Source of the DNA: Flavisolibacter ginsengisoli DSM 18119
GTDB lineage: Bacteria; Bacteroidota; Bacteroidia; Chitinophagales; Chitinophagaceae
Length of the DNA: 64,000 bases
Assembly: GCF_900129295.1 (NCBI RefSeq)
Contig: NZ_FQUU01000012.1
Span: forward strand, 1 to 64,000
Direction of reading: 5' to 3'
A model generated the notes under the pieces. That model searched no databases. It saw only the letters and a program-made list of their open reading frames with translations, and had not been told where the DNA came from. Numbering within the stretch: position 1 is the first letter of the stretch; every line of letters starts with the position of its first letter. Position numbers and translations under genes: made by a program. Shown one piece after another: positions 1 to 64,000 of this stretch.

Positions 1-1460
1 TCTATCCAGCCCACATCCAAAGTACCTTCAGAGCAGTTCTCGGTGAGCACACCACTCATGGCACTCCAGTTCTCAGCCTCTATCCTGGAGGAGGTGCCGG
101 TAGCACCATTGACTGTTACCAAAACATCATCAAAAGCTGTAGCGCCAGCATTGTCTGTGACGGTGAGGCGGAAGATATAAGACCCCTGTGCAAGACCACT
201 TACCGTGGTAGAAGCAGCAGAAGGACTATTGATGGTAGCTGCACCTCCTGATACCTTGGACCATGCATAGGAAGCAATGGAGCCATCAGGGTCTGAACCA
301 CTTCCTGAAAGCGAAACACTGTTTGCAGGAAGGGTGATGGTCTTATCAGCTCCTGCATTGGCAGTTGGTGATTGGTTGGCAGCAGAAGCACCTGCTATCT
401 CCAGCCAGTTGATGTTCCATCCGGCAGTGGAAATAGATTGGATCCGTATGGTTTGGGTGCCTGCGCTCAGGTTAATGGCCCTGGTTACTGTTTGCCATGT
501 CTGCCAGGTTCCTGTAATAGGTACTGTAACAGTGGAAAGCACCGCAGTGCCTTTACTCACCTGGAACTGAGCGCCATTATAGGGTGAAGCCAATCGAAAA
601 CTCATTGTATAGGAACCTGCTGCAGGTACATTTACTGAATACTCCATCCAGTCGCCATTATCTATCCAGCCCACGTTCTGCGTTCCTCCTACATCTGCTG
701 TATTCTCTGTAGAAACCCCGCTCATGGCAGACCATTTTTCCGCTTCTATATGAATGTTTACGATGTTACCAGTTGGTTCTGTGCCAAAAACATTTTTTGC
801 AATCGCTTTTTGAAATAGCAACCCATGTCCCTTGTCATTCAAATGGACACCGTCACCTGAGTTCAACTCGGGTTTGATATTGTACAGGCCATCAGTTGTG
901 GCAATGCCATTCCAGAAATCAATGGCATTATTTCCAAAGCTTGACATGATGGAATCTACCATGTCATGCAGTATGGAGCGGTAATTGGAATCGTATTGGC
1001 TTCTGGGTTGCGTGGTAGTTATATAAGGTTTTACACCCGCAGCCTGTATATAACGATAAAGATACCGCAGGTTGTTAATAAATTCTGCTCTTGAATATCC
1101 ATTACCCACATCATTAGTAGGAAGATTAATAATGATAACAGATGGAGCATAACTCAATGCTTTAGTCACATTGTGTGCAGTATCGGGTGTAGGTTTCCCT
1201 GCAGGTGCTATATATTCATTGGGCATGATCTTGTAAGTAACATAACCACCTACAGCCAGGTTGATAATACTTGTATCCTGGTTGTCATTCCTGTTTTTCG
1301 CATAGGCAGCCTGGAAACGGTTCACCCATGCTGAATCAGGGACGCTTGCCCCGGTACCCGCAGAGGTAGAAGAACCAAGAACAACCAGCCTCGTTTGCCC
1401 GTATGTGGTATTGAAAACAATGAATAGTACCCCCAGGAGTAATAATAGTGTGCGTAGCAT
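1..1460 (-). CDS. Secreted SGNH/GDSL hydrolase with CBM6-PKD-CBM6 modules (3' truncated)
   Basis: The frame opens at an ATG at 1458-1460 and runs off the left edge of the window, leaving about 486 residues without a stop. A hydrophobic signal peptide ends near TYGQ (about residue 21). Residues ~22-220 form an SGNH hydrolase: block I VVLGSSTSAGTG with the nucleophile Ser, INLPTNDVGNG as block III, and GDGVHLNDKGH carrying the catalytic Asp/His. A CBM6-like module follows (~237-358, with NVGWIDNGDWMEYS), then a PKD/Ig-like domain (~360-450, NQSPTANAGADKT), then the start of a second CBM6 (~457 on, again DVGWID). SGNH enzymes of this build usually deacetylate polysaccharides; the substrate here is not visible. 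A sorting domain for type IX secretion may lie in the missing C terminus. Family assignment is firm, substrate is inference. Confidence 0.85.
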   Translation of the reverse strand, partial: MLRTLLLLLGVLFIVFNTTYGQTRLVVLGSSTSAGTGASVPDSAWVNRFQAAYAKNRNDNQDTSIINLAVGGYVTYKIMPNEYIAPAGKPTPDTAHNVTKALSYAPSVIIINLPTNDVGNGYSRAEFINNLRYLYRYIQAAGVKPYITTTQPRSQYDSNYRSILHDMVDSIMSSFGNNAIDFWNGIATTDGLYNIKPELNSGDGVHLNDKGHGLLFQKAIAKNVFGTEPTGNIVNIHIEAEKWSAMSGVSTENTADVGGTQNVGWIDNGDWMEYSVNVPAAGSYTMSFRLASPYNGAQFQVSKGTAVLSTVTVPITGTWQTWQTVTRAINLSAGTQTIRIQSISTAGWNINWLEIAGASAANQSPTANAGADKTITLPANSVSLSGSGSDPDGSIASYAWSKVSGGAATINSPSAASTTVSGLAQGSYIFRLTVTDNAGATAFDDVLVTVNGATGTSSRIEAENWSAMSGVLTENCSEGTLDVGWI

Positions 1461-1588
1461 AAACAGTCCCTATTTTGGTAATAAAGGGTCTTCTTCAGGC
1501 AGGTAAAATCTTGTTTTTCGTTTGGGAGGTTAGCTTCAGGGGGAGGAGATATAATAAAATTACTTAATTCTATTAATTAACCATAAAT

Positions 1589-1641
1589 ACTAAGTACAAT
1601 TAATTTTTTTTTATGAAAAGAGGATATTATATTTACTTAGT
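1589..1641. promoter_or_regulatory. Putative MarR operator/promoter region
   Basis: ACTAAGTA at 1589-1596 and its exact reverse complement TACTTAGT at 1634-1641 bracket the start region of the MarR gene; a related TTACTTAAT lies at 1560-1568. The second half-site overlaps a TATATTTA (1628-1635), one base off the TAnnTTTG -7 element. MarR proteins commonly repress their own promoter through such inverted sites. That this is the operator is inference. Confidence 0.4.
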
Positions 1642-1656
1642 TGCATAAACAACTGT

Positions 1657-2100
1657 ATGTCAAACAACCATTTTAAAAAGGGGGAGCTTTACAGTTTTAT
1701 TACAGGCAAGGCATCTATTGCCATTGCCCGCCGGCTTCAAAAGAAGTTCAATACTTCAGGCGTTAATCTTACCATCGAACAATGGAGTGTACTATACCAG
1801 TTATGGAAACATGATGGTGCCAGCCAGCAGGAATTATGCAATGCTACTTTCAGAGACAAACCAAGTATTACCCGGTTGGTTGACAACCTGGAGAAGTTAA
1901 ACCTGGTGAACCGGGTGTCGGATGAGAAGGACAGGAGGATCAACAAGATCTATTTGACCAGGGCAGCCATCAAACTCCAGGAGGAGACCATGGCGCTGGC
2001 AGAAGAAACCCTAAATGAAGCATTGAGTGGCGTACCTGCTGACCAGGTAGAGATGTGCAAAGAGGTGCTTCAAAAAGTATATGACAACCTGAATGGTTAA
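1657..2100 (+). CDS. MarR family winged-helix transcriptional regulator
   Basis: A 147-residue protein of standard MarR length. The central winged helix is clear: helix-turn-helix around residues 53-85 with recognition helix DKPSITRLVDNLEKL, then the wing with SDEKDRRINKIYLT, matching the conserved DxR wing signature. The terminal helices would form the dimer interface. It sits 68 bp upstream of an acyl-CoA dehydrogenase on the same strand, which suggests control of fatty acid or acyl-CoA metabolism, although the ligand cannot be read from sequence. An AT-rich leader with inverted ACTAAGTA/TACTTAGT half-sites suggests autoregulation. Confidence 0.93.
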   Translation: MSNNHFKKGELYSFITGKASIAIARRLQKKFNTSGVNLTIEQWSVLYQLWKHDGASQQELCNATFRDKPSITRLVDNLEKLNLVNRVSDEKDRRINKIYLTRAAIKLQEETMALAEETLNEALSGVPADQVEMCKEVLQKVYDNLNG

Positions 2101-2168
2101 TAGCTAACAATAACCAACGATCCGGGTGCTCTAGAAACCCTTAAACTATCAAACAAAAACTTTCTATT

Positions 2169-3950
2169 ATGGAAACACTTACCAACAAAGCCCTTAAAGG
2201 CGGCGAATGGCTGATCAGGGAAACAGACCCTTCAGCTAGTTTTATACCTGAAGATTTTTCTGAAGAACAGAAGATGATCAGGGATATGTGCAACCAGTTC
2301 CTGGACATGGAAGTGATGCCCATATTAGATAAGATAGACAGTATGGAGCCTGGCCTGATGCGTTCCCTTTTACAAAAAGCGGGGGAACAGGGATTACTAT
2401 CCACTTCATTCCCTGAAGAATATGGTGGCTTGGGAAAAGATTTTGTCACCTCCACAATCGTTAATGAATACCTGGGTGCTGGCCATTCTTTTTCTGTAGC
2501 TGTTTCAGCTCATACAGGTATTGGCACACTGCCCATTCTTTATTTCGGCAACGAAGCGCAAAAGCAAAAATATATTCCTAAGTTAATCAGCGGTGAATGG
2601 ACGGGTGCCTATGGTCTAACAGAACCCAACAGCGGCAGTGATGCATTGGGTGCCAAGACCTCCGCACGCCTGAGTGAGGATGGTAAATATTATTTACTGA
2701 ATGGTCAGAAATGCTGGATCACGAATGGTGGTTTTGCCGATATCTATACTGTATTTGCAAAGGTTGATGGTGACAAGTTTACAGGCTTTATAGTAGAACG
2801 GGGATTTGAAGGATTTACACAAGGTCCTGAAGAACATAAGATGGGTATTAAGGGTTCCTCTACCGTTCAATTGTACTTCCAGGATTGCAAAGTGCCGGTA
2901 GAAAATGTACTGGGTGAAATTGGCAAGGGACATAAGATCGCTTTTAACATCCTGAACATTGGCCGTTTGAAATTATGCGCTGCTACATTGGGCGGGGCCA
3001 AAAGAGCTACCAGCAGTTCCGTGGAATATGCCATTACAAGAGAGCAGTTCAAAACTTCCATTGCCAACTTCGGAGCTATCAAGCACAAACTTGCAGAAAT
3101 GGCTACCCAGGTATTTGCCTGTGAAAGCTCTTTATACCGTACTGCACAACTGATAGATGACAAAGAAAAGGAATTGCTTGAGGCAGGAAAACCCTTTAAT
3201 GAAGCCCTATTGGGTGCTGCAGAAGAGTATGCCATTGAATGCGCCATTTTGAAAGTAAATGGCAGCGAGATGCTGGACTTTATAGTAGATGAAGGCGTGC
3301 AGATACATGGTGGCAATGGCTTCAGTGCGGAATATGATATATCAAGGGCTTACAGGGATAGCCGCATCAACCGGATCTATGAAGGCACCAACGAGATCAA
3401 CCGCTTGCTGACTGTGGACATGACATTGAAGCGTGCCATGCAAGGAAGATTAAATATCATGGGCGCAGCTATGAAAGTTTCACAGGAATTAATGAGTATA
3501 CCAGATTTTGGCGCGGAAGATGAAACACCATTTACACAAGAGATCAAACTGGTGAATAATTTTAAGAAAGCTGTATTACTGACAGCAGGAGCTGCTGCTC
3601 AAAAATTGATGATGCAGTTAGAAAAGGAACAAGAGATCTTGATGAACATAGCAGATATGGCTATCGATACTTATGTGGCTGAAAGCGTGTTGCTGCGGGT
3701 AAGGAAACTGGCACTAGAAGGAAATAATGATCCTATCTATAAGGACATGCTAAACTGTTTCCTCTATGATGCTGCTGACCGAATCAATAAAAATGGAAAA
3801 GATGCTATCAATTCATTTGCAGAAGGAGATGAACAAAGGATGATACTGATGGGGATCAAACGATTTACCAAGGCAGCTTCATTCAACAGTAAGGAAGCCC
3901 GCAGGCGTATTGCGGATAAACTGATCAGCGAAAGAAAGTATCCTTTCTAG
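2169..3950 (+). CDS. Acyl-CoA dehydrogenase, long form
   Basis: Flavoprotein that would introduce a trans-2 double bond into acyl-CoA in beta-oxidation, in the cytoplasm. Residues ~27-400 show the usual fold order: N-terminal helical domain, the middle domain with AYGLTEPNSGSDA and WITNGG (FAD contacts), and the C-terminal helical domain with QIHGGNGF and IYEGTNEINR, where Glu405 occupies the catalytic-base position. At 593 residues it is about 200 longer than the short- and medium-chain enzymes; the extra C-terminal helical region (~410-593) resembles the layout of very-long-chain/ACAD9-type enzymes. It probably belongs with the MarR gene upstream. A perfect hairpin follows the stop. Chain-length preference is unknown. 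Confidence 0.93.
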   Translation: METLTNKALKGGEWLIRETDPSASFIPEDFSEEQKMIRDMCNQFLDMEVMPILDKIDSMEPGLMRSLLQKAGEQGLLSTSFPEEYGGLGKDFVTSTIVNEYLGAGHSFSVAVSAHTGIGTLPILYFGNEAQKQKYIPKLISGEWTGAYGLTEPNSGSDALGAKTSARLSEDGKYYLLNGQKCWITNGGFADIYTVFAKVDGDKFTGFIVERGFEGFTQGPEEHKMGIKGSSTVQLYFQDCKVPVENVLGEIGKGHKIAFNILNIGRLKLCAATLGGAKRATSSSVEYAITREQFKTSIANFGAIKHKLAEMATQVFACESSLYRTAQLIDDKEKELLEAGKPFNEALLGAAEEYAIECAILKVNGSEMLDFIVDEGVQIHGGNGFSAEYDISRAYRDSRINRIYEGTNEINRLLTVDMTLKRAMQGRLNIMGAAMKVSQELMSIPDFGAEDETPFTQEIKLVNNFKKAVLLTAGAAAQKLMMQLEKEQEILMNIADMAIDTYVAESVLLRVRKLALEGNNDPIYKDMLNCFLYDAADRINKNGKDAINSFAEGDEQRMILMGIKRFTKAASFNSKEARRRIADKLISERKYPF

Positions 3951-3962
3951 TATAAAACATTA

Positions 3963-3999
3963 AAAGGATAATGAAGCTCCTAACACTTCATTATCCTTT
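3963..3999. terminator. Bidirectional terminator between convergent genes
   Basis: A perfect 14-bp stem (3963-3976 with 3986-3999) around a 9-nt loop lies between the convergent acyl-CoA dehydrogenase and the membrane protein gene. The stem begins with A's and ends with T's, so it could work on both strands. Confidence 0.75.
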
Positions 4000-4027
4000 C
4001 TGTTATCAAACCTTTATAGTTTTTATC

Positions 4028-4723
4028 TTACCCGTTGCCAAAGAACATGGCCAGTTCTCTCCTGGTATTTCTCACTTCCTGCAATTGTTTCATACGGTTC
4101 TTGATCAGCTGAAGGCCAATGGTCATTAACACTGAAGAAATAAAAGTGGAAATAAAGTACAACAGGAATACATCTCCCACTGCCGGTGTCAATTGTATGT
4201 AATAGAAATAATAGATCAGGGCATAGCATCCATAAGAGAACAATATAGCTACCAGCATCAGGGTCCTGCCGGCGTTCTTACCAAATTCGACAGTTATCCT
4301 GATATGCCTGATGAACAGGTAAAAGCTGTAAATAAGTATCAACGTAAGCCCCGGACCCATAATATAAACTATAGCTTTAGGATTTAATCCAAAGATGCAC
4401 GCTATTACAATCTCGTAAGCTACATATATGGCTGTAACAATATGTACAGCCCTTTGCTTTTGTTTGATAGGACAGAAGAATAAAAGCGCTGTCAGCATTA
4501 ATGGTATATCAAGGTAGTTATTGATCACAGCAAATACGTCCAGGAACTTTGGCGAAGCGGGCAGTATGTTTTCTGAAAAGAGGTTATAGATGCCTGTGGA
4601 TAGCAAAGAAATGAGTAATGCTGCGAGGCTGCGGTGTTGGTAAAGTTTGTTATAAACGATGGCGATAGCCGGCACGAACATGGTGATAGTGGCGGCAACA
4701 CCAATAATGGTATTCCAGTTCAT
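4028..4723 (-). CDS. Conserved polytopic membrane protein, unknown function
   Basis: A 231-residue protein with about six to seven hydrophobic helices, starting with a membrane segment at residues ~5-24 (IIGVAATITMFVPAIAIVY) and ending in a short basic, polar tail (residues ~208-231, rich in Arg/Lys/Gln). I do not recognise a named family and see no catalytic motif. It is transcribed convergently to the acyl-CoA dehydrogenase and is not closely coupled to any other gene. The overall look (seven-helix sensor-like, small loops) could fit an integral-membrane sensory module without an output domain, but that is speculation. Confidence 0.72.
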   Translation of the reverse strand: MNWNTIIGVAATITMFVPAIAIVYNKLYQHRSLAALLISLLSTGIYNLFSENILPASPKFLDVFAVINNYLDIPLMLTALLFFCPIKQKQRAVHIVTAIYVAYEIVIACIFGLNPKAIVYIMGPGLTLILIYSFYLFIRHIRITVEFGKNAGRTLMLVAILFSYGCYALIYYFYYIQLTPAVGDVFLLYFISTFISSVLMTIGLQLIKNRMKQLQEVRNTRRELAMFFGNG

Positions 4724-5033
4724 AGGATTGGATTTTGGATTCTACACGAAGCTTACCTTTTAGGATTTCTCCACCTGGCTCATGTGAGAAAATTTGCTTT
4801 ATCACATTACTTCTGACAGCTAATTTAATGGGGTATTTTATAAAATCATAGTGCCAAAACAAAATGGAGTACTACCACTAAATGACCCGGGTATAATTAC
4901 GAAATCAACATCAGCCAGATATGGTCATTTCTACTTTATCCTCTTATCGGATACTTACTTGAACTCCCCTGTTTTAAAGGCAAGCAAGCTATAAAGCAGG
5001 AGTTGCAAAAAATAATGAACAGTAAGAAAAAGA
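4724..5033. other. Intergenic region without recognisable gene
   Basis: About 310 bases between two leftward genes. It must hold the promoter of the membrane protein gene at 4028-4723 and the 3' end of the cdsA transcript. I found no good TAnnTTTG element, hairpin or conserved small reading frame. Confidence 0.5.
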
Positions 5034-5897
5034 TTAATGAACAAACAGGTCTGCATAAAACCACACAGCTATTGCGGCAAACAACATGGAATCAAAGCGG
5101 TCTAAAAATCCGCCATGCCCCGGCATGATAGCCCCACTGTCTTTTACTCCCGCCAGTCTTTTGATCTTGCTTTCAAACAAATCACCAACAGTACCTGTAA
5201 TGGCTGCAAGTGCAGCCATTACCGCGGCATCCACAACAGGTAATCTTTTTGTGAAATAAGCCAGTAGGCTAATAACGACCACTGTAAGAATAACTCCACC
5301 AGAAGTGCCTTCCCATGTTTTTTTAGGCGACACTTTTGATAAAGGAGTTTTCCCTATCAATGAACCTACTATATAGGCCATGGTATCATTGATCCATAAT
5401 GAAAACACAACCAGTAAGGGAATGGTCATCGATAATTGGTAAAGGTTCTCATCCCACCTGGTTCTGATATCTACCATCAAGGCAAGAGGAAGGGAAATGT
5501 ATAATATTCCGAAAAGAGAATAGAAAATGTTTTTGAGAAAGATCTGCTTTGACTCCAGCATCATAATCAATGGAAGGACGATCATAAAAGCGATACCTAT
5601 CCAAAATCCTATTTGTGAAAGTATGACTGTGCCGATAGCAAGAGTTTCATTTGTAAAGAATAACATCAGGCACCATCCCGCCAGCATGACACCATATCTA
5701 TGCGGAGCTGTAACCTTTGAATATTCAGGATTGAACTTTGTTACCAGCTTTTGATATTCCAGCCATCCACCAAAGTGCACTACAGAGAACAATAGAAAAA
5801 ACGACCAGCGGTTATAGAATAAACCACCCAGCATTACCACTACAAATACTATAGCTGTTAGTGCTCTTGTTTTAAATGTTTGCCAGTTAAATGCCAT
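5034..5897 (-). CDS. cdsA: Phosphatidate cytidylyltransferase (CDP-diglyceride synthase)
   Basis: Integral membrane enzyme that makes CDP-diacylglycerol from phosphatidic acid and CTP, the entry to phospholipid head-group synthesis. The 287-residue length and seven to eight hydrophobic segments fit the family. The C-terminal half has the hallmarks: NDTMAYIVGS (~169-178), SPKKTWEG (~187-194), GDLFESKIKR (~235-244) and the signature region at ~246-265 with DSGAIMPGHGGFLDRFDS, whose Asp residues bind the metal ions. The gene begins 5 bp after the stop of the CPBP protease gene, so the two are almost certainly co-transcribed. Confidence 0.96.
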   Translation of the reverse strand: MAFNWQTFKTRALTAIVFVVVMLGGLFYNRWSFFLLFSVVHFGGWLEYQKLVTKFNPEYSKVTAPHRYGVMLAGWCLMLFFTNETLAIGTVILSQIGFWIGIAFMIVLPLIMMLESKQIFLKNIFYSLFGILYISLPLALMVDIRTRWDENLYQLSMTIPLLVVFSLWINDTMAYIVGSLIGKTPLSKVSPKKTWEGTSGGVILTVVVISLLAYFTKRLPVVDAAVMAALAAITGTVGDLFESKIKRLAGVKDSGAIMPGHGGFLDRFDSMLFAAIAVWFYADLFVH

Positions 5898-5902
5898 AAT
5901 TC

Positions 5903-6859
5903 TTAAAAGCTAAATTCGTCTTTAGAAACATCATCATCTTTATAAACCAGGTCATAACGGCTTTTGGATCCCTTAGCCATTTGCCAAACTACAAGGGATG
6001 TGAGGCCTATACTAATGAGCGCCATGATACCTAATTGCGCCGGGTTGACAAGCGTTGTATTTGGATCCTTGACCATCTCGGGGTGCAGGTATATCACTAC
6101 TATTACCAAAGCATCATATAAGAAGTGCGCCAATATAGCCGTCCACAGGCTGCCACTGTACCAATAAATAACACCAAGCAGGACACCAAGGAAAAGCCTG
6201 GGCAGGAATCCGAAGAACTGGAAATGAAATCCCGAGAAAAGGATGGCCGTAATAATAATCCCCAACCAGGGACTTTTAGTCAGTTTGATAAATAGCCTTT
6301 GCAATACACCTCTAAAGAAAAGCTCTTCGCCTATGCCTGCAAAAACCGAAATGAAAATAAGGTTTAATACCAGTTCTTTTATGGTATGCTTGCTCAGCAT
6401 GAACTGGATTTGTTTTGCGGCATCCTCTTCCATGCTTTTCATCCATTTCTGGGCATCTCCGCCTATGGCCATTTTTTGGTTCAGTATCCCTGAATATTCC
6501 ACAAAAGGATATGACACCAGGAGTGCGGTTATACCCAGCAACCAATAGATATTACTATACGGGCTTTTTAATCCCAGGTATTGAGCTGGTGAAGGATCAG
6601 AGAAATAGCCAAAGAGCAGGCTTGGGATCAAAAACAAGCCAAGGAACTGGGTGAGCAGCATGCCCCTTATAAAGAAGATCATGTTTGGATTGTTGGTGTC
6701 CCATTTACCAACATCCTGGAGCTGGAGCAAACTGATACCTGTGAGTTTTGTAAGAATGAACGTTCCCAGGATGGTAAAGACCAGGAAAAGTCCAAAAGCC
6801 ATTCCTATGAATAAGATCAATTGTATCCATATCGGCCGTGATTTAAGATATGTTTGCAT
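5903..6859 (-). CDS. CPBP family intramembrane glutamic endopeptidase
   Basis: A 318-residue membrane protein of the CAAX-protease/bacteriocin-processing (Abi) family. The diagnostic motifs are present: EELFFRGVLQ with the Glu pair at ~178-179, SGFHFQFFG with His at ~210, and the late motif TAILAHFLYDA with another His. Eight or so hydrophobic segments are visible. Family members cleave peptide bonds inside the membrane or modify membrane proteins; the substrate here is unknown. It is the first gene of a two-gene operon with cdsA (5-bp spacing), and faces away from dusB across a 98-bp divergent promoter region. Confidence 0.92.
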   Translation of the reverse strand: MQTYLKSRPIWIQLILFIGMAFGLFLVFTILGTFILTKLTGISLLQLQDVGKWDTNNPNMIFFIRGMLLTQFLGLFLIPSLLFGYFSDPSPAQYLGLKSPYSNIYWLLGITALLVSYPFVEYSGILNQKMAIGGDAQKWMKSMEEDAAKQIQFMLSKHTIKELVLNLIFISVFAGIGEELFFRGVLQRLFIKLTKSPWLGIIITAILFSGFHFQFFGFLPRLFLGVLLGVIYWYSGSLWTAILAHFLYDALVIVVIYLHPEMVKDPNTTLVNPAQLGIMALISIGLTSLVVWQMAKGSKSRYDLVYKDDDVSKDEFSF

Positions 6860-6957
6860 AGCACCTCGCTTTGAGAATTGTAAATTTGCTGCCCTGGCTT
6901 ATCTCCCGGGAATATAAAAGCTGCAAGATAAGCCCTGAATGATCAAAGAGATTTCGT

Positions 6958-7992
6958 TTGGTAAAAATTGATAACATATCACTTCCGGAGTTTCCATTAC
7001 TCCTGGCGCCTATGGAGGATGTCAGCGATCCCCCGTTCAGGGCTGTGTGCAAATCCAATGGCGCCGACCTGATGTACACGGAGTTCATTAGCAGTGAAGG
7101 CCTGATAAGAGATGCCATTAAAAGCCGCCAGAAGCTTGATATTTTCGATAATGAACGCCCCGTAGGTATCCAGATTTTTGGAGGCGATGAAGAAGCCATG
7201 GCCTTAAGTGCCCGCATTGTTGATACCGTAAACCCCGACCTGCTTGATATCAACTTTGGATGCCCTGTGAAAAAAGTGGTGAGCAAGGGCGCCGGTGCCG
7301 CAGTACTGAAGGACATCGACCTGATGGTACGGTTAACCAAAGCAGTGGTAAACTCAACTTCTTTACCCGTTACCGTAAAAACAAGGCTTGGCTGGGATGA
7401 TGCCTCCATCAATATCGGGGAGGTTGCAGAGCGCCTGCAGGATGTTGGCATCAAGGCATTGGCCATTCATGGACGCACCAGGTGCCAGCTGTACAAAGGT
7501 TCTGCCAACTGGGATCCCATAGCCAGCGTGAAGGAAAACCCCCGCATACAGATACCCATTTTCGGCAATGGAGATATAGACTCACCGGAAAAAGCCCTTT
7601 TATATAAGAACCGTTATGGGGTAGATGGCATCATGATTGGCAGGGCAGCCATTGGCTATCCCTGGATCTTTAATGAGATCAAACATTTTTTACGTACAGG
7701 TGAACATTTGCCGCCGCCCACCATTCAGCAAAGGGTGGAAGTGATACAGAAACACCTGCATCGCAGTGTGGAGTGGAAAGGCTTAAAGGCCGGCATCAAT
7801 GAAATGCGTCGTCATTATACCAATTACCTGAGGGGCTTGCCAAATATTAAAGAATACAGGTTAAAGCTGGTGACCATATCAGAGGTGGAAGAAATAGATG
7901 ATGTGCTGGAGCAGATTACCAATAGTTATGATGGCTATGAATTCAAGCCCCGCCAGGTAGACATGGACTCAATGGCTTATAGCTGTGGTTAG
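6958..7992 (+). CDS. dusB: tRNA-dihydrouridine synthase
   Basis: FMN enzyme that reduces uridines in the tRNA D-loop. A TIM barrel fills residues ~5-245: LLLAPMEDVSDPPFR at the first strand, catalytic Cys102 in NFGCPVKKVVSKGAGAA, HGRTRCQLYKG, and the FMN-phosphate site GNGDIDS / IMIGRAAIGYPW; the helical RNA-binding domain follows. The length, 344, is normal. The start must be the TTG at 6958: an in-frame stop lies at 6940-6942, and the first ATG (7012) would remove the first barrel strand. The stop codon overlaps that of the convergent small membrane protein gene. Confidence 0.94.
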   Translation: MVKIDNISLPEFPLLLAPMEDVSDPPFRAVCKSNGADLMYTEFISSEGLIRDAIKSRQKLDIFDNERPVGIQIFGGDEEAMALSARIVDTVNPDLLDINFGCPVKKVVSKGAGAAVLKDIDLMVRLTKAVVNSTSLPVTVKTRLGWDDASINIGEVAERLQDVGIKALAIHGRTRCQLYKGSANWDPIASVKENPRIQIPIFGNGDIDSPEKALLYKNRYGVDGIMIGRAAIGYPWIFNEIKHFLRTGEHLPPPTIQQRVEVIQKHLHRSVEWKGLKAGINEMRRHYTNYLRGLPNIKEYRLKLVTISEVEEIDDVLEQITNSYDGYEFKPRQVDMDSMAYSCG

Positions 7993-8240
7993 GTTTTTAC
8001 ACTTACTTCTTTACCTGCCTTCATCCATCCTACTGCTGATATAATAGCCCATGTTCCCTCTAAAACCACAAAGGGCCAGTATGATATCAGCAATGAAGCG
8101 TAGCACGTTAAAGCGGCTCCCAATGTATTAAGAAAAAAGAATGTTTTACCATGGGGCGACATCCATTTAAAGCTCATAAAGAAATAGGCCAGTAAGGTTA
8201 TAGCTACACCTATGGCACCGATCCAGTCGCTAAGATTCAT
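7989..8240 (-). CDS. Small membrane protein, CBU_0592-like family
   Basis: An 83-residue protein with three hydrophobic segments (about 5-23, 33-51 and 55-72). The pattern of an N-terminal DWIGAIGVAITLLAYF, a central LNTLGAALTCYASLL and a C-terminal WPFVVLEGTWAIISAVGW matches the CBU_0592 family of small membrane proteins; no function is established for them. It lies 6 bp after the stop of the peroxidase gene, so it is probably co-transcribed with it. Its TAA overlaps the TAG of dusB on the other strand. Confidence 0.8.
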   Translation of the reverse strand: MNLSDWIGAIGVAITLLAYFFMSFKWMSPHGKTFFFLNTLGAALTCYASLLISYWPFVVLEGTWAIISAVGWMKAGKEVSVKT

Positions 8241-8246
8241 AATGGT

Positions 8247-8831
8247 TTATTTAACAGCAGCCAGCACTTCTTTCGATAATGGAGAAACAGAAGGTTCAAA
8301 ATAATGGGTCAATACTCCCTGCTCATTAAGCAGGTACTTAGCAAAATTCCACGACGGTGCCTTATCATTCCATCCATTTTCTTCCTTATGGGAAAGCCAT
8401 CTAAATAGAGGATTTTGAGAGGGGCCAGGTGTTACATTGCTTTTTTTGGCCAGCGGAAAGGTGACACCATAATTCACCTGGCAGAACTGTGCTATCTCTT
8501 CATCACTTCCTTTTTCCTGCTCCTTAAAATTATTGGAAGGAAAACCCAGTACCACCAGCTTGTCCTTATTTTGTTCATACAATTGCTGTAGTTCGGCATA
8601 CTGGCCCGTATACCCGCAATCACTGGCCGTATTTACTAATAAGATCTTTTTACCCGCCATTTGGGAAAGCGGTAAGACCGATGAATTATTCAGTTCCACT
8701 TTAAGATCATAAACCTGATGGAAGGGTGGCCGGTTCTCATTATTCTTTTTTACCTGTGCCGATCCTCTTCCTTTTCCTATAAACACCAATAAAGGATAAA
8801 TCCTTTTTAATATTTGTTGTCTCAATGTCAT
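8247..8831 (-). CDS. Glutathione peroxidase family thiol peroxidase
   Basis: Reduces hydroperoxides, in bacteria usually with thioredoxin as electron donor. The peroxidatic Cys is residue 72 in NTASDCGYTG (a Cys, not Sec, enzyme); GFPSNNFKEQEKG and PSWNFAKYLL supply the Asn/Trp of the active site; a resolving-type Cys is in AQFCQVNYG. I use the ATG at 8829-8831 (194 residues). A GTG at 8862-8864 also exists in frame, but a perfect TAnnTTTG -7 element ends on that codon, so transcription should begin downstream of it. The ~45-residue N-terminal extension before the catalytic domain has a short hydrophobic stretch (IYPLLVFIG). The CBU_0592-like gene follows 6 bp later. Confidence 0.92.
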   Translation of the reverse strand: MTLRQQILKRIYPLLVFIGKGRGSAQVKKNNENRPPFHQVYDLKVELNNSSVLPLSQMAGKKILLVNTASDCGYTGQYAELQQLYEQNKDKLVVLGFPSNNFKEQEKGSDEEIAQFCQVNYGVTFPLAKKSNVTPGPSQNPLFRWLSHKEENGWNDKAPSWNFAKYLLNEQGVLTHYFEPSVSPLSKEVLAAVK

Positions 8832-8863
8832 TGCCGCTATTCTATTTACAGTTGAACGATCCA

Positions 8864-8871
8864 CAAAGCTA
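8864..8871 (-). promoter_or_regulatory. -7 element upstream of glutathione peroxidase gene
   Basis: On the minus strand this reads TAGCTTTG, a perfect TAnnTTTG of the Bacteroidota primary sigma factor. It gives a leader of about 25-30 nt to the ATG at 8831. No clear TTG lies at the -33 position. Confidence 0.5.
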
Positions 8872-9072
8872 CTATTACCTGTTTTAGTAAACCCTGATTC
8901 CGGACCTGATAACTGTTCTCCGCTTATTGAAACCCTTGCTGAACTGCATTTTATAGAGAATTTACGCAGGTTTTAGGGTATTTGTACCCTATTAGATACC
9001 TCCTTTTTTTTACAACTTTGTAACATCCAATAACCTGTAGCGGGCTTGAGTTTCAAGCTGAAATAGTGGCCT

Positions 9073-12000
9073 ATGAAAAAATTTTACTCCTTAACCCTAC
9101 TTCTCCTGATTATATGGAACCTCAATGCCCAGGATTGTTCATCGTTACAACTTACCTATACTGTCCATGAATCCAGGTGCGTGGCAACAGGCTCCATAGA
9201 TATTAATGCAACAGGCGGCTCACATAATTATAATTATCGTGCAATTGGTACGATTAATACCCCCTATACCTCTTCCAATAGTATAACTGGTTTGCCACCC
9301 GGGTATTATTCTATCCTGGTAAAAGATCTTTACGGCAATTGCACCAAACAGGTAGACAGTGTGTATGTGCCTGGCTCTTACGCTGATCCCAGGTTCCAGC
9401 TCATTAAATCAGATGCTAGTTGCTTAGGCAATGACGGTACTATCTCCACCTCCAATCAACAATTTGGAAGAAGTCCTTTTACCTATACCATCATAGCTCC
9501 TTCTGCATCCTCTATTGGAACCAGCACCTCTACTGGCAATTTCACTGGTTTGATACCCGGGGAATATTCAGTGCAGCTGCAGGATTCATGCGGTGGTTTA
9601 CAGGTAAGGAAAATTACGATAGAGAACTATAGCTGGTGGTTTGATAACTATAGTGTTACTAAAACTGATTGCAATAATGCCAGTGTTTTTATCGGCTTAA
9701 AGGATAATAAAGGAAATACCAATCTTTCAGGCACCGCCTTTGACGGCTATAGCTATGGAGTGATCATGAACCCTGCAGATACTATCTGGAACACCAGTAA
9801 CAACTTTAGCATCAGTATTGGTACGCACAGGAACCTGGAGCTACTGGTTAAAGATAAATGTGGCAATATTCAAACAAGGACATGGTCCTTACCGGCTGCG
9901 TTGCGGCCATCCATTGCTGGTATAAGCTTTACCGATCAAACATGTACCAGCTTTACGGCTACAGTATACGGCCAGCAAAATCTAACTACACCAAATTATT
10001 GCCTGTATGATTCTGTTAACAACCTGGTAGCCTGTAATGCCACAGGTGTGTTTACTGGTCTTTCCTATGGAAGCTATTGCATCAAAACAAGGGATGCATG
10101 TTACGATACCACAATTAATAACTGTTTTAGAGCCACTACGCCGCAGCCAGGCGTAGATGATAATGTTTCCATTAATCACCAGGATTGTTCTTTATTCACT
10201 GCTGGTATTACAGGTCAACAAAACTTACCCGATCCTAACTATTGCCTTTATGATGTTGACAACAACCTGCTATCGTGCAACAATTCCGGGATTTTTCCTA
10301 ACCTGACTTATGGAAGTTATTGCATTCGCATAACGAATAGCTGTACGGACACCATCATTTCCAGGTGTTTTACTGCCATACATCCAACAGCAGAATTAAC
10401 AGCGTATCATATTGCTGCCAACACCTGCAGCAGTTTTGATGTATCAGTCTCGGGAAACAATTTGCTTCAGCCTTTGTATTGTCTTTATGATAGCACGGGA
10501 ACCATTATAACCTGCGACTCAACAGGTGTTTTTCAAGGATTACCGCATGGCCATTACTGTATTCGTGCCATTTCCTGCGCAGATACAACGGCACCACTTT
10601 GCTTCTCCAGCAACAAACCCATTCCTTCTGTTGCTTCCTGGGTGCAGGTCTGGGGAAGAAATTGCAACGGCTTTTCTGCTGCTATTGCAGAACAAACCAA
10701 TTTAACAGCCCCGCAATTCTGTTTATATAATGACAAAGACTCGCTTTTGCAATGTAATACCACAGGTGAATTTGATAACCTTGCCTGGGGATCATACTGC
10801 ATCAGGGTAAAAGATAGTTGCACTGACTCCACCATTACAAGGTGTTTTACTGAAACAAGGCCGGAACCTATGATCAACAGTTGGGTGCAGCAAACCAATG
10901 CCAGCTGCAACGACTTTACGGCAACAGTTAGCGGTAATAACTTTACAAACCCTGAATATTGCGTGTTTGACTCGCTTGGAAATAAATTATCATGTAATAC
11001 AACAGGGGTATTTGATGGCCTGCCCTATGGCCACTATTGTTTTAGTGTAAAAGATGGTTGTGTTGATACTACTATGCAGGTATGCCAGGCCTTTACCCTT
11101 TCAAGGGGATTCAGTGTTCAATCTTCAAAATCATGTAATGTCGGCAATACACAGGTAAGCATACAGTTCGAAAATAACAACGGGCCTTATAAGGTAAAGA
11201 TCATCCATCCTGACGGGTCAGTAAAGTGTGATACAGTAACCAATACCAATCCTTACAGCATACTATTACCCGGCCTGCCTGCAGGTAAGCAGTATACTAT
11301 TATTGGAACAGATGGTTGCGGCCAGAAAGATACTTCGTTGCTAACACCCAATGCCAGCAACATTACCAAATCTATTGTTGTCAGGGCTAAATGTCCTTCA
11401 GCCACATGGGTCAATGGCGCAGGCGACCTGCAGGTAACCTGCACTTCAAACTATTACACCACCCAACCAGGTATTATCAAAAAGAATGGCGTGACCAACT
11501 TCCGTAGCTTTTCATCACGCACAGGTGATGTGTATATATTCTCCGACCTGGAACCTGCAACTTATATTGTAGAATATACCATGCAGACCTGCAACTACAG
11601 GTTATATGACACTGTTACCATTCAGCCATATGCTTACCCATCACAAGGACAGTCCGCCATATATCAATGTGACAATAATACACTCAGCCTGGGATCTGAT
11701 ATTAAAGGCGGCGTTAGTCCCTATACTTACCAGATCATAGGCAGCACGCCTTCAACCCCTGATATTACCACGGCGGTACAAACAAGCCCTGTATTTTCTA
11801 TTAATACAGGAACAGTGTATTCCCTGGTGCGCCTGAGAGCTGTTGATGGATGCGGAAATGCCACCCTCAATGATGTAAGCGTACTACCTCTCCAGAATAT
11901 TACGGTTAAAGCTTCACAGAAATGCTTTTACAAAAACACCACGCTTTCCATAGATACCGTTCCTAATGCAACTTATGAGTGGTACAGGAAATATACTTCC

Positions 12001-12696
12001 ACTGATAGTGTATTAGTCGGTACAGGACTTACTTATAACTTACCCTTCTTTGACCCTTCCGAAGCTGGCCAATATGTTTGCAAAATGAGCGTGAACAATG
12101 GGTGCTTGCTGCGTTTTAGCAGTTATTTGCTGGATGGAGATTGTGGGTATGCCTTACTTCCTTTATCAATTCAGCTGCAGGGCAAACATAAAGATGGCAT
12201 TAACATCCTAACATGGAATATAAATGAGGAAAAGAACATCAGCTCCTTTACCATAGAAAGAAAGGCTTTTAACGATGCTAATTTTTCAGCTATCGGCGAA
12301 CTTACTACCTCAAAGGGCTCGGGTAGTAATCATTATGTATTCAAAGACCAGCAGCCTGCACAAGGGAACCAATACAGGATCAAATTGCTTCTGAAGGATG
12401 GGCATATTGAATATAGTTCTATCATTAGCATATCCGGAAATACAGGCATTAGCATATTTCCAAACCCTGTAAAAGATCAGCTCAACATCCTGTTCTCCGG
12501 AGCTGAAAGAGAAGACTTTACAATTGAATTGTTTGAATTATCAGGAAGGTTATTATTCAAAACCCAGTTAAAATCGGTTTCAAATAACAGGTTTACTTAC
12601 CAACGGGATGCAGGCGTGCAAAAAGGTATGTACCTCCTTAACATTACAAATACAGTGACCGGAGTTCAACAAACATTTAAAGTGATCATGAACTAA
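9073..12696 (+). CDS. Large type IX-secreted protein with SprB-like and six-Cys repeats
   Basis: A 1207-residue surface or secreted protein. A signal peptide (residues 1-19, ending LNAQ) is followed by SprB-like repeats (ATGGSHNYNY...GLPPGYYSILVKD, residues ~45-100 and again ~115-180). Residues ~290-673 hold five tandem copies of an ~80-residue repeat with six conserved cysteines each (pattern C..F.A...G..NL..P.YCLYD....L.CN.TG.F..L.YGSYCI...C.D.....CF). The repeat starts lie 237-243 bases apart. The C terminus (~1126-1207, beginning ISIFPNPVKDQLNI) is a type IX secretion sorting domain. Likely role is adhesion or cell-surface display; no catalytic domain is visible. Confidence 0.88.
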   Translation: MKKFYSLTLLLLIIWNLNAQDCSSLQLTYTVHESRCVATGSIDINATGGSHNYNYRAIGTINTPYTSSNSITGLPPGYYSILVKDLYGNCTKQVDSVYVPGSYADPRFQLIKSDASCLGNDGTISTSNQQFGRSPFTYTIIAPSASSIGTSTSTGNFTGLIPGEYSVQLQDSCGGLQVRKITIENYSWWFDNYSVTKTDCNNASVFIGLKDNKGNTNLSGTAFDGYSYGVIMNPADTIWNTSNNFSISIGTHRNLELLVKDKCGNIQTRTWSLPAALRPSIAGISFTDQTCTSFTATVYGQQNLTTPNYCLYDSVNNLVACNATGVFTGLSYGSYCIKTRDACYDTTINNCFRATTPQPGVDDNVSINHQDCSLFTAGITGQQNLPDPNYCLYDVDNNLLSCNNSGIFPNLTYGSYCIRITNSCTDTIISRCFTAIHPTAELTAYHIAANTCSSFDVSVSGNNLLQPLYCLYDSTGTIITCDSTGVFQGLPHGHYCIRAISCADTTAPLCFSSNKPIPSVASWVQVWGRNCNGFSAAIAEQTNLTAPQFCLYNDKDSLLQCNTTGEFDNLAWGSYCIRVKDSCTDSTITRCFTETRPEPMINSWVQQTNASCNDFTATVSGNNFTNPEYCVFDSLGNKLSCNTTGVFDGLPYGHYCFSVKDGCVDTTMQVCQAFTLSRGFSVQSSKSCNVGNTQVSIQFENNNGPYKVKIIHPDGSVKCDTVTNTNPYSILLPGLPAGKQYTIIGTDGCGQKDTSLLTPNASNITKSIVVRAKCPSATWVNGAGDLQVTCTSNYYTTQPGIIKKNGVTNFRSFSSRTGDVYIFSDLEPATYIVEYTMQTCNYRLYDTVTIQPYAYPSQGQSAIYQCDNNTLSLGSDIKGGVSPYTYQIIGSTPSTPDITTAVQTSPVFSINTGTVYSLVRLRAVDGCGNATLNDVSVLPLQNITVKASQKCFYKNTTLSIDTVPNATYEWYRKYTSTDSVLVGTGLTYNLPFFDPSEAGQYVCKMSVNNGCLLRFSSYLLDGDCGYALLPLSIQLQGKHKDGINILTWNINEEKNISSFTIERKAFNDANFSAIGELTTSKGSGSNHYVFKDQQPAQGNQYRIKLLLKDGHIEYSSIISISGNTGISIFPNPVKDQLNILFSGAEREDFTIELFELSGRLLFKTQLKSVSNNRFTYQRDAGVQKGMYLLNITNTVTGVQQTFKVIMN

Positions 12697-12719
12697 CAGC
12701 CGGTTTCTTTAAACTAAAA

Positions 12720-12741
12720 CAGCAGGGCTTTAACCCTGCTG
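12720..12741. terminator. Hairpin terminator between convergent genes
   Basis: CAGCAGGG (12720-12727) pairs with CCCTGCTG (12734-12741) around a 6-nt loop. On the minus strand it is followed by GTTTTAG, so it best serves the DUF2911 gene, and it lies just after the stop of the large secreted protein. Confidence 0.55.
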
Positions 12742-12766
12742 CACACTATAACTTATATCAAAACAC

Positions 12767-13348
12767 TTATTTCAAAGAAACAGGTAGACTCACAGAAACA
12801 TCATCCCAGGCCATGATAAGATCGGCACCCGTAGAGGTCTTATTAAAGTTCATAGAAAAGATTTCAGCAACAGAAGCTGTCTTTTGAACCGGTACAGTAA
12901 CCCGTAATACATCTTTCTTTTCATCGTATTTAAAAGCACCCCAGATATCTGTATCCTTATTAAATATGATGGTCCATTGTGCGGGTGTAGGAATCGCATA
13001 CATAGTATAGCGCCCCTTCAACAGCTTTTTGCCCCCGATCTTCACATCTTTAAAAAATTCTATTTCAGTGGCTTCATTAGCTCCCAATCTCCAAACGGTA
13101 TTATATTCTATAAGCTCGCCAAATAAGACACGTCCATCTTTTTGCGGACGGCTATATATTATACGTGCTACCAGTGGGTCTGATGCTTTATCCTGGATCT
13201 TAAGTACAGGATAATCAGAAGGGAAATAGGCCATATCCATCGGCGACTTGTCTAAAACGGGCAGTTTTAATTTCAGCGAGGCCTGGGTTTGGGCATGTAG
13301 ACAGGTAAATAAACTAAGGATACAAATGGTGGAAACCAGTTTCTTCAT
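12767..13348 (-). CDS. DUF2911 domain-containing secreted protein
   Basis: A 193-residue protein starting at the ATG at 13346-13348, which opens a normal signal peptide (MKKLVSTICILSLFTCLHAQ). A longer frame exists upstream but would overlap the neighbouring gene and lose the signal peptide. The mature part matches DUF2911: VRLG-type core WRLGANEATEIEFFKDVKIGG, then GRYTMYAIP and WTIIFNK. Members are abundant in Bacteroidota and likely periplasmic; no activity is known. A promoter with both consensus elements lies just upstream (13369-13398), so it is transcribed separately from the ACP phosphodiesterase gene. Confidence 0.88.
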   Translation of the reverse strand: MKKLVSTICILSLFTCLHAQTQASLKLKLPVLDKSPMDMAYFPSDYPVLKIQDKASDPLVARIIYSRPQKDGRVLFGELIEYNTVWRLGANEATEIEFFKDVKIGGKKLLKGRYTMYAIPTPAQWTIIFNKDTDIWGAFKYDEKKDVLRVTVPVQKTASVAEIFSMNFNKTSTGADLIMAWDDVSVSLPVSLK

Positions 13349-13368
13349 AATTGGATGCTTTACAGGTA

Positions 13369-13398
13369 CAAAAATATCACTTCGCTTCTTTGTTCCAA
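13369..13398 (-). promoter_or_regulatory. Bacteroidota-type promoter for the DUF2911 gene
   Basis: On the minus strand TTG (13396-13398), a 19-nt spacer, then TATTTTTG (13369-13376), a perfect TAnnTTTG. The start codon is 20 nt further on. Confidence 0.65.
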
Positions 13399-13406
13399 CG
13401 CAGGTA

Positions 13407-13997
13407 TCAGCCAAGCAGTTCATTAAACCTTTGTTTTGCAAATTGTTTAACATCCGGGAAGAATTCATGGTAGTATCCTTCAAGGGCATTATAATTATCC
13501 AGGAACAATTGATAGGCTGTATCACTTTCGGACAGGTAGGCAGCCCTTCGTATTAAACCTCTCAGGCTTTTTTGCATCCCGCTGGTATACCTGTAATGGA
13601 AGAGCCAGTCCTCAGCGCTCATATAGGCCAGTACCGGCACAAAGCGTTCTGGCAGGTGAGCGCTTTGGTCTTCCAGCGCTGTATAAACTGACCGGGTGAA
13701 GATTTTTAAAGAAGCCTCCGTAAAAAGCTCAGCATCGTTTGCCAGGAAATGATCATAAAGGATATCTATAATGGCTCCGCTATACAACCTGTAGTAAGGC
13801 CTGAATATTTCTTTGGCATTTTTAGTGGCGGGGTGGTTGTCTGTATATTCATCAATATTCCTGTGGAGCATGATCCCTTGCCGTACATCATTTGCATACC
13901 TGTCTTTTGCCGCTCCTTTTACAAAATCAGATATCATATTTCCTACAAGGATTTGCGGATGTTCGAAGGACAAATAAGCGTGCGCCAAAAAATTCAT
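13407..13997 (-). CDS. Acyl carrier protein phosphodiesterase family protein
   Basis: A 196-residue protein of the AcpH family, which removes the 4'-phosphopantetheine from acyl carrier protein. The start is set at the ATG at 13995-13997 because family members begin with MNFLAHAYLS; an in-frame ATG 45 bases upstream only adds a non-conserved tail. HD-like metal-binding residues are visible in GIMLHRNIDEYTDNH and ILYDHFLAND. All-helical, cytoplasmic. In Bacteroidota the biological role of the family is not settled. A weaker promoter-like TACTTTTA lies at 14003-14010 on this strand. Confidence 0.88.
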   Translation of the reverse strand: MNFLAHAYLSFEHPQILVGNMISDFVKGAAKDRYANDVRQGIMLHRNIDEYTDNHPATKNAKEIFRPYYRLYSGAIIDILYDHFLANDAELFTEASLKIFTRSVYTALEDQSAHLPERFVPVLAYMSAEDWLFHYRYTSGMQKSLRGLIRRAAYLSESDTAYQLFLDNYNALEGYYHEFFPDVKQFAKQRFNELLG

Positions 13998-14071
13998 ACA
14001 CCTAAAAGTACAATTCATCCTTCTTAACAATTTGGCAACCAATGTTAATAGGTTTAACAGGGCTGTCCGGT

Positions 14072-14123
14072 CGTCACAATTAGCTTGCGGAGAGGTGTAA
14101 CCTAAAATACTTTTGTGACGTCA
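14072..14123 (+). promoter_or_regulatory. Promoter bracketed by an inverted repeat
   Basis: TTG (14085-14087), a 20-nt spacer and TACTTTTG (14108-14115) give a full -33/-7 match. The promoter is enclosed by CGTCACAA (14072-14079) and its exact complement TTGTGACG (14113-14120). The second arm is part of the palindrome TGACGTCA (14116-14123), which would overlap the transcription start. A repressor could bind here; that is inference. Confidence 0.65.
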
Positions 14124-14164
14124 TACTAATCAAACAAACAAAATTTAAAAACTAAATAAATTAA

Positions 14165-14611
14165 ATGTTTATGAAACGCTTCTTAATCACCTTAACCGTT
14201 CTGTTCTCGCTGATAAGCATGAGCAGCTTTGCTTCTGATTCTAAAGTAGACTCAAGAGTATTAAAATCTTTTGAAACTTCATTTAAAAATGCTACTGAAG
14301 TTGATTGGACAGTAACCAACAACTTTTACAAGGCTAAGTTTTCCCTCAATGGTCAATATGTAGCTGCGTATTTTGATGCTTCAGGAAATATGATTGCCAT
14401 CACAAGAAATATCAGCTCCACACAATTGCCTATTTCTTTACAAACCAACTTAAAGAATAATTACGAAGGTTTTTGGATCTCTGATCTTTTTGAAGTAGCA
14501 AATGAAGAAGGAACTACATATTATGTAACAGTAGAAAATGCAGATACTAAATTGATATTAAAGTCATCCAATTCAGATTGGGTTACTTACCAGAAAGAAC
14601 GTAAATCTTAA
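14165..14611 (+). CDS. Secreted PepSY-like small protein
   Basis: A 148-residue protein with a signal peptide ending near SSFAS (residues ~1-24). The mature part has the pattern of the PepSY-like/beta-lactamase-inhibitor-like small periplasmic proteins of Bacteroidota: FKNATEVDWTVTNNFYKAKF, then GQYVAAYFDASGNMIAITR, then a second half with EGTTYYVTVENADTKLIL. No enzyme residues are visible; related proteins are thought to be binding proteins or inhibitors. The ATG at 14165 or the one at 14171 can start it. It has its own strong promoter and ends before a GC-rich terminator, so it is monocistronic. Confidence 0.75.
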   Translation: MFMKRFLITLTVLFSLISMSSFASDSKVDSRVLKSFETSFKNATEVDWTVTNNFYKAKFSLNGQYVAAYFDASGNMIAITRNISSTQLPISLQTNLKNNYEGFWISDLFEVANEEGTTYYVTVENADTKLILKSSNSDWVTYQKERKS

Positions 14612-14710
14612 AAAACAATGCAGGAAAGCAATAAATCAACTTTCCCGCATCTCAAAGTCCCTTCTTAGTATGTTATAAGTTAATAGTTAGTTTTAGTGTG
14701 TGTAAAACAG

Positions 14711-14748
14711 TCCCGTTGCGGCTTCGGTCCGGCGGGATTTGTCTTTTT
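14711..14748 (+). terminator. Rho-independent terminator
   Basis: A GC-rich hairpin (TCCCG at 14711-14715 pairing with CGGGA at 14733-14737, with CGG/CCG inside and a CTTCGG-type loop) is followed by a T-rich run to 14748. It ends the PepSY-like transcript. A weaker imperfect stem lies at 14619-14649. Confidence 0.75.
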
Positions 14749-14754
14749 AAAGAC

Positions 14755-14762
14755 TAAATTTG
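14755..14762 (+). promoter_or_regulatory. -7 element of the deoxyhypusine-synthase-like gene
   Basis: TAAATTTG is a perfect TAnnTTTG and is followed by CACC, a frequent context in this phylum. It starts only 7 nt after the terminator's T run. No good TTG is seen at -33. Predicted leader is roughly 12-15 nt. Confidence 0.5.
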
Positions 14763-14780
14763 CACCTCAATTTTAAGATT

Positions 14781-15755
14781 ATGAGTAAAGGTCCTGTTTC
14801 ACAATTTATAGAACATCACTATAGGCATTTCAACGCTGCAGCTTTAATAGACGCTGCTAAAGGATATGAACAACATTTACTGGAAGGTGGTAAAATGATG
14901 GTAACGTTAGCAGGAGCAATGAGTACTGCCGAGTTAGGTATATCCCTGGCAGAAATGATCCGCCAGGATAAGATCGCCATTATCTCCTGCACAGGCGCTA
15001 ACCTTGAAGAGGATGTAATGAACCTCGTTGCGCACTCACACTATAAACGCATTCCCAATTACCGCGACCTGACACCGCAGGAAGAATGGGATCTTTTGGA
15101 AAACCATTATAACCGTGTTACTGATACCTGCATACCCGAAGAAGAAGCTTTTCGCAGGCTGCAAAAACACCTGGTAAAACAATGGAATGATGCTGAAGCA
15201 AAAGGAGAGCGATATTTCCCGCACGAGTTTTTATATAAGACCATCCAAAGTGGAGAACTGGAACAATACTATGAAATAGATCCTAAGAATAGCTGGGTGG
15301 TAGCTGCTGCAGAAAAGAACCTGCCGATCGTTGTTCCAGGATGGGAAGACAGTACCACGGGTAACATCTTCGCCAGCTATGTGATCAAAAATGAACTGAA
15401 AGCTTCTACCGTTAAAAGCGGTATTGAATACATGACCTGGCTGGCTGACTGGTATCGCAACAATAGCGGTGGAAAGGGTGTCGGCTTTTTCCAGATCGGC
15501 GGTGGTATTGCAGGCGATTTCCCTATCTGCGTTGTGCCAATGATGTACCAGGACCTGGAATGGCATGATGTTCCTTTCTGGAGTTATTTCTGCCAGGTAT
15601 CTGATTCCACTACTTCCTTTGGTTCTTATTCCGGTGCAGTACCCAATGAAAAGATCACCTGGGGTAAACTGGATATTCACACACCAAAGTATATCATAGA
15701 AAGTGATGCTACCATTGTAGCTCCACTTGTATTTGCATGGGTATTGGGATTATAA
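14781..15755 (+). CDS. Deoxyhypusine synthase family protein
   Basis: A 324-residue protein of the deoxyhypusine synthase fold. In eukaryotes and archaea this NAD-dependent enzyme moves the aminobutyl group of spermidine onto a lysine of eIF5A; bacteria have no eIF5A, so the substrate must differ (homospermidine or another aminobutyl transfer is a possibility, not shown). Visible: an NAD-site GAMSTAELG / SCTGANLEED, a glycine-rich FFQIGGGIAGDFP, and near the C terminus ITWGKL, matching the SWGK motif whose Lys forms the covalent intermediate in the human enzyme. The His-containing HHxxNAN region of the eukaryotic enzyme is not recognisable. The start is the ATG at 14781; a TTG 21 bases upstream precedes the promoter's start point. 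No polyamine gene adjoins it. Confidence 0.88.
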   Translation: MSKGPVSQFIEHHYRHFNAAALIDAAKGYEQHLLEGGKMMVTLAGAMSTAELGISLAEMIRQDKIAIISCTGANLEEDVMNLVAHSHYKRIPNYRDLTPQEEWDLLENHYNRVTDTCIPEEEAFRRLQKHLVKQWNDAEAKGERYFPHEFLYKTIQSGELEQYYEIDPKNSWVVAAAEKNLPIVVPGWEDSTTGNIFASYVIKNELKASTVKSGIEYMTWLADWYRNNSGGKGVGFFQIGGGIAGDFPICVVPMMYQDLEWHDVPFWSYFCQVSDSTTSFGSYSGAVPNEKITWGKLDIHTPKYIIESDATIVAPLVFAWVLGL

Positions 15756-15779
15756 AGATTATCGACATATATATTTTGA

Positions 15780-15815
15780 CAAGAGGCCATCTTCAAAAGG
15801 ATGGCCTCTTGTTTT
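15780..15815 (+). terminator. Rho-independent terminator
   Basis: A perfect 12-bp stem (15780-15791 with 15800-15811) with an 8-nt loop, followed by TTTT, 24 bases after the stop of the deoxyhypusine-synthase-like gene. Confidence 0.88.
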
Positions 15816-15847
15816 GAATTTGAGTAACCACCGTATATATTAGAGCT

Positions 15848-16357
15848 ATGAATTCACAACAGGTAGAGATTTATTTGGAAGCAGAAAATGATGTAATCAA
15901 TAAGAACTATGTTGAGGCTTTCAGGAAATATGAAAGCATATTATTTGACGAGCCTGGCAATGCTGCCACCCACAACTCACTTGGATGGATCTACAAGACC
16001 CAAATGGATGATTATGCCAATGCGGAAAATCATTATAAAGCTGCAATTAATGGCGACCCTTCGTATCCGCACTCCTATCTGAATTATATGATATTGTTGA
16101 TGGACCTGGAGCGCTATAATGATATACAGGCATTGGCAAAGCGAGCCAGTGAGGTGGAGGCTGTGGACAAATCATGGATCCAGCATCGGCTGGGCCTTGT
16201 TGAAGAGTTGCAACTACAGTTTGACAAAGCGATAAACTTTTATGAAAAGGCCATACTCTTTTCATTGAATGATGAGAAAATTAAAGGCTATAAAGAAGAC
16301 ATAGCAAGATGTGAAGAAAAAAGAGAATTGCTTTCTAAACATTCTTCCCACAAATAA
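15848..16357 (+). CDS. Tetratricopeptide repeat protein
   Basis: A 169-residue helical protein without signal peptide. TPR-type helix pairs are visible: VEAFRKYESILFDEPGNAAT (~22-41), ANAENHYKAAINGDPSYPHS (~56-75), and FDKAINFYEKAILFSLNDEK (~124-143), each with the Ala/Gly/Pro spacing of the repeat. It should be a cytoplasmic protein-protein interaction module. It stands alone between two terminators. Partner unknown. Confidence 0.8.
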   Translation: MNSQQVEIYLEAENDVINKNYVEAFRKYESILFDEPGNAATHNSLGWIYKTQMDDYANAENHYKAAINGDPSYPHSYLNYMILLMDLERYNDIQALAKRASEVEAVDKSWIQHRLGLVEELQLQFDKAINFYEKAILFSLNDEKIKGYKEDIARCEEKRELLSKHSSHK

Positions 16358-16380
16358 ATAGTTCACACTTAATAAAAAGA

Positions 16381-16408
16381 GGCCTGTTTTTGTGACAGGC
16401 CTTTTTTT
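16381..16408 (+). terminator. Rho-independent terminator
   Basis: GGCCTGT (16381-16387) pairs with ACAGGCC (16395-16401), preceded by an A run and followed by seven T's; it ends the TPR gene. Confidence 0.85.
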
Positions 16409-16515
16409 ATTTGAGGAATAATTATTAGAGTTATAGTAAAGTGTTTACTGATATTAACAGCAACGAGCTCAATACCTTTTCATGCACCTACCGGTAATTC
16501 ATGAACGGTAAATAG

Positions 16516-16541
16516 AAAACGGCCTGCTAACAGGCCGTTTT
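16516..16541 (-). terminator. Terminator of the M28 peptidase transcript
   Basis: A perfect 11-bp stem (16516-16526 with 16531-16541) with a 4-nt loop. The outer A/T flanks allow it to function in either direction; it lies just downstream of the leftward M28 gene. Confidence 0.8.
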
Positions 16542-16565
16542 ATAATATTATAAAGAGGATGGGTA

Positions 16566-18044
16566 CTACCGGTTAAAAATCGAATTATCCAGTGGTATAT
16601 CCCGCTTCAGCATCTGGGCCCTGTTGGCCATTTCCCAGGCAGTATAAAATACCAACTGTGCTCTCCTCGCCATTAAAGGGTAATGGATCTTTTCAGGTGT
16701 ATCAGTTGGGCGGTGATAATCGCTGCCCAACATGCCATCGTAATAGAAAATGATAGGCACTCCCTTCTTGGCAAAATTGTAATGGTCGCTCCTGTAATAG
16801 ATAAAGTTCTTGTCATTTGGATCATTGAATTTATAATCCAGTTCCAGCTTGGTGTACTTTTTATTAACTGCCTCACTAATTGTTTTCAGGTCGGAACTTA
16901 ATTTATCATCTCCTACCACATAAACATAATTAGTAGTATCTCCTCTTCTTGAAGAATCACTTCTGCCGATCATATCAATATTCAGATCAGCAGTAGTTTT
17001 GTCCAATGGATATACAGGATTATTAGAATAATATTCCGAGCCCCATAATCCTTTTTCCTCACCGCTTACAGTCATGAATACGATGGATCTGCGCGGACCT
17101 TTACCTGCAGCCTTTGCTTTCGTAAAAGCTTCTGCCAGTTCCAGCACACTCACCGTCCCTGATCCATCATCATCCGCACCATAATAGATCACAGAATCAC
17201 CTCTTTTTCCAAGGTGGTCATAATGGGCTGTAATGAACAAATATTGATCCTTAAGATCAGTGCCTGGGAGCAGGCCCATTACATTACTGCTTTGATTGGT
17301 AATGGTAGTCTTTTGTACACCTAGCAATATATTGGCGTTATAGGTTTTTACTATAGACGTATCTTTTTTCACTGCGTCATAATCATTCCCAATTATGGCT
17401 TTTGCTACTTTTTCCGAGATAGAATATTGCTGCGGAGCAATATTTCTTTTAAACAAGTTGATGGTGGCATTCCCTTTCCGGCTGCTTGAACCGGTGCGTG
17501 GGTAAACAGCACTCACTGTTAATATACCGGCAACCCCTTTGGATTGCAGCAATGCGCCTATCCCACCGGATTGGCCACGCCTGACCGTTGGCAAACCACC
17601 AACGATCATCACAAGCCTTCCGGCAAGGTTGGCATTCTTCAAAGAGTCCATGGATTTAGGTCCTATCAATACCACCTCACTAAATGCCAGTGTTGCATCA
17701 ATGTTGCCGATAGAAGGATTAAAGTCCTTGTCCAGGTCATAAGCCTGGCCATTTACTTCTAAAGAAGCCCCGGTTAGTGAATCCTGGTAAACGTTATAGT
17801 TTAACTGGTAGCTGCCATTATTACCAGGCTGAAGGCCTAGTTGTTTAAAATAACTTTCAATATAGGCAGCCGCTTTCTTCTGACCTGGTGTTGCTGTTTC
17901 CCGGCCTTCCATTTCAGGACCGGCAATGACAAACAGGTGTTTTTTAAGATCTTCTGCAGTAATCGTTTTAGCAAATTTTTCAGGCTTTTGAGCAAAGCCA
18001 TGCAAGGTGCCTGCGCAAAGCACCAACAACAAGATTTTCTTCAT
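16566..18044 (-). CDS. Secreted M28 family zinc aminopeptidase
   Basis: A 492-residue exported peptidase with signal peptide MKKILLLVLCAGTLHGFAQ. A protease-associated-like insert occupies ~115-235. The M28 catalytic domain follows with all five metal ligands in order: His in ITAHYDHLG (~273), the bridging Asp in GADDDGSGTVS (~290), Glu pair in VSGEEKGLWGSEYY (~327), Asp in LNIDMIGRSD (~356) and His in SDYHRPTDTPEKI (~442). It would release N-terminal residues from peptides in the periplasm or outside. It begins 31 bp after rpiB, so it may be the last gene of that run, and ends at a strong terminator. Confidence 0.93.
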   Translation of the reverse strand: MKKILLLVLCAGTLHGFAQKPEKFAKTITAEDLKKHLFVIAGPEMEGRETATPGQKKAAAYIESYFKQLGLQPGNNGSYQLNYNVYQDSLTGASLEVNGQAYDLDKDFNPSIGNIDATLAFSEVVLIGPKSMDSLKNANLAGRLVMIVGGLPTVRRGQSGGIGALLQSKGVAGILTVSAVYPRTGSSSRKGNATINLFKRNIAPQQYSISEKVAKAIIGNDYDAVKKDTSIVKTYNANILLGVQKTTITNQSSNVMGLLPGTDLKDQYLFITAHYDHLGKRGDSVIYYGADDDGSGTVSVLELAEAFTKAKAAGKGPRRSIVFMTVSGEEKGLWGSEYYSNNPVYPLDKTTADLNIDMIGRSDSSRRGDTTNYVYVVGDDKLSSDLKTISEAVNKKYTKLELDYKFNDPNDKNFIYYRSDHYNFAKKGVPIIFYYDGMLGSDYHRPTDTPEKIHYPLMARRAQLVFYTAWEMANRAQMLKRDIPLDNSIFNR

Positions 18045-18075
18045 TCAGCTATTGTGTTTTATTAAAGTGTACGGG

Positions 18076-18531
18076 TTAGGAACAAGCCATCTTTACCACT
18101 CTTTTTTCATGCCTGCCGCCTTCAAAGGCTGTTGATACAAAAATATTTACCATTTCTTCTGCTGCAGGAGTAGATACAAACCTTGCAGGTATGCAGATGA
18201 TATTAGCATTATTATGCTCACGTGCCAGTCTGGCCACTTCGCTTTGCCAGCAAATGGCAGCCCTTATGCCCTGGTGCTTATTAGCTGTTATGGCTACACC
18301 ATTAGCGCTTCCGCAAATCAATATGCCCCATCCTGACTCGCCGGTTTCTACTGAATTTGCCACAGGGTGAGCATAATCTGGATAATCTACAGAATCAGCG
18401 TTATTGGTTCCAAAATCTTTTACCTGCCAGCCTTTTTCCTTTAAGAAATCAACCAGCACGGTTTTATATTCAAAACCTGCGTGGTCACATCCTATGGCCA
18501 CAAGCTTTACACGATCGAATGTTGATTGCAT
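18076..18531 (-). CDS. rpiB: Ribose 5-phosphate isomerase B
   Basis: Interconverts ribose 5-phosphate and ribulose 5-phosphate in the pentose phosphate pathway. The 151-residue protein has the RpiB/LacAB features: VKLVAIGCDHAGFEYK at the N terminus, YPDYAHPVA, the active-site Cys loop ILICGSANGVAITANKHQGI, IRAAICW, and the late NNANIICIPAR. The start is the ATG at 18529-18531; a TTG 30 bases upstream is also in frame but adds nothing conserved. It lies between tatC and the M28 gene, all leftward. Confidence 0.94.
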   Translation of the reverse strand: MQSTFDRVKLVAIGCDHAGFEYKTVLVDFLKEKGWQVKDFGTNNADSVDYPDYAHPVANSVETGESGWGILICGSANGVAITANKHQGIRAAICWQSEVARLAREHNNANIICIPARFVSTPAAEEMVNIFVSTAFEGGRHEKRVVKMACS

Positions 18532-18623
18532 ACCTGGTATTTTTTGTATAGGAGAAAACAATTTCCGGGAAAGGTCCCCGAAACTTCCATTTAAAAATAT
18601 TCAATTTAGATCAAACCCATGGT

Positions 18624-19478
18624 TTAACTCCATTCCTTTGCCTCTTCCTCAGCTTTTTCCTTGTCTACTCTGCGGGCAAGTATAATGCTGATCTCGTAAA
18701 GCAATAATAAAGGAAGTGCTACCGCCATCTGGCTCACCACATCCGGACCAGGAGTAATGACACCTGCCACCACAAAAATGATCACAATGGCATATTTCCT
18801 TGCCCCAGCCAGGTATTTACCATTCACTATACCTATTTTGGCAAGGAAGAACATAACCAGTGGCAACTGGAATGCCAGACCGCTACCTAATACAAGGGGC
18901 AACATCATATCAATATAACTGTTAATGGTCCAGCGGTTTTCAATTATTTCATCAAGCTGAAAATGAAAAAAGAAATTGAGTGCATAAGGAGCCACCACAA
19001 AATAACCGAATAAAACCCCCGTAAAGAACAGGAATGAAACCCAAAAGATCACGCCTCTTGTTTTGTTCAATTCCTTTTTAGTGAGCGCTGGTTTTATGAA
19101 TTTCCAGAATTGATAAAATACGTAAGGAAAGGCAAGTATCAAACCGCTCACCAAAACAACCGTGAACCACATGCTGAACTGACCGGATACATCGGTACTC
19201 TGCATTTTGATGGCAATGCCTTCCATGCAAAGCGCATTACCCAGGTTCAGCGCCTTTCCTATTTTACAGATCACACCATAGGTAGGGAAGCTACTATTGG
19301 TGGGTCCCAGTAATATTCTTTTAATAATAAAGCTGTTGTAGATGCCTGCAACCACTGCACCAATGGCAATGGCAACCACGCTTTTGAAAAGGTGACTACG
19401 CAATACATCCAGGTGGTCGATGAACGACATCTCTGCCCGTTCTTCACCTTTATTTCTATTGAAAATACTTAGGGGCAT
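18624..19478 (-). CDS. tatC: Sec-independent protein translocase subunit TatC
   Basis: Core receptor of the twin-arginine translocation system. The 284-residue protein has the conserved cytoplasmic start MSFIDHLDVLRSHLFKS (family motif EH..ELR), six membrane helices, FPYVFYQFWKFIKPALTKKE at the second/third helix, FWVSFLFFTGVLFGYFVV, and FQLPLVMFFLAKIGIV. No tatA/B gene adjoins it. A Tat-signal oxidoreductase is encoded at 42.6-44 kb in this window. A promoter-like TATCTTTG lies 17 bases upstream. Rpi B follows 92 bases downstream on the same strand. Confidence 0.95.
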   Translation of the reverse strand: MPLSIFNRNKGEERAEMSFIDHLDVLRSHLFKSVVAIAIGAVVAGIYNSFIIKRILLGPTNSSFPTYGVICKIGKALNLGNALCMEGIAIKMQSTDVSGQFSMWFTVVLVSGLILAFPYVFYQFWKFIKPALTKKELNKTRGVIFWVSFLFFTGVLFGYFVVAPYALNFFFHFQLDEIIENRWTINSYIDMMLPLVLGSGLAFQLPLVMFFLAKIGIVNGKYLAGARKYAIVIIFVVAGVITPGPDVVSQMAVALPLLLLYEISIILARRVDKEKAEEEAKEWS

Positions 19479-19494
19479 GTGTTAAAAAGTGCGG

Positions 19495-19502
19495 CAAAGA
19501 TA
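19495..19502 (-). promoter_or_regulatory. -7 element upstream of tatC
   Basis: Minus-strand TATCTTTG, a perfect TAnnTTTG, with a leader of about 10-13 nt to the ATG. A TTG at 19526-19528 gives a 23-nt spacer, longer than the usual 19-21. Confidence 0.5.
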
Positions 19503-19575
19503 TAGCTATGCAGAAAAGCAGGGCTACAATGATGAAGAGTTAACGAATCCTTCTACAATCACCCTCTGCATTTGT

Positions 19576-20835
19576 TTATTTTAAGATCTTTAATTTGACC
19601 ATCTCAATCCTGGTATCGCTTACACTAAGAATATCAAATTCATAGTCATCAATAATGATCCTTTCCTTCTGGTGAGGAATGGTTTCATGGTGATTGATAA
19701 TATAACCTGACAAGGTCTCCGACTCATTGCCGGCAAACTCCAGGTTGTACTTTTCTGAAATATAATCCAGTTCCAGGCGGCCCGAAAAAATATACTCGTT
19801 CTCAGCCAGCCGCTTCTCCACGAATTCTTCACTGTCATACTCGTCATGGATCTCTCCAAAGATCTCTTCCAGCAGGTCCTCCATGGTTACTATTCCTGCC
19901 GTACCCCCAAATTCATCAACTACCCAGGCAATGCTTTTACGCTCCTTTGTAAATTTCCCGATAAGATCTGTTGCGCTCATGCTCTCTGGCACAGCGGGAA
20001 TTGGCAACAAAATAGATTGAAGTGCATTAGGGTTTTTAAACATATCCAGTTGGTGTATATATCCTACTATGTTGTCTATATTACCTTCATATACGATCAA
20101 CTTGCTTAGTTTGGTTTCAATAAATTTTTCCCTGGCCTGCTCAGGCGTGCATTTTAATTCAACTCCAATGATCTCTTTCCTTGGCACGAGGCACTGCCTC
20201 ACTTTTACTTTGGGCAGTTCAAGGGCATTTTCAAATAGTTCTGTATTAAACTCCTCCTGCTCATATTCACTTTCATTGCTTTGCTGGAACATGGTTTCAA
20301 GTGTGCCGCTGGAAAGGCTATCCTTGGTTTCCCTGATGCGCACATTAAAAATATATTTCAATACCCAGTCCGAAAGATTCAGGAACATCATTGCTATAGG
20401 CTGTAATATCTGGTAAAAGAAGTTGATCAGCCATACCATCCGTGAAAGGATCCAGTTGCTTTGTGCCCGGAAAATAGCCCTGGGAATAAATTCAGCAAAA
20501 ATGAGCACTATGAATGTAGCGAGTATGATATCCAAAACCAACCTGGCAATGTCATATTTCAGGCCTATGAATTCCCATAATGGAAAGGTGACCTGGGTAA
20601 ATAATAAAGCAAAACATACCAGGAACAAGGTAAATCCCAATAAAGTGGTGCTCAGGAAAGATTGAGGATTTTCTATGAATTTTGAAAGCAGGATGGCGCT
20701 CTGGCGACCCTGTTTCTTTTTTAATTCGATGCCAAAGCGGTTAATGCTGTAAAAAGCCATTTCCACACCAGCAAAAAACCCCATCATGATTATGGTAACA
20801 AAAAACCAAACGAGCGTTGTAACTGCTATCATCAA
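19576..20835 (-). CDS. CNNM/CorC-type (hemolysin family) membrane protein with CBS pair
   Basis: A 419-residue protein with the full domain order of the family: an N-terminal DUF21/CNNM membrane domain (~1-190, four hydrophobic segments, starting FFVTIIMMGFFAGVEMAFYS), a CBS pair (~205-335, with VKVRQCLVPRKEIIGVE and WVVDEFGGTAGIVTMEDLLEEIFG), and a CorC_HlyC domain (~345-419). Relatives are linked to magnesium or other ion export; in this phylum GldE is a paralogue tied to gliding, but without neighbours of the gld set I do not assign that. It follows gmk by 24 bp and is likely co-transcribed. Confidence 0.92.
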   Translation of the reverse strand: MMIAVTTLVWFFVTIIMMGFFAGVEMAFYSINRFGIELKKKQGRQSAILLSKFIENPQSFLSTTLLGFTLFLVCFALLFTQVTFPLWEFIGLKYDIARLVLDIILATFIVLIFAEFIPRAIFRAQSNWILSRMVWLINFFYQILQPIAMMFLNLSDWVLKYIFNVRIRETKDSLSSGTLETMFQQSNESEYEQEEFNTELFENALELPKVKVRQCLVPRKEIIGVELKCTPEQAREKFIETKLSKLIVYEGNIDNIVGYIHQLDMFKNPNALQSILLPIPAVPESMSATDLIGKFTKERKSIAWVVDEFGGTAGIVTMEDLLEEIFGEIHDEYDSEEFVEKRLAENEYIFSGRLELDYISEKYNLEFAGNESETLSGYIINHHETIPHQKERIIIDDYEFDILSVSDTRIEMVKLKILK

Positions 20836-20859
20836 AGTAAAGATATAAAAACTGCCCGC

Positions 20860-21438
20860 TTAATGAATAAAGGCCGAAACTATTGCTTCAGCTTCTTTAC
20901 AGGCATGCCGAAGGTCATTATTTACAATGATATGATTAAAGGAATGCTTAAAGGAAAGCTCATAAGCTGCTTTGTTTACCCTGGCATTCAGCGACTCTTC
21001 GCTTTCAGTGCCTCTGCCCTGCAACCGGTTCTTTAATTCATCCACGCTGGGAGGTTCTATAAAAAGGGAGAGGGTGGATTCTGGAAACTGTTGCTGCACG
21101 TGAATGGCACCTTTTACATCTATATCCAGTACAGGTATTTTCCCGTCATTCCATATCCGGTGCAATTCAGATTTTAGTGTCCCATAATATTTCCCCTCAT
21201 ACACCATTTCCCATTCTATAAATTCCTCATGCTGTATCTTATTGGCAAAATCCTCCGGGTCAAGGAAATAGTAATCAACGCCGTTCCTTTCAGAACCCCT
21301 TGCCTGGCGCGTTGCGGCTGAGATGGAAAAAGCAAGGCGGTCTGAGAAAATATCCAATAAATAGCGGGTGATGCTGGTTTTTCCAGCCCCTGAAGGAGCT
21401 GTAATGATCAGGATTTTTTGCTGCGTATTGATGGTCAT
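20860..21438 (-). CDS. gmk: Guanylate kinase
   Basis: Phosphorylates GMP to GDP with ATP. The 192-residue protein has the P-loop ITAPSGAGKTS (residues ~12-22), the GMP-binding SAATRQARGSERNGVDYYF (~38-56), EFIEWEMVYEGKYYGT, DIDVKGAIHVQQQFP and the lid region RLQGRGTESEESLNARV. Cytoplasmic. It heads the leftward run gmk - CNNM/CorC - (tatC - rpiB - M28), with 24 bp to the next gene. Confidence 0.97.
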   Translation of the reverse strand: MTINTQQKILIITAPSGAGKTSITRYLLDIFSDRLAFSISAATRQARGSERNGVDYYFLDPEDFANKIQHEEFIEWEMVYEGKYYGTLKSELHRIWNDGKIPVLDIDVKGAIHVQQQFPESTLSLFIEPPSVDELKNRLQGRGTESEESLNARVNKAAYELSFKHSFNHIIVNNDLRHACKEAEAIVSAFIH

Positions 21439-21641
21439 TAATATAGTAGTGTAAAAAATAAATGGCCAATAGGCTGTGCCACGAAGTTAGGAGAGAATGA
21501 AAGTCAAAAATCAAATTATAAACTGAAAACCAGGGATCCATCAGAAGTGGCTACTCCTATTAAGCTTTGCCCATACCCTGATCCAACCAATTACATGGCC
21601 GGGAGTAGCTTGTCCAAAGCAGTTTTCCCTAACTTTATTTC

Positions 21642-22502
21642 GTGCAACACATTGAGTTTTTCCATAGGGATCATTTCGAATTCAATTACCACCGGAAAAA
21701 GGCTAAGAAGTCTTTATCTCATTTTATTGACTTTTTCTGGGAAACAGATTTTGATGAATTGTACAAACAACATCCAAACGGTTTTTCAGATGCCTTGTTT
21801 CCAAACATTGGATATACTTACCTTATCAACCTGGGGACTCCCTTCGTGATGCAACTGGAAGATGAAAAATTCGAAATGCGCACACATGGATTTTTACCCA
21901 GGCATAAAAATATGATATGTCATCATGCTGCAGGCAACAGGATATTTGGTATCAAATTCAAGGTATCACCTGTGATATTTGAAAAGAGGGTAAACTTCTC
22001 AGAGTATAAGGAATATATATTCCCATTAGCTTACCTGCTTGACCAGAAGCTCCTGGAAAAGATCAAAACTGCAGGAAGCTTTAACCAGAGAGTGCAGGTA
22101 GCCACCGATCATTATGAGCGCATCATAGAAAGATATGCAGGCTCATTAAAACAGGTTGATGTAGTTACCCAGATCCTGAAAGAATTTACAGAAACAGGCA
22201 ACTTCACAGTTTCCATTGAAGAACTGTCGGCACGATATCATATAAGCTCGCGTACGCTGCAGCGCTATTTCGAAGCCACCACCAGCATCAGCACCAAACA
22301 GGCTTTGCAAATAATGCGTATCAGGAAAGCAATTGAACACCTGACAACAGATCCTGCCAGCTTCTCCTACAGCCTGTATGGTTATTTTGATTACAGCCAT
22401 TTTTACAAACACCTGAAAAGCTTTTTAAACCATCAAACCCTATCGCAGGTTCAGCCGCATTTACTGATATTGAAAAAGAAAAATATTGAGCAGGTGCAAT
22501 AA
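21642..22502 (+). CDS. AraC family transcriptional regulator
   Basis: A 286-residue regulator. The N-terminal ~160 residues (with NGFSDALFPNIGYTYLINLG and GFLPRHKNMICHHAAGNRIFGIKF) resemble the cupin-like DUF6597 sensor region found in many such Bacteroidota regulators. The C-terminal AraC DNA-binding domain (~185-275) shows SIEELSARYHISSRTLQRYF and a second helix-turn-helix around SYSLYGYFDYSHFYKHLKSF. An in-frame stop lies at 21630-21632, so the only early start is the GTG at 21642; a near-consensus -7 (TAACTTTA, 21630-21637) would place the transcription start almost on it. The target genes are unknown; the receptor gene at 22554 is convergent. Confidence 0.88.
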   Translation: MQHIEFFHRDHFEFNYHRKKAKKSLSHFIDFFWETDFDELYKQHPNGFSDALFPNIGYTYLINLGTPFVMQLEDEKFEMRTHGFLPRHKNMICHHAAGNRIFGIKFKVSPVIFEKRVNFSEYKEYIFPLAYLLDQKLLEKIKTAGSFNQRVQVATDHYERIIERYAGSLKQVDVVTQILKEFTETGNFTVSIEELSARYHISSRTLQRYFEATTSISTKQALQIMRIRKAIEHLTTDPASFSYSLYGYFDYSHFYKHLKSFLNHQTLSQVQPHLLILKKKNIEQVQ

Positions 22503-22506
22503 AAAA

Positions 22507-22524
22507 AGTGCCCCGAAAGGCACT
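22507..22524. terminator. Hairpin terminator between convergent genes
   Basis: AGTGCC (22507-22512) pairs with GGCACT (22519-22524). On the minus strand it is followed by seven T's, so it is a good terminator for the beta-barrel receptor gene and a weaker one for the regulator. Confidence 0.7.
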
Positions 22525-22553
22525 CTTCTATCATCCACCAATTCTGCCTGTAA

Positions 22554-25019
22554 TTAGTTTCCGGCTCTTTGTCTTTCTTCTTCCGATGCTGTGGTTCTTC
22601 TTCTTGCCTGCTGCACCTTGCTGTTGCCAAAGCGGTAAGTAAAACTTAGGTTAGCCACCCTCGATTCCCTGTAGGCATGCCAGTTCTCTACATAGCTGCC
22701 TTTATATTCCACCTTAGCTTTTGGAAGGTTGGTCCAGAAGATATCCGTCATATTAAATCTTATTGTACCCTTGCCATGCATAACTGTTTTTTGACCTCCT
22801 ACAGCCAGTCCCCATTGCGGATCAAGCACCATATATCCATACTGGCCTCCAGTATTGAGATTGGCATTCAGTTCTGCTGACCATCCTTTTGTAAAAGTGA
22901 AATTGTTATTGGTACGTACAGTAGCAGCGGGTTTGCCTGCATTCAATTGTGAGCCTGCAAGATTTCCATTGAAACGGTTGTAATAAATATCAAAATTGTT
23001 GGTCATGTTCCACCATTTACTGATCCTTACAGGTACTGCACCACTGATACCTATATAGTCAGACGAGGTAAGATTGACTGGTATCTGCACTGTAATATTT
23101 GAATCCTGGCCAGGCTTTATCTCAAAGTTGGGGATCACGTCAAGGATCTTTGACAATACGGTGTTCTCTGGGTCCTTGGTATGGCTATAGCTGAATGAGA
23201 AATTCATTTGCTTTAATGTATAGCTTAACTCTGAAGACCATGTTGTTTGTGGTTTCAGTAATGGATCACCCGTTGAATAGATCGTAGCATCTACCTGGAA
23301 GAGGAAAGGATTCAACTGGAAATAGCCCGGGCGGTCAATACGACGACTTACTGAAATGCCCAATGTCTGGTCTTCTTTCAATTTGTAATTAAAGAAGGCA
23401 CTTGGAAACAATTGGAAATAATCATTCTTGTAGCTATCGTTTCCTTTCACCTGGAGTGTTTTAATATTTGTGTGTTCTCCACGAAGACCTACCTGGAAGT
23501 CAAACTTCTTATAGGCCTTGCTGAAATTGATATAGCCCGCATTATTGTATTCTTTATAGAAGAACCTGTTGGTCTTTGTTTCATCTACCTGTTTTTGATC
23601 AGGCATTACATTATAGAACTTTGCATCATTGTCTGAAGATACATAGCTGGTCTTAGCGCCTACTTCCACCTTGGCTCCGCCAGTTACAGGATGAACGAAA
23701 TCAGCCTTTGCCGTCTTCAAAGTGAGCTTTCCATTCTGGTCTCCATCAAGTATATCATCTTCTTTTCTCTTTGAACCATTAAGATTATAAAAATAACTGG
23801 AGCTCCTTGTCAGCGATGCCGTATTATACACACCATAATCAACATCAGCAGTGAACTCTGTTCCCAGGAAATCAAGTTTCTGTTTGAAATTGACATTAGC
23901 CACTGTGTTGTTATTATGGTCGTTGTTGGTACTGATAGACTGGAAACTAAAATCAGGTTGATATTGCGCATCATTTACCATCGTATTTATATCTGCACGC
24001 CTTTTAAAACCATTAAAATTGCTATTGACTACAAATCCGACAATGGTATTTTTTGAAGGAAAGAAATCAGCTCCCAGTCTTGCAGTGTTTGACTTAATTG
24101 GCATTACAGCATAATTATCCTTATCGTCTGACCCTTTGAATACACCTTGTTCAAAGAAGTTCCTGTTTATTATCAAATGATTAAGCTGTTTGCGGTAAGC
24201 ATAGTTATAATTACCAAATACATTCATCTTTTGATTGCGGTAATTAAATGTGGCGCCTGCATTGGCCTTTGGATAAATGCCCTGTCCATAACCTGCGGTA
24301 AAGGTTCCATTGCTTCCCAGCCGCTGGTCTTTTTTCAGGTGTATATCAATGATGCCGGAGTTACCTGCCGCATCATATTTAGCAGAAGGGTTGGTGATAA
24401 TATCAATTCGCTCAATAGCACTGCTTGGCAACCCTCTCAGGTAATTGGCCAGGTCAGCACCAGTCATAGGTGAAGGCTTTCCATCTATCATGATGATCAC
24501 GCCGGCTTTGCCCCTCAGGCTTATTGCATCATTCTGGTCAATAGTGATGCCGGGTGAACGCTCCAGTACATCAATGGCCGAACTTCCAGCACTGACAATA
24601 CTGTTCTCCACATTCACCACTATCCTGTCACTTAGCTTTTGAATAAATGGCTTTTTTGCACTCACTGTAATACCCTGCATTTGCATATTTGCCTTTACAG
24701 ATAAGATCAATGACTGCAGGGTGACCAATGCCTGGTCTATAGAAAAAACAGGGGAATATTTTGTATTAAAGCCTACAGCGCTTACACGGACCACATAGGA
24801 CCCATAAGTTACAGCTTCAAAACTTGTATTGCCTGCCTTATCTGTCAAAGAAGTTTTTACCAGTGCAGAATCAGCGCTTTTAAGTAATTCAACTGTAGCA
24901 CTTTCCACTCCTGCTTTCTGGTCATTCAGAATATTGAGGTTTATAGCTCCTTTCCCTGGCTGTGCCAATGAAAGCAATGCACTCAAGCAGCCCATCAATA
25001 TCAGTGTAAATCGTTTCAT
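22554..25019 (-). CDS. Outer-membrane beta-barrel receptor (TonB-dependent receptor-like)
   Basis: An 821-residue outer-membrane protein. Signal peptide to LLSLAQ (~20), then a carboxypeptidase-regulatory-like Ig domain (~25-110, with VTYGSYVVRVSAVGF), then a plug-like domain (~115-230, IVNVENSIVSAGSSAIDVLE, GVIIMIDGKPSPMTGADLA, IERIDIITNPSAKYDAAG), then a long beta-barrel (~240-800) of the OMP_b-brl_3 type with typical aromatic strands such as RIDRPGYFQLNPF. Members of this group differ from SusC and lack a partner SusD; none lies nearby. Substrate unknown. A palindrome TGTG-N4-CACA (25027-25038) lies just upstream of the start. Confidence 0.88.
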   Translation of the reverse strand: MKRFTLILMGCLSALLSLAQPGKGAINLNILNDQKAGVESATVELLKSADSALVKTSLTDKAGNTSFEAVTYGSYVVRVSAVGFNTKYSPVFSIDQALVTLQSLILSVKANMQMQGITVSAKKPFIQKLSDRIVVNVENSIVSAGSSAIDVLERSPGITIDQNDAISLRGKAGVIIMIDGKPSPMTGADLANYLRGLPSSAIERIDIITNPSAKYDAAGNSGIIDIHLKKDQRLGSNGTFTAGYGQGIYPKANAGATFNYRNQKMNVFGNYNYAYRKQLNHLIINRNFFEQGVFKGSDDKDNYAVMPIKSNTARLGADFFPSKNTIVGFVVNSNFNGFKRRADINTMVNDAQYQPDFSFQSISTNNDHNNNTVANVNFKQKLDFLGTEFTADVDYGVYNTASLTRSSSYFYNLNGSKRKEDDILDGDQNGKLTLKTAKADFVHPVTGGAKVEVGAKTSYVSSDNDAKFYNVMPDQKQVDETKTNRFFYKEYNNAGYINFSKAYKKFDFQVGLRGEHTNIKTLQVKGNDSYKNDYFQLFPSAFFNYKLKEDQTLGISVSRRIDRPGYFQLNPFLFQVDATIYSTGDPLLKPQTTWSSELSYTLKQMNFSFSYSHTKDPENTVLSKILDVIPNFEIKPGQDSNITVQIPVNLTSSDYIGISGAVPVRISKWWNMTNNFDIYYNRFNGNLAGSQLNAGKPAATVRTNNNFTFTKGWSAELNANLNTGGQYGYMVLDPQWGLAVGGQKTVMHGKGTIRFNMTDIFWTNLPKAKVEYKGSYVENWHAYRESRVANLSFTYRFGNSKVQQARRRTTASEEERQRAGN

Positions 25020-25026
25020 CGTTTAA

Positions 25027-25038
25027 TGTGTTTACACA
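25027..25038 (-). promoter_or_regulatory. Palindrome upstream of the beta-barrel receptor gene
   Basis: TGTGTTTACACA: TGTG and CACA arms around four bases, 7 bases before the start codon of the leftward receptor gene. It could be an operator for a dimeric regulator. A short palindrome can arise by chance. Confidence 0.25.
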
Positions 25039-25160
25039 AATGACCAAAATAATTATGGCTGCACATAGTCAAACTATACAAAGCGTGTAACCAACTTTTT
25101 AAAAGGAAGAACCAACAAATTATACGAAAACTGTCGTGTCGTTTTTTTACATTAATAAAG

Positions 25161-25192
25161 TTTGTCTCCTACCTTTTAATCCTTCAATTTTG
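25161..25192 (+). promoter_or_regulatory. Promoter immediately upstream of the nitroreductase start
   Basis: TTTG (25161-25164), a 20-nt spacer, and CAATTTTG (25185-25192; one base off TAnnTTTG). Only four bases separate the -7 element from the ATG at 25197, so the mRNA should be leaderless or nearly so. Confidence 0.6.
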
Positions 25193-25196
25193 CCCA

Positions 25197-25784
25197 ATGA
25201 ATTTTAATGTAGAGGCTTTCAACCAGTTGATTCGCAGCCGCCGTTCCACTTTTCCCAAACAATTCAAACCACAGCATCATATACATGATTCCATTATAAA
25301 CCAGGTATTGGAAAACGCCACCTGGGCACCTAATCATGGTAATTTACAGCCCTGGCAGTTTGTTGTATTTACTGGTGAGGGACTGCAAAAACTGGCCTCT
25401 TTTCAAAGTGAACTGTATAAAGAAACTGCAGGAGAAAAGTTTAAAGAAGTCACTTATGAAAATTTGAAGGCTAACCCCTTAAAAGCTTCTCATGTCATTG
25501 CCCTCTGCATGAAGCGTGACCCAAATAAAAAGTTCCCGGAAGTTGAAGAAATGGCTGCCGTGGCTGCAGCGGTACAAAATATGTATCTCACCATAACTGT
25601 TTATGGATTAGGTGGATATTGGACTACAGGTGGCATTACCTATAATGAAAAAGCAAAGCCTTTTTTCGGACTGGGACAAGATGATAAGCTAATGGGATTT
25701 TTTTACATTGGAGAAGTCGCTACCCCTTCACCACAGGGTAAAAGACAGCCACTGGAAGAAAAGGTGAAATGGGTGAGGGAATAG
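25197..25784 (+). CDS. Nitroreductase family FMN oxidoreductase
   Basis: A 195-residue protein of standard nitroreductase length. FMN contacts are visible at RSRRSTFPKQF near the N terminus, ENATWAPNHGNLQPWQFVVF (~41-60) and GLGGYWTTGG (~136-145) with the C-terminal GKRQPLEEKVKW tail. Members form dimers and reduce nitro compounds, quinones or enones with NAD(P)H; the natural substrate is open. Monocistronic, with a promoter abutting the start codon. Confidence 0.92.
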   Translation: MNFNVEAFNQLIRSRRSTFPKQFKPQHHIHDSIINQVLENATWAPNHGNLQPWQFVVFTGEGLQKLASFQSELYKETAGEKFKEVTYENLKANPLKASHVIALCMKRDPNKKFPEVEEMAAVAAAVQNMYLTITVYGLGGYWTTGGITYNEKAKPFFGLGQDDKLMGFFYIGEVATPSPQGKRQPLEEKVKWVRE

Positions 25785-25832
25785 TTAGCTGCATTGATAA
25801 TATGAACTTTCCCTTCATGCTGATTCCCATAA

Positions 25833-26189
25833 TTACATAGTTTCATCCCAGCCTTCATCATTCCATGGTTCGGTTTCCCTGTCCGCTTTTTCAATATCTT
25901 TTATCTCAGCTAATACCCTGTGCCCAAAAAAAATGGTAATGCAGTCATAGCCTTTTTTGTCAATAGATTCTGTGTAGATCAATTCCTGTGCAATGTTATT
26001 TGTCCTTGAAGAAACGGGTACCAGTTCTAATAATAGATTGGATTGTGGAATGCCCGGAAGGAATTTCTTTACAAGGGCTAACCGAAGGTTTTTTTTGTAA
26101 CTATATATCTCACCCACCACATACAGAAAAAAACATTCCTGTATTTCATCCCATTCTTCCCAGGATTCCCAAGATAAACTATCTGTCAT
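25833..26189 (-). CDS. Hypothetical acidic protein
   Basis: A possible 118-residue protein starting at the ATG at 26187-26189. I do not recognise it. Both ends are rich in Trp and acidic residues (WESWEEWDEI near the start, WNDEGWDETM at the end), while the middle has alternating hydrophobic/basic stretches (LALVKKFLPGIP, YDCITIFFGHRVLAEI). No signal peptide or membrane helix. It is divergent from the gene at 26282 across a 92-base gap. The competing upstream extension of that gene on the plus strand is unlikely, which supports this frame being the real one. Confidence 0.5.
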   Translation of the reverse strand: MTDSLSWESWEEWDEIQECFFLYVVGEIYSYKKNLRLALVKKFLPGIPQSNLLLELVPVSSRTNNIAQELIYTESIDKKGYDCITIFFGHRVLAEIKDIEKADRETEPWNDEGWDETM

Positions 26190-26281
26190 ATAGCGCAATT
26201 GTATATGCCAATACTAAAAGATTACAAATGACTAAATCTTTCCATTTTCTTCCATTAATCAGTCTTTATTTAACTTTAACT

Positions 26282-27472
26282 ATGCCAAGAAAAAAAGCAG
26301 AAGTGGACAGGTTACTTATTGAAGAGCTTAAAAGTTATGTCCATCAATCTTTTGGAAAGGCCATTACCCATTCTGTGGAGTGCGAACAGTTAAGCGCAGA
26401 TGTTCAGAGAGTTACGGGTCAATACCTGAGCCCCAACACTTTACGAAGATTTCTGGGTTTCCTGCAATCGCCCTTCTCTCCTGCTCCTAAAACGCTTAAT
26501 ACCCTGGCTGCCTACACAGGATTTTCCAACTGGCCTTCTTACATTCAAAAAGAACACAAAGAAGAGTATTCACCCATGACCATTGATCAGGAAATAAACC
26601 TGATCCTTGGGTTTTACCAGATTGACATGAAGGAAGAGGGAGATATGAACTATCATAATGCATGTAGAAATATAGCGCTAAGGATCATTTCCAACCCTGC
26701 CCTTTTAGAAAAACTTTCGCCACAATTGGCAAAAAACCCTGTTTCACAGATCTATTTTTTTGAAAGATTTCCTTTTATTGATGGACTGTGCAGGGAGTAT
26801 AAAAGAAGTGTACAACTGTACCTGCAAAAAAAAACGGGCGAATCAAAGGTCTTCGGACAATGCCTGCTCCTACTGTCTGAATTCCTTTGTGGTAATTATA
26901 AATCAGTAAGGATGCAATTTGAAAAACTAAAGATACACACACCCAATACTTCCATGCACCCATTTGTTGTAGCCAGGTATATTGGCAGCCATATACTTGA
27001 CCGGAAAGTAAGGAATGAAAGTATTGATGATTGTGTGGTTGAATCAAATAAATGGAATCACTACTTCCTCCATAAAGAAAGTACTACATTTTGGCAATAC
27101 CCCTACTTTCAACATATGATGGCAGGGTATTATAACCTTGCAGGATATTTTGATGAAGCCTATCACCTGGTTCGAACGGTAAAGTATGTACAAAAGAAAA
27201 TTGAAATTGAAAAAGGCTATTTGGAAGCCCTGGAAATAGTGACCCAATTGTCACATCACAAGCATCAGCCCGACGCATTTAAAAAATGGGTAAGAACCAC
27301 TTCCTGCCTGGAGGAATGTGTTCCTTTTTTTAAAAAGTTTTATAAGCTCCAGGTATTGAGTGCCTATAGAAATTTATTAAATGAAGGAAAAAGAAAACAA
27401 GAAGTAGGAACACAGATCACAGATCTTGTAAAGCAAACAGGGTTCAGGCATTTTTTACTTATTATGGAATAA
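26282..27472 (+). CDS. Conserved cytoplasmic protein with N-terminal HTH-like and C-terminal helical-repeat regions
   Basis: A 396-residue protein from the ATG at 26282 (MPRKKAEVDRLL); a longer frame to 25988 exists but has no conserved look and would run over the divergent gene. Residues ~5-100 carry a pattern I associate with a Bacteroidota-specific module: LSPNTLRRFLGFL followed by KTLNTLAAYTGFSNWPSYI, suggestive of a small helical DNA-binding or regulatory domain. Residues ~110-396 are helical and TPR-like (NLAGYFDEAYHLVRTVKYVQ). No enzyme motif. Function unknown; a regulator is a guess. It converges on murA with 24 bp between stops. Confidence 0.75.
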   Translation: MPRKKAEVDRLLIEELKSYVHQSFGKAITHSVECEQLSADVQRVTGQYLSPNTLRRFLGFLQSPFSPAPKTLNTLAAYTGFSNWPSYIQKEHKEEYSPMTIDQEINLILGFYQIDMKEEGDMNYHNACRNIALRIISNPALLEKLSPQLAKNPVSQIYFFERFPFIDGLCREYKRSVQLYLQKKTGESKVFGQCLLLLSEFLCGNYKSVRMQFEKLKIHTPNTSMHPFVVARYIGSHILDRKVRNESIDDCVVESNKWNHYFLHKESTTFWQYPYFQHMMAGYYNLAGYFDEAYHLVRTVKYVQKKIEIEKGYLEALEIVTQLSHHKHQPDAFKKWVRTTSCLEECVPFFKKFYKLQVLSAYRNLLNEGKRKQEVGTQITDLVKQTGFRHFLLIME

Positions 27473-27496
27473 ATCCATAAGCCAACATAACAACAA

Positions 27497-28801
27497 TCAC
27501 ACTCTCCTGATGTCAGCACCTAAATGCTGCAAACGCTTATCAATGTATTGATATCCCCTGTCTATCTGGTCTATATTTTGAATGACACTCTTCCCTTCTG
27601 CACTAAGCGCAGCTATCAGCAAGGCTACCCCTGCCCTGATATCCGGCGAGCTCATTTCTATACCTCTCAGCTTATTCTTTCTTTCCAGGCCAATGACGGC
27701 AGCCCTGTGTGGATCGCATAGAATGATCTGGGCTCCCATGTCTATTAATTTATCTACAAAGAAAAGGCGGCTTTCAAACATTTTCTGGTGCACCAGCACA
27801 GAACCTTTTGCCTGCGTGGCAACCACTAATATAATGCTAAGCAGGTCGGGCGTTAAACCGGGCCAGGGATGATCATAAATGGTAAGCACGCCCCCGTCCA
27901 TATAAGTTTGAATCTCGTAAAGTTCCTGGCTGGGAATATGGATATCATCACCTGAAATGTTCATCTGGATACCCAATTGCCTGAACCTGTCCGGGATCAC
28001 CCCCAGGTGCTCAAGGCCCACATTCCTGATGGTTATATCACTTTGCGTCATGGCGGCCAGTCCTATAAAAGACCCTATCTCTATCATGTCCGGCAATATA
28101 TGATGCGCAGTGCCATAAAGCTTATCAACTCCCTGTATGGTCAGCATATTGCTTCCTACGCCGGAGATGTTGGCACCCATATGATTCAACATCTTACATA
28201 GCTGTTGCAGGTATGGCTCGCATGCCGCATTATAGATGGTTGTTGTGCCCTCCGCCATCACCGAAGCCATAACCAGGTTGGCAGTACCGGTCACTGAAGG
28301 TTCATCAAGCAGCAGGTAGGTGCCCTTCAATCCTTCCGTACTAAAATAAAAGAAACCATCTTCGGCATAATAGGTGAATGTTGCGCCCAGTTTTTCAAAA
28401 CCCAGTAAATGCGTATCCAGTCTTCTCCTGCCTATCTTATCTCCTCCCGGTTTGGGTATAAAAGCTTTTTTATACCTGGCCAGCATGGGGCCTGCCAGCA
28501 TAACAGAGCCGCGTAAACGCCCACTCTTTTTTTTGAAGTCTTCACTTCTCAGGTAGTTCAGGTTTACATCGTCTGCCTGGAAGATACAGGTGTGCCTGTC
28601 AATTCTATCCACCTTTACATTCATCTCGGATAGCAGCTCTATCAGGTTATTTACATCCAGTATATCCGGAATATTGCTAATGGTCACCTTTTCCGATGTC
28701 AGCAAAACAGCGCTGATGATCTGCAAGGCTTCATTCTTTGCCCCCTGGGGTTCTATCTCGCCTTTAAGTTTTATTCCCCCTGTTACTTCAAATGATGACA
28801 T
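27497..28801 (-). CDS. murA: UDP-N-acetylglucosamine 1-carboxyvinyltransferase
   Basis: First committed enzyme of peptidoglycan synthesis, transferring enolpyruvate from PEP to UDP-GlcNAc. The 434-residue protein has the inside-out barrel repeats of the EPSP-synthase family, with QGAKNEAL carrying Lys22/Asn23, RGSVMLAGPMLAR, and the mobile loop PKPGGDKIGRRRLD. In that loop Asp121 stands where most bacteria have the catalytic Cys (Cys115 in E. coli), the residue alkylated by fosfomycin. Asp at this place is known from mycobacteria and chlamydia and keeps activity. It is preceded on the same strand by the DUF4290 gene, with a terminator between. Confidence 0.96.
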   Translation of the reverse strand: MSSFEVTGGIKLKGEIEPQGAKNEALQIISAVLLTSEKVTISNIPDILDVNNLIELLSEMNVKVDRIDRHTCIFQADDVNLNYLRSEDFKKKSGRLRGSVMLAGPMLARYKKAFIPKPGGDKIGRRRLDTHLLGFEKLGATFTYYAEDGFFYFSTEGLKGTYLLLDEPSVTGTANLVMASVMAEGTTTIYNAACEPYLQQLCKMLNHMGANISGVGSNMLTIQGVDKLYGTAHHILPDMIEIGSFIGLAAMTQSDITIRNVGLEHLGVIPDRFRQLGIQMNISGDDIHIPSQELYEIQTYMDGGVLTIYDHPWPGLTPDLLSIILVVATQAKGSVLVHQKMFESRLFFVDKLIDMGAQIILCDPHRAAVIGLERKNKLRGIEMSSPDIRAGVALLIAALSAEGKSVIQNIDQIDRGYQYIDKRLQHLGADIRRV

Positions 28802-28856
28802 GCTATTTAGTTAAGATGATGAAAATTGAACCCTGCAAATTACCGGCTTAAAAGAA

Positions 28857-28885
28857 AAAGGCTGACAAATTACCTGTCAACCTTT
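28857..28885 (-). terminator. Rho-independent terminator of the DUF4290 gene
   Basis: An 11-bp stem (28857-28867 with 28875-28885) with one G-T wobble and a 7-nt loop, followed on the minus strand by a T-rich stretch. It separates DUF4290 from murA. Confidence 0.75.
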
Positions 28886-28907
28886 AGTAGTATATGTATG
28901 ATACTTA

Positions 28908-29591
28908 TTAATAGCGCTTTTTGCCAAACTTCTGGCCACCACCACGTTTGTCATTACGGCCACCACCGCCTCCGCCACCGCGGTTGTTCTGAAATTTTCC
29001 GCGTTGCTGGCGTCCATATCCTCCACGATCCCTGTCGCGGTCCTGCGATGGACGGTAAGCTTTTACATATGGCGTATTGGTAAACTCCAGTTGTCCTTCA
29101 GTGATGTTATTTAATTCACTTTGAATGGCATCATCATGTACCACATCCTTATGCCAGTTGTTGTAAGCCAGCTTCATGTAATAAGCAATCGCATTGGCAA
29201 ATCCCTGCCGCTTCTCCTGGCTTTCTTCCTTCAACGCCTTGTTGATCACAAGCTCCAGGTTCTTACCCAGGTGCGAATACTTTGGATAGCGCTTGGGATA
29301 AGGAATCGGTTCTGGCTTTGCCTTGTAAGTTTCTTTCTTTGGAATGGGATATGGACTATCAACATCCAGTTTAAAATCACTTATATAAAACAGGTGATCC
29401 CAGAGCTTATGCCTAAAATCTTCAACATTCTTTAAATGCGGATTCAAAAACCCCATCAGTTCTATCACCACGTATGCCTGCTTCTGACGACGTTCCCTGT
29501 CTTCTATGGACAAAAGGTGCTCCACCATCTTTTGAATATGGCGCCCGTACTCACGCATCGTCAGGTAATTCCTGGTTGTATTGTATTCCAT
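28908..29591 (-). CDS. DUF4290 domain protein with Arg/Gly-rich tail
   Basis: A 227-residue protein starting at the ATG at 29589-29591 (MEYNTTRNYLTMREYGRHIQ), the usual DUF4290 beginning. Residues ~1-170 are the conserved domain (MVEHLLSIEDRERRQKQAY, NPHLKNVEDFRHKLWDHLF). The last ~55 residues are low-complexity Arg/Gly/Asn/Asp with RGGYGRQQRGK and glycine runs, like the RGG tails of RNA-binding proteins. DUF4290 genes commonly lie beside murA in this phylum, as here; the function is not established. Nucleic-acid binding by the tail is inference. A strong promoter sits 6 nt upstream of the start codon. Confidence 0.9.
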   Translation of the reverse strand: MEYNTTRNYLTMREYGRHIQKMVEHLLSIEDRERRQKQAYVVIELMGFLNPHLKNVEDFRHKLWDHLFYISDFKLDVDSPYPIPKKETYKAKPEPIPYPKRYPKYSHLGKNLELVINKALKEESQEKRQGFANAIAYYMKLAYNNWHKDVVHDDAIQSELNNITEGQLEFTNTPYVKAYRPSQDRDRDRGGYGRQQRGKFQNNRGGGGGGGRNDKRGGGQKFGKKRY

Positions 29592-29597
29592 TGAAAG

Positions 29598-29627
29598 CAA
29601 ATGTAATAAACAAGGTGATTTAGACAA
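29598..29627 (-). promoter_or_regulatory. Promoter of the DUF4290 gene
   Basis: On the minus strand TTG (29625-29627), 19-nt spacer, TACATTTG (29598-29605), a perfect TAnnTTTG. Only six bases lie between it and the ATG, so the leader is nearly absent. Confidence 0.65.
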
Positions 29628-30292
29628 TAGCCTATATTAAAATTAACGGATAACTCTTTTAAGAGCAGGAAAAGGCATGTACAGACCATGGGTGCATCCT
29701 TATCCCTCAAACTTTGACCTTGCGTAGTAAAGTACCTAAAGTTTATTACTCCCTGCTCAATATTCCATACTACTGAAAGCTTCCTGATTCTAACGAAAGG
29801 ACATTCAAGATTATATTATTACAACTTCTTTCTATTTATTCTATAAAAAGTAAAAACTGCCTGTCTACAAACTTATTTCCATAAAAACGCCACCAGGGTC
29901 CTGCCAACTTCCAGGCTAAAGGGAGGATGTCCCATAGATGACCCATAGATGTCCCATAGATATCCCATAGATATCCCAACCATATAAGCATTGGGACATC
30001 TATGGGATATGTATGGCCGATGTATGAGATATTAGTTGGATGTACACCTAGTAGGCTGAATTTAGAATTGGATGGATCATAATGCGGTAGTTTCCAGGGT
30101 AGTATTACCGCTTTCCTGGGTAAGGTTGGTAAAAAAGGCCCGGAAGCCATGTTGCCGCTTTTGGATTTTTACCATTCTCCCCTTCTTTCCACCGCCTGTA
30201 ATTTTAAAGGGCATTACAGTAACCAGAAGGAGTTTACATTCGTTATACGAAAGATTTCGTTATTTATAGATAATAAACTTAAACCAATTAGT
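29628..30292. other. Intergenic region with an 11-nt repeat array
   Basis: About 665 bases between the divergent DUF4290 and DUF2807 genes. The main content is the 11-nt array at 29930-30025. Closer to the DUF2807 start, TTCGTTATACGAA is an imperfect palindrome. A leftward frame over the array (29836-30150) is judged a by-product of the repeats. I see no other gene. Confidence 0.6.
29930..30025. repeat. 11-nt tandem array with inverted 11-nt units
   Basis: Four and a half direct copies of an 11-nt unit (TCCCATAGATG, ACCCATAGATG, TCCCATAGATA, TCCCATAGATA, TCCCA; 29930-29978), an 11-nt spacer region, then three 11-nt units in the opposite sense (GGGACATCTAT 29993-30003, GGGATATGTAT 30004-30014, GGCCGATGTAT 30015-30025). 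The inner arms 29963-29979 and 29991-30007 match as an inverted repeat at 16 of 17 positions, so the transcript or single strand can fold into a long hairpin. The period is close to one helical turn. Confidence 0.85.
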
Positions 30293-31000
30293 ATGAGTAA
30301 AGTTCTTATGGTAGCAGCTACAGGATTGTTGATAGCGACTGCTGCACATGCACAAAAAAGAGAATCCATTGAAGGCAATGGAAAGATCATCACCCGTGAT
30401 GTAAAGGTTTCTTCATTCAACAGTTTGAAAGCTTCCGGTGTTTATGAACTGAAATTATCACAGGGCAATACAGAGGCCGTAAAAATTGAGGCTGATGAAA
30501 ACCTGCAGGATCTTTTCCAGGTGCATAATGAAGGCGACAAACTGGTGATAGAAATGAAAAAGATGGAAAACAAGAATTTTAATAATAAGACCAAATTGAA
30601 GGTCTATGTAACATTTAAGAACCTGAAGGAAATGGAATTGAGCACGGTGGGCAATGTAGCTTCAGAAGAACAATTATCATTTGGAGACCTTGACCTGAAA
30701 AACAAAAGTGTAGGCAATGTGAACCTTGAGCTTACGGCTTCCAGGATTGATATTAAAAACACCAGTGTGGGTAATGTGCACCTGAGTGGAAAAGCGGATA
30801 ATGCCATCGTTAAAAATTCTGGTGTAGGATCAATAGAAGCAGGAAACTTTGTGGTGCAAACCATGGATATTGAAAACACCGGCGTTGGCCATGCGGAAGT
30901 GAATGCTGCAAAAGATCTGAAGGTGAAAGATTCCTTCCTGGGTAAGGTGAGGAACAAGGGAGCTGCAGCTACCAGGCGAATGAATACAGTGAAGGTGTAG
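30293..31000 (+). CDS. Secreted DUF2807 (putative auto-transporter adhesin head/GIN) protein
   Basis: A 235-residue exported protein with signal peptide MSKVLMVAATGLLIATAAHAQ. The start is the ATG at 30293; the frame extends further upstream but without a signal. The mature part is DUF2807: ITRDVKVSSFNSLKASGVYELKLSQG, VKIEADENLQDLF, VYVTFKNLKEMELSTVGNV. It then shows five to six short repeats of the form NTSVGNVxL (STVGNV, KSVGNV, TSVGNV, SGVGSI, TGVGHA), spaced about 20-22 residues, as expected of a right-handed beta-helix. Function unknown; surface or periplasmic. A short 8-nt repeat array and a terminator follow the stop codon. Confidence 0.88.
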   Translation: MSKVLMVAATGLLIATAAHAQKRESIEGNGKIITRDVKVSSFNSLKASGVYELKLSQGNTEAVKIEADENLQDLFQVHNEGDKLVIEMKKMENKNFNNKTKLKVYVTFKNLKEMELSTVGNVASEEQLSFGDLDLKNKSVGNVNLELTASRIDIKNTSVGNVHLSGKADNAIVKNSGVGSIEAGNFVVQTMDIENTGVGHAEVNAAKDLKVKDSFLGKVRNKGAAATRRMNTVKV

Positions 31001-31006
31001 GCCGAA

Positions 31007-31038
31007 GGTTGAAAAGTTACCAGGTTAAAAGGTTGACA
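31007..31038 (+). repeat. 8-nt tandem array (GGTTGAAA-like)
   Basis: Four 8-nt units: GGTTGAAA, AGTTACCA, GGTTAAAA, GGTTGACA (31007-31038), beginning six bases after the DUF2807 stop. The last unit is also the 5' arm of the terminator hairpin. A sister array with the same period and unit (GTTGAAAA) is at 56579-56610. Confidence 0.6.
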
Positions 31039-31065
31039 AGGAAAGATATTCCATGTCAACCTTTT
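31027..31065. terminator. Bidirectional terminator
   Basis: A perfect 12-bp stem (31027-31038 with 31054-31065), extended after one mismatch by GGAA/TTCC, flanked by A's and T's. It separates the convergent DUF2807 and FAH-family genes and can serve both. Confidence 0.85.
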
Positions 31066-31077
31066 ACAATTTTAATA

Positions 31078-32085
31078 CTACCCTTTCTTACGATTTAAGA
31101 TACTCCAGTCCGTGTCTTCCTGCACAATGGTGTTGGAAAGTGTGCCCAGTTCTTCAATATTCATTTCAACCACGTCACCATCCTGCAACCATTGTTCCTG
31201 GTATTCGGGGTCATTTAGTTTACCCGTTCCGTTCAGTTCAAGAAAACACCCGGTTCCTACCGTACCGCTGCCAATGATATCGCCTGGCAAGAGGTCAACA
31301 CCATAGGAGGCTCTTTCAATGATCTCGGCAAATGTCCAGTCCATATCTGCAAGGTTACCTTCACTTACCTGCGTACCGTTGACAGAGCAGGTCATTTTCA
31401 GTTTCCAGGATTTTCCAGTATGGCCTTCTTTAGGTGCCACTTCAAACGGTTGCAATTCATCTAAAGTTACCAGCCATGGTCCAACAGTGGTGGCGAAATC
31501 CTTGCCCTTGGCAGGACCAAGGTTCAGCAACATTTCTTCCATTTGCAAACGGCGTGCACTGAGGTCATTCATGATCATCAGCCCTCCAATGTATTCATCC
31601 GCTTCCTCTGCTTTAATATTTCTACCTGGTTTACAGATAACAATAGCCGCTTCAAGCTCGAAATCGAGTTTTTCCAAATGATCCGGCATGCAGCTTACCT
31701 CGCCCGGACCTTTGATGCTATGGTGGTTGGTAAAGTAAAAGATTGGGTACTGGTCAAATTCAGGGATCATCTCCACCTTGCGGTTGCGCCTTGCGGCAGC
31801 CACATGTTGCCTGAAAGCATAGGCATCGCGGCAGGAGGGTGGATACGGTACCGGAGCTAAAAGTTCAAGGCTTTCAACAGGCTTTCCCTTGCTACGGCCA
31901 ATTCTTCCCTCACGGATCATATCAACACCTGCCTGCGCTACAGGAAAACAATCTTCCCAATAGGCCAGGAACATACTCATATTGCCCGGCAGGTCGGGGT
32001 GAATATTTTCCATATCATATACCAACCCATCTACCAGCAGGCCTAACTGGTCATGATCTTCGTTGAGGTAAGTAACCAACTTCAT
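31078..32085 (-). CDS. Fumarylacetoacetate hydrolase family protein
   Basis: A 335-residue cytoplasmic enzyme of the FAH fold, which breaks C-C bonds or decarboxylates/hydrates beta-keto acids and catechol-derived products with Mg2+ or Mn2+. The N-terminal ~75 residues are a small domain; the catalytic domain has DAYAFRQHVAAARR, the metal ligands Glu/Glu in LDFELEAAIVI and Asp in LMIMNDLSARRLQ, and the glycine-rich IIGSGTVGTGCFLELNG. The length is longer than simple YcgM-type proteins and nearer to true fumarylacetoacetases, but no tyrosine-degradation gene adjoins it, so the substrate stays open. Confidence 0.9.
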   Translation of the reverse strand: MKLVTYLNEDHDQLGLLVDGLVYDMENIHPDLPGNMSMFLAYWEDCFPVAQAGVDMIREGRIGRSKGKPVESLELLAPVPYPPSCRDAYAFRQHVAAARRNRKVEMIPEFDQYPIFYFTNHHSIKGPGEVSCMPDHLEKLDFELEAAIVICKPGRNIKAEEADEYIGGLMIMNDLSARRLQMEEMLLNLGPAKGKDFATTVGPWLVTLDELQPFEVAPKEGHTGKSWKLKMTCSVNGTQVSEGNLADMDWTFAEIIERASYGVDLLPGDIIGSGTVGTGCFLELNGTGKLNDPEYQEQWLQDGDVVEMNIEELGTLSNTIVQEDTDWSILNRKKG

Positions 32086-32104
32086 AGCTTTCTATTTAAG
32101 TCGC

Positions 32105-32112
32105 CAAAAATA
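32105..32112 (-). promoter_or_regulatory. -7 element of the FAH-family gene
   Basis: Minus-strand TATTTTTG, a perfect TAnnTTTG, 19 bases upstream of the start codon. No clear TTG at -33. Confidence 0.45.
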
Positions 32113-32268
32113 GGCAGGATGAAGAGTTGTTAGACAGCTTTATTTTCAATAGCTGGATAAATAGAAAGATAGAAATTACATTCTATTACTAAAATTACCT
32201 GCTACCCCTACCAGGAGGATGGGTGTCAATTTGAAACAAGCGATCGCCAGGGATCACTATGTGACCTT

Positions 32269-32703
32269 TCAATCTCTATGCGTACCCTTACCGGGAAACA
32301 TTGTATTGATATTGATAGTACCCTCATCCAGGAAACCATTCACACGGTGCAGCAGGTACTCCATATGGAAAGGTTTGGGCAACATATCGTCAGCACCAAA
32401 CAGAAATGCTCTTCCCGAGCTATAGTCATAGCCGGAGATGATGATCACTTTTGAATGGGGATAGTCGTCGGAGTTCTTTAGCTTCCAACAGAGCTGTCGG
32501 CCATCTTCACCATTGATATTGATATCAAGCAATACGAGGTCAGGTAAAAACTGGGGTAAGATCTCTTCAGCCTCGGGCAGGCTGGCGGCGGTTTCTACCG
32601 CATATCCTTGTTTGTCCAGTTGACGTTCTAACAACATCAGCAGATCGAGGTCGTCGTCAATAATAAGGATCCGTTTGGGTAGCCTTCTAAATTCAGCACA
32701 CAT
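32269..32703 (-). CDS. Single-domain response regulator receiver protein
   Basis: A 144-residue CheY-like protein with no output domain. The acidic pocket is Asp16/Asp17 (RILIIDDDLDLL), the phospho-acceptor is Asp60 (LVLLDININGEDG), the switch Ser lies in VIIISGYD and the conserved Lys is Lys110 (DMLPKPFHMEYLL). The C-terminal ~20 residues are a short polar tail. No histidine kinase is adjacent; the orphan kinase at 47.7-49.2 kb is a possible but unsupported partner. Confidence 0.92.
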   Translation of the reverse strand: MCAEFRRLPKRILIIDDDLDLLMLLERQLDKQGYAVETAASLPEAEEILPQFLPDLVLLDININGEDGRQLCWKLKNSDDYPHSKVIIISGYDYSSGRAFLFGADDMLPKPFHMEYLLHRVNGFLDEGTININTMFPGKGTHRD

Positions 32704-32874
32704 GGTCAGGGCAATAAATGGTTAATCAATTGGATTAGCAACGGCTTTCAACGGATAGGATTACGGGTAGTTTTCACAGTGCATTACTACAACGAACTTA
32801 GAGGATACAGGATCAAAGGGTTTTCAGAGGAAAAAAATAGAAGTTGACTGATATTGGATTAGGTTTTTCTGGAT

Positions 32875-33036
32875 ATGGAAAACAAAAACTTACTGGACGG
32901 TTTTCAGGACATTGGACCCGATGGAAATCGGGCGATTGATATATGCTATCAATCAACTTCTGATACAAAAGTAGTGGGCTCTGTAACGCTGGACAAGAGC
33001 AGTTTTAACCGATTTTATGTATATGGTATTTACTGA
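32875..33036 (+). CDS. Possible small protein (53 residues)
   Basis: ATG to TGA frame of 53 residues beginning MENKNLLDGFQDIGPDGN and ending RFYVYGIY, with no signal peptide or membrane segment and balanced composition. I do not recognise it. It lies in an otherwise empty region and converges on another short frame. It could equally be a chance frame or the remnant of a longer gene. Confidence 0.3.
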   Translation: MENKNLLDGFQDIGPDGNRAIDICYQSTSDTKVVGSVTLDKSSFNRFYVYGIY

Positions 33037-33098
33037 AATGAAGGTTGTTTATAAGGAAGATTACGAGTGCGTATGATCGTAGATCTACGAGTCTCGTT

Positions 33099-33227
33099 TT
33101 AGTTCCAGTTTATAGCATCCCAATCCAGTTTGTATGGCTCAAGTGGACCCGCTGCTATTTCTTCTCTTGTGTCGTTAACAGCGCTTGATTCGAGGTTCAT
33201 TTCCCATGTGGTTATTTGTGTATCCAT
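33099..33227 (-). CDS. Possible small peptide gene (42 residues)
   Basis: ATG to TAA frame of 42 residues, starting MDTQITTWEMNLESSAVND and ending EPYKLDWDAINWN. It is acidic, has no signal peptide, and its Trp-rich C-terminal end looks like a defined core rather than random sequence. The layout (polar leader, distinct tail) resembles ribosomal peptide precursors, but no modifying enzyme is nearby, so that reading is weak. A plain small conserved protein is the simpler alternative. Confidence 0.35.
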   Translation of the reverse strand: MDTQITTWEMNLESSAVNDTREEIAAGPLEPYKLDWDAINWN

Positions 33228-33538
33228 GATGGTTTTTTTAATTAGACGGTGATTATTGGACTTTGTTTACTATAAATCTAAAACGATTATTTACAAAGAA
33301 GGTTTATTTAGCAATTCATTTTGTTCACTCCTTAATAACAGGGGATGAAACGGGGGAAAGGGAAGACAAAACTAAGATGTAAAAAGACCAAAACTGAGCC
33401 CTTTTGATGTGTTGTTTCTTACATTATAGCCCTTATAAGATGGGGCTGCCGGACCTACCTGCCTTATTATTTCCCATGGCATTGTCGTTGCATAGTAGAG
33501 ATTGAATAAGGGTATTCCTGGCTTTTAAAATCAGCATA

Positions 33539-34975
33539 ATGAAAAGATTATTATTCTCCGGATGTATTGCCTCGTTGGTGTTTTTTAGTAACTGCGCCCG
33601 TAACCCGGTTACAGGAAAAAAGGAAGTTGTCTTAATGTCTGAACAGCAGGAACTTGCGCAAGGCAAAGAAGCTGATCCGCAGGTAATTGCACAATTTGGA
33701 TTATATCCCGACTCCTCCATTCAGCGATTTATCAATGAAAAGGGCCGCCAAATGGCAGCGGTTTCACACAGGCCCAATATAGAATACAACTTTAGAGTGT
33801 TGAACTCTACCGTTGTAAACGCCTTTGCCATACCTGGTGGCTATGTGTATTTTACCCGTGGCATCATGGCTTATTTTAATAACGAAGCGGAATTTGCAGG
33901 GGTATTGGGACACGAAATTGGGCATATAGCTGCCCGCCATTCAGTAGCCCAGCAAAGAACTGCCATGTTAGGGCAACTGGGGATCATAGCAGGTATTGTG
34001 ATCAATCCCAACCTGGCTCAATTTGCCGACCTGGCTTCACAGGGATTGCAACTAATGATGCTGAAATACAGCAGGGATGATGAGCGCCAGGCTGACGAAC
34101 TGGGTGTGGAATATTCTTCCAAGATCAATTACGATGCCCGCCAAATGGCTGAGTTTTTCAATACATTAAAACGCCAGGAAACAAATAGTGGCGCAGCTGC
34201 TCTACCCCCATTCTTATCTACACACCCTGATCCGGGCGAAAGAAATACAACAGTAGCCAAACTGGCCAACGAATGGAGGCAGAAACTGAATCTCACCAAT
34301 CCAATGGTTAATACGGAAAGTTATTTAAGAAGAATAGAAGGTTTGGTGTATGGCGACGACCCCAGGGAAGGTTACCTTGAGAACCAGGTGTTCTATCATC
34401 CCGAATTGAAGTTTCAATTCAATGTACCTTCAGGATGGGCCTATCAAAATTCCCCACAGCAGGTGCAAATGGCGCCCAAAGATGGCAAGGCATTAATGAT
34501 ATTTATGCTGGCCCCGGGCAAGACCTTACAGGAAGCAGCAAATGCCATTGTGCAGCAATATAAATTACAGCCTGTAGAAACCAGGGAGGTAAATGTAAAT
34601 GGTTTACCTGCAGTGGCTATGGTTGCCGATCTCCCCCAGCAGCAAGGTGTCATCCGGACCTTATCTTACCTGATACAGGATGGCAATATGATCTACCACA
34701 TGATAGGATTATCAGCCCCGGCAGATTTCAATGCCTACAGCTCCTATTTCACCAATACCATGCAAAGCTTCCGTCAATTGACAGATGCCAGCAAATTGAA
34801 CAGGAAGCCTGAGCGCATACATATAAAATCTGTAGCCCAGGCAGGTACTTTAGAACAGGCCTTACGGTATTATAATATTCCTACCAACAGGTTGGAAGAA
34901 CTGGCTGTATTAAATGGAATGAACTTAAAGGATAATTTAAAAGCAGGCAGCCTTATTAAGGTGGTAGGCCAGTGA
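33539..34975 (+). CDS. M48 family metalloprotease with C-terminal LysM-like domain
   Basis: A 478-residue exported protease. The N terminus looks like a lipoprotein signal with Cys19 (VFFSNCARNPVTGKK). The M48 domain has the zinc motif HEIGH (His125, Glu126, His129) in GVLGHEIGHIAARHS and the third ligand Glu187 in ERQADELGVEY; loops match BepA/LoiP-type proteases (FAIPGGYVYFTRG, STHPDPGERN). Residues ~300-415 are an uncharacterised beta-rich domain, and the last ~50 residues (AGTLEQALRYYNIPTNRLEE to the end) look LysM-like. The likely role is quality control of outer-membrane proteins or wall-associated proteolysis. Confidence 0.93.
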   Translation: MKRLLFSGCIASLVFFSNCARNPVTGKKEVVLMSEQQELAQGKEADPQVIAQFGLYPDSSIQRFINEKGRQMAAVSHRPNIEYNFRVLNSTVVNAFAIPGGYVYFTRGIMAYFNNEAEFAGVLGHEIGHIAARHSVAQQRTAMLGQLGIIAGIVINPNLAQFADLASQGLQLMMLKYSRDDERQADELGVEYSSKINYDARQMAEFFNTLKRQETNSGAAALPPFLSTHPDPGERNTTVAKLANEWRQKLNLTNPMVNTESYLRRIEGLVYGDDPREGYLENQVFYHPELKFQFNVPSGWAYQNSPQQVQMAPKDGKALMIFMLAPGKTLQEAANAIVQQYKLQPVETREVNVNGLPAVAMVADLPQQQGVIRTLSYLIQDGNMIYHMIGLSAPADFNAYSSYFTNTMQSFRQLTDASKLNRKPERIHIKSVAQAGTLEQALRYYNIPTNRLEELAVLNGMNLKDNLKAGSLIKVVGQ

Positions 34976-34989
34976 TAAGCTAACACAAA

Positions 34990-35020
34990 AAAAGCCTGTG
35001 CTAAGTATGCACAGGCTTTT
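34990..35020. terminator. Bidirectional terminator
   Basis: A perfect 12-bp stem (34990-35001 with 35009-35020) with a 7-nt loop, flanked by A and T runs, between the convergent M48 and L,D-transpeptidase genes. Confidence 0.88.
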
Positions 35021-35037
35021 AAATTATGTATATAAGA

Positions 35038-35760
35038 TCAGCTATTCAATATAGGAGAAGATTGCAGGTATGTTGTAGATGGATGATATACAAAAAGTAC
35101 AGAACCATCTTTGATGATATTGATCACCTTTGCATATTCATTTACAGGTAAAGCAGGACATCCCTGGCTACGACCCATATAACCACTGTTCACCCTGTCA
35201 GCATTAACGTATGGTGCACCATGAACCACTACTCCGCGAGCTTCAGCATTTGAATTAAATCCTTCTTCCAGGCCATTGATGCGCAGCGACAAACCATGCT
35301 TGCCTGTGTATGTATTTTCTGTTACATAAAAACCAAGGCTGCTTTCTTCAGAATTCATTTGGTTGGAAAATTTCTCTGCCATATCAACTCCTGAATTCTT
35401 TCCATGAGAAACAAATGTGTTCCATACCAATTGATGAGAACGCATGTCTATGATATAAAATCTTTTTTTCCTTGATGACTGGCTAAGGTCAACAATGGTT
35501 AAATAAGGATTATTCACCTTGCCTAAGCTGTCCAGCTTGCTGAAACCTTTTACCGCATAATCAACAGCCTCATGGGTTAACCCAAGAGAGTCTAAATGCA
35601 GGCTGTCAAATAAGCTATCAGCCAATGTGGGTAATGAAAGGGAAGTGGTGGCCTTTACAGATTTTACAGCAATCTCATCCTTGGTATCCTTATTTACAAA
35701 AGATAAAAACAATAGAGAAAAGGACATAATAAGGGTAGAAAAGAAGATGGTTTTTTTCAT
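35038..35760 (-). CDS. Murein L,D-transpeptidase catalytic domain protein
   Basis: A 240-residue exported protein starting at the ATG at 35758-35760 (signal MKKTIFFSTLIMSFSLLFLSF); the frame extends upstream without conserved content. The C-terminal domain is of the YkuD_2 type: VVVHGAPYVN with His180 and YMGRSQGCPALPVNEY with the nucleophile Cys201. Such enzymes form 3-3 cross-links in peptidoglycan or attach proteins to it. Residues ~30-100 are a low-complexity Asp/Leu/Ser-rich linker. Ends at a shared terminator with the M48 gene. Confidence 0.9.
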   Translation of the reverse strand: MKKTIFFSTLIMSFSLLFLSFVNKDTKDEIAVKSVKATTSLSLPTLADSLFDSLHLDSLGLTHEAVDYAVKGFSKLDSLGKVNNPYLTIVDLSQSSRKKRFYIIDMRSHQLVWNTFVSHGKNSGVDMAEKFSNQMNSEESSLGFYVTENTYTGKHGLSLRINGLEEGFNSNAEARGVVVHGAPYVNADRVNSGYMGRSQGCPALPVNEYAKVINIIKDGSVLFVYHPSTTYLQSSPILNS

Positions 35761-35867
35761 GGTCAAAACTGGTTTTAGGTGTGAAGGGAGAGCAAATTTC
35801 GCATTAGTATACCAGTTAGAAAAGTTAATACGTGTTGCGTGAAGAACATTAAGAAATATGCAACAGA

Positions 35868-36308
35868 TCAACCAGGTAACTTGCCCCCACTTAGCTTGTA
35901 AAACTTTTCCAGTTCAGTAACCTCGGCAGTAGATAATGTTTCATTATTATCATAGCGCAGTTTAAAGTAAAGTACTCTTTTGTGTTGAGGATATTTATTT
36001 AGCACACCTTCTACCATAGCACCAATTCGTTCATCTTTTTGGTATAGAGGTGTAGTGGCAGGTTTATCAGATTTGTACCTGTTTGGCCTTTTTAATATTT
36101 CAGCCTGCAATGTGGCTCTTTTATTATCAGGAATAGTGGATAAGGTCTGTGTTTTTTTAAATAAACCTTCCAGTTGCTTTTTACTAAGCCCACCACGTTC
36201 CTGGTATTGGCCCCACAGGCTTTTCAGGAATGCAGATGAAGGATATGCTGCTACAGCGGCATCCAGGATATCCATAATCACATCTACATCAGGTTTCTTA
36301 CGGTACAT
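35868..36308 (-). CDS. Hypothetical cytoplasmic protein
   Basis: A 146-residue basic, largely helical protein starting MYRKKPDVDVIMDILDAAVA, with no signal peptide or membrane helix. I do not recognise the family. Two halves share a look: IMDILDAAVAAYPSSAFLKS and MVEGVLNKYPQHKRVLYF both resemble the start of a helix followed by a YP turn, so an internal duplication is possible. A Lys/Pro-rich linker joins them (KRPNRYKSDKPATTPLYQKD). Gene neighbours are unrelated. Confidence 0.7.
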   Translation of the reverse strand: MYRKKPDVDVIMDILDAAVAAYPSSAFLKSLWGQYQERGGLSKKQLEGLFKKTQTLSTIPDNKRATLQAEILKRPNRYKSDKPATTPLYQKDERIGAMVEGVLNKYPQHKRVLYFKLRYDNNETLSTAEVTELEKFYKLSGGKLPG

Positions 36309-36348
36309 AGTTTATTTAAAAAAGCAATGTACAGAATAAACAGATGTC

Positions 36349-36618
36349 CTATTTAAATGGTTCTACAGTCCTTTTTGAAAGCACTTTAGCATCTTCGGTC
36401 CAGTCCTTACGATCCATTAATAACAGGACGATTCCGAGGATACACATACCTGCTAACAGGCAAAGTCCAAGGATAAGCCCGTGCTGGGGTTCGCCATATA
36501 CTACCTGCATACCATTCTCCATAACAGTGGTACGTACACTGGTAGACCTGTAAATGGCGTAACCAAGAGAGAAAAACCCTAAAAGGGAGAAGATCAATAT
36601 ATATGTGCGTTTAGTCAT
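36349..36618 (-). CDS. Small membrane protein
   Basis: An 89-residue protein with two membrane helices (about residues 6-24 and 47-67) separated by a polar loop, VRTTVMENGMQVVYGEPQHG. It has a charged C-terminal tail (MDRKDWTEDAKVLSKRTVEP). No named family is recognised. It is 40 bp upstream of the gene at 35868 on the same strand, so co-transcription is possible. Confidence 0.65.
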   Translation of the reverse strand: MTKRTYILIFSLLGFFSLGYAIYRSTSVRTTVMENGMQVVYGEPQHGLILGLCLLAGMCILGIVLLLMDRKDWTEDAKVLSKRTVEPFK

Positions 36619-36733
36619 AGCCGATACTTTCGGATTATAAATGATTCAAAATTAATACCAAGGGTTGAACTTATGCAATAGCATGATAAAATGATTCATT
36701 ATAATGCCTTGCACAATTTTTACTGTATTCTGA

Positions 36734-37165
36734 TCAGAGGCTGATGTATTGATGCAGGTGGTCAATTGTTTCCTGTTGCATTAGCATTGTTTCTTTCACC
36801 ACATCACTCATGGAAACGATGCCTTTCAGCTCATTGCCTGAAAATACAGGAATATACCTGATATTATTATCAGACATTAGTTCCATGCAATGCTCTACTG
36901 TATCCTTAGGAGAAACATGGGGCAGGTCTGTAGACATGATCTCTTCCACACTGGTGTCTGTAGAGCTCTTGCCTTTTAAAATAACCTTACGGGAGTAATC
37001 TCTTTCTGTAACAATACCACAATATTGTTCATTATCATCCAGCACTACTACTGATCCTATATTTTTTTCCGCCATTAATTTGAGGGTTTCAAGTACGGTA
37101 GCATGCACATGAATAGAAATAGCATGGGAGCCCTTACGGGAAAGGATCTGGTTGACAGTATGCAT
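36734..37165 (-). CDS. CBS domain pair protein
   Basis: A 143-residue protein made of two CBS motifs and nothing else: the first around ~10-60 (ISIHVHATVLETLKLMAEKN, GSVVVLDDNEQYCGIVTERD) and the second around ~78-130 (HVSPKDTVEHCMELMSDNNI, YIPVFSGNELKGIVSMSDVV). CBS pairs bind adenine nucleotides and sense energy state. Stand-alone pairs of this type are common in soil bacteria; partner unknown. Confidence 0.92.
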   Translation of the reverse strand: MHTVNQILSRKGSHAISIHVHATVLETLKLMAEKNIGSVVVLDDNEQYCGIVTERDYSRKVILKGKSSTDTSVEEIMSTDLPHVSPKDTVEHCMELMSDNNIRYIPVFSGNELKGIVSMSDVVKETMLMQQETIDHLHQYISL

Positions 37166-37329
37166 AATAAAGATTATTTAAGGGTAATTTACCGAAAAGA
37201 ATGGCCACCAAAAAATGATTTTTTACAGGTCAGTTTCTTTCCCAGATCTTCATTTCAACGTTGGCAACATTAAGATTGCCCCATATAAAGCCTGGAAGTC
37301 AGACAATTTCCCGGGTATGAAGAAAACTA

Positions 37330-37785
37330 TTATTCCTGCGTTTTTGCATATACGCCCGGATCATGCTTCTCCATCCATTTTTCAGGGCTGGCAATTTCCG
37401 TCCATCCATACTTTTTATACAACATATGTGCATCTCTGGTTAGTAGTATCCATCGCCTGAGGCCTTGCAAGCCAGGGTGGTTCATTAGTTTGTCCAACAT
37501 CCATTTTGATAATCCTTGCCCCCGGAATTCAGAAATGATAAATACATCGCCCAGGTAGGCAATGGTTGCATAGTCCGTGATGACCCTTGCATACCCAATT
37601 TGCCTGTTCTTATAATACAATCCAAAGTTCAGGGAATTATTTGCCGCAGTTTGAACCACATCAAAAGGTATGTTTTTGCTCCAGTAAGCCTCCTTTGACA
37701 AATACCCATGAATGAAAGACAAGTCAAGCTTTGATTTATCTGTAGAAATGATAAAGTCACCTTTTTGTTCGATAAGTATTTCCAT
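37330..37785 (-). CDS. GNAT family N-acetyltransferase
   Basis: A 151-residue GNAT protein. The acetyl-CoA binding motif A is YLGDVFIISEFRGQGLSKWM (about residues 85-104), with the R/Q-x-x-G-x-G/S loop as RGQGLS, followed by motif B with MLYKKYGWTEI. N-terminal YLSKEAYWSKNIPFDVV and GLYYKNRQIGYARVITDYAT complete the fold. Similar single-domain enzymes acetylate small molecules or antibiotics; no substrate can be read here. Confidence 0.9.
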   Translation of the reverse strand: MEILIEQKGDFIISTDKSKLDLSFIHGYLSKEAYWSKNIPFDVVQTAANNSLNFGLYYKNRQIGYARVITDYATIAYLGDVFIISEFRGQGLSKWMLDKLMNHPGLQGLRRWILLTRDAHMLYKKYGWTEIASPEKWMEKHDPGVYAKTQE

Positions 37786-38115
37786 CTGCTTTATTATTTG
37801 ATCATAATAATACTTGTAAAGAACTAAAAAGTTGAGTGATAAGATTCAAAGCAATATGAGATATTTGAGAAACTCAATCAATATTTTTTGGAGGGGGATG
37901 TTGGTCAGGCATAAAAGAAGATTAAGACTTTTTTGCAGAAATAATATCATATCATGGAAAATGATCCATCCCAATTTATGTTTACTATTCATTTCCATTC
38001 AGGACAATCATTTACCCTGTTAAATATATCAGGCACAGGAATTGGGAGCTATGGTTGATTTTAATTTATAGCTATCAAAAAAAGAAAGAAACATAAACCA
38101 TTTTATTACCTCGCC
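37786..38115. other. Intergenic region upstream of the DUF1206 gene
   Basis: About 330 bases between divergent genes. A 63-residue frame (37832-38023) has an unnatural basic composition and is not taken as a gene. The last ~50 bases continue the DUF1206 reading frame without an ATG, GTG or TTG (in-frame stop at 38062-38064), so part of this stretch may be coding. No consensus promoter found. Confidence 0.4.
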
Positions 38116-38886
38116 TTGTGGGGCTGTGTGGCTACCGGTCTCATTTATCTTTCCATTGGGATTATTGCGATACTTTCTTTTTTGAAACTAAAACATGGTG
38201 GTGCAGATGAAGCCAGCCTGCTTGCTTTTTTAGACCAGTATTTTATCGGGAAGATCTTTATTGGTTTTATACTCCTGGGTATGGTTAGCTATACCATTTG
38301 GCGTATTTATGAAGCTGTCAAAGATCCTTATGGGTATGGTAAAGATGTTAAAGGAATACTGAGGAGATCAGTTACTGCCTTGAGCAGTTTGGCAGATATT
38401 CTTATTGCTTTCTCTGCCTTGCAGGCATTGTCCGGCAGTGGAGATATTAAAATTACAGGTCAGCCTACTGCGCAAAGAAATATGGCCCGGCATCTTCTTG
38501 GGCAGGATTGGGGATACGAGCTTCTGCTGGCAACAGGCATCATCACCTGCATTGTAGCCATTGTACAATTAGGATATGTAATTACCAAAACCTATGTGGA
38601 AAGAATGGATATTAAATACATGGAGCAGGGCAAAAAAAACATCATCCATGTACTTGCCTGGACTGGTCATTTTGCGAGAGGCATCATACTTGGCATCATT
38701 GGTTTTTTCTTTATTAAATCTGCCACAGAAGCCAATCCGCAATTGGTAGTCAATACAGATAAGGCATTTGATTTTATAGGTGATGATGTAGGACACCTGT
38801 ATTTTATAATGGTTGCTGCCGGTACTATTTGTTATGGCCTTTTCATGTTTGTTTTTGGATGGTACTACGATACTGATAAAGGGTAA
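38116..38886 (+). CDS. DUF1206 family membrane protein
   Basis: About 256 residues with six hydrophobic helices arranged as three repeated pairs, the DUF1206 layout: GLIYLSIGIIAIL (helix 1), FIGFILLGMVSYTIWRIYEA, LADILIAFSALQAL, GIITCIVAIVQLGYVI, GIILGIIGFFFIKSA and LYFIMVAAGTICYGLFMFVF. The given start is a TTG that lies inside the conserved beginning of helix 1; the frame stays open upstream through KKRKKHKPFYYLAL, a natural basic N terminus, but offers no standard start codon before the stop at 38062-38064. Either the TTG is used or translation begins at a non-standard codon. Function unknown. Confidence 0.8.
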   Translation: MWGCVATGLIYLSIGIIAILSFLKLKHGGADEASLLAFLDQYFIGKIFIGFILLGMVSYTIWRIYEAVKDPYGYGKDVKGILRRSVTALSSLADILIAFSALQALSGSGDIKITGQPTAQRNMARHLLGQDWGYELLLATGIITCIVAIVQLGYVITKTYVERMDIKYMEQGKKNIIHVLAWTGHFARGIILGIIGFFFIKSATEANPQLVVNTDKAFDFIGDDVGHLYFIMVAAGTICYGLFMFVFGWYYDTDKG

Positions 38887-38978
38887 GAGCACCAATAAAC
38901 AGGCATTAAAAGAACCAAAGAGATGTAGTTTATCGTCATAAGATCATCTGTTCCTTCGAAGTAATTACCTATTCTACC

Positions 38979-39365
38979 TCATAGAAATTTTTTCAGCCAT
39001 TCCTTTGCTTCCTTGTCATTGGTAAAGCTTTTCATGGGTATTGGTGGTGGTTTTAACTGGAAAAGTATCCTCATTATAAATTGCGCAAGGCCCGGTTTAG
39101 ATACCATTGCCATGGCTGAATAAATAACAGGCAACTGGGTAGTTGAAAATTTCCTGGTTTCTTTATCAGGAACCGGTGAGTTGGACAGGTAGATGAGGAG
39201 GGGTACTCTTTTGTTATTGGTTATTTGCTTAACCAGGGCCACATTAGCACTAATGTTAGCAACTGTTCGCCGGGGGCTTTTAGAAAGCGACACAAGAATG
39301 CCATCATCGAACCAATAGGTGGCTATCTCACCTTCATACACAGGTCTGTCCGTAGGAATGGTCAT
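38979..39365 (-). CDS. DUF7793 (STAS/SEC14-like) family protein
   Basis: A 128-residue cytoplasmic protein. The pattern ATYWFDDGILVSLSKSPRRT, VPLLIYLSNSPVPDKETRKF, YSAMAMVSKPGLAQFIMRIL, and the ending PPIPMKSFTNDKEAKEWLKK matches a small Bacteroidota family formerly described as STAS/SEC14-like (DUF7793). No activity is known. It follows the large lipoprotein gene by 3 bp on the same strand, so it is probably the last gene of that cluster. Confidence 0.78.
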   Translation of the reverse strand: MTIPTDRPVYEGEIATYWFDDGILVSLSKSPRRTVANISANVALVKQITNNKRVPLLIYLSNSPVPDKETRKFSTTQLPVIYSAMAMVSKPGLAQFIMRILFQLKPPPIPMKSFTNDKEAKEWLKKFL

Positions 39366-39368
39366 AAG

Positions 39369-41702
39369 TTATTCTGTAGCTACAATAAACAAAGGCTTTG
39401 CACTATAGTTTATGTTCAGCTTTCCATTGACGTTAAGCTTCTCAGATCGCATCACTCCACTTCCATCCTGGAATTCTTTTTTTATTACTGAACTAATACC
39501 AGGAAGTGATAACTCATAAGTTCCGGTAGTCTCGGTAAATACCGGCCTGCTTTCCTTTTCCTTCTTCATTTGTTCTACACCCCAGATAGCATACATCACA
39601 TCTTTGCCTTTCTTATATTTCAACACCCTTGGCGATTCGCTCACCCTGCTGTCAAAAACATAATCGCCCAGTTCACCAACCTGCTTGAAATAATCTCCTA
39701 CCAATCTCCGGGAGATTGTTTTATCCTCATTCTCTCTTAATAATGACATGGTGGAGAACTGCGTGGCATCTTTGTCAGCCCAATTACCATCCTGGTACAA
39801 ACGATACCATTGAGCCCGATCGATACCGTGTGCTGCATATTCCAAAATGGTCCTTATGGCCCAGTTAGCCCTTGTTTGTTCGGCTGTGTATTTTCCATAC
39901 GCAGGGGCATTCATAGGTGATGCGGGATTAACATCATAACCCCATTCTCCAATCCATACTTCCCGGCCGGCCGCATACTTGTTGGAATACCATACAAATT
40001 CATCTGCCGCATCCAGTACGTTTGATAATTCAGGAGGTAAACCTCCCTGAACGCCGCCGGCATATTGACTTACTCCACCAGTATAGGAGTAGTTATGAAA
40101 CTGGATAATATCGAAAGGCAGATCTACACTGCCGTCTTTTTTTATTCCCCTGTTCTTTTTGCTCCACCAATAAACAGCACGCATAATATCAGTAGAAGCT
40201 GTTGCTAAACCCGAAGTACTCATTTTGAAAGCAGGATCAGCATTCTTAACACCACAATTTTTAAACTGCCCCTTATTGCCATCATACATCATGGACCATG
40301 CTGGTGCCAGGTACCTGCCATTCAGGTAATCATCGTAGCCAGCCCAAAATGCATTAGGTTCATTCATTCCTTCAAACAGATCTGCAGTACCGCTTCCTTT
40401 CACCACTTCATTAGGAGCTATCCATTTAGAATGTTCGGGATCATAATCAACATGCGACCACACTTTGTAATCAGGCACTTTGGCATTCTTTCCTTTCCGG
40501 GAAGCCATCACATAGGCCATTCTTCCCAAAACCTCCCAGGTTGACAGGTCATCTCTTTTATTATTATCAGCATAGTAAATATTTAATTCACTTGATTGGC
40601 CCTTGGTTACAATCACTTTCATGCCTGGCACATAGGGCAGGTTACCACCTACGCCCATTTCAATTCTTGATGGATGAGAGGTAGGAATATTCATTTGGTT
40701 GGATGAACCCGTGGCAAAGTCTTTAGCCGTTTTTCCCTTAGGTACGGGGCTGGCCAGCTCAATATGCCAGCGCCTGAAACCACCCGTATTTTTATTTGAG
40801 GTAGACTCTAGCACCAGCACACCCCAGGTGTTGTGGTTGATGTATTCTGAAACAGTTGCTGTAAACCCGTAATTGGGGTCAGGCACATCCCATGTGCTTC
40901 GGACAAAATCAAACTGCCCCTGCATCACTGACCAGCAAACCATATCCGGCCGATCCTTTTTTATTTGTGCAAAAAGGTCTTCTTCATACCAACCCTGGTG
41001 TACAGGATTAAAAGCCCATTTATCCCTTATGGGCTGGTATTCTTTTGCATTACCATAATTCCTTAATGAAGTGAGCCCAAGGTCCATAAAGGCATTGTAC
41101 TTTGCGGGTACAATGGCAGTGCCCTTCATATTCATGTTATTTAAAAAATCCCACCAGTGTGCATTTACACCTAAAAGATCTTTTAGGGGTTTCCTGGTCC
41201 TGTTATAAACCGGTTCCTTATAAGGTGTATAATCTCCTATCAGCTCCAGTTCATTTCCATAACTGCCATTGGCACCTCCGCGCATTATAAACCTCGAAGC
41301 TTCAAAGGATGTAGGCAGTGTGAACTCTACCCATTGTTCATATTTATCTCCTGTATAAGTGCCAACTTCCACTTCCTGCTCATTATCCTTGCGTACCAAT
41401 ATCAATTTGGTGTTGAACTTATCTCCCTGGCCATCATAGATCCTTATCTTTTTGATACTGGCTTTGTAATCAGAAATATCCACAACCACATCATTAGGCT
41501 GGTAGATGAGGTTCCATGCAGGTACAAATGGTGTTTTAAGGTCACCATCAATCAAAGCAGAGGGCTTATCGCTGTAATTATTATCCTGGTAAAAATTCCG
41601 GAGGGTCAGTGGTAATTTATCCGGATCTGCCTGCACATCTTTTCCTGATCCGTTATGGCAGGATAAAGTCATCCATGCCGTGAGAAGCATTGCTATTTTC
41701 AT
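39369..41702 (-). CDS. Large lipoprotein with clan GH-A-like glycosidase domain
   Basis: A 777-residue protein starting at the ATG at 41700-41702, with a lipoprotein signal (MKIAMLLTAWMTLSCHNG, Cys at residue 15). Residues ~25-160 form a discoidin/F5-8-like beta-sandwich (YSDKPSALIDGDLKTPFVPA). Residues ~170-690 look like a TIM barrel: FEGMNEPNAFWAG gives a candidate acid/base Glu448, and VWIGEWGYDVN a candidate nucleophile Glu586, the spacing and motifs of clan GH-A (GH5/GH39 relatives). A C-terminal beta-sandwich ends the protein. I cannot place it in a known GH family. Surface-exposed glycan hydrolysis is the inferred role, supported by the DUF1080, oxidoreductase and NagX-like genes upstream. 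Confidence 0.8.
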   Translation of the reverse strand: MKIAMLLTAWMTLSCHNGSGKDVQADPDKLPLTLRNFYQDNNYSDKPSALIDGDLKTPFVPAWNLIYQPNDVVVDISDYKASIKKIRIYDGQGDKFNTKLILVRKDNEQEVEVGTYTGDKYEQWVEFTLPTSFEASRFIMRGGANGSYGNELELIGDYTPYKEPVYNRTRKPLKDLLGVNAHWWDFLNNMNMKGTAIVPAKYNAFMDLGLTSLRNYGNAKEYQPIRDKWAFNPVHQGWYEEDLFAQIKKDRPDMVCWSVMQGQFDFVRSTWDVPDPNYGFTATVSEYINHNTWGVLVLESTSNKNTGGFRRWHIELASPVPKGKTAKDFATGSSNQMNIPTSHPSRIEMGVGGNLPYVPGMKVIVTKGQSSELNIYYADNNKRDDLSTWEVLGRMAYVMASRKGKNAKVPDYKVWSHVDYDPEHSKWIAPNEVVKGSGTADLFEGMNEPNAFWAGYDDYLNGRYLAPAWSMMYDGNKGQFKNCGVKNADPAFKMSTSGLATASTDIMRAVYWWSKKNRGIKKDGSVDLPFDIIQFHNYSYTGGVSQYAGGVQGGLPPELSNVLDAADEFVWYSNKYAAGREVWIGEWGYDVNPASPMNAPAYGKYTAEQTRANWAIRTILEYAAHGIDRAQWYRLYQDGNWADKDATQFSTMSLLRENEDKTISRRLVGDYFKQVGELGDYVFDSRVSESPRVLKYKKGKDVMYAIWGVEQMKKEKESRPVFTETTGTYELSLPGISSVIKKEFQDGSGVMRSEKLNVNGKLNINYSAKPLFIVATE

Positions 41703-41828
41703 TATGGTAGGGTTCAATTTGAAAAACAATTGATCAACAGAATTGAAGGTACCAATAGAGAAACAGCCATTTTACCCAAGGCAGTAATTTTAATAAAACT
41801 AAAGGTTTTGCAGTACAGCCCGCTGACG

Positions 41829-42545
41829 CTAAAGGATTTTAATCTTTATATTCTTAAACCAGGCCTCGCTTCCATGGTCCTGGAGTGCAATATGACCTTT
41901 TTTTGAAGCTCCATATCCCGGCGCATCCTTCCATTTACCACTTTCTTTATGTTGCTTCCATTCATCAGTCCAGAGCTGGTAATCCACCACCTTGGTGCCA
42001 TTCAGCCAATGCTCTACGTGGCCATTGTTGACAACAATGCGGGTGTGGTTCCATTGTCCAACCGGATTAGGTTTTGCCAAGGGAGCGGCGTTCATGGCAT
42101 AGTTGGCCCCTGTTTTTTGCCAGTCTTCCAGGTGTTCCGGGAAATTCTTATCATCTATGATCTGGTATTCAGGGCCGCTTAAATAAGCGGTTGGATACTC
42201 TTCAGTCACCATATACATGATGCCACTATTGCCCTTCGGGGAGATCTTCCAGTCAACAGAAAGATCAAAATTTTCAAATTGATCTATAGTGATCAGGTCT
42301 GCACGCCTGTCTGATTTATCGGTTGAACTTCCTTTACAATACAGTGCGCCATCTTTTACACTCCAGGAATCAGCGGGTTTATTCTGGTAAGTGTGCCAGC
42401 CATCCATATTGCGTCCATTAAACAGTAATTGATAGCCTTGCTGCTTCTCTTGCTTCCCCAGGTTGTTATCAGTAACAGCTTTTGTGCCGCTGCAGGCATT
42501 AAACAGGACTGCTACAAGGGATAGAACTAAGAATTGTTTCATCAT
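41829..42545 (-). CDS. DUF1080 (3-keto-disaccharide hydrolase-like) lipoprotein
   Basis: A 238-residue exported protein; lipobox-like VLFNACSGTK (Cys ~18). The rest is the concanavalin-like DUF1080 domain: LLFNGRNMDGWHTYQ, DLSVDWKISPKGNSGIMYMV, GPEYQIIDD, WNHTRIVVNNGHVEHWLNGT, and IALQDHGSEAWFKNIKIKIL. Members act on 3-keto-glycosides produced by oxidoreductases. The Gfo/Idh/MocA gene ends 36 bp upstream, an arrangement known for such pathways. The precise reaction (hydrolysis, elimination or hydration) is not decidable here. An ATG three bases downstream is an equal start. Confidence 0.92.
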   Translation of the reverse strand: MMKQFLVLSLVAVLFNACSGTKAVTDNNLGKQEKQQGYQLLFNGRNMDGWHTYQNKPADSWSVKDGALYCKGSSTDKSDRRADLITIDQFENFDLSVDWKISPKGNSGIMYMVTEEYPTAYLSGPEYQIIDDKNFPEHLEDWQKTGANYAMNAAPLAKPNPVGQWNHTRIVVNNGHVEHWLNGTKVVDYQLWTDEWKQHKESGKWKDAPGYGASKKGHIALQDHGSEAWFKNIKIKIL

Positions 42546-42581
42546 GGTAGTTATTATTGAAATGTTATTGTAAATGAATTA

Positions 42582-43964
42582 TCAACCATGCAGCACCTTT
42601 AATTTTTCAGGATCCCATTGCATGATCTTATTACCGAAATAGCTGTCATTGCACAAAAGGGCAGGTGCAGCTGCACGATAACCGAACAATGAATTTTCTA
42701 CCACATTCTTATTGTTCCTTATAGCAGTTGCCCAATTATAGAAATGATCAAAATGCGCACCTTTATATCCTTCTTCTGCAGTGTATTCCAATTTCTCAGG
42801 CGGTTGCATGCTTTTGCGTTCGTAAACATATTCCTTCCCTGAAGCTGCATTTTTTGTTTTAAGCAGTGGATCACCTGCATCAACCACGTTCCGATTTTTG
42901 AATAAGGTTACCTTATCCCACTCAACAGTCATGGATCCTTCACTTCCCACCATGCGCAGGTAATTGGTGCCTCCTGTACCATCCACAAAATTTACCCTGA
43001 GTGATAAATTGAATGGTGGATGAATGTTGGTCTCAGGGTAGTCAAACATACCCAGCATGATATCCGGAACTTCACGGCCATCTTTCCAATAACGAAGTCC
43101 GCCGGTTGCCATGATCTTATTGGGCCCCAGGGAACCGGTTACAAAATGAAGGCTTGAAAATAAATGGACGAACAGGTCCCCCGATACACCGGTACCATAA
43201 TCCCTGTAATTCCTCCATCGGAAAAACCGGGTAGCATCAAAAGGTCTTTTGTTGGTATTGGCAATGAAGGCATCCCAGCCTACAGTTGCAGGAGAAGCAT
43301 CAGCAGGAATGGGGTATTGCCAGGCACCCGTAGGGGACATACGGGCCCAGAATCCCTCAGCATAATTAAGTTGTCCAATAGCGCCAGCCTTCAATAATTC
43401 TTTTGCTTTTTCATTGCCCAGTGAACTCAAGCCCTGGCTGCCTACCTGGTATACTACTTTATTCTTTTCCTGTGCGGCCACTACCGCTGCTCCCTCTGAT
43501 ATCTCGTGCACCATGGGTTTCTCGCAATACACATGCTTGCCTGCATTCATGGCAGCTACAGATATATCCTTATGCCAATGATCCGGAGTGGCAATGATCA
43601 CTGCGTCTATATCCTTGCGGTTGAGAATATCCCGGAAATCACGGGTGGTAGCAATATCATTGCCCCATCTTTTTTTGGCTTCCGCCAAACGCCCATCATA
43701 CAGATCGCATACTGCCAATAGCTTAATCCCTGGTACTGTCAGTGCTGTTGTAGCATCAGCCACTCCCATTCCCCCCGAACCTATCAAAGCAATCTGCAAC
43801 TGGTCATTAGCACTGTAATGCTGTTTTGCACGCTGCAGATTCTCCAGGTGACGGGCCTTGTCGCGGGCGGTAACAATAGATGGAAAGAGCGAAGCCCCTA
43901 TTGCCGCCTTGGTGGCTTTGGTAATAAAAGACCTCCTGGATTTATCGTTTTTTTCCATGTCCAT
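42582..43964 (-). CDS. Gfo/Idh/MocA family oxidoreductase with Tat signal
   Basis: A 460-residue NAD(P)-dependent sugar oxidoreductase. The N terminus carries a twin-arginine signal, KSRRSFITKATKAAIGAS (Arg10-Arg11, Phe13), which implies export of the folded, cofactor-loaded enzyme. The Rossmann fold follows: IALIGSGGMGVADATTAL (~57-74), AVIIATPDHWHKDIS, and the family motif YCEKPMVHE (~143-151), then the C-terminal substrate domain with YRDYGTGVSGDLFVHLFSSL. With DUF1080 next door, oxidation of glycosides at C3 is a reasonable inference. tatC is at 18.6 kb in this window. The start could also be the ATG two codons later. Confidence 0.93.
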   Translation of the reverse strand: MDMEKNDKSRRSFITKATKAAIGASLFPSIVTARDKARHLENLQRAKQHYSANDQLQIALIGSGGMGVADATTALTVPGIKLLAVCDLYDGRLAEAKKRWGNDIATTRDFRDILNRKDIDAVIIATPDHWHKDISVAAMNAGKHVYCEKPMVHEISEGAAVVAAQEKNKVVYQVGSQGLSSLGNEKAKELLKAGAIGQLNYAEGFWARMSPTGAWQYPIPADASPATVGWDAFIANTNKRPFDATRFFRWRNYRDYGTGVSGDLFVHLFSSLHFVTGSLGPNKIMATGGLRYWKDGREVPDIMLGMFDYPETNIHPPFNLSLRVNFVDGTGGTNYLRMVGSEGSMTVEWDKVTLFKNRNVVDAGDPLLKTKNAASGKEYVYERKSMQPPEKLEYTAEEGYKGAHFDHFYNWATAIRNNKNVVENSLFGYRAAAPALLCNDSYFGNKIMQWDPEKLKVLHG

Positions 43965-43989
43965 ATTTTAAGTTACTGTTGAATTTTTA

Positions 43990-45126
43990 TTATACCCTGA
44001 TATAGATCTTCCTTTTATTCATCCACCAACCCACACACCAGCATAGCAGCATATAGGTAATGGCAAAAAGGAAAGACCCCACCGGTCCGGGTGCAATGAC
44101 CTGGAATAATACTTTATTGATCCAGCCAAAAAGGCTATAGCCATTACCCATAGGTATCATAAACAGCACGGTAACCAGTAATTCAGAAAGAAGGTAAATG
44201 ATCAAAGGGTTTTTCCCAACGACCAGGAAAAAGTTCGTCCAACCGCCCTTATTCCAATTCCGCAACTCGATCACATAGATAAGTGCGCCTATGAGTACAA
44301 GATCAATACCTGATGTAAGCAATACAAATGAAGAAGTCCATAGTTTTTTATTCACCGGGAATATCATATTCCACCAGAGTGCTAAAAAGATCAACCCAAA
44401 ACCCACAAGAACCAGGTGGGTGATCGCTTCATAATTCTTTCCTTTTTCACGAATGTATTTACCTGCCAGGTACCCGGCTGTTACGTTAACAATTGCAGGC
44501 AGTGTGCTTAACCATCCTTCGGGGTCAAACGGAATTCCCTCACCATGATATAAATGGTTTGTCCCCATCAGGAATCTATCAAGATACATACCTGCATTCC
44601 CTAGCATGCTGAATGGTTGCTGGTAATCACCGAATATTAGCAGTAAGATCCAATAGCTTAACAAAAGGGATATGCTGACAATAATTATCTGTTTACGCGA
44701 GAGGTAATGAATAAATAGGGAAGCGAAAAAATAGCACAGGGCAATACGTTGCAATACGCCCATGATCCTTGTATGACCTATTGGTGCACCGATTATATGA
44801 TGTTGCGCATCCAGTCTGAAAAAAGGAAACCAATACATAAGGTAACCTAAAAGGAATATCAGTATGGTTCTTGAAAGCACTTTTTTAAAAAAGGCACCAG
44901 AACCTAATTCGCGGTATTTATCCAATGAAAAGCTCATGGCATTGCCTACAGCAAACAAAAAAGATGGGAACACCAGGTCAGTTGGAGTAAAGCCATGCCA
45001 GGTGGCATGCTCCAGGGGTGCAAAAGGTGTAGCTCCGCTGCCCGGTGTATTCACAATGATCATAAAGCAGATGGTCATGCCCCGGAACACATCAAGTGAA
45101 AGAAAGCGTTGCAATGGTGGACGCAT
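43990..45126 (-). CDS. NagX-like membrane acyltransferase (heparan-alpha-glucosaminide N-acetyltransferase-like, DUF5009)
   Basis: A 378-residue membrane protein with about ten helices. Motifs of the HGSNAT/NagX family are plain: FLSLDVFRGMTICFMIIVNT, HATWHGFTPTDLVFPSFLFA (the conserved His in HATWHG is the acetyl carrier position suggested for the human enzyme), and GHTRIMGVLQRIALCYFFAS. In Bacteroidota these genes sit with glycoside hydrolases and are thought to acylate amino sugars or other sugars across the inner membrane. The oxidoreductase gene follows 25 bp later and the small lipoprotein gene ends 10 bp before it, so they form one transcription unit. Substrate is inference. Confidence 0.88.
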   Translation of the reverse strand: MRPPLQRFLSLDVFRGMTICFMIIVNTPGSGATPFAPLEHATWHGFTPTDLVFPSFLFAVGNAMSFSLDKYRELGSGAFFKKVLSRTILIFLLGYLMYWFPFFRLDAQHHIIGAPIGHTRIMGVLQRIALCYFFASLFIHYLSRKQIIIVSISLLLSYWILLLIFGDYQQPFSMLGNAGMYLDRFLMGTNHLYHGEGIPFDPEGWLSTLPAIVNVTAGYLAGKYIREKGKNYEAITHLVLVGFGLIFLALWWNMIFPVNKKLWTSSFVLLTSGIDLVLIGALIYVIELRNWNKGGWTNFFLVVGKNPLIIYLLSELLVTVLFMIPMGNGYSLFGWINKVLFQVIAPGPVGSFLFAITYMLLCWCVGWWMNKRKIYIRV

Positions 45127-45136
45127 AATAAAGATT

Positions 45137-45469
45137 TTAATGGATCTGGGAACTATCTCCTGTTATTGTTTGAATCACAGACTTGCCATCTGGCGTAAAT
45201 AGTACGCGGCCATTTTCGTGGTGTATGTTTCCTGATGAATCTTTGAACACATAGCCCAGCGAATATTGCAAAGGATCTTTAAAATTGCTGTCGGGCCAGT
45301 TGTGCAAAGTATCCTCTTTAAACGATTCGACATCAAAGTCTGTGGACCTGGGAGGTAGCTTAGCTCGAATTTCATCTTTTGCCCTGATCTGTCTTTTATC
45401 ACTGTCAAATCCGGCTGATTCACAACTAATGAGAAGCAATACTGTTACAATAACAAATAATATGCGCAT
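45137..45469 (-). CDS. Hypothetical small lipoprotein
   Basis: A 110-residue lipoprotein with a clear signal (MRILFVIVTVLLLISC, Cys16 after LLIS). The mature part is charged, with VLFTPDGKSVIQTITGDSSQ near the end and a Lys/Arg-rich stretch RQIRAKDEIRAKLPPR. I recognise no domain. It is the first gene of the leftward cluster and lies 10 bp upstream of the NagX-like gene, so co-transcription is likely. Confidence 0.78.
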   Translation of the reverse strand: MRILFVIVTVLLLISCESAGFDSDKRQIRAKDEIRAKLPPRSTDFDVESFKEDTLHNWPDSNFKDPLQYSLGYVFKDSSGNIHHENGRVLFTPDGKSVIQTITGDSSQIH

Positions 45470-45615
45470 GTAAGTGAGATATGTATAGGTAGTTAAGGTA
45501 AGAAATTATTTATTGTATATTTCTATTCCTTTGAATCTGGAGATCTACCGGTTATCAAAAAACTATTAGTATAAATCTTTTACTAACTATTTTCCACCTT
45601 AAATACTTACCAGAT

Positions 45616-47511
45616 ATGTTTCGTTTGATCGTAGTCGTTTTATTTACCATTTCCTTTAACCTGGCACATGCCCAGGAACTCTATACTCCACGTGATGTTA
45701 AAAAAGCTTATGAGAAGGGGACGCGTTCCAGGGACGGTAGGCCTGGAAGTAACTACTGGCAAAACAGGGCACACTATAATATTTCCCTTTCTGTTGCGCC
45801 CCCTAATCGTACCATCCAGGGTAGTGAAACCATCACCTACTTCAATAATAGTCCCGACACTTTATCATTCCTTGCCTTTAAGCTCATTGTGAACATTCAC
45901 AAACCAGGTGCACCAAGAACCGGAGGTGCAAATGAAAAATACCTTACACAGGGTGTACATATTGATTCTTTTTCAGTAAATGGAAAAGCCCAGGCCTGGA
46001 ATAACCAGCCTTATTATTATACCACGGTGCCTGTGAAACTAAATCAACCCTTGAATGCCAAAGACTCAGTTCAGTTATTTATCAAATGGCATTACGATGT
46101 GTCTCTTCAAAGCGGCAGGGAAGGCATGATCGATTCCACTAGCTATTTCCTGGCCTATAGTTATCCCCGTGTAGCTGTCTATGATGATTACCAGGGATGG
46201 GATTTCACCAATTTTAATGATGCACTTGAGTTTTATAATGACTTTAATAGTTATTCGGTGCAGGTGCAGGTGCCGGAAAACTATGTTGTTTGGGGGACCG
46301 GCACACTTTTAAATCCTTCGGAAGTATTACAACCCGGCATTGCAAAAAAGTTCAGTAACTCTCTGACCTCAGATGAAGTGGTGCATGTCGCTACCCAACA
46401 GGAGCTTTTGCAAAAACAGGTCACCAGGCAAAACGGCATGAATACCTGGAAGTTCTCAGCCCATAATGTACCGGATGTGGCTTTTGGAATCAGCGATCAT
46501 TTTGTATGGGATGCATCCAGCGTTGTAGTGGATGGTAAAACGGGTAGAAGGGCTTCCGCACAGGCAGCGTATAATGATACAGCGGCCGATTTCCATCATG
46601 TAGTTCATTTCGCAAAAGAGGCCCTTGCCTGGTTATCTAACAACTGGCCTGGCATTCCTTACCCATATGAAAAGACAACCGTTTTCCAGGGATATGCAGG
46701 TATGGAATACCCAATGATGGCTAATGATGAAACCTATGACGACACCTCATTTTCCCGTTTTGTGGCCATGCATGAAATAGCGCATACCTACATGCCATTT
46801 TATATGGGGATAAATGAAACGCGCTATGGATTTATGGATGAAGGCTGGGCTACTACATTTGAGTGCCTGTTTAACCGGGACATGATGGGCACTGAGAAGG
46901 CTGACTCCATGTTCAAACTATTCCGGGTCGTGGACTGGAACAATGACCCCTCACAATCTCAAGACCTTCCTATTATTACACCTGGCCCTAACCTTAGCGG
47001 TGGTGGCCTGGGCATTAATGAATATGGCAAGCCCGCTCTGGGTTACCTTGCCATTAAGGATATGCTTGGAGATCAACTTTTCAAAAAATGTCTACATGAA
47101 TACATGAGCCAATGGAATGGCAAACACCCCCTCCCCTGGGATTTCTTCTATTCTTTTAACAGGACCTCGGGACAGAATTTAGATTGGTTCTGGAACAACT
47201 GGTTCTTTTCCCATAATTACATTGACCTGTCAATCAAAAATATAAGCAAGACTAAAACGGGTTCTTTTGTGGCTATTGAGAATGTTGGTGGAATGGCTGC
47301 ACCCTTTGACCTGTTTATTCATTACAAGGATGGAACTTCAGAAAGAATTCACCAATCGGCTGCAGTTTGGAAGAATAACCAGCACAAGTCTCTAATAAAG
47401 ATCAAATCAAAAAAAGAACCTGATTCAGTAAGAATAGACGGAGGCCTTTTTATGGATGCTGACAATAGCAATAATAGCTGGCCCCGGGATAAATCTATTG
47501 CCTACAAATGA
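45616..47511 (+). CDS. M1 family metallopeptidase
   Basis: A 631-residue exported aminopeptidase with signal peptide ending FNLAHAQ. The N-terminal beta-domain (~40-250) precedes a thermolysin-like catalytic domain: GYAGMEYPMM is the exopeptidase-type GxMEN-like motif (GMEY here instead of GAMEN), and HEIAH with His386/His390 plus Glu409 in MDEGWATTF forms the zinc site HExxH-x18-E. A C-terminal beta region completes it. The altered GMEY motif is common in this Bacteroidota subgroup. It is divergent from the lipoprotein cluster and ends at a strong terminator. Confidence 0.94.
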   Translation: MFRLIVVVLFTISFNLAHAQELYTPRDVKKAYEKGTRSRDGRPGSNYWQNRAHYNISLSVAPPNRTIQGSETITYFNNSPDTLSFLAFKLIVNIHKPGAPRTGGANEKYLTQGVHIDSFSVNGKAQAWNNQPYYYTTVPVKLNQPLNAKDSVQLFIKWHYDVSLQSGREGMIDSTSYFLAYSYPRVAVYDDYQGWDFTNFNDALEFYNDFNSYSVQVQVPENYVVWGTGTLLNPSEVLQPGIAKKFSNSLTSDEVVHVATQQELLQKQVTRQNGMNTWKFSAHNVPDVAFGISDHFVWDASSVVVDGKTGRRASAQAAYNDTAADFHHVVHFAKEALAWLSNNWPGIPYPYEKTTVFQGYAGMEYPMMANDETYDDTSFSRFVAMHEIAHTYMPFYMGINETRYGFMDEGWATTFECLFNRDMMGTEKADSMFKLFRVVDWNNDPSQSQDLPIITPGPNLSGGGLGINEYGKPALGYLAIKDMLGDQLFKKCLHEYMSQWNGKHPLPWDFFYSFNRTSGQNLDWFWNNWFFSHNYIDLSIKNISKTKTGSFVAIENVGGMAAPFDLFIHYKDGTSERIHQSAAVWKNNQHKSLIKIKSKKEPDSVRIDGGLFMDADNSNNSWPRDKSIAYK

Positions 47512-47533
47512 TGAATGTATTGAATCCCACAAT

Positions 47534-47568
47534 AAAAGACCGGCCAGGCTTCACCTGGCCGGTCTTTT
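47534..47568. terminator. Strong bidirectional terminator
   Basis: A perfect 15-bp GC-rich stem (47534-47548 with 47554-47568) with a 5-nt loop, ending in T's on either strand, after the M1 peptidase gene. Confidence 0.92.
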
Positions 47569-47707
47569 ATTTATAACGATAGCTTACTGAATTATACTCT
47601 TAAAGTTTTTCTTTGCCCGAATGCAGATCTTAATGAAATATACATGCTGAGCTTCAACAAATAATGGTGCTCTCTGTTGAATAAAAATAGCATTGCATAC
47701 AATACTG

Positions 47708-49210
47708 TTACAGCCCGGTATAAATACTTTCTGTTACTTCAGCAGGTATGCATCTATCTCCAATAATCCTGACAGGAAATTGAACAGTCACCTTGGTACC
47801 CATGTGTAGCTGGCTTTCTATGGCTACGTTACCTCCTAATATAGCAGCCCGGCTGCGCATATTTGTCAGGCCAATGCCATTGGTCTTTTGAGAAGTATCA
47901 AAACCAACCCCATTGTCTTTAATCACAAGTTGTACTATTCCATTCACATGCTCTAACATAACATCCACTATGCTGGCCTTAGCGTATTTAATAATATTGG
48001 TCAGCTGTTCCTGAACAATGCGGTAAATAGTAAGGTGTAACTCATTATCCATTTCAGAACAGTTTTCCATATTTATACTAAGATTCACATTCATTTGAGA
48101 AGCAGTGCTTATGGAGGTTGCCAGGTCATTCAGTGTTTCTCTGAAATTTATTTTGCCTAAAGAAGGCGCCGACAATTGCTTTGACAAGCTCCGGATATCA
48201 TCTATGGTCCTGTTTAGCAGTAAGGAGCATTTGGAAAGTATTTCGTTACTATCAACCCTATCATCCTTACAGAGCTCTATATACAATTTTACAGTCGTCA
48301 GCACCTGGTTCACATTATCATGTAATTCACTGCTTACCTTGGCTCTTTCCAATTCCTGCCCTTTAATTGCAGCATAAGTGATCTTGCGGTTATAAAGGTC
48401 TCGTTCCGCTTCCAGCTTTTTTTGTAATAGTACATTTTCTGTGATATCATTTGCAATACCCAACAAGCGATTGATATTACCATTTTCATCAACCAGTGGA
48501 ATGACCCGTATCTCGCCATATTTTATTCCTGCCGGGTGGGCCGCCTCCTCTACATAGTCAATGATCCGGTAGGATCTTATCGCTTCATTGTATTTCTCAT
48601 GTACCAACTCATGAGAAGATGCAGGCATCACAGATTCAATAGGCTTGCCAATTACCTGCTCTTTCGACCATCCTGTAACCTTTGAAAAAGCCGTATTAAT
48701 TCTCTCAAAAGTGAACCTGGAATTACCCTCCACTTTTATCAACCACATTGGATCTATCGCCCCATTGAACATCTGGGACAACTGGTGTTCGCTCGCCTGC
48801 AGGGCTAAACTATTTTGCATTTGAAGTGTGACATCCTGCACCAGGGACAAAATGTTAACGACTTGCCTGGCATCATCTACCAGGGCAGAATTATACCACT
48901 GGCAATAGATCACTTCTCCCGAAGCGGTATAATTTCTATTGATGCCCTGGTTATGCAACACCTTTCCCGAGGATATTTCTTCAATGACCTGTATCACCTT
49001 ATCGGCATCTTCCACATACACCATACTTTCAATTGAAATAGGGTTTTGCAAATAGGCACCGGGTTCCCAACCAAATATTTCCTGGGCTTTTTCTGATGAG
49101 TAAATTATATTTAAATGGCTGTCACATAAGATGATTCCTAAAGAAGAATTCTCGAGATGGTACGTTAAGCTCAGGTTATCAATGATCTCGTTCAGATGCG
49201 GAGCTGACAT
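47708..49210 (-). CDS. Soluble PAS-domain sensor histidine kinase (HisKA_3 type)
   Basis: A 500-residue cytoplasmic kinase with no membrane helix. Two PAS regions are visible: ~8-130 (SSLGIILCDSHLNIIYSSEK, IFGWEPGAY) and ~145-265 (NGAIDPMWLIKVEGNSRFTF, VTGWSKEQVIGKP), each with a PAC-like end. The dimerisation/phosphotransfer helix has SSELHDNVNQVLTTVKLYIE with His297, as in NarL-partner kinases (HisKA_3). The ATPase domain has IYRIVQEQLTNIIKYAKAS (N box), DNGVGFD (G1) and GIGLTNMRSRA (G2). No response regulator adjoins it; the usual partner is a LuxR-type regulator elsewhere. Confidence 0.93.
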   Translation of the reverse strand: MSAPHLNEIIDNLSLTYHLENSSLGIILCDSHLNIIYSSEKAQEIFGWEPGAYLQNPISIESMVYVEDADKVIQVIEEISSGKVLHNQGINRNYTASGEVIYCQWYNSALVDDARQVVNILSLVQDVTLQMQNSLALQASEHQLSQMFNGAIDPMWLIKVEGNSRFTFERINTAFSKVTGWSKEQVIGKPIESVMPASSHELVHEKYNEAIRSYRIIDYVEEAAHPAGIKYGEIRVIPLVDENGNINRLLGIANDITENVLLQKKLEAERDLYNRKITYAAIKGQELERAKVSSELHDNVNQVLTTVKLYIELCKDDRVDSNEILSKCSLLLNRTIDDIRSLSKQLSAPSLGKINFRETLNDLATSISTASQMNVNLSINMENCSEMDNELHLTIYRIVQEQLTNIIKYAKASIVDVMLEHVNGIVQLVIKDNGVGFDTSQKTNGIGLTNMRSRAAILGGNVAIESQLHMGTKVTVQFPVRIIGDRCIPAEVTESIYTGL

Positions 49211-49324
49211 GTTGAGTTTTTTGCTATTGATCTCTTCTCACTTCTCCAATTCCCAAACATATATTATTAATCAAAATGAAAAGGAGACCGATTCTTACCT
49301 AATTATTTATCCGGTTTCATAGTT

Positions 49325-49543
49325 TTACCATACCACATACCACTTTCCTTCTTTATCCTTTGCATAGTTCAATCCATTGCTCATTACATGAACTTCAATT
49401 CCCTGCTTATCAACAAAATTCTTTTGTTCATACACCCGCACACCATTATTTTCCCTCGTCAGGTATACTACAAGTGCATTTAGGGTAGGCTGCACCTCGT
49501 GCAGCCATTGCTCATCACTTTCACGAACAAATGCCTGGCTCAT
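49325..49543 (-). CDS. Small conserved hypothetical protein
   Basis: A 72-residue cytoplasmic protein, MSQAFVRESDEQWLHEVQPT at the N terminus and KDKEGKWYVVW at the C terminus, with TLNALVVYLTRENNGVRVYE in between. The even composition, good start and separate location argue for a real gene. I do not recognise a named family; the sequence has the look of a small DNA- or protein-binding beta domain. It lies alone between the kinase and channel genes. Confidence 0.65.
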   Translation of the reverse strand: MSQAFVRESDEQWLHEVQPTLNALVVYLTRENNGVRVYEQKNFVDKQGIEVHVMSNGLNYAKDKEGKWYVVW

Positions 49544-49707
49544 AGTTATTGCATTTTATATAAACTATTTATTGAAAATATTATGCCCTTTGTTATTTCC
49601 CGGCCAAAAGAACAATAGAAACTCATCCTTTGACCAACGATTAGTTTCAAAACGCATGGATAAAATTATGAAGCTCTACGGGTGTTAACTACCTTTATTA
49701 AGGAAGA

Positions 49708-50535
49708 ATGAAAGCAAAAACTTCACATGCAGATGGTAGCAACTGGCAGAAAAAACTGCACGATGTGATCTATGAATCCAACACTACTGCCGGAAAAGCC
49801 TTTGATGTCACGCTTCTGGTTGTCATATTGGCTAGTATACTGGTGGTTATGCTGGATAGTGTCAAACGTTACCATCTACGTTATGGAACGCTGTTCGATG
49901 TTTTGGAATTGACATTTACCATCCTATTTACAATTGAATACATCCTTCGGCTTATCTGTATTAAAAGACCCCTTCTTTATGTCCGTTCTTTTCTCGGCAC
50001 TATTGACCTGCTGGCCATTATCCCTTCCTACCTCAGTATCTTTTTTATAGGCGCCCAATCATTGCTGGTGTTGCGTGCCCTGCGCCTGCTGCGTATATTC
50101 AGGATCTTCAAGCTCAATCATTATTTAAGTGAAATGGATTACCTGGGGAGTGCACTAAGGGCCAGCCTGAAAAAGATCAGCATATTCATGCTGGTAGTCT
50201 TATCGCTGGTTATTATTCTTGGGTCTGTTATGTACCTGGTAGAAAATGGAGAGAATGGATTTGACAGCATACCTGACAGCATCTACTGGGCTATTGTTAC
50301 CATTACCACTGTTGGTTATGGTGATATATCACCCGTTACTCCTATGGGTAAATTTATAGCCTCCGTCATCATGATCATAGGTTATGGCATCATTGCCGTA
50401 CCCACGGGTATATTCACTGCCGAAGTGGCCATGGCCCGCCGGCAGACCAAAGGCTCAGAGGTTTGCCCCAATTGTGGTCGTGAAGGTCATGATAGCAATG
50501 CCCGTTATTGTAAATTCTGTGGGTCTAAACTATAA
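49708..50535 (+). CDS. Voltage-gated-type potassium channel with C-terminal zinc ribbon
   Basis: A 275-residue six-helix channel. S1 (~30-50) starts at VTLLVVILASILVVMLDSV; the S4-type helix (~128-146) has Arg at every third or fourth place (VLRALRLLRIFRIFKLNHYL); the pore loop contains the selectivity filter TVGYGD (201-206), and S6 follows. The last 25 residues are a zinc ribbon, EVCPNCGREGHDSNARYCKF and CG, with CxxC pairs, which is not part of classic Kv channels. It should be an inner-membrane K+ channel possibly gated or tethered through the ribbon. A near-consensus -7 (TACCTTTA, 49690-49697) precedes the start. Confidence 0.9.
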   Translation: MKAKTSHADGSNWQKKLHDVIYESNTTAGKAFDVTLLVVILASILVVMLDSVKRYHLRYGTLFDVLELTFTILFTIEYILRLICIKRPLLYVRSFLGTIDLLAIIPSYLSIFFIGAQSLLVLRALRLLRIFRIFKLNHYLSEMDYLGSALRASLKKISIFMLVVLSLVIILGSVMYLVENGENGFDSIPDSIYWAIVTITTVGYGDISPVTPMGKFIASVIMIIGYGIIAVPTGIFTAEVAMARRQTKGSEVCPNCGREGHDSNARYCKFCGSKL

Positions 50536-50539
50536 AACA

Positions 50540-50564
50540 AAAGGTGAAGCAGTGCTTCACCTTT
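50540..50564. terminator. Terminator between channel and S9 peptidase genes
   Basis: A perfect 11-bp stem (50540-50550 with 50554-50564) with a 3-nt loop, A and T flanks; serves the channel gene and possibly the convergent S9 gene. Confidence 0.8.
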
Positions 50565-50583
50565 ACAACAAACATTTTTCTAT

Positions 50584-52530
50584 TTAAAATCCTTTCTTGT
50601 CTTTAGATGGCAGCGTTTCAGTAAGCCATTTAAAAAACTCCCGCTGCCACACCAATGCATTCTGACTATTTAATACCCAATGGTTTTCATCAGGCAGGTA
50701 GAGCAGTTTACTTTTAATACCTCTGAGCTGTGCAGCCTGGAATGCCTGCAATCCCTGTTCTATGGGAACCCTGTAGTCTTTTCCACCCTGCACGATCATG
50801 ATGGGCGTATTCCATTTATCAACATAGTTGATAGGGTTAAATAAGGAATAGGACTTCTGCGCTGCTGCATTTTTCTTATCCCAGTATGGACCACCCCAGT
50901 CCCAGTTGACAAACCACAACTCTTCCGTTGTACCATACATGCTGCGCATATCAAAAATGCCATCATGCGCTATAAAGCTTTTAAAACGGTTGTTGTGAAT
51001 GCCTGCCAGCATATACACAGAATAACCTCCATAAGAAGCGCCTATACACCCCAGTCTGTCCTTGTCAACATATTTTTCTTTGGCAGCAGCATCTATTGCA
51101 GACAGGTAGTCTTTCATAGCCTGTCCACCATGGTCTTTGCTGATCTCTTCATTCCATTTGGTGCCATGACCGGGCATACCACGTCGGTTAGGCGCTACAA
51201 CAATATATCCCTGCGACGCCATCAACTGGAAGTTCCAGCGAAAAGAATAAAACTGCGTTAAGGCTGATTGCGGACCTCCCTGGCAATACAAAAGGGTTGG
51301 ATATTTCTTAGCCGGATCAAAGCCTGGCGGATATACCATCCATACAAGCATCTGCTTCCCGTCCGTTGTAGTAACAAACTTTCTTTCTGTTTTGCATTGA
51401 GCCAGAGAAGCGTTCATGTTGTCATTTACATGCGTCAGTTGCTTCATGCTACCGCTATTGACATCTACTGTATACAATTCTGCGGCATGGTTCATATCTG
51501 TTTTTGAAACCACCAGCGTATTGCCTTTTTGACCTACTATTCCTGTAATATCAAAATCACCTTTAGTTAATTGTTGTATGGTTGGCAGTTTTTTAGTTAG
51601 CCCTGTATAGTCCACTTTAAATAATTGAAGTGTACCGTTGATAGGAGCATAGAAGAAAAGACTCCTGCCATCTTCAGCCCAGCGGAAACCCTCCACGTGG
51701 ATATCATCCCTGTGCCCTGTCAGGTTAATTATACCTGCAGGTGTGGTAGCCAGCAGGTCCTGTTTATCAGATTCATAACCTTCGCGTTTCATACTTAGCC
51801 AGGCAAGCACTCCATTCTTGCTATAGGATGGATTGATATCATAACCAGGGCGGCCAACGGTAAGGTTTTTTGTTTTGCCAGTTGCTATATCATATTCATA
51901 CAGGTCGGTATTGGTGCTGATGGCATAATCCTTACCATACTTTTTCTTGGTAACATATACTACATGCCTGCTATCGGGGTTCCAGATATAATCTTCATCA
52001 CCGCCAAAAGGTTTTTGCGGTGCATCAAAGGGTTCACCAGGCATCAGGTCTTTTTCTTCTGATGTTTTGCCTACAGGAGCCAGGAACACATGGTCAAACT
52101 TTCCATCCTCCCAGGTATCCCAATGCCTGTTATTGAGGTTATCGAAAACATAGGCATTTGATTGAGGAAGATCGGGATACAGATCGTTGCCTTTGATCTT
52201 TTTAACCTGCACTTCTTTATTATAGATGATATACCTGCCATCTGGTGAAATATTCTTATTAGGTAGTAAGCTATCGACATTTGTTATGACTTCCGGCTCA
52301 CCGCCATTTACAGGAATGCGATAAGTGGCACTTGATGAACGGTTCGCTTCCACATTTGGGGTGTTGACACTATAAAGCACATATTGACCGTCTTTAGAGA
52401 TGCCCAGCCCGGAAACCCTTCCAAGTTTCCATAGCAATTCAGGTGTTAGCAGTTGCTTGTCCTGGTTGGTTTGTGCCAATACTATAAAAGGCAGCAAAAC
52501 AATAATCAAACATTTTATCTTTTTATTCAT
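50584..52530 (-). CDS. Secreted S9 family (prolyl oligopeptidase-like) peptidase
   Basis: A 648-residue exported peptidase. Signal peptide to IVLAQ (~20). The N-terminal beta-propeller (~30-370) has PD40-like repeats such as VSGLGISKDGQYVLYSVN and NPSYSKNGVLAWLS. The alpha/beta hydrolase domain (~385-640) has the catalytic Ser499 in IGASYGGYSVYM, Asp in VQGGKDYRVPIEQG and His in LPDENHWVLN. It would cleave peptides in the periplasm or outside. It faces the GH5 gene on the same strand with 92 bp between; its location suggests general nutrient scavenging. Confidence 0.93.
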   Translation of the reverse strand: MNKKIKCLIIVLLPFIVLAQTNQDKQLLTPELLWKLGRVSGLGISKDGQYVLYSVNTPNVEANRSSSATYRIPVNGGEPEVITNVDSLLPNKNISPDGRYIIYNKEVQVKKIKGNDLYPDLPQSNAYVFDNLNNRHWDTWEDGKFDHVFLAPVGKTSEEKDLMPGEPFDAPQKPFGGDEDYIWNPDSRHVVYVTKKKYGKDYAISTNTDLYEYDIATGKTKNLTVGRPGYDINPSYSKNGVLAWLSMKREGYESDKQDLLATTPAGIINLTGHRDDIHVEGFRWAEDGRSLFFYAPINGTLQLFKVDYTGLTKKLPTIQQLTKGDFDITGIVGQKGNTLVVSKTDMNHAAELYTVDVNSGSMKQLTHVNDNMNASLAQCKTERKFVTTTDGKQMLVWMVYPPGFDPAKKYPTLLYCQGGPQSALTQFYSFRWNFQLMASQGYIVVAPNRRGMPGHGTKWNEEISKDHGGQAMKDYLSAIDAAAKEKYVDKDRLGCIGASYGGYSVYMLAGIHNNRFKSFIAHDGIFDMRSMYGTTEELWFVNWDWGGPYWDKKNAAAQKSYSLFNPINYVDKWNTPIMIVQGGKDYRVPIEQGLQAFQAAQLRGIKSKLLYLPDENHWVLNSQNALVWQREFFKWLTETLPSKDKKGF

Positions 52531-52622
52531 ATCAGCAATGTTTTTGCATAGCTAAAATACCATTAAGCTGCCGCATGTACACATACCCTATATCAAGGCT
52601 CCTAAGTTCTCTCCAGGTTCCC

Positions 52623-54395
52623 TTATTTTTTTCGATCGAAGCTTATAGAACTAAAATCAAATCCTCCTTTGCCTGCATATATCCTAAGCAATTGCCTGCC
52701 AGCAGCAAGGTTCACATTTTTAAACCACAGGGTTGTCCATTTTTTTGCACCAGTAAGAGGTACCATTTGTTTATTGCCAGCTATTTTATTATTGATGGTA
52801 ATGGATACTGCACCACCGGTAATCTCTGATGCTACAGACAGGCCAATGTTATAAATTCCTTTTTGCTTTACATCAATGGTGTATTGCAGCCATTCACCGG
52901 CTTCAATATGATTTACATAATAGGTTTCATAATGAGCTGAGTCCATTACAATGTCCACACCATCATTTCTATACGTCCTTCCCCTGTTGCCAACCCCTTT
53001 TATACCAGACACCCTGTAATCTGCTGTATCACTATCCCAATAGGCATATCCATTTTTACCCAGGTCATAATTTACTGCCTTTAATACGGTTCCATTCTGG
53101 ATATTGTTTTTTGCAAAAGGGACCGTTTTATTGATATGTGGCTGGCGCATCAGCGCATCTATTACGTCCCGGTGCACCCTGTTGGTGCCTACCCTTGTAT
53201 AAGTGGCCAGTTCCAGCAAACCACTATAGGCATTACTTTCACGAGGCTTTTCTCCCTTGCCGTTCCAGTAGTTCAAAACATCCTGGTAATTCAGGTTGGA
53301 TCTTATTTGTAAAGGATTATTCACACCAAGCTTTTTCAATGGCCACCATGCCCAGCCAATATTATTTTCTTCCAGCAGTTGCACCGCCTGGGCATACCAA
53401 ACATTTGAATTCTCACCTGTTTCACCCAGCCATACAGGTACATTGTATTGTTCGCGAGTGTCTACTATTTTCTGTATGGAAGCCTTGTCGTTTTTATTCC
53501 AGTATTTATGAAAGCTAAGCACCATATTATCATCCCATGGCGGCAACATGCCATTGTAATTATTGCCCCAGCCGTTGCCTTCAATAACAATGATGTGATT
53601 ATGATCTACTTCTCTTATCGCCTTTGTTATATCTACCAGCAGCTTTTTCAATGGTTCATTCCTGGTTTCCTTCAGGCCGTTCCTGTCTGCAGTATCAGTA
53701 AATCCATAATTGGGTTCATTCAAAATATCGTAGGCCCCTATCCATTGTTTGCCTGCATACCTTTCAGCCAGCTTTTTCCATAAAGCAATGGTCTTATTCC
53801 TGTTGGCCTCACTCTCCCATAAAGAAGGAAGTGATGGGTCGCGATCAGAGATATTGAGGTCATTTCCCTGCCCGCCAGGAGCAGCATGCAGGTCAAGGAT
53901 CAAATAAATTTTATTGGCTGCACACCAGGCCAGCAAGCTATCCACCATTTCAAATCCCCTGGTAAGCCAGGTATTTTGTCCTGCTACTGGTTCTTTTTCT
54001 ACCGGCAGGGTAAAAAGATTATAATGCATGGGCAACCGTACCGAATTGAATCCCCATGACCTTAATGAATCTATGTCACCCCTGGTAGTATGGTTGGCCA
54101 GCCAGGTATCATAGAATTCCTGCGTAGCTTCAGGTCCTATGAGTGAATCTATTCTTTGCCTGATCTTGTGTTGTTGTTGTCCTTCAGCCGTTATACCCAG
54201 CATATAACCTTCCTGCAACATCCAACCCCCAAGCCCTATACCTCGCAACAATACATTCTGCCCTTTTTCATTGACAATGTCCTTACCCTTTGCCTTCAAA
54301 AATCCCTGGGCCCTGAGTAGAGGTTGAAAAGCAAACAATAAGCAGGCAATAAACAGGAAGGATTTTATTATAGTGCTTTTGATTTTTTTATTCAT
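52623..54395 (-). CDS. GH5-family glycoside hydrolase with C-terminal CBM6-like module
   Basis: A 590-residue secreted enzyme with a signal peptide to about residue 29 (LLFAFQPLLRAQ). The GH5 TIM barrel (~32-420) shows GIGLGGWMLQEGYML, WGFNSVRLPMHYNLF, acid/base Glu227 in YDILNEPNYGF and nucleophile Glu325 in VWLGETGEN, with HKYWNKND as the His motif. Residues ~455-590 are a CBM6-like sandwich (GYAYWDSDTADYR, HIEAGEWLQYTIDVKQKGIY, GAKKWTTLWFKNVNLAAGR). Activity is probably on a beta-glucan (exo-1,3- or 1,6-glucanase-like) but is not certain. The GH30 gene is 48 bp upstream on the same strand, so they share an operon. Confidence 0.9.
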   Translation of the reverse strand: MNKKIKSTIIKSFLFIACLLFAFQPLLRAQGFLKAKGKDIVNEKGQNVLLRGIGLGGWMLQEGYMLGITAEGQQQHKIRQRIDSLIGPEATQEFYDTWLANHTTRGDIDSLRSWGFNSVRLPMHYNLFTLPVEKEPVAGQNTWLTRGFEMVDSLLAWCAANKIYLILDLHAAPGGQGNDLNISDRDPSLPSLWESEANRNKTIALWKKLAERYAGKQWIGAYDILNEPNYGFTDTADRNGLKETRNEPLKKLLVDITKAIREVDHNHIIVIEGNGWGNNYNGMLPPWDDNMVLSFHKYWNKNDKASIQKIVDTREQYNVPVWLGETGENSNVWYAQAVQLLEENNIGWAWWPLKKLGVNNPLQIRSNLNYQDVLNYWNGKGEKPRESNAYSGLLELATYTRVGTNRVHRDVIDALMRQPHINKTVPFAKNNIQNGTVLKAVNYDLGKNGYAYWDSDTADYRVSGIKGVGNRGRTYRNDGVDIVMDSAHYETYYVNHIEAGEWLQYTIDVKQKGIYNIGLSVASEITGGAVSITINNKIAGNKQMVPLTGAKKWTTLWFKNVNLAAGRQLLRIYAGKGGFDFSSISFDRKK

Positions 54396-54443
54396 AACAA
54401 GTAATTCAAATAAGGTTGTAGTATAAAATAACAGTCCCCAGGC

Positions 54444-55859
54444 CTACCATACATATGTAGCAACTGCCCCTTTTTTCAATTGAGCATTAACAGCCCTGGA
54501 TCTATACCGGATGATAAATGATTGATCCTTTTCGGAAATATTCGCTACCAGTAAGACCATTTTTCCTGCCGGTGTTTTAAAGGCCACATTCTTCAAACTA
54601 TCAGAAGTGCTGGAACCAATGCGAATTGATCCCGGGGGAACAAATTTCGATACATGAGCCAATGCATACCAGGCCAGGTTGCGGGTTACTTTATCGTCAT
54701 CAATGGTCACTGCACCCTGGCACATGCTGCAGCCACCCCTATCTGTAAATGGCTTATTTTCAGGGTCTGCAGCCAGGTTCCATAACAATACATTTCTACA
54801 CCAGTTACGGCAGGCCCCTATGATCACTCTTTCCACCGGATCAGCAATATGAAAACCATTAGATGCATCCGGCTGCACCACCATCTGTTCTGTAAAATAG
54901 ATATGCTTATCCGGGTGTTCATTATGCACGTCAGTGAGCGCTTCTATGTCACCTCCATACAAATGAAATCCCGAACCATCAATATATTTCCTGGCCTCTT
55001 TGTCATTCAGAATATCTATCGGGTAGTCTGGCCTGTCTGCATTATGGTCGTAGATAATGATCTTTGTTTTAATGCCTGCTTTTGCAAAGGCTGGCCCTAA
55101 ATGGTCTTTGATGAATATAGCTTCATCTGGGGCTGGTAACAACAGGCTGGGGTTATTACCCGGATGCAGGGGTTCATTTTGAACCGTCACAGCATCTATA
55201 GTAACTCCTTCCTTTGCCATGCCCTGTATATACAAAACAAAATATTTGGCATAAGCAGCATAATATTCAGGATTCAATCTTCCGCCTCTTGTATCATGGT
55301 TGGTCTTCATCCACGCAGGTGGTGACCATGGCGATCCAAGGATCTTTATTTTTGGTGCTATGGCCAATATCTCTTTCAACACTGGTATCACATCTTTCTT
55401 ATCAGGTCCCAGGTCGAAGTGCTTCATGGCTGTATCTGTTTCTCCTGGTGGCATATCATCATAAGAGAATACATGATCGTTCAGATCAGAAGCCCCAATG
55501 CTTACCCGCAGGTAGCTCACACCAATATTATTACCTGCCGTAGTAAACAATTCATTCAATAAAGCTTTCCTAGTGGGCGCAGACATTTTAATGATGTGGG
55601 TAGCACTACCGCCTGTTAATGCAAATCCAAATCCATCCATGGTCTGAAAGACCTCCTTATCATTTACATTGATCACGGCACCGTTGCCAGCTGCTTTTGC
55701 TGACGTGGGCAGGGCTTTTTGTTTTTGCAATACAGCGGTATTATCGGGGTTGGTCAACCACCAGTTAACAATTGACTGCTGCCCATCAACCTTCAATTGC
55801 AAAAAAGTAAAAAGAAAAAAAAGGAAACCAATTCCTGAATGTTTGCGAGGAGCTACCAT
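54444..55859 (-). CDS. GH30-family glycoside hydrolase
   Basis: A 471-residue secreted enzyme starting at the ATG at 55857-55859, which opens a signal peptide (KHSGIGFLFFLFTFLQLKVD); the frame continues upstream without conserved sequence. GH30 features: QTMDGFGFALTGGSATHIIK, YLRVSIGASDLNDHVFSYDD, KILGSPWSPPAWMKTN, acid/base Glu229 in VTVQNEPLHPG and nucleophile Glu324 in YFTEQMVV, then ERVIIGACRNWCRNVLLWNL and the side beta-domain. Family members include glucosylceramidases and beta-1,6-glucanases. With GH5 next door, beta-1,6-linked fungal or plant glucan is a plausible substrate. Confidence 0.93.
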   Translation of the reverse strand: MVAPRKHSGIGFLFFLFTFLQLKVDGQQSIVNWWLTNPDNTAVLQKQKALPTSAKAAGNGAVINVNDKEVFQTMDGFGFALTGGSATHIIKMSAPTRKALLNELFTTAGNNIGVSYLRVSIGASDLNDHVFSYDDMPPGETDTAMKHFDLGPDKKDVIPVLKEILAIAPKIKILGSPWSPPAWMKTNHDTRGGRLNPEYYAAYAKYFVLYIQGMAKEGVTIDAVTVQNEPLHPGNNPSLLLPAPDEAIFIKDHLGPAFAKAGIKTKIIIYDHNADRPDYPIDILNDKEARKYIDGSGFHLYGGDIEALTDVHNEHPDKHIYFTEQMVVQPDASNGFHIADPVERVIIGACRNWCRNVLLWNLAADPENKPFTDRGGCSMCQGAVTIDDDKVTRNLAWYALAHVSKFVPPGSIRIGSSTSDSLKNVAFKTPAGKMVLLVANISEKDQSFIIRYRSRAVNAQLKKGAVATYVW

Positions 55860-56285
55860 GCGTTTACAATTAAAAGTGAAATAGAATATGACGCAATGTA
55901 AAGACCATTTATAACATAGGGAATGATAACCCTCAAGGGAATCAATGGCTTGATCAATTGAAAAGACAAGCAAATCCACAAATATTCACCCCATTCAGAC
56001 CTTCAAATCCCCAATTCATCCAACTTACTATTTACAAACCTCAAAAAACAATACATCTTCACGTAGATATACGAATAAAAAGCGGCCTGTAGTGTTTGGC
56101 ATATCTTTTTCTTTATTAGTACTGTTCGGTATTCCTTTAGTGAAAAAAGATATCGTGTCAGAGCATCGGAAATGCTGAAAAATTTGTCTATCTTATTATC
56201 CAGTTCCATCCTCTGAATTCCGACCGGAATCCGTTACATATCCTACGATCGATTAATTAGCCTTTCATCCTGAATTATTGTACAC
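55860..56285. other. Intergenic region upstream of the GH30-GH5 operon
   Basis: 426 bases between divergent genes. A leftward 68-residue frame (56003-56209, MELDNKIDKFFSISDALTRY at its start) is possible but AT-driven and unrecognised, so I do not call it. No consensus promoter or hairpin was found. Confidence 0.45.
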
Positions 56286-56537
56286 ATGAATCAATTACTG
56301 GACATAACGGGTCATTTTATTTACCTCGCCGTAAGCGTCATTTTATTCCCACTGATGGTTGTTTTGGATTGCTTCCTAGGCTTATGGATGTTTGCTAAAT
56401 ATTCAAAGAAGCTGGTTCGCCGTCTTTCCATCCGCGCCCGCCAGAAACAAAAACAGGAAGTTTATCCCCTGGATCTTCGCAAAGCATTGGTTTACCTGCG
56501 CTCCAAATCAATGAATATTCATGTAAATGGAAATTGA
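56286..56537 (+). CDS. Small membrane-anchored protein
   Basis: An 83-residue protein with one long or two short hydrophobic segments at ~8-38 (FIYLAVSVILFPLMVVLDCF), then a basic tail (KKLVRRLSIRARQKQKQEVY) and LDLRKALVYLRSKSMN. The topology predicts an N-terminal anchor with a cytoplasmic positive tail. Unrecognised family. It stands alone, and a cluster of short tandem repeats follows. Confidence 0.55.
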   Translation: MNQLLDITGHFIYLAVSVILFPLMVVLDCFLGLWMFAKYSKKLVRRLSIRARQKQKQEVYPLDLRKALVYLRSKSMNIHVNGN

Positions 56538-56578
56538 TTTTGTGTAAACATTCAAATAAGTATATAGTATAAATTGGG

Positions 56579-56610
56579 GTTGAAAAGTTGACGGGTTGAC
56601 TAGTTGAAAA
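56579..56610 (+). repeat. 8-nt tandem array (GTTGANNN)
   Basis: Four consecutive 8-nt units GTTGAAAA, GTTGACGG, GTTGACTA, GTTGAAAA. It shares period and unit with the array at 31007-31038. Start of a 407-base gene-free stretch (56538-56944) that holds mainly such arrays. Confidence 0.65.
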
Positions 56611-56676
56611 GTAGGAAACCTCCCGGACATCCCCAATAATCCATTCTAATCTTATCAATCTTAGTTCTCCTCTTCC

Positions 56677-56711
56677 TTGAATATTGAACATTGAGCATTG
56701 TTTATTGAGCA
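56677..56711 (+). repeat. 7-nt tandem array (TTGANNA)
   Basis: Five 7-nt units: TTGAATA, TTGAACA, TTGAGCA, TTGTTTA, TTGAGCA. A leftward frame across it (56395-56712) is a translation of the repeat. Third base and fifth to sixth bases vary, the TTGA core is kept in four of five. Confidence 0.65.
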
Positions 56712-56770
56712 TTTCAAATGGTCTAAAATATGTTCAGTTAAAAAAGCCTCTCCAACCTAAACAACTTCGA

Positions 56771-56833
56771 TATTCGACATTCCTTGTTCTATTGTTCGAC
56801 ATTCAATAATCCTTGTTCTATTGTTCGACATTC
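56771..56833 (+). repeat. 29-nt direct repeat with TTCGACATTC core
   Basis: An exact 24-nt sequence occurs at 56781-56804 and 56810-56833 (29-nt period), and its last half (TATTCGACATTCC) also at 56771-56783. Internally the TTC triplet recurs at about 7-8-nt steps, so it may be a more evolved form of the 7-nt arrays. No gene is visible within. Confidence 0.7.
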
Positions 56834-56944
56834 CCATTCTTCGTACCTTCCCTAAACAAAATCCCCCTCTCCAAACTACTCCTTATCCCCTGAATAGTTC
56901 AGCTTAAAAATGTATTCATTCTTAACCTCATAAACTATTCTTTT

Positions 56945-57676
56945 ATGGAAGAAACAATGACGCAAAAGCAAGCATTGACCACCGCTCAAAAGAATATGCT
57001 TGACTTTTTCCAGACACATGATGTAAAGTATGTTGCCGAAGATGGTGTGTACCGCAACCTTTGCACAGGCGAAACCTATACCGGCAGAGCCGAGGTAGGT
57101 GCCATGTTGCATTACATTTACCATGTAGCCTTCGATGCCAAAGCGGATATAAAGAATTACATCATCATTGAAGACAAGGCCCAGCTGGAGGCTATCATTC
57201 GTGGGAAGCATATCGGTGAATTCATGGGCATAGCTCCCACCAACAAGGAAGTCAGTTTTCCTGTCTGTGTGAGTTATGATCTGAAGGATGGATTAATCAA
57301 AGAAGCCCGCATCTACATGGCCAGTGATGTATTAATGCAGCAACTTGGCTCACCTTCAGCGGCCTCCAGTCAAAAAACCACCTTCCTGGTAAGGGATATC
57401 TTCAGGCTTAAATTCGGCCATTTCCGCGAAGCTAAAAAACTACTTGATGAGGCCAGGAGCAAACAGATGATGCCTGAGGCACAGAATATGCGGATACTCA
57501 CTGACTTTACCGGTGATTCTTACCGCCTGATCATGGAGGAAGGTTTTGAGCACCTGGCTGATTACGAGCTCTCACTTAGCAGCAGTATGCACGAAGAAGA
57601 ATGGAAGAAATGGTACGAAGAATTCAAACCACACGTGGAAAGCAGCCACAGGGAAATACTGAAACAAATCGGTTAG
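56945..57676 (+). CDS. SnoaL-like domain protein fused to a dimeric alpha/beta-barrel-like domain
   Basis: A 243-residue cytoplasmic protein of two parts. Residues ~12-137 are NTF2/SnoaL-like (NMLDFFQTHDVKYVAEDGVY, GRAEVGAMLHYIYHVAFDAK, GLIKEARIYMASDVLMQQLG), a fold used by polyketide cyclases and steroid isomerase-like proteins. Residues ~147-243 (TTFLVRDIFRLKFGHFREAK, MRILTDFTGDSYRLIMEEGF, EEEWKKWYEEFKPHVESSHR) look like a NIPSNAP/ferredoxin-like dimeric barrel. Each part is found alone in other proteins; the pairing suggests joint binding of a small ligand. Function unknown. Confidence 0.78.
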   Translation: MEETMTQKQALTTAQKNMLDFFQTHDVKYVAEDGVYRNLCTGETYTGRAEVGAMLHYIYHVAFDAKADIKNYIIIEDKAQLEAIIRGKHIGEFMGIAPTNKEVSFPVCVSYDLKDGLIKEARIYMASDVLMQQLGSPSAASSQKTTFLVRDIFRLKFGHFREAKKLLDEARSKQMMPEAQNMRILTDFTGDSYRLIMEEGFEHLADYELSLSSSMHEEEWKKWYEEFKPHVESSHREILKQIG

Positions 57677-57718
57677 CAATTAAGGTGCATTATTATTTCA
57701 TCTAATAGAGATAACCAG

Positions 57719-57749
57719 CAGCTCCATTAACCCTGGGGCTGTTTTTTTT
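57719..57749 (+). terminator. Rho-independent terminator
   Basis: CAGCTCCA (57719-57726) pairs with TGGGGCTG (57734-57741) with one G-T wobble, then eight T's, 43 bases after the SnoaL-fusion stop. Confidence 0.85.
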
Positions 57750-57774
57750 AAACACTGGCAAGGAATGACAGTGG

Positions 57775-57847
57775 CTTAATTAATGAACTGCATCAACATA
57801 TAAACTATGCGAAGGCATCTATTCTTAATTAATGATTTGCATAAACA
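57775..57847. repeat. 24-nt direct repeat, 49-nt period
   Basis: The 24-nt stretch at 57775-57798 recurs at 57824-57847 with 21 of 24 bases matching. Both contain the AT-rich TTAATTAATGA followed by GCAT. They lie downstream of the toxin gene. Confidence 0.55.
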
Positions 57848-57889
57848 ATATTGTTGTTGAAAGAGTAAGTGTCCTTTAAAAAGTTTTTC

Positions 57890-58273
57890 TTAGCTGTTAT
57901 TCTTCCTGGTATTGTGTTCCAACCAATAAATGATGTCATTGAAGTTGTATTTGCCTGAGGCTATACGTATTATAAACTGATATTTCTCTTCTTGAGTAGC
58001 AGTAATATCAAGGCCAGATTCCATTAATAATATTCGCATGAGTACATATCCAGTTCTTTTGTTTCCATCAACGAAAGGATGATTTATAAGAATACTTTCA
58101 ATAAGTGCAGAGGCCTTTTGTATTGCAGTCGTATATAGCTCTTTGCCATCAAATGTTGAGTAAGGCCTTGAAAGAGCAGATGACAATGTGCCATTATCCC
58201 TAATTCCATAGCTACCTCCAAATTGATCTATTAGAATTTTATGAATTTGCTCTACCTGACTAAGACTTATCAT
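57890..58273 (-). CDS. doc: Doc-family (Fic fold) toxin
   Basis: A 127-residue protein of the Death-on-curing family. The active motif HPFVDGNKRTG is complete (His65, then the anion hole NKR), in ILINHPFVDGNKRTGYVLM; the N-terminal VEQIHKILIDQFGGSYGIRD and RPYSTFDGKELYTTAIQKAS match Doc. Doc phosphorylates EF-Tu and stops translation. The ATG overlaps the end of the upstream small gene by 4 bp (58270-58273), the usual translational coupling of an antitoxin-toxin pair. The active motif is intact, so the toxin is probably functional. Confidence 0.92.
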   Translation of the reverse strand: MISLSQVEQIHKILIDQFGGSYGIRDNGTLSSALSRPYSTFDGKELYTTAIQKASALIESILINHPFVDGNKRTGYVLMRILLMESGLDITATQEEKYQFIIRIASGKYNFNDIIYWLEHNTRKNNS

Positions 58274-58458
58274 TGAGCAAGTTTCTCAAGGAGTTCCTTA
58301 TCCTCTGAAAGAATTCTTTGCAACACATCAGAATTAAGAGTGGCTGAATTTTTCCTTTCCTCCAGCTGTTTTAAAAAAGAGAGTAATTCTTCCAGTGCAT
58401 TACTGGAGAACTTGTCCAGAACCCGGTTAATTTCATATTTGATCTCGTCTTTGGACAT
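58270..58458 (-). CDS. Putative antitoxin of the Doc toxin
   Basis: A 62-residue, strongly helical and charged protein (MSKDEIKYEINRVLDKFSSN, ALEELLSFLKQLEERK), first gene of the pair and overlapping doc by 4 bp. It lacks the Phd/YefM N-terminal DNA-binding motif. The C-terminal segment (SDVLQRILSEDKELLEKLAQ) could cover the Doc active site as the Phd tail does. Its role as antitoxin rests on position and size; it resembles the small helical antitoxins paired with Doc in Bacteroidota and Cyanobacteria. Confidence 0.75.
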   Translation of the reverse strand: MSKDEIKYEINRVLDKFSSNALEELLSFLKQLEERKNSATLNSDVLQRILSEDKELLEKLAQ

Positions 58459-58601
58459 ACATTGATTTGTAAACTTAAAATTAATGACTTTATGTGAGGT
58501 TTTGAATAACTACAAACAATAAAGCTATGCGTTTGAAGGCATTTCATCCTCCGGCCTATTACCCTGACCTAACCTCTACTTTTCATTTACAGGTTGCAGT
58601 A

Positions 58602-59006
58602 TCAGCTTTGAATTATGCATAGCCTTTCCTTTATACGTTGGTTTAGTTTCTTACTTTCAAAGGCAAGCACGGTAAGAATTCCCAGTGTATAAGCCACAAA
58701 ATCCATCCATTCGAAACCAATTCCTATAACGGACCTGGCAACGACGTTGTTTTCGAGTCCGAGCCTGTTTACAATATGAAAATATTGAAGTGTTTCTATG
58801 AGGAAGGAGAACAACAGTACACCAACAGCAACTTTCCACACTGAAGCTTTTAAGACTGTTCTAACTGCGCAATAGATCAAAATAACCACAAGGTAATCGC
58901 CTACATAAGGCCTGACAAAAGCATCCCTTACAAAAACTGCAATCAAAACCTCAATTAAAAAAAGGATGATGGTGAGGATTAAATATTTCTTATTAAATGT
59001 GAACAT
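58602..59006 (-). CDS. DUF2809 family membrane protein
   Basis: A 134-residue protein with four membrane helices, starting at the ATG at 59004-59006 (MFTFNKKYLILTIILFLIEV). The layout VRDAFVRPYVGDYLVVILIY, LLFSFLIETLQYFHIVNRLG and a final GFEWMDFVAYTLGILTVLAF matches DUF2809 (VanZ-like topology). No function established. A longer version adds six residues of no conservation. Upstream lies the second 11-nt repeat array. Confidence 0.85.
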   Translation of the reverse strand: MFTFNKKYLILTIILFLIEVLIAVFVRDAFVRPYVGDYLVVILIYCAVRTVLKASVWKVAVGVLLFSFLIETLQYFHIVNRLGLENNVVARSVIGIGFEWMDFVAYTLGILTVLAFESKKLNQRIKERLCIIQS

Positions 59007-59511
59007 ATTGAGGTCGGATATCAATTCCCGTCAAGTAGCCATCTCCTACCATATTGCAATGATGTTGTAAAAGCGCACATCAATTGTTTTTATGCTATAC
59101 CAGACAGCTATTTGAACTGTGACAATAAGGGTTATCATTTGTAAATAAAAGAAATAAAAACATAAACAAAAGGACCCTGAAAACGCAAATTCAATTTATT
59201 TACCCTGCAGTCTCCTGGTGATTATAACATTAACTTTTTAACTACCAGCATAAGGCTTGCCCGGTAGCATGACAATTTTACTGGAATTTATTATTGCTGT
59301 CAACCTTTTTAAGTATTGTACAGCTTAATCTAAGCCATTTATGCAACGCCTATGTGCCGCCTATGTAACGCCTTTGTGCCGCCTATGTAACGGCTCTTTA
59401 AGAAGGCGGCACAAAGGTGTTGCATACCCTTTACATAGGGGCTATAAGGCCAGGACAAATGGCAATTTGTCAGAATTTTATACTGGCAATTACTCCTATC
59501 CCTGGTAACTC
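59007..59511. other. Intergenic region with the second 11-nt repeat array
   Basis: About 505 bases between DUF2809 and the amidohydrolase gene. The right part holds the array at 59348-59437; the left part (59007-59330) is AT-rich with no gene, hairpin or clear promoter seen. Confidence 0.6.
59348..59437. repeat. 11-nt tandem array with inverted 11-nt units (second locus)
   Basis: Four direct units GCCTATGTGCC, GCCTATGTAAC, GCCTTTGTGCC, GCCTATGTAAC (59348-59391), a short gap, then three 11-nt units in the opposite sense (59405-59415, 59416-59426, 59427-59437: GGCGGCACAAA, GGTGTTGCATA, CCCTTTACATA). The arms 59362-59383 and 59405-59426 match as an inverted repeat at 20 of 22 positions. Same architecture and period as at 29930-30025, different unit, with a shared CTATG core. 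Confidence 0.85.
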
Positions 59512-61110
59512 TCAAAAGCTTTTTACAGTTGCAGGCATAGTCATTTCATTCTTAAGGGTCATGCCGTTGCGGGTACCCAGGTGCTGCCCATTCTCCACCA
59601 CCAGTTGCCCGTTTACTATCACATATTGGAAGCCCACCGAGTAGGCATGTGGCTGATCGTACGTGGAAAGATCCCTGACCTGTTTTTCATCAAAAACAAG
59701 GATGTCGGCGGCCATACCTTCTTTAAGTATTCCCCTGTCCTTTAACCCAAATTTCTGTGCGGGTAGGGAGGTCATGCGGCGGACCGCTTCTTCAAGCGAG
59801 AGAACCTTTTCATCCCGAACATATTTGCTTAATACCCGGGCATTGGTGCCATAACCCCTAGGGTGTGGTGCTCCCTGGTTGAAGATGCGTATGGATGCAT
59901 CGCAGGCAAACATGTTGAAGGGATATTGCATGATCCTTTTCACGTCTTCATCAGACATGCCATGGAATACCATGCCGGCACCACCGGCCTCCATCATATC
60001 CATTACTGTTTCTGCTTCCTGTTTGATCTTGTGTTTCCTGCCCTTCAGCCGGTTGATCTCTTCGATGTTTTTGCCGTTGTAAGTAGTATCTGCTTTGAAG
60101 TAGGCTACATAGGCATAACTCAGGTGTTTGAGTTTGCGCTTTTTCAGCTTTCCTTTTATGTATTGATATACATATTCCCTCACTTCGGGTCGTTGAAGTC
60201 TGGCCTTTATAGAGTCAGCTCCATCAGCTAATATTTCATCAGGCAGCAGGGTGCTTAAAGAAGTACTGCTGGCCGTGTAGGGATACTGGTCAATGGTGAC
60301 ATCAATACCTTCTTCCCTTGCTTTAACGATCATGGCCACCGTTTCTTTACTCCTGCCCCAGTTTTGCTGGCCACTGAGTTTGAAATGAGAGATCTCTACC
60401 GGCAAGTGCGCTTCCCTTCCAATAAGCAATGCTTCGTCAATGGCCTGTGTTACACTGTCGCCCTCATCACGCATATGAGAAGCATAGACACCTTTGTAAC
60501 GGGCAGCTACTTTAGCCAGCCTTACTATTTCATCCGTTCCGGCATAAGTGCCCGGAATATAAATAAGACCTGTACTTAAACCAACAGCTCCATCCTTCAT
60601 GGCCTGGTCAACAATACCTTCCATGCGCTGCATTTCTTCTTCAGTGGGTTTCCGGTTGGCCGTTCCCATTACCGACTTCCGCACATCATTATGACCGATA
60701 AGTGTGGCTACATTGATGGAAAGCCTGGTTGAATCCAGTTGCTCAAAATATCTTTTAATATCCAGCCGGGAAGCGCCGCAATTGCCAGTAACTACGGTGG
60801 TGACACCGTCCATGATAAAATTGTTGGCTGTAGGGTTTTTCTGTTCATCACCTTCTATATGTGTATGCACATCTATGAAGCCGGGGCTAATGATCATATT
60901 GGCCGCATCAATGGTTTTTGAAGCAGTGATGCCTGCACAATTTCCAAGCTTTATGATCTTTCCATTTTTTATGGCAACATCACCATACCTCCACGAGTTA
61001 CCCGTACCGTCAAGTATCCGACCATTCTTTATTAGAATATCAGCCGTTTCCTGTGCCCTTGCACCTGCAGAAAAGAGGACCAGGAAAAGAAAGGAGCAAA
61101 AAGTTTTCAT
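59512..61110 (-). CDS. D-aminoacylase-like secreted amidohydrolase
   Basis: A 532-residue exported enzyme with signal peptide ending AGARAQ. It has the amidohydrolase fold of N-acyl-D-amino-acid deacylases: an N-terminal beta part (DILIKNGRILDGTGNSWRYG), metal ligands in GFIDVHTHIEGDE, the Cys ligand in VTGNCGASRLD, and His residues in YASHMRDEGDS and VEISHFKLSGQQNWG; the Asp ligand is in FACDASIRIF. It would hydrolyse N-acyl-D-amino acids or related dipeptides and lactams, perhaps wall-derived, in the periplasm. It is divergent from the beta-lactamase-like gene, 99 bp away, which also suits wall-peptide processing. Confidence 0.92.
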   Translation of the reverse strand: MKTFCSFLFLVLFSAGARAQETADILIKNGRILDGTGNSWRYGDVAIKNGKIIKLGNCAGITASKTIDAANMIISPGFIDVHTHIEGDEQKNPTANNFIMDGVTTVVTGNCGASRLDIKRYFEQLDSTRLSINVATLIGHNDVRKSVMGTANRKPTEEEMQRMEGIVDQAMKDGAVGLSTGLIYIPGTYAGTDEIVRLAKVAARYKGVYASHMRDEGDSVTQAIDEALLIGREAHLPVEISHFKLSGQQNWGRSKETVAMIVKAREEGIDVTIDQYPYTASSTSLSTLLPDEILADGADSIKARLQRPEVREYVYQYIKGKLKKRKLKHLSYAYVAYFKADTTYNGKNIEEINRLKGRKHKIKQEAETVMDMMEAGGAGMVFHGMSDEDVKRIMQYPFNMFACDASIRIFNQGAPHPRGYGTNARVLSKYVRDEKVLSLEEAVRRMTSLPAQKFGLKDRGILKEGMAADILVFDEKQVRDLSTYDQPHAYSVGFQYVIVNGQLVVENGQHLGTRNGMTLKNEMTMPATVKSF

Positions 61111-61209
61111 GTTCTAAAGTTATTGTAAGCCAGTGATGATGGATGGAATTGATGTATCCTGCCTTAGCTTAAGTAAATAGATTAAATTGGAATCACAAAG
61201 ACCTAAGAT

Positions 61210-62739
61210 ATGAAGCCTGTTGTATTAGTTGTTATCGCTTCGCTGCTTTTAACCATTTCATTTGCCCAGACCACATATAATCCTCCTTTTTTTGTAGACA
61301 GCAACCGGTTAGAAAAAGTAAAGAGCACAAAGGCAGTAATAGAAGCGCTTTACCGGCAGCAGGCTGAAAAAAATCATTTTCCGGGCATTGTATACGGTGT
61401 AATGGTAGATGGGAAGCTGGCGTATACAGGCAGCTATGGCTACACAAACATTGAAAAGAAGATCCCTGCATCCAATACATCCTGCTTCAGGATCGCTTCT
61501 ATGAGCAAGAGCTTTACTGCCATGGCCATCCTTCAGTTGAGGGACGCAGGCAAACTAAGTCTTGACGATGTGGCCTGGAAGTATATACCGGAAATGAAAA
61601 ATATTAATTATCTCACTACAGATGCGCCGGTTATAACTATCCGTCACCTGCTAACGCACGCTGCAGGTTTCCCGGAAGACAATCCATGGGGCGACAGGCA
61701 ACTGGAGGATACAGATAAGGACTTGCTGCAAACCATAGCAAAAGTCTCTTTCTCCAATGTGCCGGGTATTGCCTACGAATACAGCAACCTTGGTTTTGCA
61801 TTGCTGGGCAAGATCATTACCAATGTAACCAGGATGCCTTACCAGCAATACATCACCGAACATATATTCAGGCCATTGGGCATGACTCATACTTACTACG
61901 AATATGCTAAAGTGCCGGATTCATTATTAGCGCATGGATACAGGTGGGAGAACAATCAATGGAAAGAAGAGGCATTGCTGCATGATGGCTCTTATGGGGC
62001 TATGGGTGGCATTATTACTACTATGGAAGATTTTGCCAGGTATATGCAACTGCAGCTTTCGGCATGGCCCGCAAGGAACGGAGCTGAAAATAAGGTCTTA
62101 AAAAGAAGCTCATTACGTGAAATGCAAAAGGCTGCCAACTTCAGCAGCCTGAATGCACAATTTAAATATGCCAGTGGGCGCAGTTGTCCCACAGCCGCCG
62201 CCTATGCCTACGGACTCCGCTGGCTTACAGATTGTGACAACAGGATATTTGTTGGTCATACAGGTGGCTTACCGGGTTTTGGCAGCAACTGGACCATCAT
62301 GCCCGATTATGGGATTGGAGTGGTTTGTTTTGGAAATGTTACCTATGCCCCAACTGCGGTTTTTAATTTATCAGTGTTGGATACACTGGTAAGCCTGGCA
62401 GGTTTGAAAAAAAGAGCCATACCTTCCTCAGCTATATTAGAACAGAGGAAACAAGAGCTGGTGAAATTGTTACCAGGTTGGAACAACGCCAAACAACCGG
62501 GCATTTTTGCAGAAAACTTTTTTGCCGATTATTCACTGGATGCACTTAAAAAAGAATCAGCACGCTTATATGAAAAAGCAGGAAGAATAACAGCCGTAGA
62601 AGAACTGGTACCTGAAAATAATTTAAGAGGCAGCTTTATTTTAAAAGGTGAAAAAGCAAACATCAAGATAAGCTTTACCCTGACTCCTGAGCATCCTGCA
62701 TTGATACAGGAGTATCACATCACTGAAATAGCAAAATAA
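61210..62739 (+). CDS. Secreted serine hydrolase of the beta-lactamase class C type
   Basis: A 509-residue exported enzyme, signal peptide MKPVVLVVIASLLLTISFAQ. The penicillin-recognising fold has the SxxK motif as SMSK (Ser97, Lys100) in RIASMSKSFTAM, the YxN motif as YSN (Tyr191) in EYSNLGFALLGKII, and the third box HTG in VGHTGGLPGFGS. Such proteins are D-aminopeptidases, esterases or peptidase-like rather than resistance enzymes. A C-terminal ~100-residue extension is beta-rich. Next to the D-aminoacylase-like gene in divergent orientation, so both may process D-amino-acid peptides. Confidence 0.92.
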   Translation: MKPVVLVVIASLLLTISFAQTTYNPPFFVDSNRLEKVKSTKAVIEALYRQQAEKNHFPGIVYGVMVDGKLAYTGSYGYTNIEKKIPASNTSCFRIASMSKSFTAMAILQLRDAGKLSLDDVAWKYIPEMKNINYLTTDAPVITIRHLLTHAAGFPEDNPWGDRQLEDTDKDLLQTIAKVSFSNVPGIAYEYSNLGFALLGKIITNVTRMPYQQYITEHIFRPLGMTHTYYEYAKVPDSLLAHGYRWENNQWKEEALLHDGSYGAMGGIITTMEDFARYMQLQLSAWPARNGAENKVLKRSSLREMQKAANFSSLNAQFKYASGRSCPTAAAYAYGLRWLTDCDNRIFVGHTGGLPGFGSNWTIMPDYGIGVVCFGNVTYAPTAVFNLSVLDTLVSLAGLKKRAIPSSAILEQRKQELVKLLPGWNNAKQPGIFAENFFADYSLDALKKESARLYEKAGRITAVEELVPENNLRGSFILKGEKANIKISFTLTPEHPALIQEYHITEIAK

Positions 62740-62764
62740 CCAGCATTCACGGCATTCTGCTTTA

Positions 62765-63988
62765 TTACAAATAGCTTAACCACCACTGCCTGTGTGTTTG
62801 CTTATAGTTGCTGAACCATTTGCACACCGGGTATAATGAAAGCACTACAAACATCCATACAGCATATACCACCCAAAGAGAGTAACCCTCACCCGGAATG
62901 ATGAAGTTGGCAAAGCCTTGCGATGCGCCTTTCATTCCTTCAGAAAAACTGTGGCCTCTTGATAAAAAAAGCAAAGCACTCAGGATATGTATCAGGAAGA
63001 AATGAAGCACATAATAAAAGAATGGAACACGACCATACACTGTTATGAACCGGGTAAGCGTATTCTTTGCAGTTCCAGCCCAGGCAATAAATAAAAGTGC
63101 TGGGCCAATTGTCATGCACATATACAACAGGGAAGGTGGATATTTATGGGTATTAATAAATGAAAAGAAGGTAAATAACTGGTTCTTTTGCACCGTCCAG
63201 GGCCCCGGATCCCCATAAATATTAATGGTTCTTAAGGCAATGAATAAAAGTATGATACCAACCCCCAGGAAAGTCAACAGCTTTTTGCGTTGGTAGCCAT
63301 CATAGCTGGTAAACAATTTTCCAAAGCAATAACCCAGCATCATCAATCCTGTCCAGGGAAGAAATGGATACATAATAAGCAAGCTATGGTCGCCCCAAAG
63401 AGGAAAGAAGCCCTGGTGATGTAAAAAGGCATAACCCATGCTATAGTTGGGAGCATGCCTTGCCTCATAAAAATCAAGAAGGTTATGACCCAATACAATC
63501 ATTAAACCTAGCGCAAGGATCAATGGGAATGGAAGCCATATAACAAGACCAAGTATGATCATGCTAATACCTATTGACCAGATGGTTTGCAGGCCTATGA
63601 TACTATAATGAAGATCGAAGGAAAAAGAAAAATTAATGATAATGATCTCCACCAAGACCAGCCAAAAGCCCCTTGTGATCAAAAACCTGCTGAGCTCTTT
63701 ATTGCTTTTACGCATATGCTGGAACCAACCGGAAGTTCCGGCCAGGAAAACAAATACAGGCGCACAATAATGGGTGATCCAGCGGGTGAGGAACAGTGCA
63801 GGTGCAGTAGTAGCCATATTCAATGGATCATCGCTAAAGCCGGTGACATGAAAAAAATCTCTGACATGGTCTAGTGCCATAATGATCATTACAAAACCAC
63901 GCAGCAAATCAATAGATTCTACCCTGTAGGATAATCTCTTAAGAGGAATAGAGGTTTGCGAAATAGGTGCAGCCAGTACCTGTTCCAT
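62765..63988 (-). CDS. DUF1624 membrane acyltransferase-like protein
   Basis: A 407-residue membrane protein with about ten hydrophobic helices. After a polar start, RVESIDLLRGFVMIIMALDH (residues ~23-42) is the DUF1624 signature, and APVFVFLAGTSGWF and FYYVLHFFLIHILSALLFL follow. DUF1624 is related to heparan-alpha-glucosaminide N-acetyltransferases, so sugar acylation at the membrane is possible. It is a distant cousin of the NagX-like protein at 43990-45126. It converges on the serine hydrolase gene with 25 bp between stops. The start codon is 12 bases from the right edge. Confidence 0.88.
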   Translation of the reverse strand: MEQVLAAPISQTSIPLKRLSYRVESIDLLRGFVMIIMALDHVRDFFHVTGFSDDPLNMATTAPALFLTRWITHYCAPVFVFLAGTSGWFQHMRKSNKELSRFLITRGFWLVLVEIIIINFSFSFDLHYSIIGLQTIWSIGISMIILGLVIWLPFPLILALGLMIVLGHNLLDFYEARHAPNYSMGYAFLHHQGFFPLWGDHSLLIMYPFLPWTGLMMLGYCFGKLFTSYDGYQRKKLLTFLGVGIILLFIALRTINIYGDPGPWTVQKNQLFTFFSFINTHKYPPSLLYMCMTIGPALLFIAWAGTAKNTLTRFITVYGRVPFFYYVLHFFLIHILSALLFLSRGHSFSEGMKGASQGFANFIIPGEGYSLWVVYAVWMFVVLSLYPVCKWFSNYKQTHRQWWLSYL

Positions 63989-64000
63989 ACAATAAGTTTA

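Follow-up and report, generated by a model that had tools for sequence, protein, structure and literature searches.

The window (the whole 64,000-nucleotide stretch of Flavisolibacter ginsengisoli DSM 18119 analysed here) contains, in the spacer between a DUF2809 membrane protein gene and an amidohydrolase gene, an 88-nt array (59340–59427) in which five direct 11-mers are followed by a palindromic centre of 11 nt and two inverted 11-mers (Table 1). The first-pass annotation had described four direct and three inverted units here; the array is real, but the direct units number five (59340–59394), and only two of the inverted units are clear (59406–59427), the third being hardly conserved in other copies. 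TRF called the array at 59347–59388 with a period of 11 and at 59340–59392 with a period of 22. When a run was defined as at least 25 matches in a 33-nt window, two lag-11 runs were found in the window, at 29931 and 59340, and likewise two at lag 22; there were none at lags 7–10, 12–21, 23 and 24, and one mononucleotide shuffle per lag yielded no run. As had been claimed, the array at 29926–30035 has the build, the period and the letters CTATG in common with that at 59340, and the two differ in sequence, BLAST with each finding different places. The window also carries clustered short tandem repeats at 56577–56833, including a 29-nt unit in 2.3 copies (TRF), and a Fic/DOC family protein gene on the minus strand (57890–58273).

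Table 1. Arrays and flanking genes in the window
Feature	Position	Strand	Sequence, basis or remark
DUF2809 membrane protein gene	58602..59024	-	array lies ~300 nt upstream of its start
Short left flank, weakly conserved in class A	59328..59339	+	left element boundary here; information content
Five direct 11-nt units, class A	59340..59394	+	TATGCAACGCC TATGTGCCGCC TATGTAACGCC TTTGTGCCGCC TATGTAACGGC; sequence, TRF, copy alignment
11-nt centre, palindromic	59395..59405	.	tctttaagaag; consensus TCTTTAAAGAG; copy alignment
Two inverted 11-nt units	59406..59427	+	GCGGCACAAAG GTGTTGCATAC; copy alignment, fold
Weak third inverted unit	59428..59438	+	hardly conserved among other copies; covers 59437, the array end in the first-pass annotation
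Amidohydrolase gene (Amidohydro_3)	59512..61110	-	array lies after its 3' end
Class B array	29926..30035	+	direct part of five 11-mers, about 29926-29978; centre AT-rich; inverted part reaches about 30032

Based on BLAST searches of the organism's own assembly (4.68 Mb, 55 contigs), with matches merged into places, the window copy belongs to a class (A) with 32 places, and the 29926–30035 array to a class (B) with 25 places. A third class (C), first met upstream of genes of the MAK family described below, occupies at least 40 places, a lower bound because 40 of 49 candidates were scored, so that the three classes total 97 places. The suggestion that the two arrays are members of a repeat class, and not copies of one another, is thus borne out by three sequence classes at 97 places; a congener and a second genus have further classes of period 11. 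Lag-11 arrays occur in numbers far beyond the two in the window, a lack of such enrichment being what the annotation had named as speaking against a class. A gapless alignment was made of 31 of the 32 class A copies (C18:100703 was missed by the centre pattern), and 30 of these 31 consist, with no indels, of five units on the left, two on the right and, between them, the centre TCTTTAAAGAG or a close variant of it; the exception, C10:101532, has three left units. Conservation begins about 12–13 nt before the first unit (information content is below 0.3 bit beyond about −13) and fades past position 88, and since it is confined between these edges, each copy is a discrete element set in flanks unrelated to those of the others. 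Ordinary slippage, with inverted parts arising by chance, would account for units that are tandem and similar, but we regard it as extremely improbable: the unit number is fixed in the 30 copies, the same centre recurs in unrelated flanks, and inverted arms are present in every class seen. A slippage origin is refuted by this fixed build.

No BLAST match to class A was found in 37 relatives, 17 of them congeneric. However, arrays of the same build and other letters exist in some related lineages. Samples totalling 200 kb of the congener G015 contained seven lag-11 runs (four when fold-back was required) and zero runs at lags 10 and 12, while 200 kb of another congener, G003, had zero runs at lags 10, 11 and 12. 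By eye, the G015 runs fall into three sequence classes. One of these, class Y, gave 39 BLAST matches in G015, from which 36 places were retrieved; the 17 other congeneric genomes searched gave no match. When class X was searched in 146 genomes of the family, one genome alone among the matches listed, G104 of another genus, showed weak matches (G015 itself is absent from these listed matches). G104 has six lag-11 runs in 62 kb, a sample picked around the class X matches, and its unit letters resemble those of G015 class X, so the sequence is partly shared here. Fold-back lag-11 arrays were found neither in G003 (200 kb), G013 (40 kb), G014, G005, G006 and G009 (80 kb each) nor in 80 Chitinophagaceae loci (710 kb), where three lag-11 runs without fold-back consisted of one run of N and two AT-rich stretches. 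Dense arrays therefore are a trait of some lineages. The array build is common to these lineages, and the letters often are not. AT-rich direct 11-nt repeats (TAGTAATGATTT-like) at L141:9146 and L162:8925 are similar to each other in sequence and have no fold-back.

All-against-all comparison of the genes near arrays, in the own genome and in G015, disclosed one paralogous family, MAK, whose aligned N-termini share MAK..GP...TG.(D/G)GI..(Y/F)K..G. The members tested had no worthwhile family match in Pfam, NCBIfam or PHROGs, and no DNA-binding domain was recognisable. A PDB profile search with the MAK profile A3 gave three weak matches (E = 0.27–0.42), and structure prediction without an alignment for the homologue L298 was uninformative (pLDDT 30.5). 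MAK genes were detected in 9 of 18 genomes of the genus (profile A1) and in 41 of 296 genomes of a Bacteroidia sample (profile A3); there were zero matches in 50,697 phage records, one match among 72,556 plasmid records and one viral contig, and no further homologue was found in 80 named loci.

The own genome has nine MAK genes (profile A3), and eight of them have an array 69–332 nt upstream (two of class A, three of B and three of C), the gene on C53 being the exception. By a rough estimate, this link would arise by chance with a probability of 5e-16; with arrays confined to 12% of the genome, the value is 1e-8. In G015, a MAK gene lies within 1.5 kb of 14 of the 36 class Y arrays, and in all 14 cases the array is upstream, at 235–513 nt. 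The orientation of the array relative to the gene is the same in six and opposite in eight, and such mixed orientation is unlike that of a simple promoter site. Arrays are thus linked to MAK genes, and it is this gene family beside the arrays that is new here. The annotation had supposed a mechanism or protein that maintains phased, folded-back units; of this, the protein part gains ground, as one uncharacterised gene family adjoins arrays in several species, but the upkeep of a fold-back does not (see below). Because 89 of the 97 arrays in the own genome and 22 of the 36 class Y arrays have no MAK gene listed alongside, any function away from the gene stays putative.

The association extends beyond these two genomes. 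At congener MAK loci chosen regardless of repeats, lag-11 runs lie beside many genes, and lag-10 runs were found in L272, L275 and L277; L261, L263, L265 and L274, among others, have by eye only weak arrays of two or three units. Upstream of 28 class-wide MAK genes we counted eight runs at lag 11, five at lag 22 and 0–2 at other lags, and no lag-11 runs downstream. In 41 upstream regions outside the own genome, pairs of the motif YATRC (picked after inspecting these sequences) occur 38 times at a spacing of 11, 27 times at 22 and 20 times at 33, against shuffled means of 0.57–0.68, and the count is at most 5 at every other spacing from 6 to 40. A pair at spacing 11 exists in 18 of the 41 loci, and pairs at spacings 8–10 and 12–14 in 0–2 loci; the remaining 23 regions have no exact pair at 11. 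This set leaves out, besides the own-genome loci, the truncated locus L314, the two loci L259 and L272, for which the script found no gene, and the repeat loci L300 and L304. In 20 congener MAK loci, lag-7 runs (23) and lag-14 runs (14) are as common as lag-11 runs (15), indicating that other short repeats crowd round MAK genes, and heptamer repeats are found elsewhere in the family as well (20 lag-7 runs in 710 kb). Heptamer tandem repeats (e.g. GGAGTTT, GAGCTAT) are located just after the MAK stop codon in the congener loci L262, L277, L264, L275 and L261, and a further repeat, about 10 nt long (CGGCCA or CGGCA motif), is located between the array and the MAK start in L290, L333, L332 and L260.

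MAK genes also have recurrent neighbours. A small, divergent gene for an HTH-like protein (weak matches to HTH families and to a Cox-like excisionase) accompanies MAK in 7 of 17 class-wide loci, and in several loci the array begins, by eye, at or close to its start codon. In the same 17 loci, DUF6943 is found in 10, DUF5675 in three, clusters of holin-like genes (one weak holin PHROG match) in nine and four, and a tyrosine integrase near MAK in three. Sequence inspection by eye revealed tRNA 3' ends upstream in L321 and L326, and a MAK copy on a Marivirga plasmid adjoins an annotated integrase. The HTH-like gene is without a match in G015 and has a single one in the own genome, so the arrays there are independent of a neighbouring copy. 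The orphan HTH locus L392 has an array, with no MAK gene seen within 3.2 kb. In L298, L307, L327 and L328, the place of the HTH-like gene upstream of MAK is taken by a nuclease-like gene, by eye of the SNase type.

Single strands of the arrays fold far better than shuffled sequences. Both the window copy (RNA −46.5 kcal/mol, z = −7.00; DNA z = −6.45) and the 29926 array (RNA z = −6.06, DNA z = −4.59) form a long stem; RNA z values of four class A copies and one class B copy ranged from −4.23 to −7.00, and DNA z values from −4.44 to −6.51. Such values would fit arrays that act as RNA, that is, as a transcribed long hairpin serving as terminator, attenuator or stability element. However, in three registers the observed covariation score of the arms was reached by 494, 285 and 293 of 500 shuffles; the stem register and the preferred left pairing partner differ among copies; Rfam covariance models gave no match in the window at the gathering score; and convergent sites, the home of terminators, are rare. 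The 61 arrays with ORFs on both sides (at least 100 aa; 25 of the 97 arrays without flanks, nine at contig ends or neighbourless and two inside a mechanical ORF were left out) comprise 30 tandem, 24 divergent and 7 convergent sites, and the 25 of class A comprise 15, 10 and 0, respectively. Divergent spacers tend to be longer, and part of the divergent bias may reflect length. A role as RNA is therefore quite unlikely in our judgement. A selected hairpin or maintained fold-back is not supported, given that partners in the stem showed no covariation in any of the three registers and that the number of units is fixed; a Rho-independent terminator was rejected because convergent sites are so few. 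In contrast to the pairing, the positions of the units are invariant across the aligned class A copies. Unit positions that are conserved while the arms do not covary are accounted for if double-stranded DNA carries binding sites arranged as a dyad.

Direct units spaced by 11 nt upstream of MAK genes are what a multi-site operator of the PHO-box type would present, the binding itself being something that we infer. PHO boxes, as described in PMC4415409, likewise consist of direct 11-nt units one helical turn apart, which are bound head to tail, but they are direct repeats at host promoters with, in that account, no inverted half, whereas the present arrays are dispersed and their sequence turns over between species. 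The arrays could serve a host regulator unconnected with MAK as operators, the dispersed copies being its regulon; the known operator design and the dominance of divergent and tandem sites agree with this. The presence of several unrelated classes in one genome, the near-identical, sharp-ended copies in unrelated flanks and the total turnover between species are, however, better suited to spreading elements, and we consider a host regulon very unlikely.

Among known dispersed repeats, the arrays work partly like REPs and REPtrons (the REP/REPIN–RAYT systems), which, by the accounts in PMC3733652 and PMC8266576, are also short, dispersed, intergenic, species-specific and palindromic. In both, one gene family lies beside some copies, and copies serve as landing sites for insertion sequences, as reported for REPs in PMC8450116. 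However, the arrays fail the defining features tested. REPs as defined in PMC3733652 are palindromes of 20–40 nt with a GTAG or CGTC tag at one end, whereas the arrays are about 88–100 nt long, are made of phased 11-nt units (five, centre, two) and, in the class A consensus, have neither tag; the REPtron gene is a RAYT, whereas the gene linked here is MAK. Movement of the arrays on a folded single strand by a RAYT (Y1) transposase, with the MAK link secondary, would explain both their REP-like appearance and the good folding, and the own genome has five Y1_Tnp matches, four of them over the cut-off. In REPtrons the repeat flanks the Y1 gene, but the five Y1 loci, scanned for patterns and searched for repeats, showed other repeats and no 11-mer arrays; the sole match to the class A centre (four mismatches, L061) is inside coding-like sequence, and the arms pair without covariation. 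We thus hold this explanation to be unlikely. The RAYT-like Y1 genes of L058 (C10:46690-50031), L059, L061 and L062 have distinct palindromic repeats of their own; in L058, for example, several copies of a 264-nt unit surround the gene.

Two other kinds of repeat resemble the arrays in part. MITEs, which have terminal inverted repeats (TIRs), target duplications and a parent transposase, are small, non-autonomous and multi-copy, as these arrays are; the class A edges show no obvious pair of TIRs and none matching a known transposase, and no parent was found among the transposases searched. BOX elements of Streptococcus pneumoniae, too, are dispersed and modular, contain inner units that are repeated, and can fold as a whole; however, according to PMC3049150 the number of boxB units varies and convergent sites are over-represented, whereas the present arrays have a fixed number of units and seldom lie at convergent sites. 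A search of open-licence literature gave no description of these arrays, and the annotation's remark that no named element of this type was known to it agrees with that search and with the Rfam result for the window.

In short, these arrays are a real repeat class whose build is conserved while its sequence turns over, and an uncharacterised gene is linked to it. With modest confidence, we favour a single joint explanation: the window array is one copy of an intergenic element of about 100 bp from a species-specific family, which would descend from a phased 11-nt cis-element of MAK genes, a protein-binding array of a mobile cassette whose copies spread in the manner of REPs. Such an element would have originated upstream of MAK genes, and MAK in other Bacteroidia is part of a small mobile cassette made up of the HTH-like gene, the array, MAK, DUF5675 or holin-like genes and DUF6943. 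The array most likely acts as double-stranded DNA. With units one helical turn apart, several protein molecules could bind next to each other on the same face, and the bound complex would owe its dyad to the inverted half. We infer that the bound protein is most likely the cassette's own, either MAK or, where present, the small HTH-like protein, so that the array may serve the cassette as an operator or as a site of assembly. Copies of the array would then, in some lineages, have spread to intergenic sites as non-autonomous elements by means of a presumed enzyme; among the transposases searched as candidate partners, none was found to move them.

We also suggest, more tentatively, that arrays and MAK may constitute an undescribed two-part system of Bacteroidia, in which a cassette protein recognises the array and aids its spread through chromosomes, the recognised unit changing between species and the build (period 11, direct half, palindromic centre, inverted half) staying. 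The arrays and the MAK family point to a partnership of repeat and protein that seems to be undescribed. Dispersed bacterial repeats are well known, but few have a known partner that moves or binds them; MAK offers a testable partner for one repeat class, and the sets of arrays and MAK genes are natural pairs for studying the evolution of DNA recognition. They also give a handle on a mobile cassette that includes DUF5675, DUF6943 and holin-like genes.

Under the favoured explanation, descent from the cassette's cis-element, the spread copies would later have been used as landing sites by an insertion sequence. One insertion-sequence end, with multiple terminal repeats, has 11 BLAST matches in the own genome, each at one of nine class A places, and it sits 3–34 nt before the first unit in 10 of the 31 class A copies. 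We take this insertion sequence to be IS21-like; its 39-aa C-terminus had no match in Pfam. Insertion sequences that target REPs are known, such as ISPpu9 (described in PMC8450116). A Mutator/IS256-type transposase end was also observed near arrays at contig ends, namely at C11:1-230 (L057) and at the starts of C17 (L056) and C41 (L021), the assignment being based on a Pfam match for L057 and made by eye for L056 and L021.
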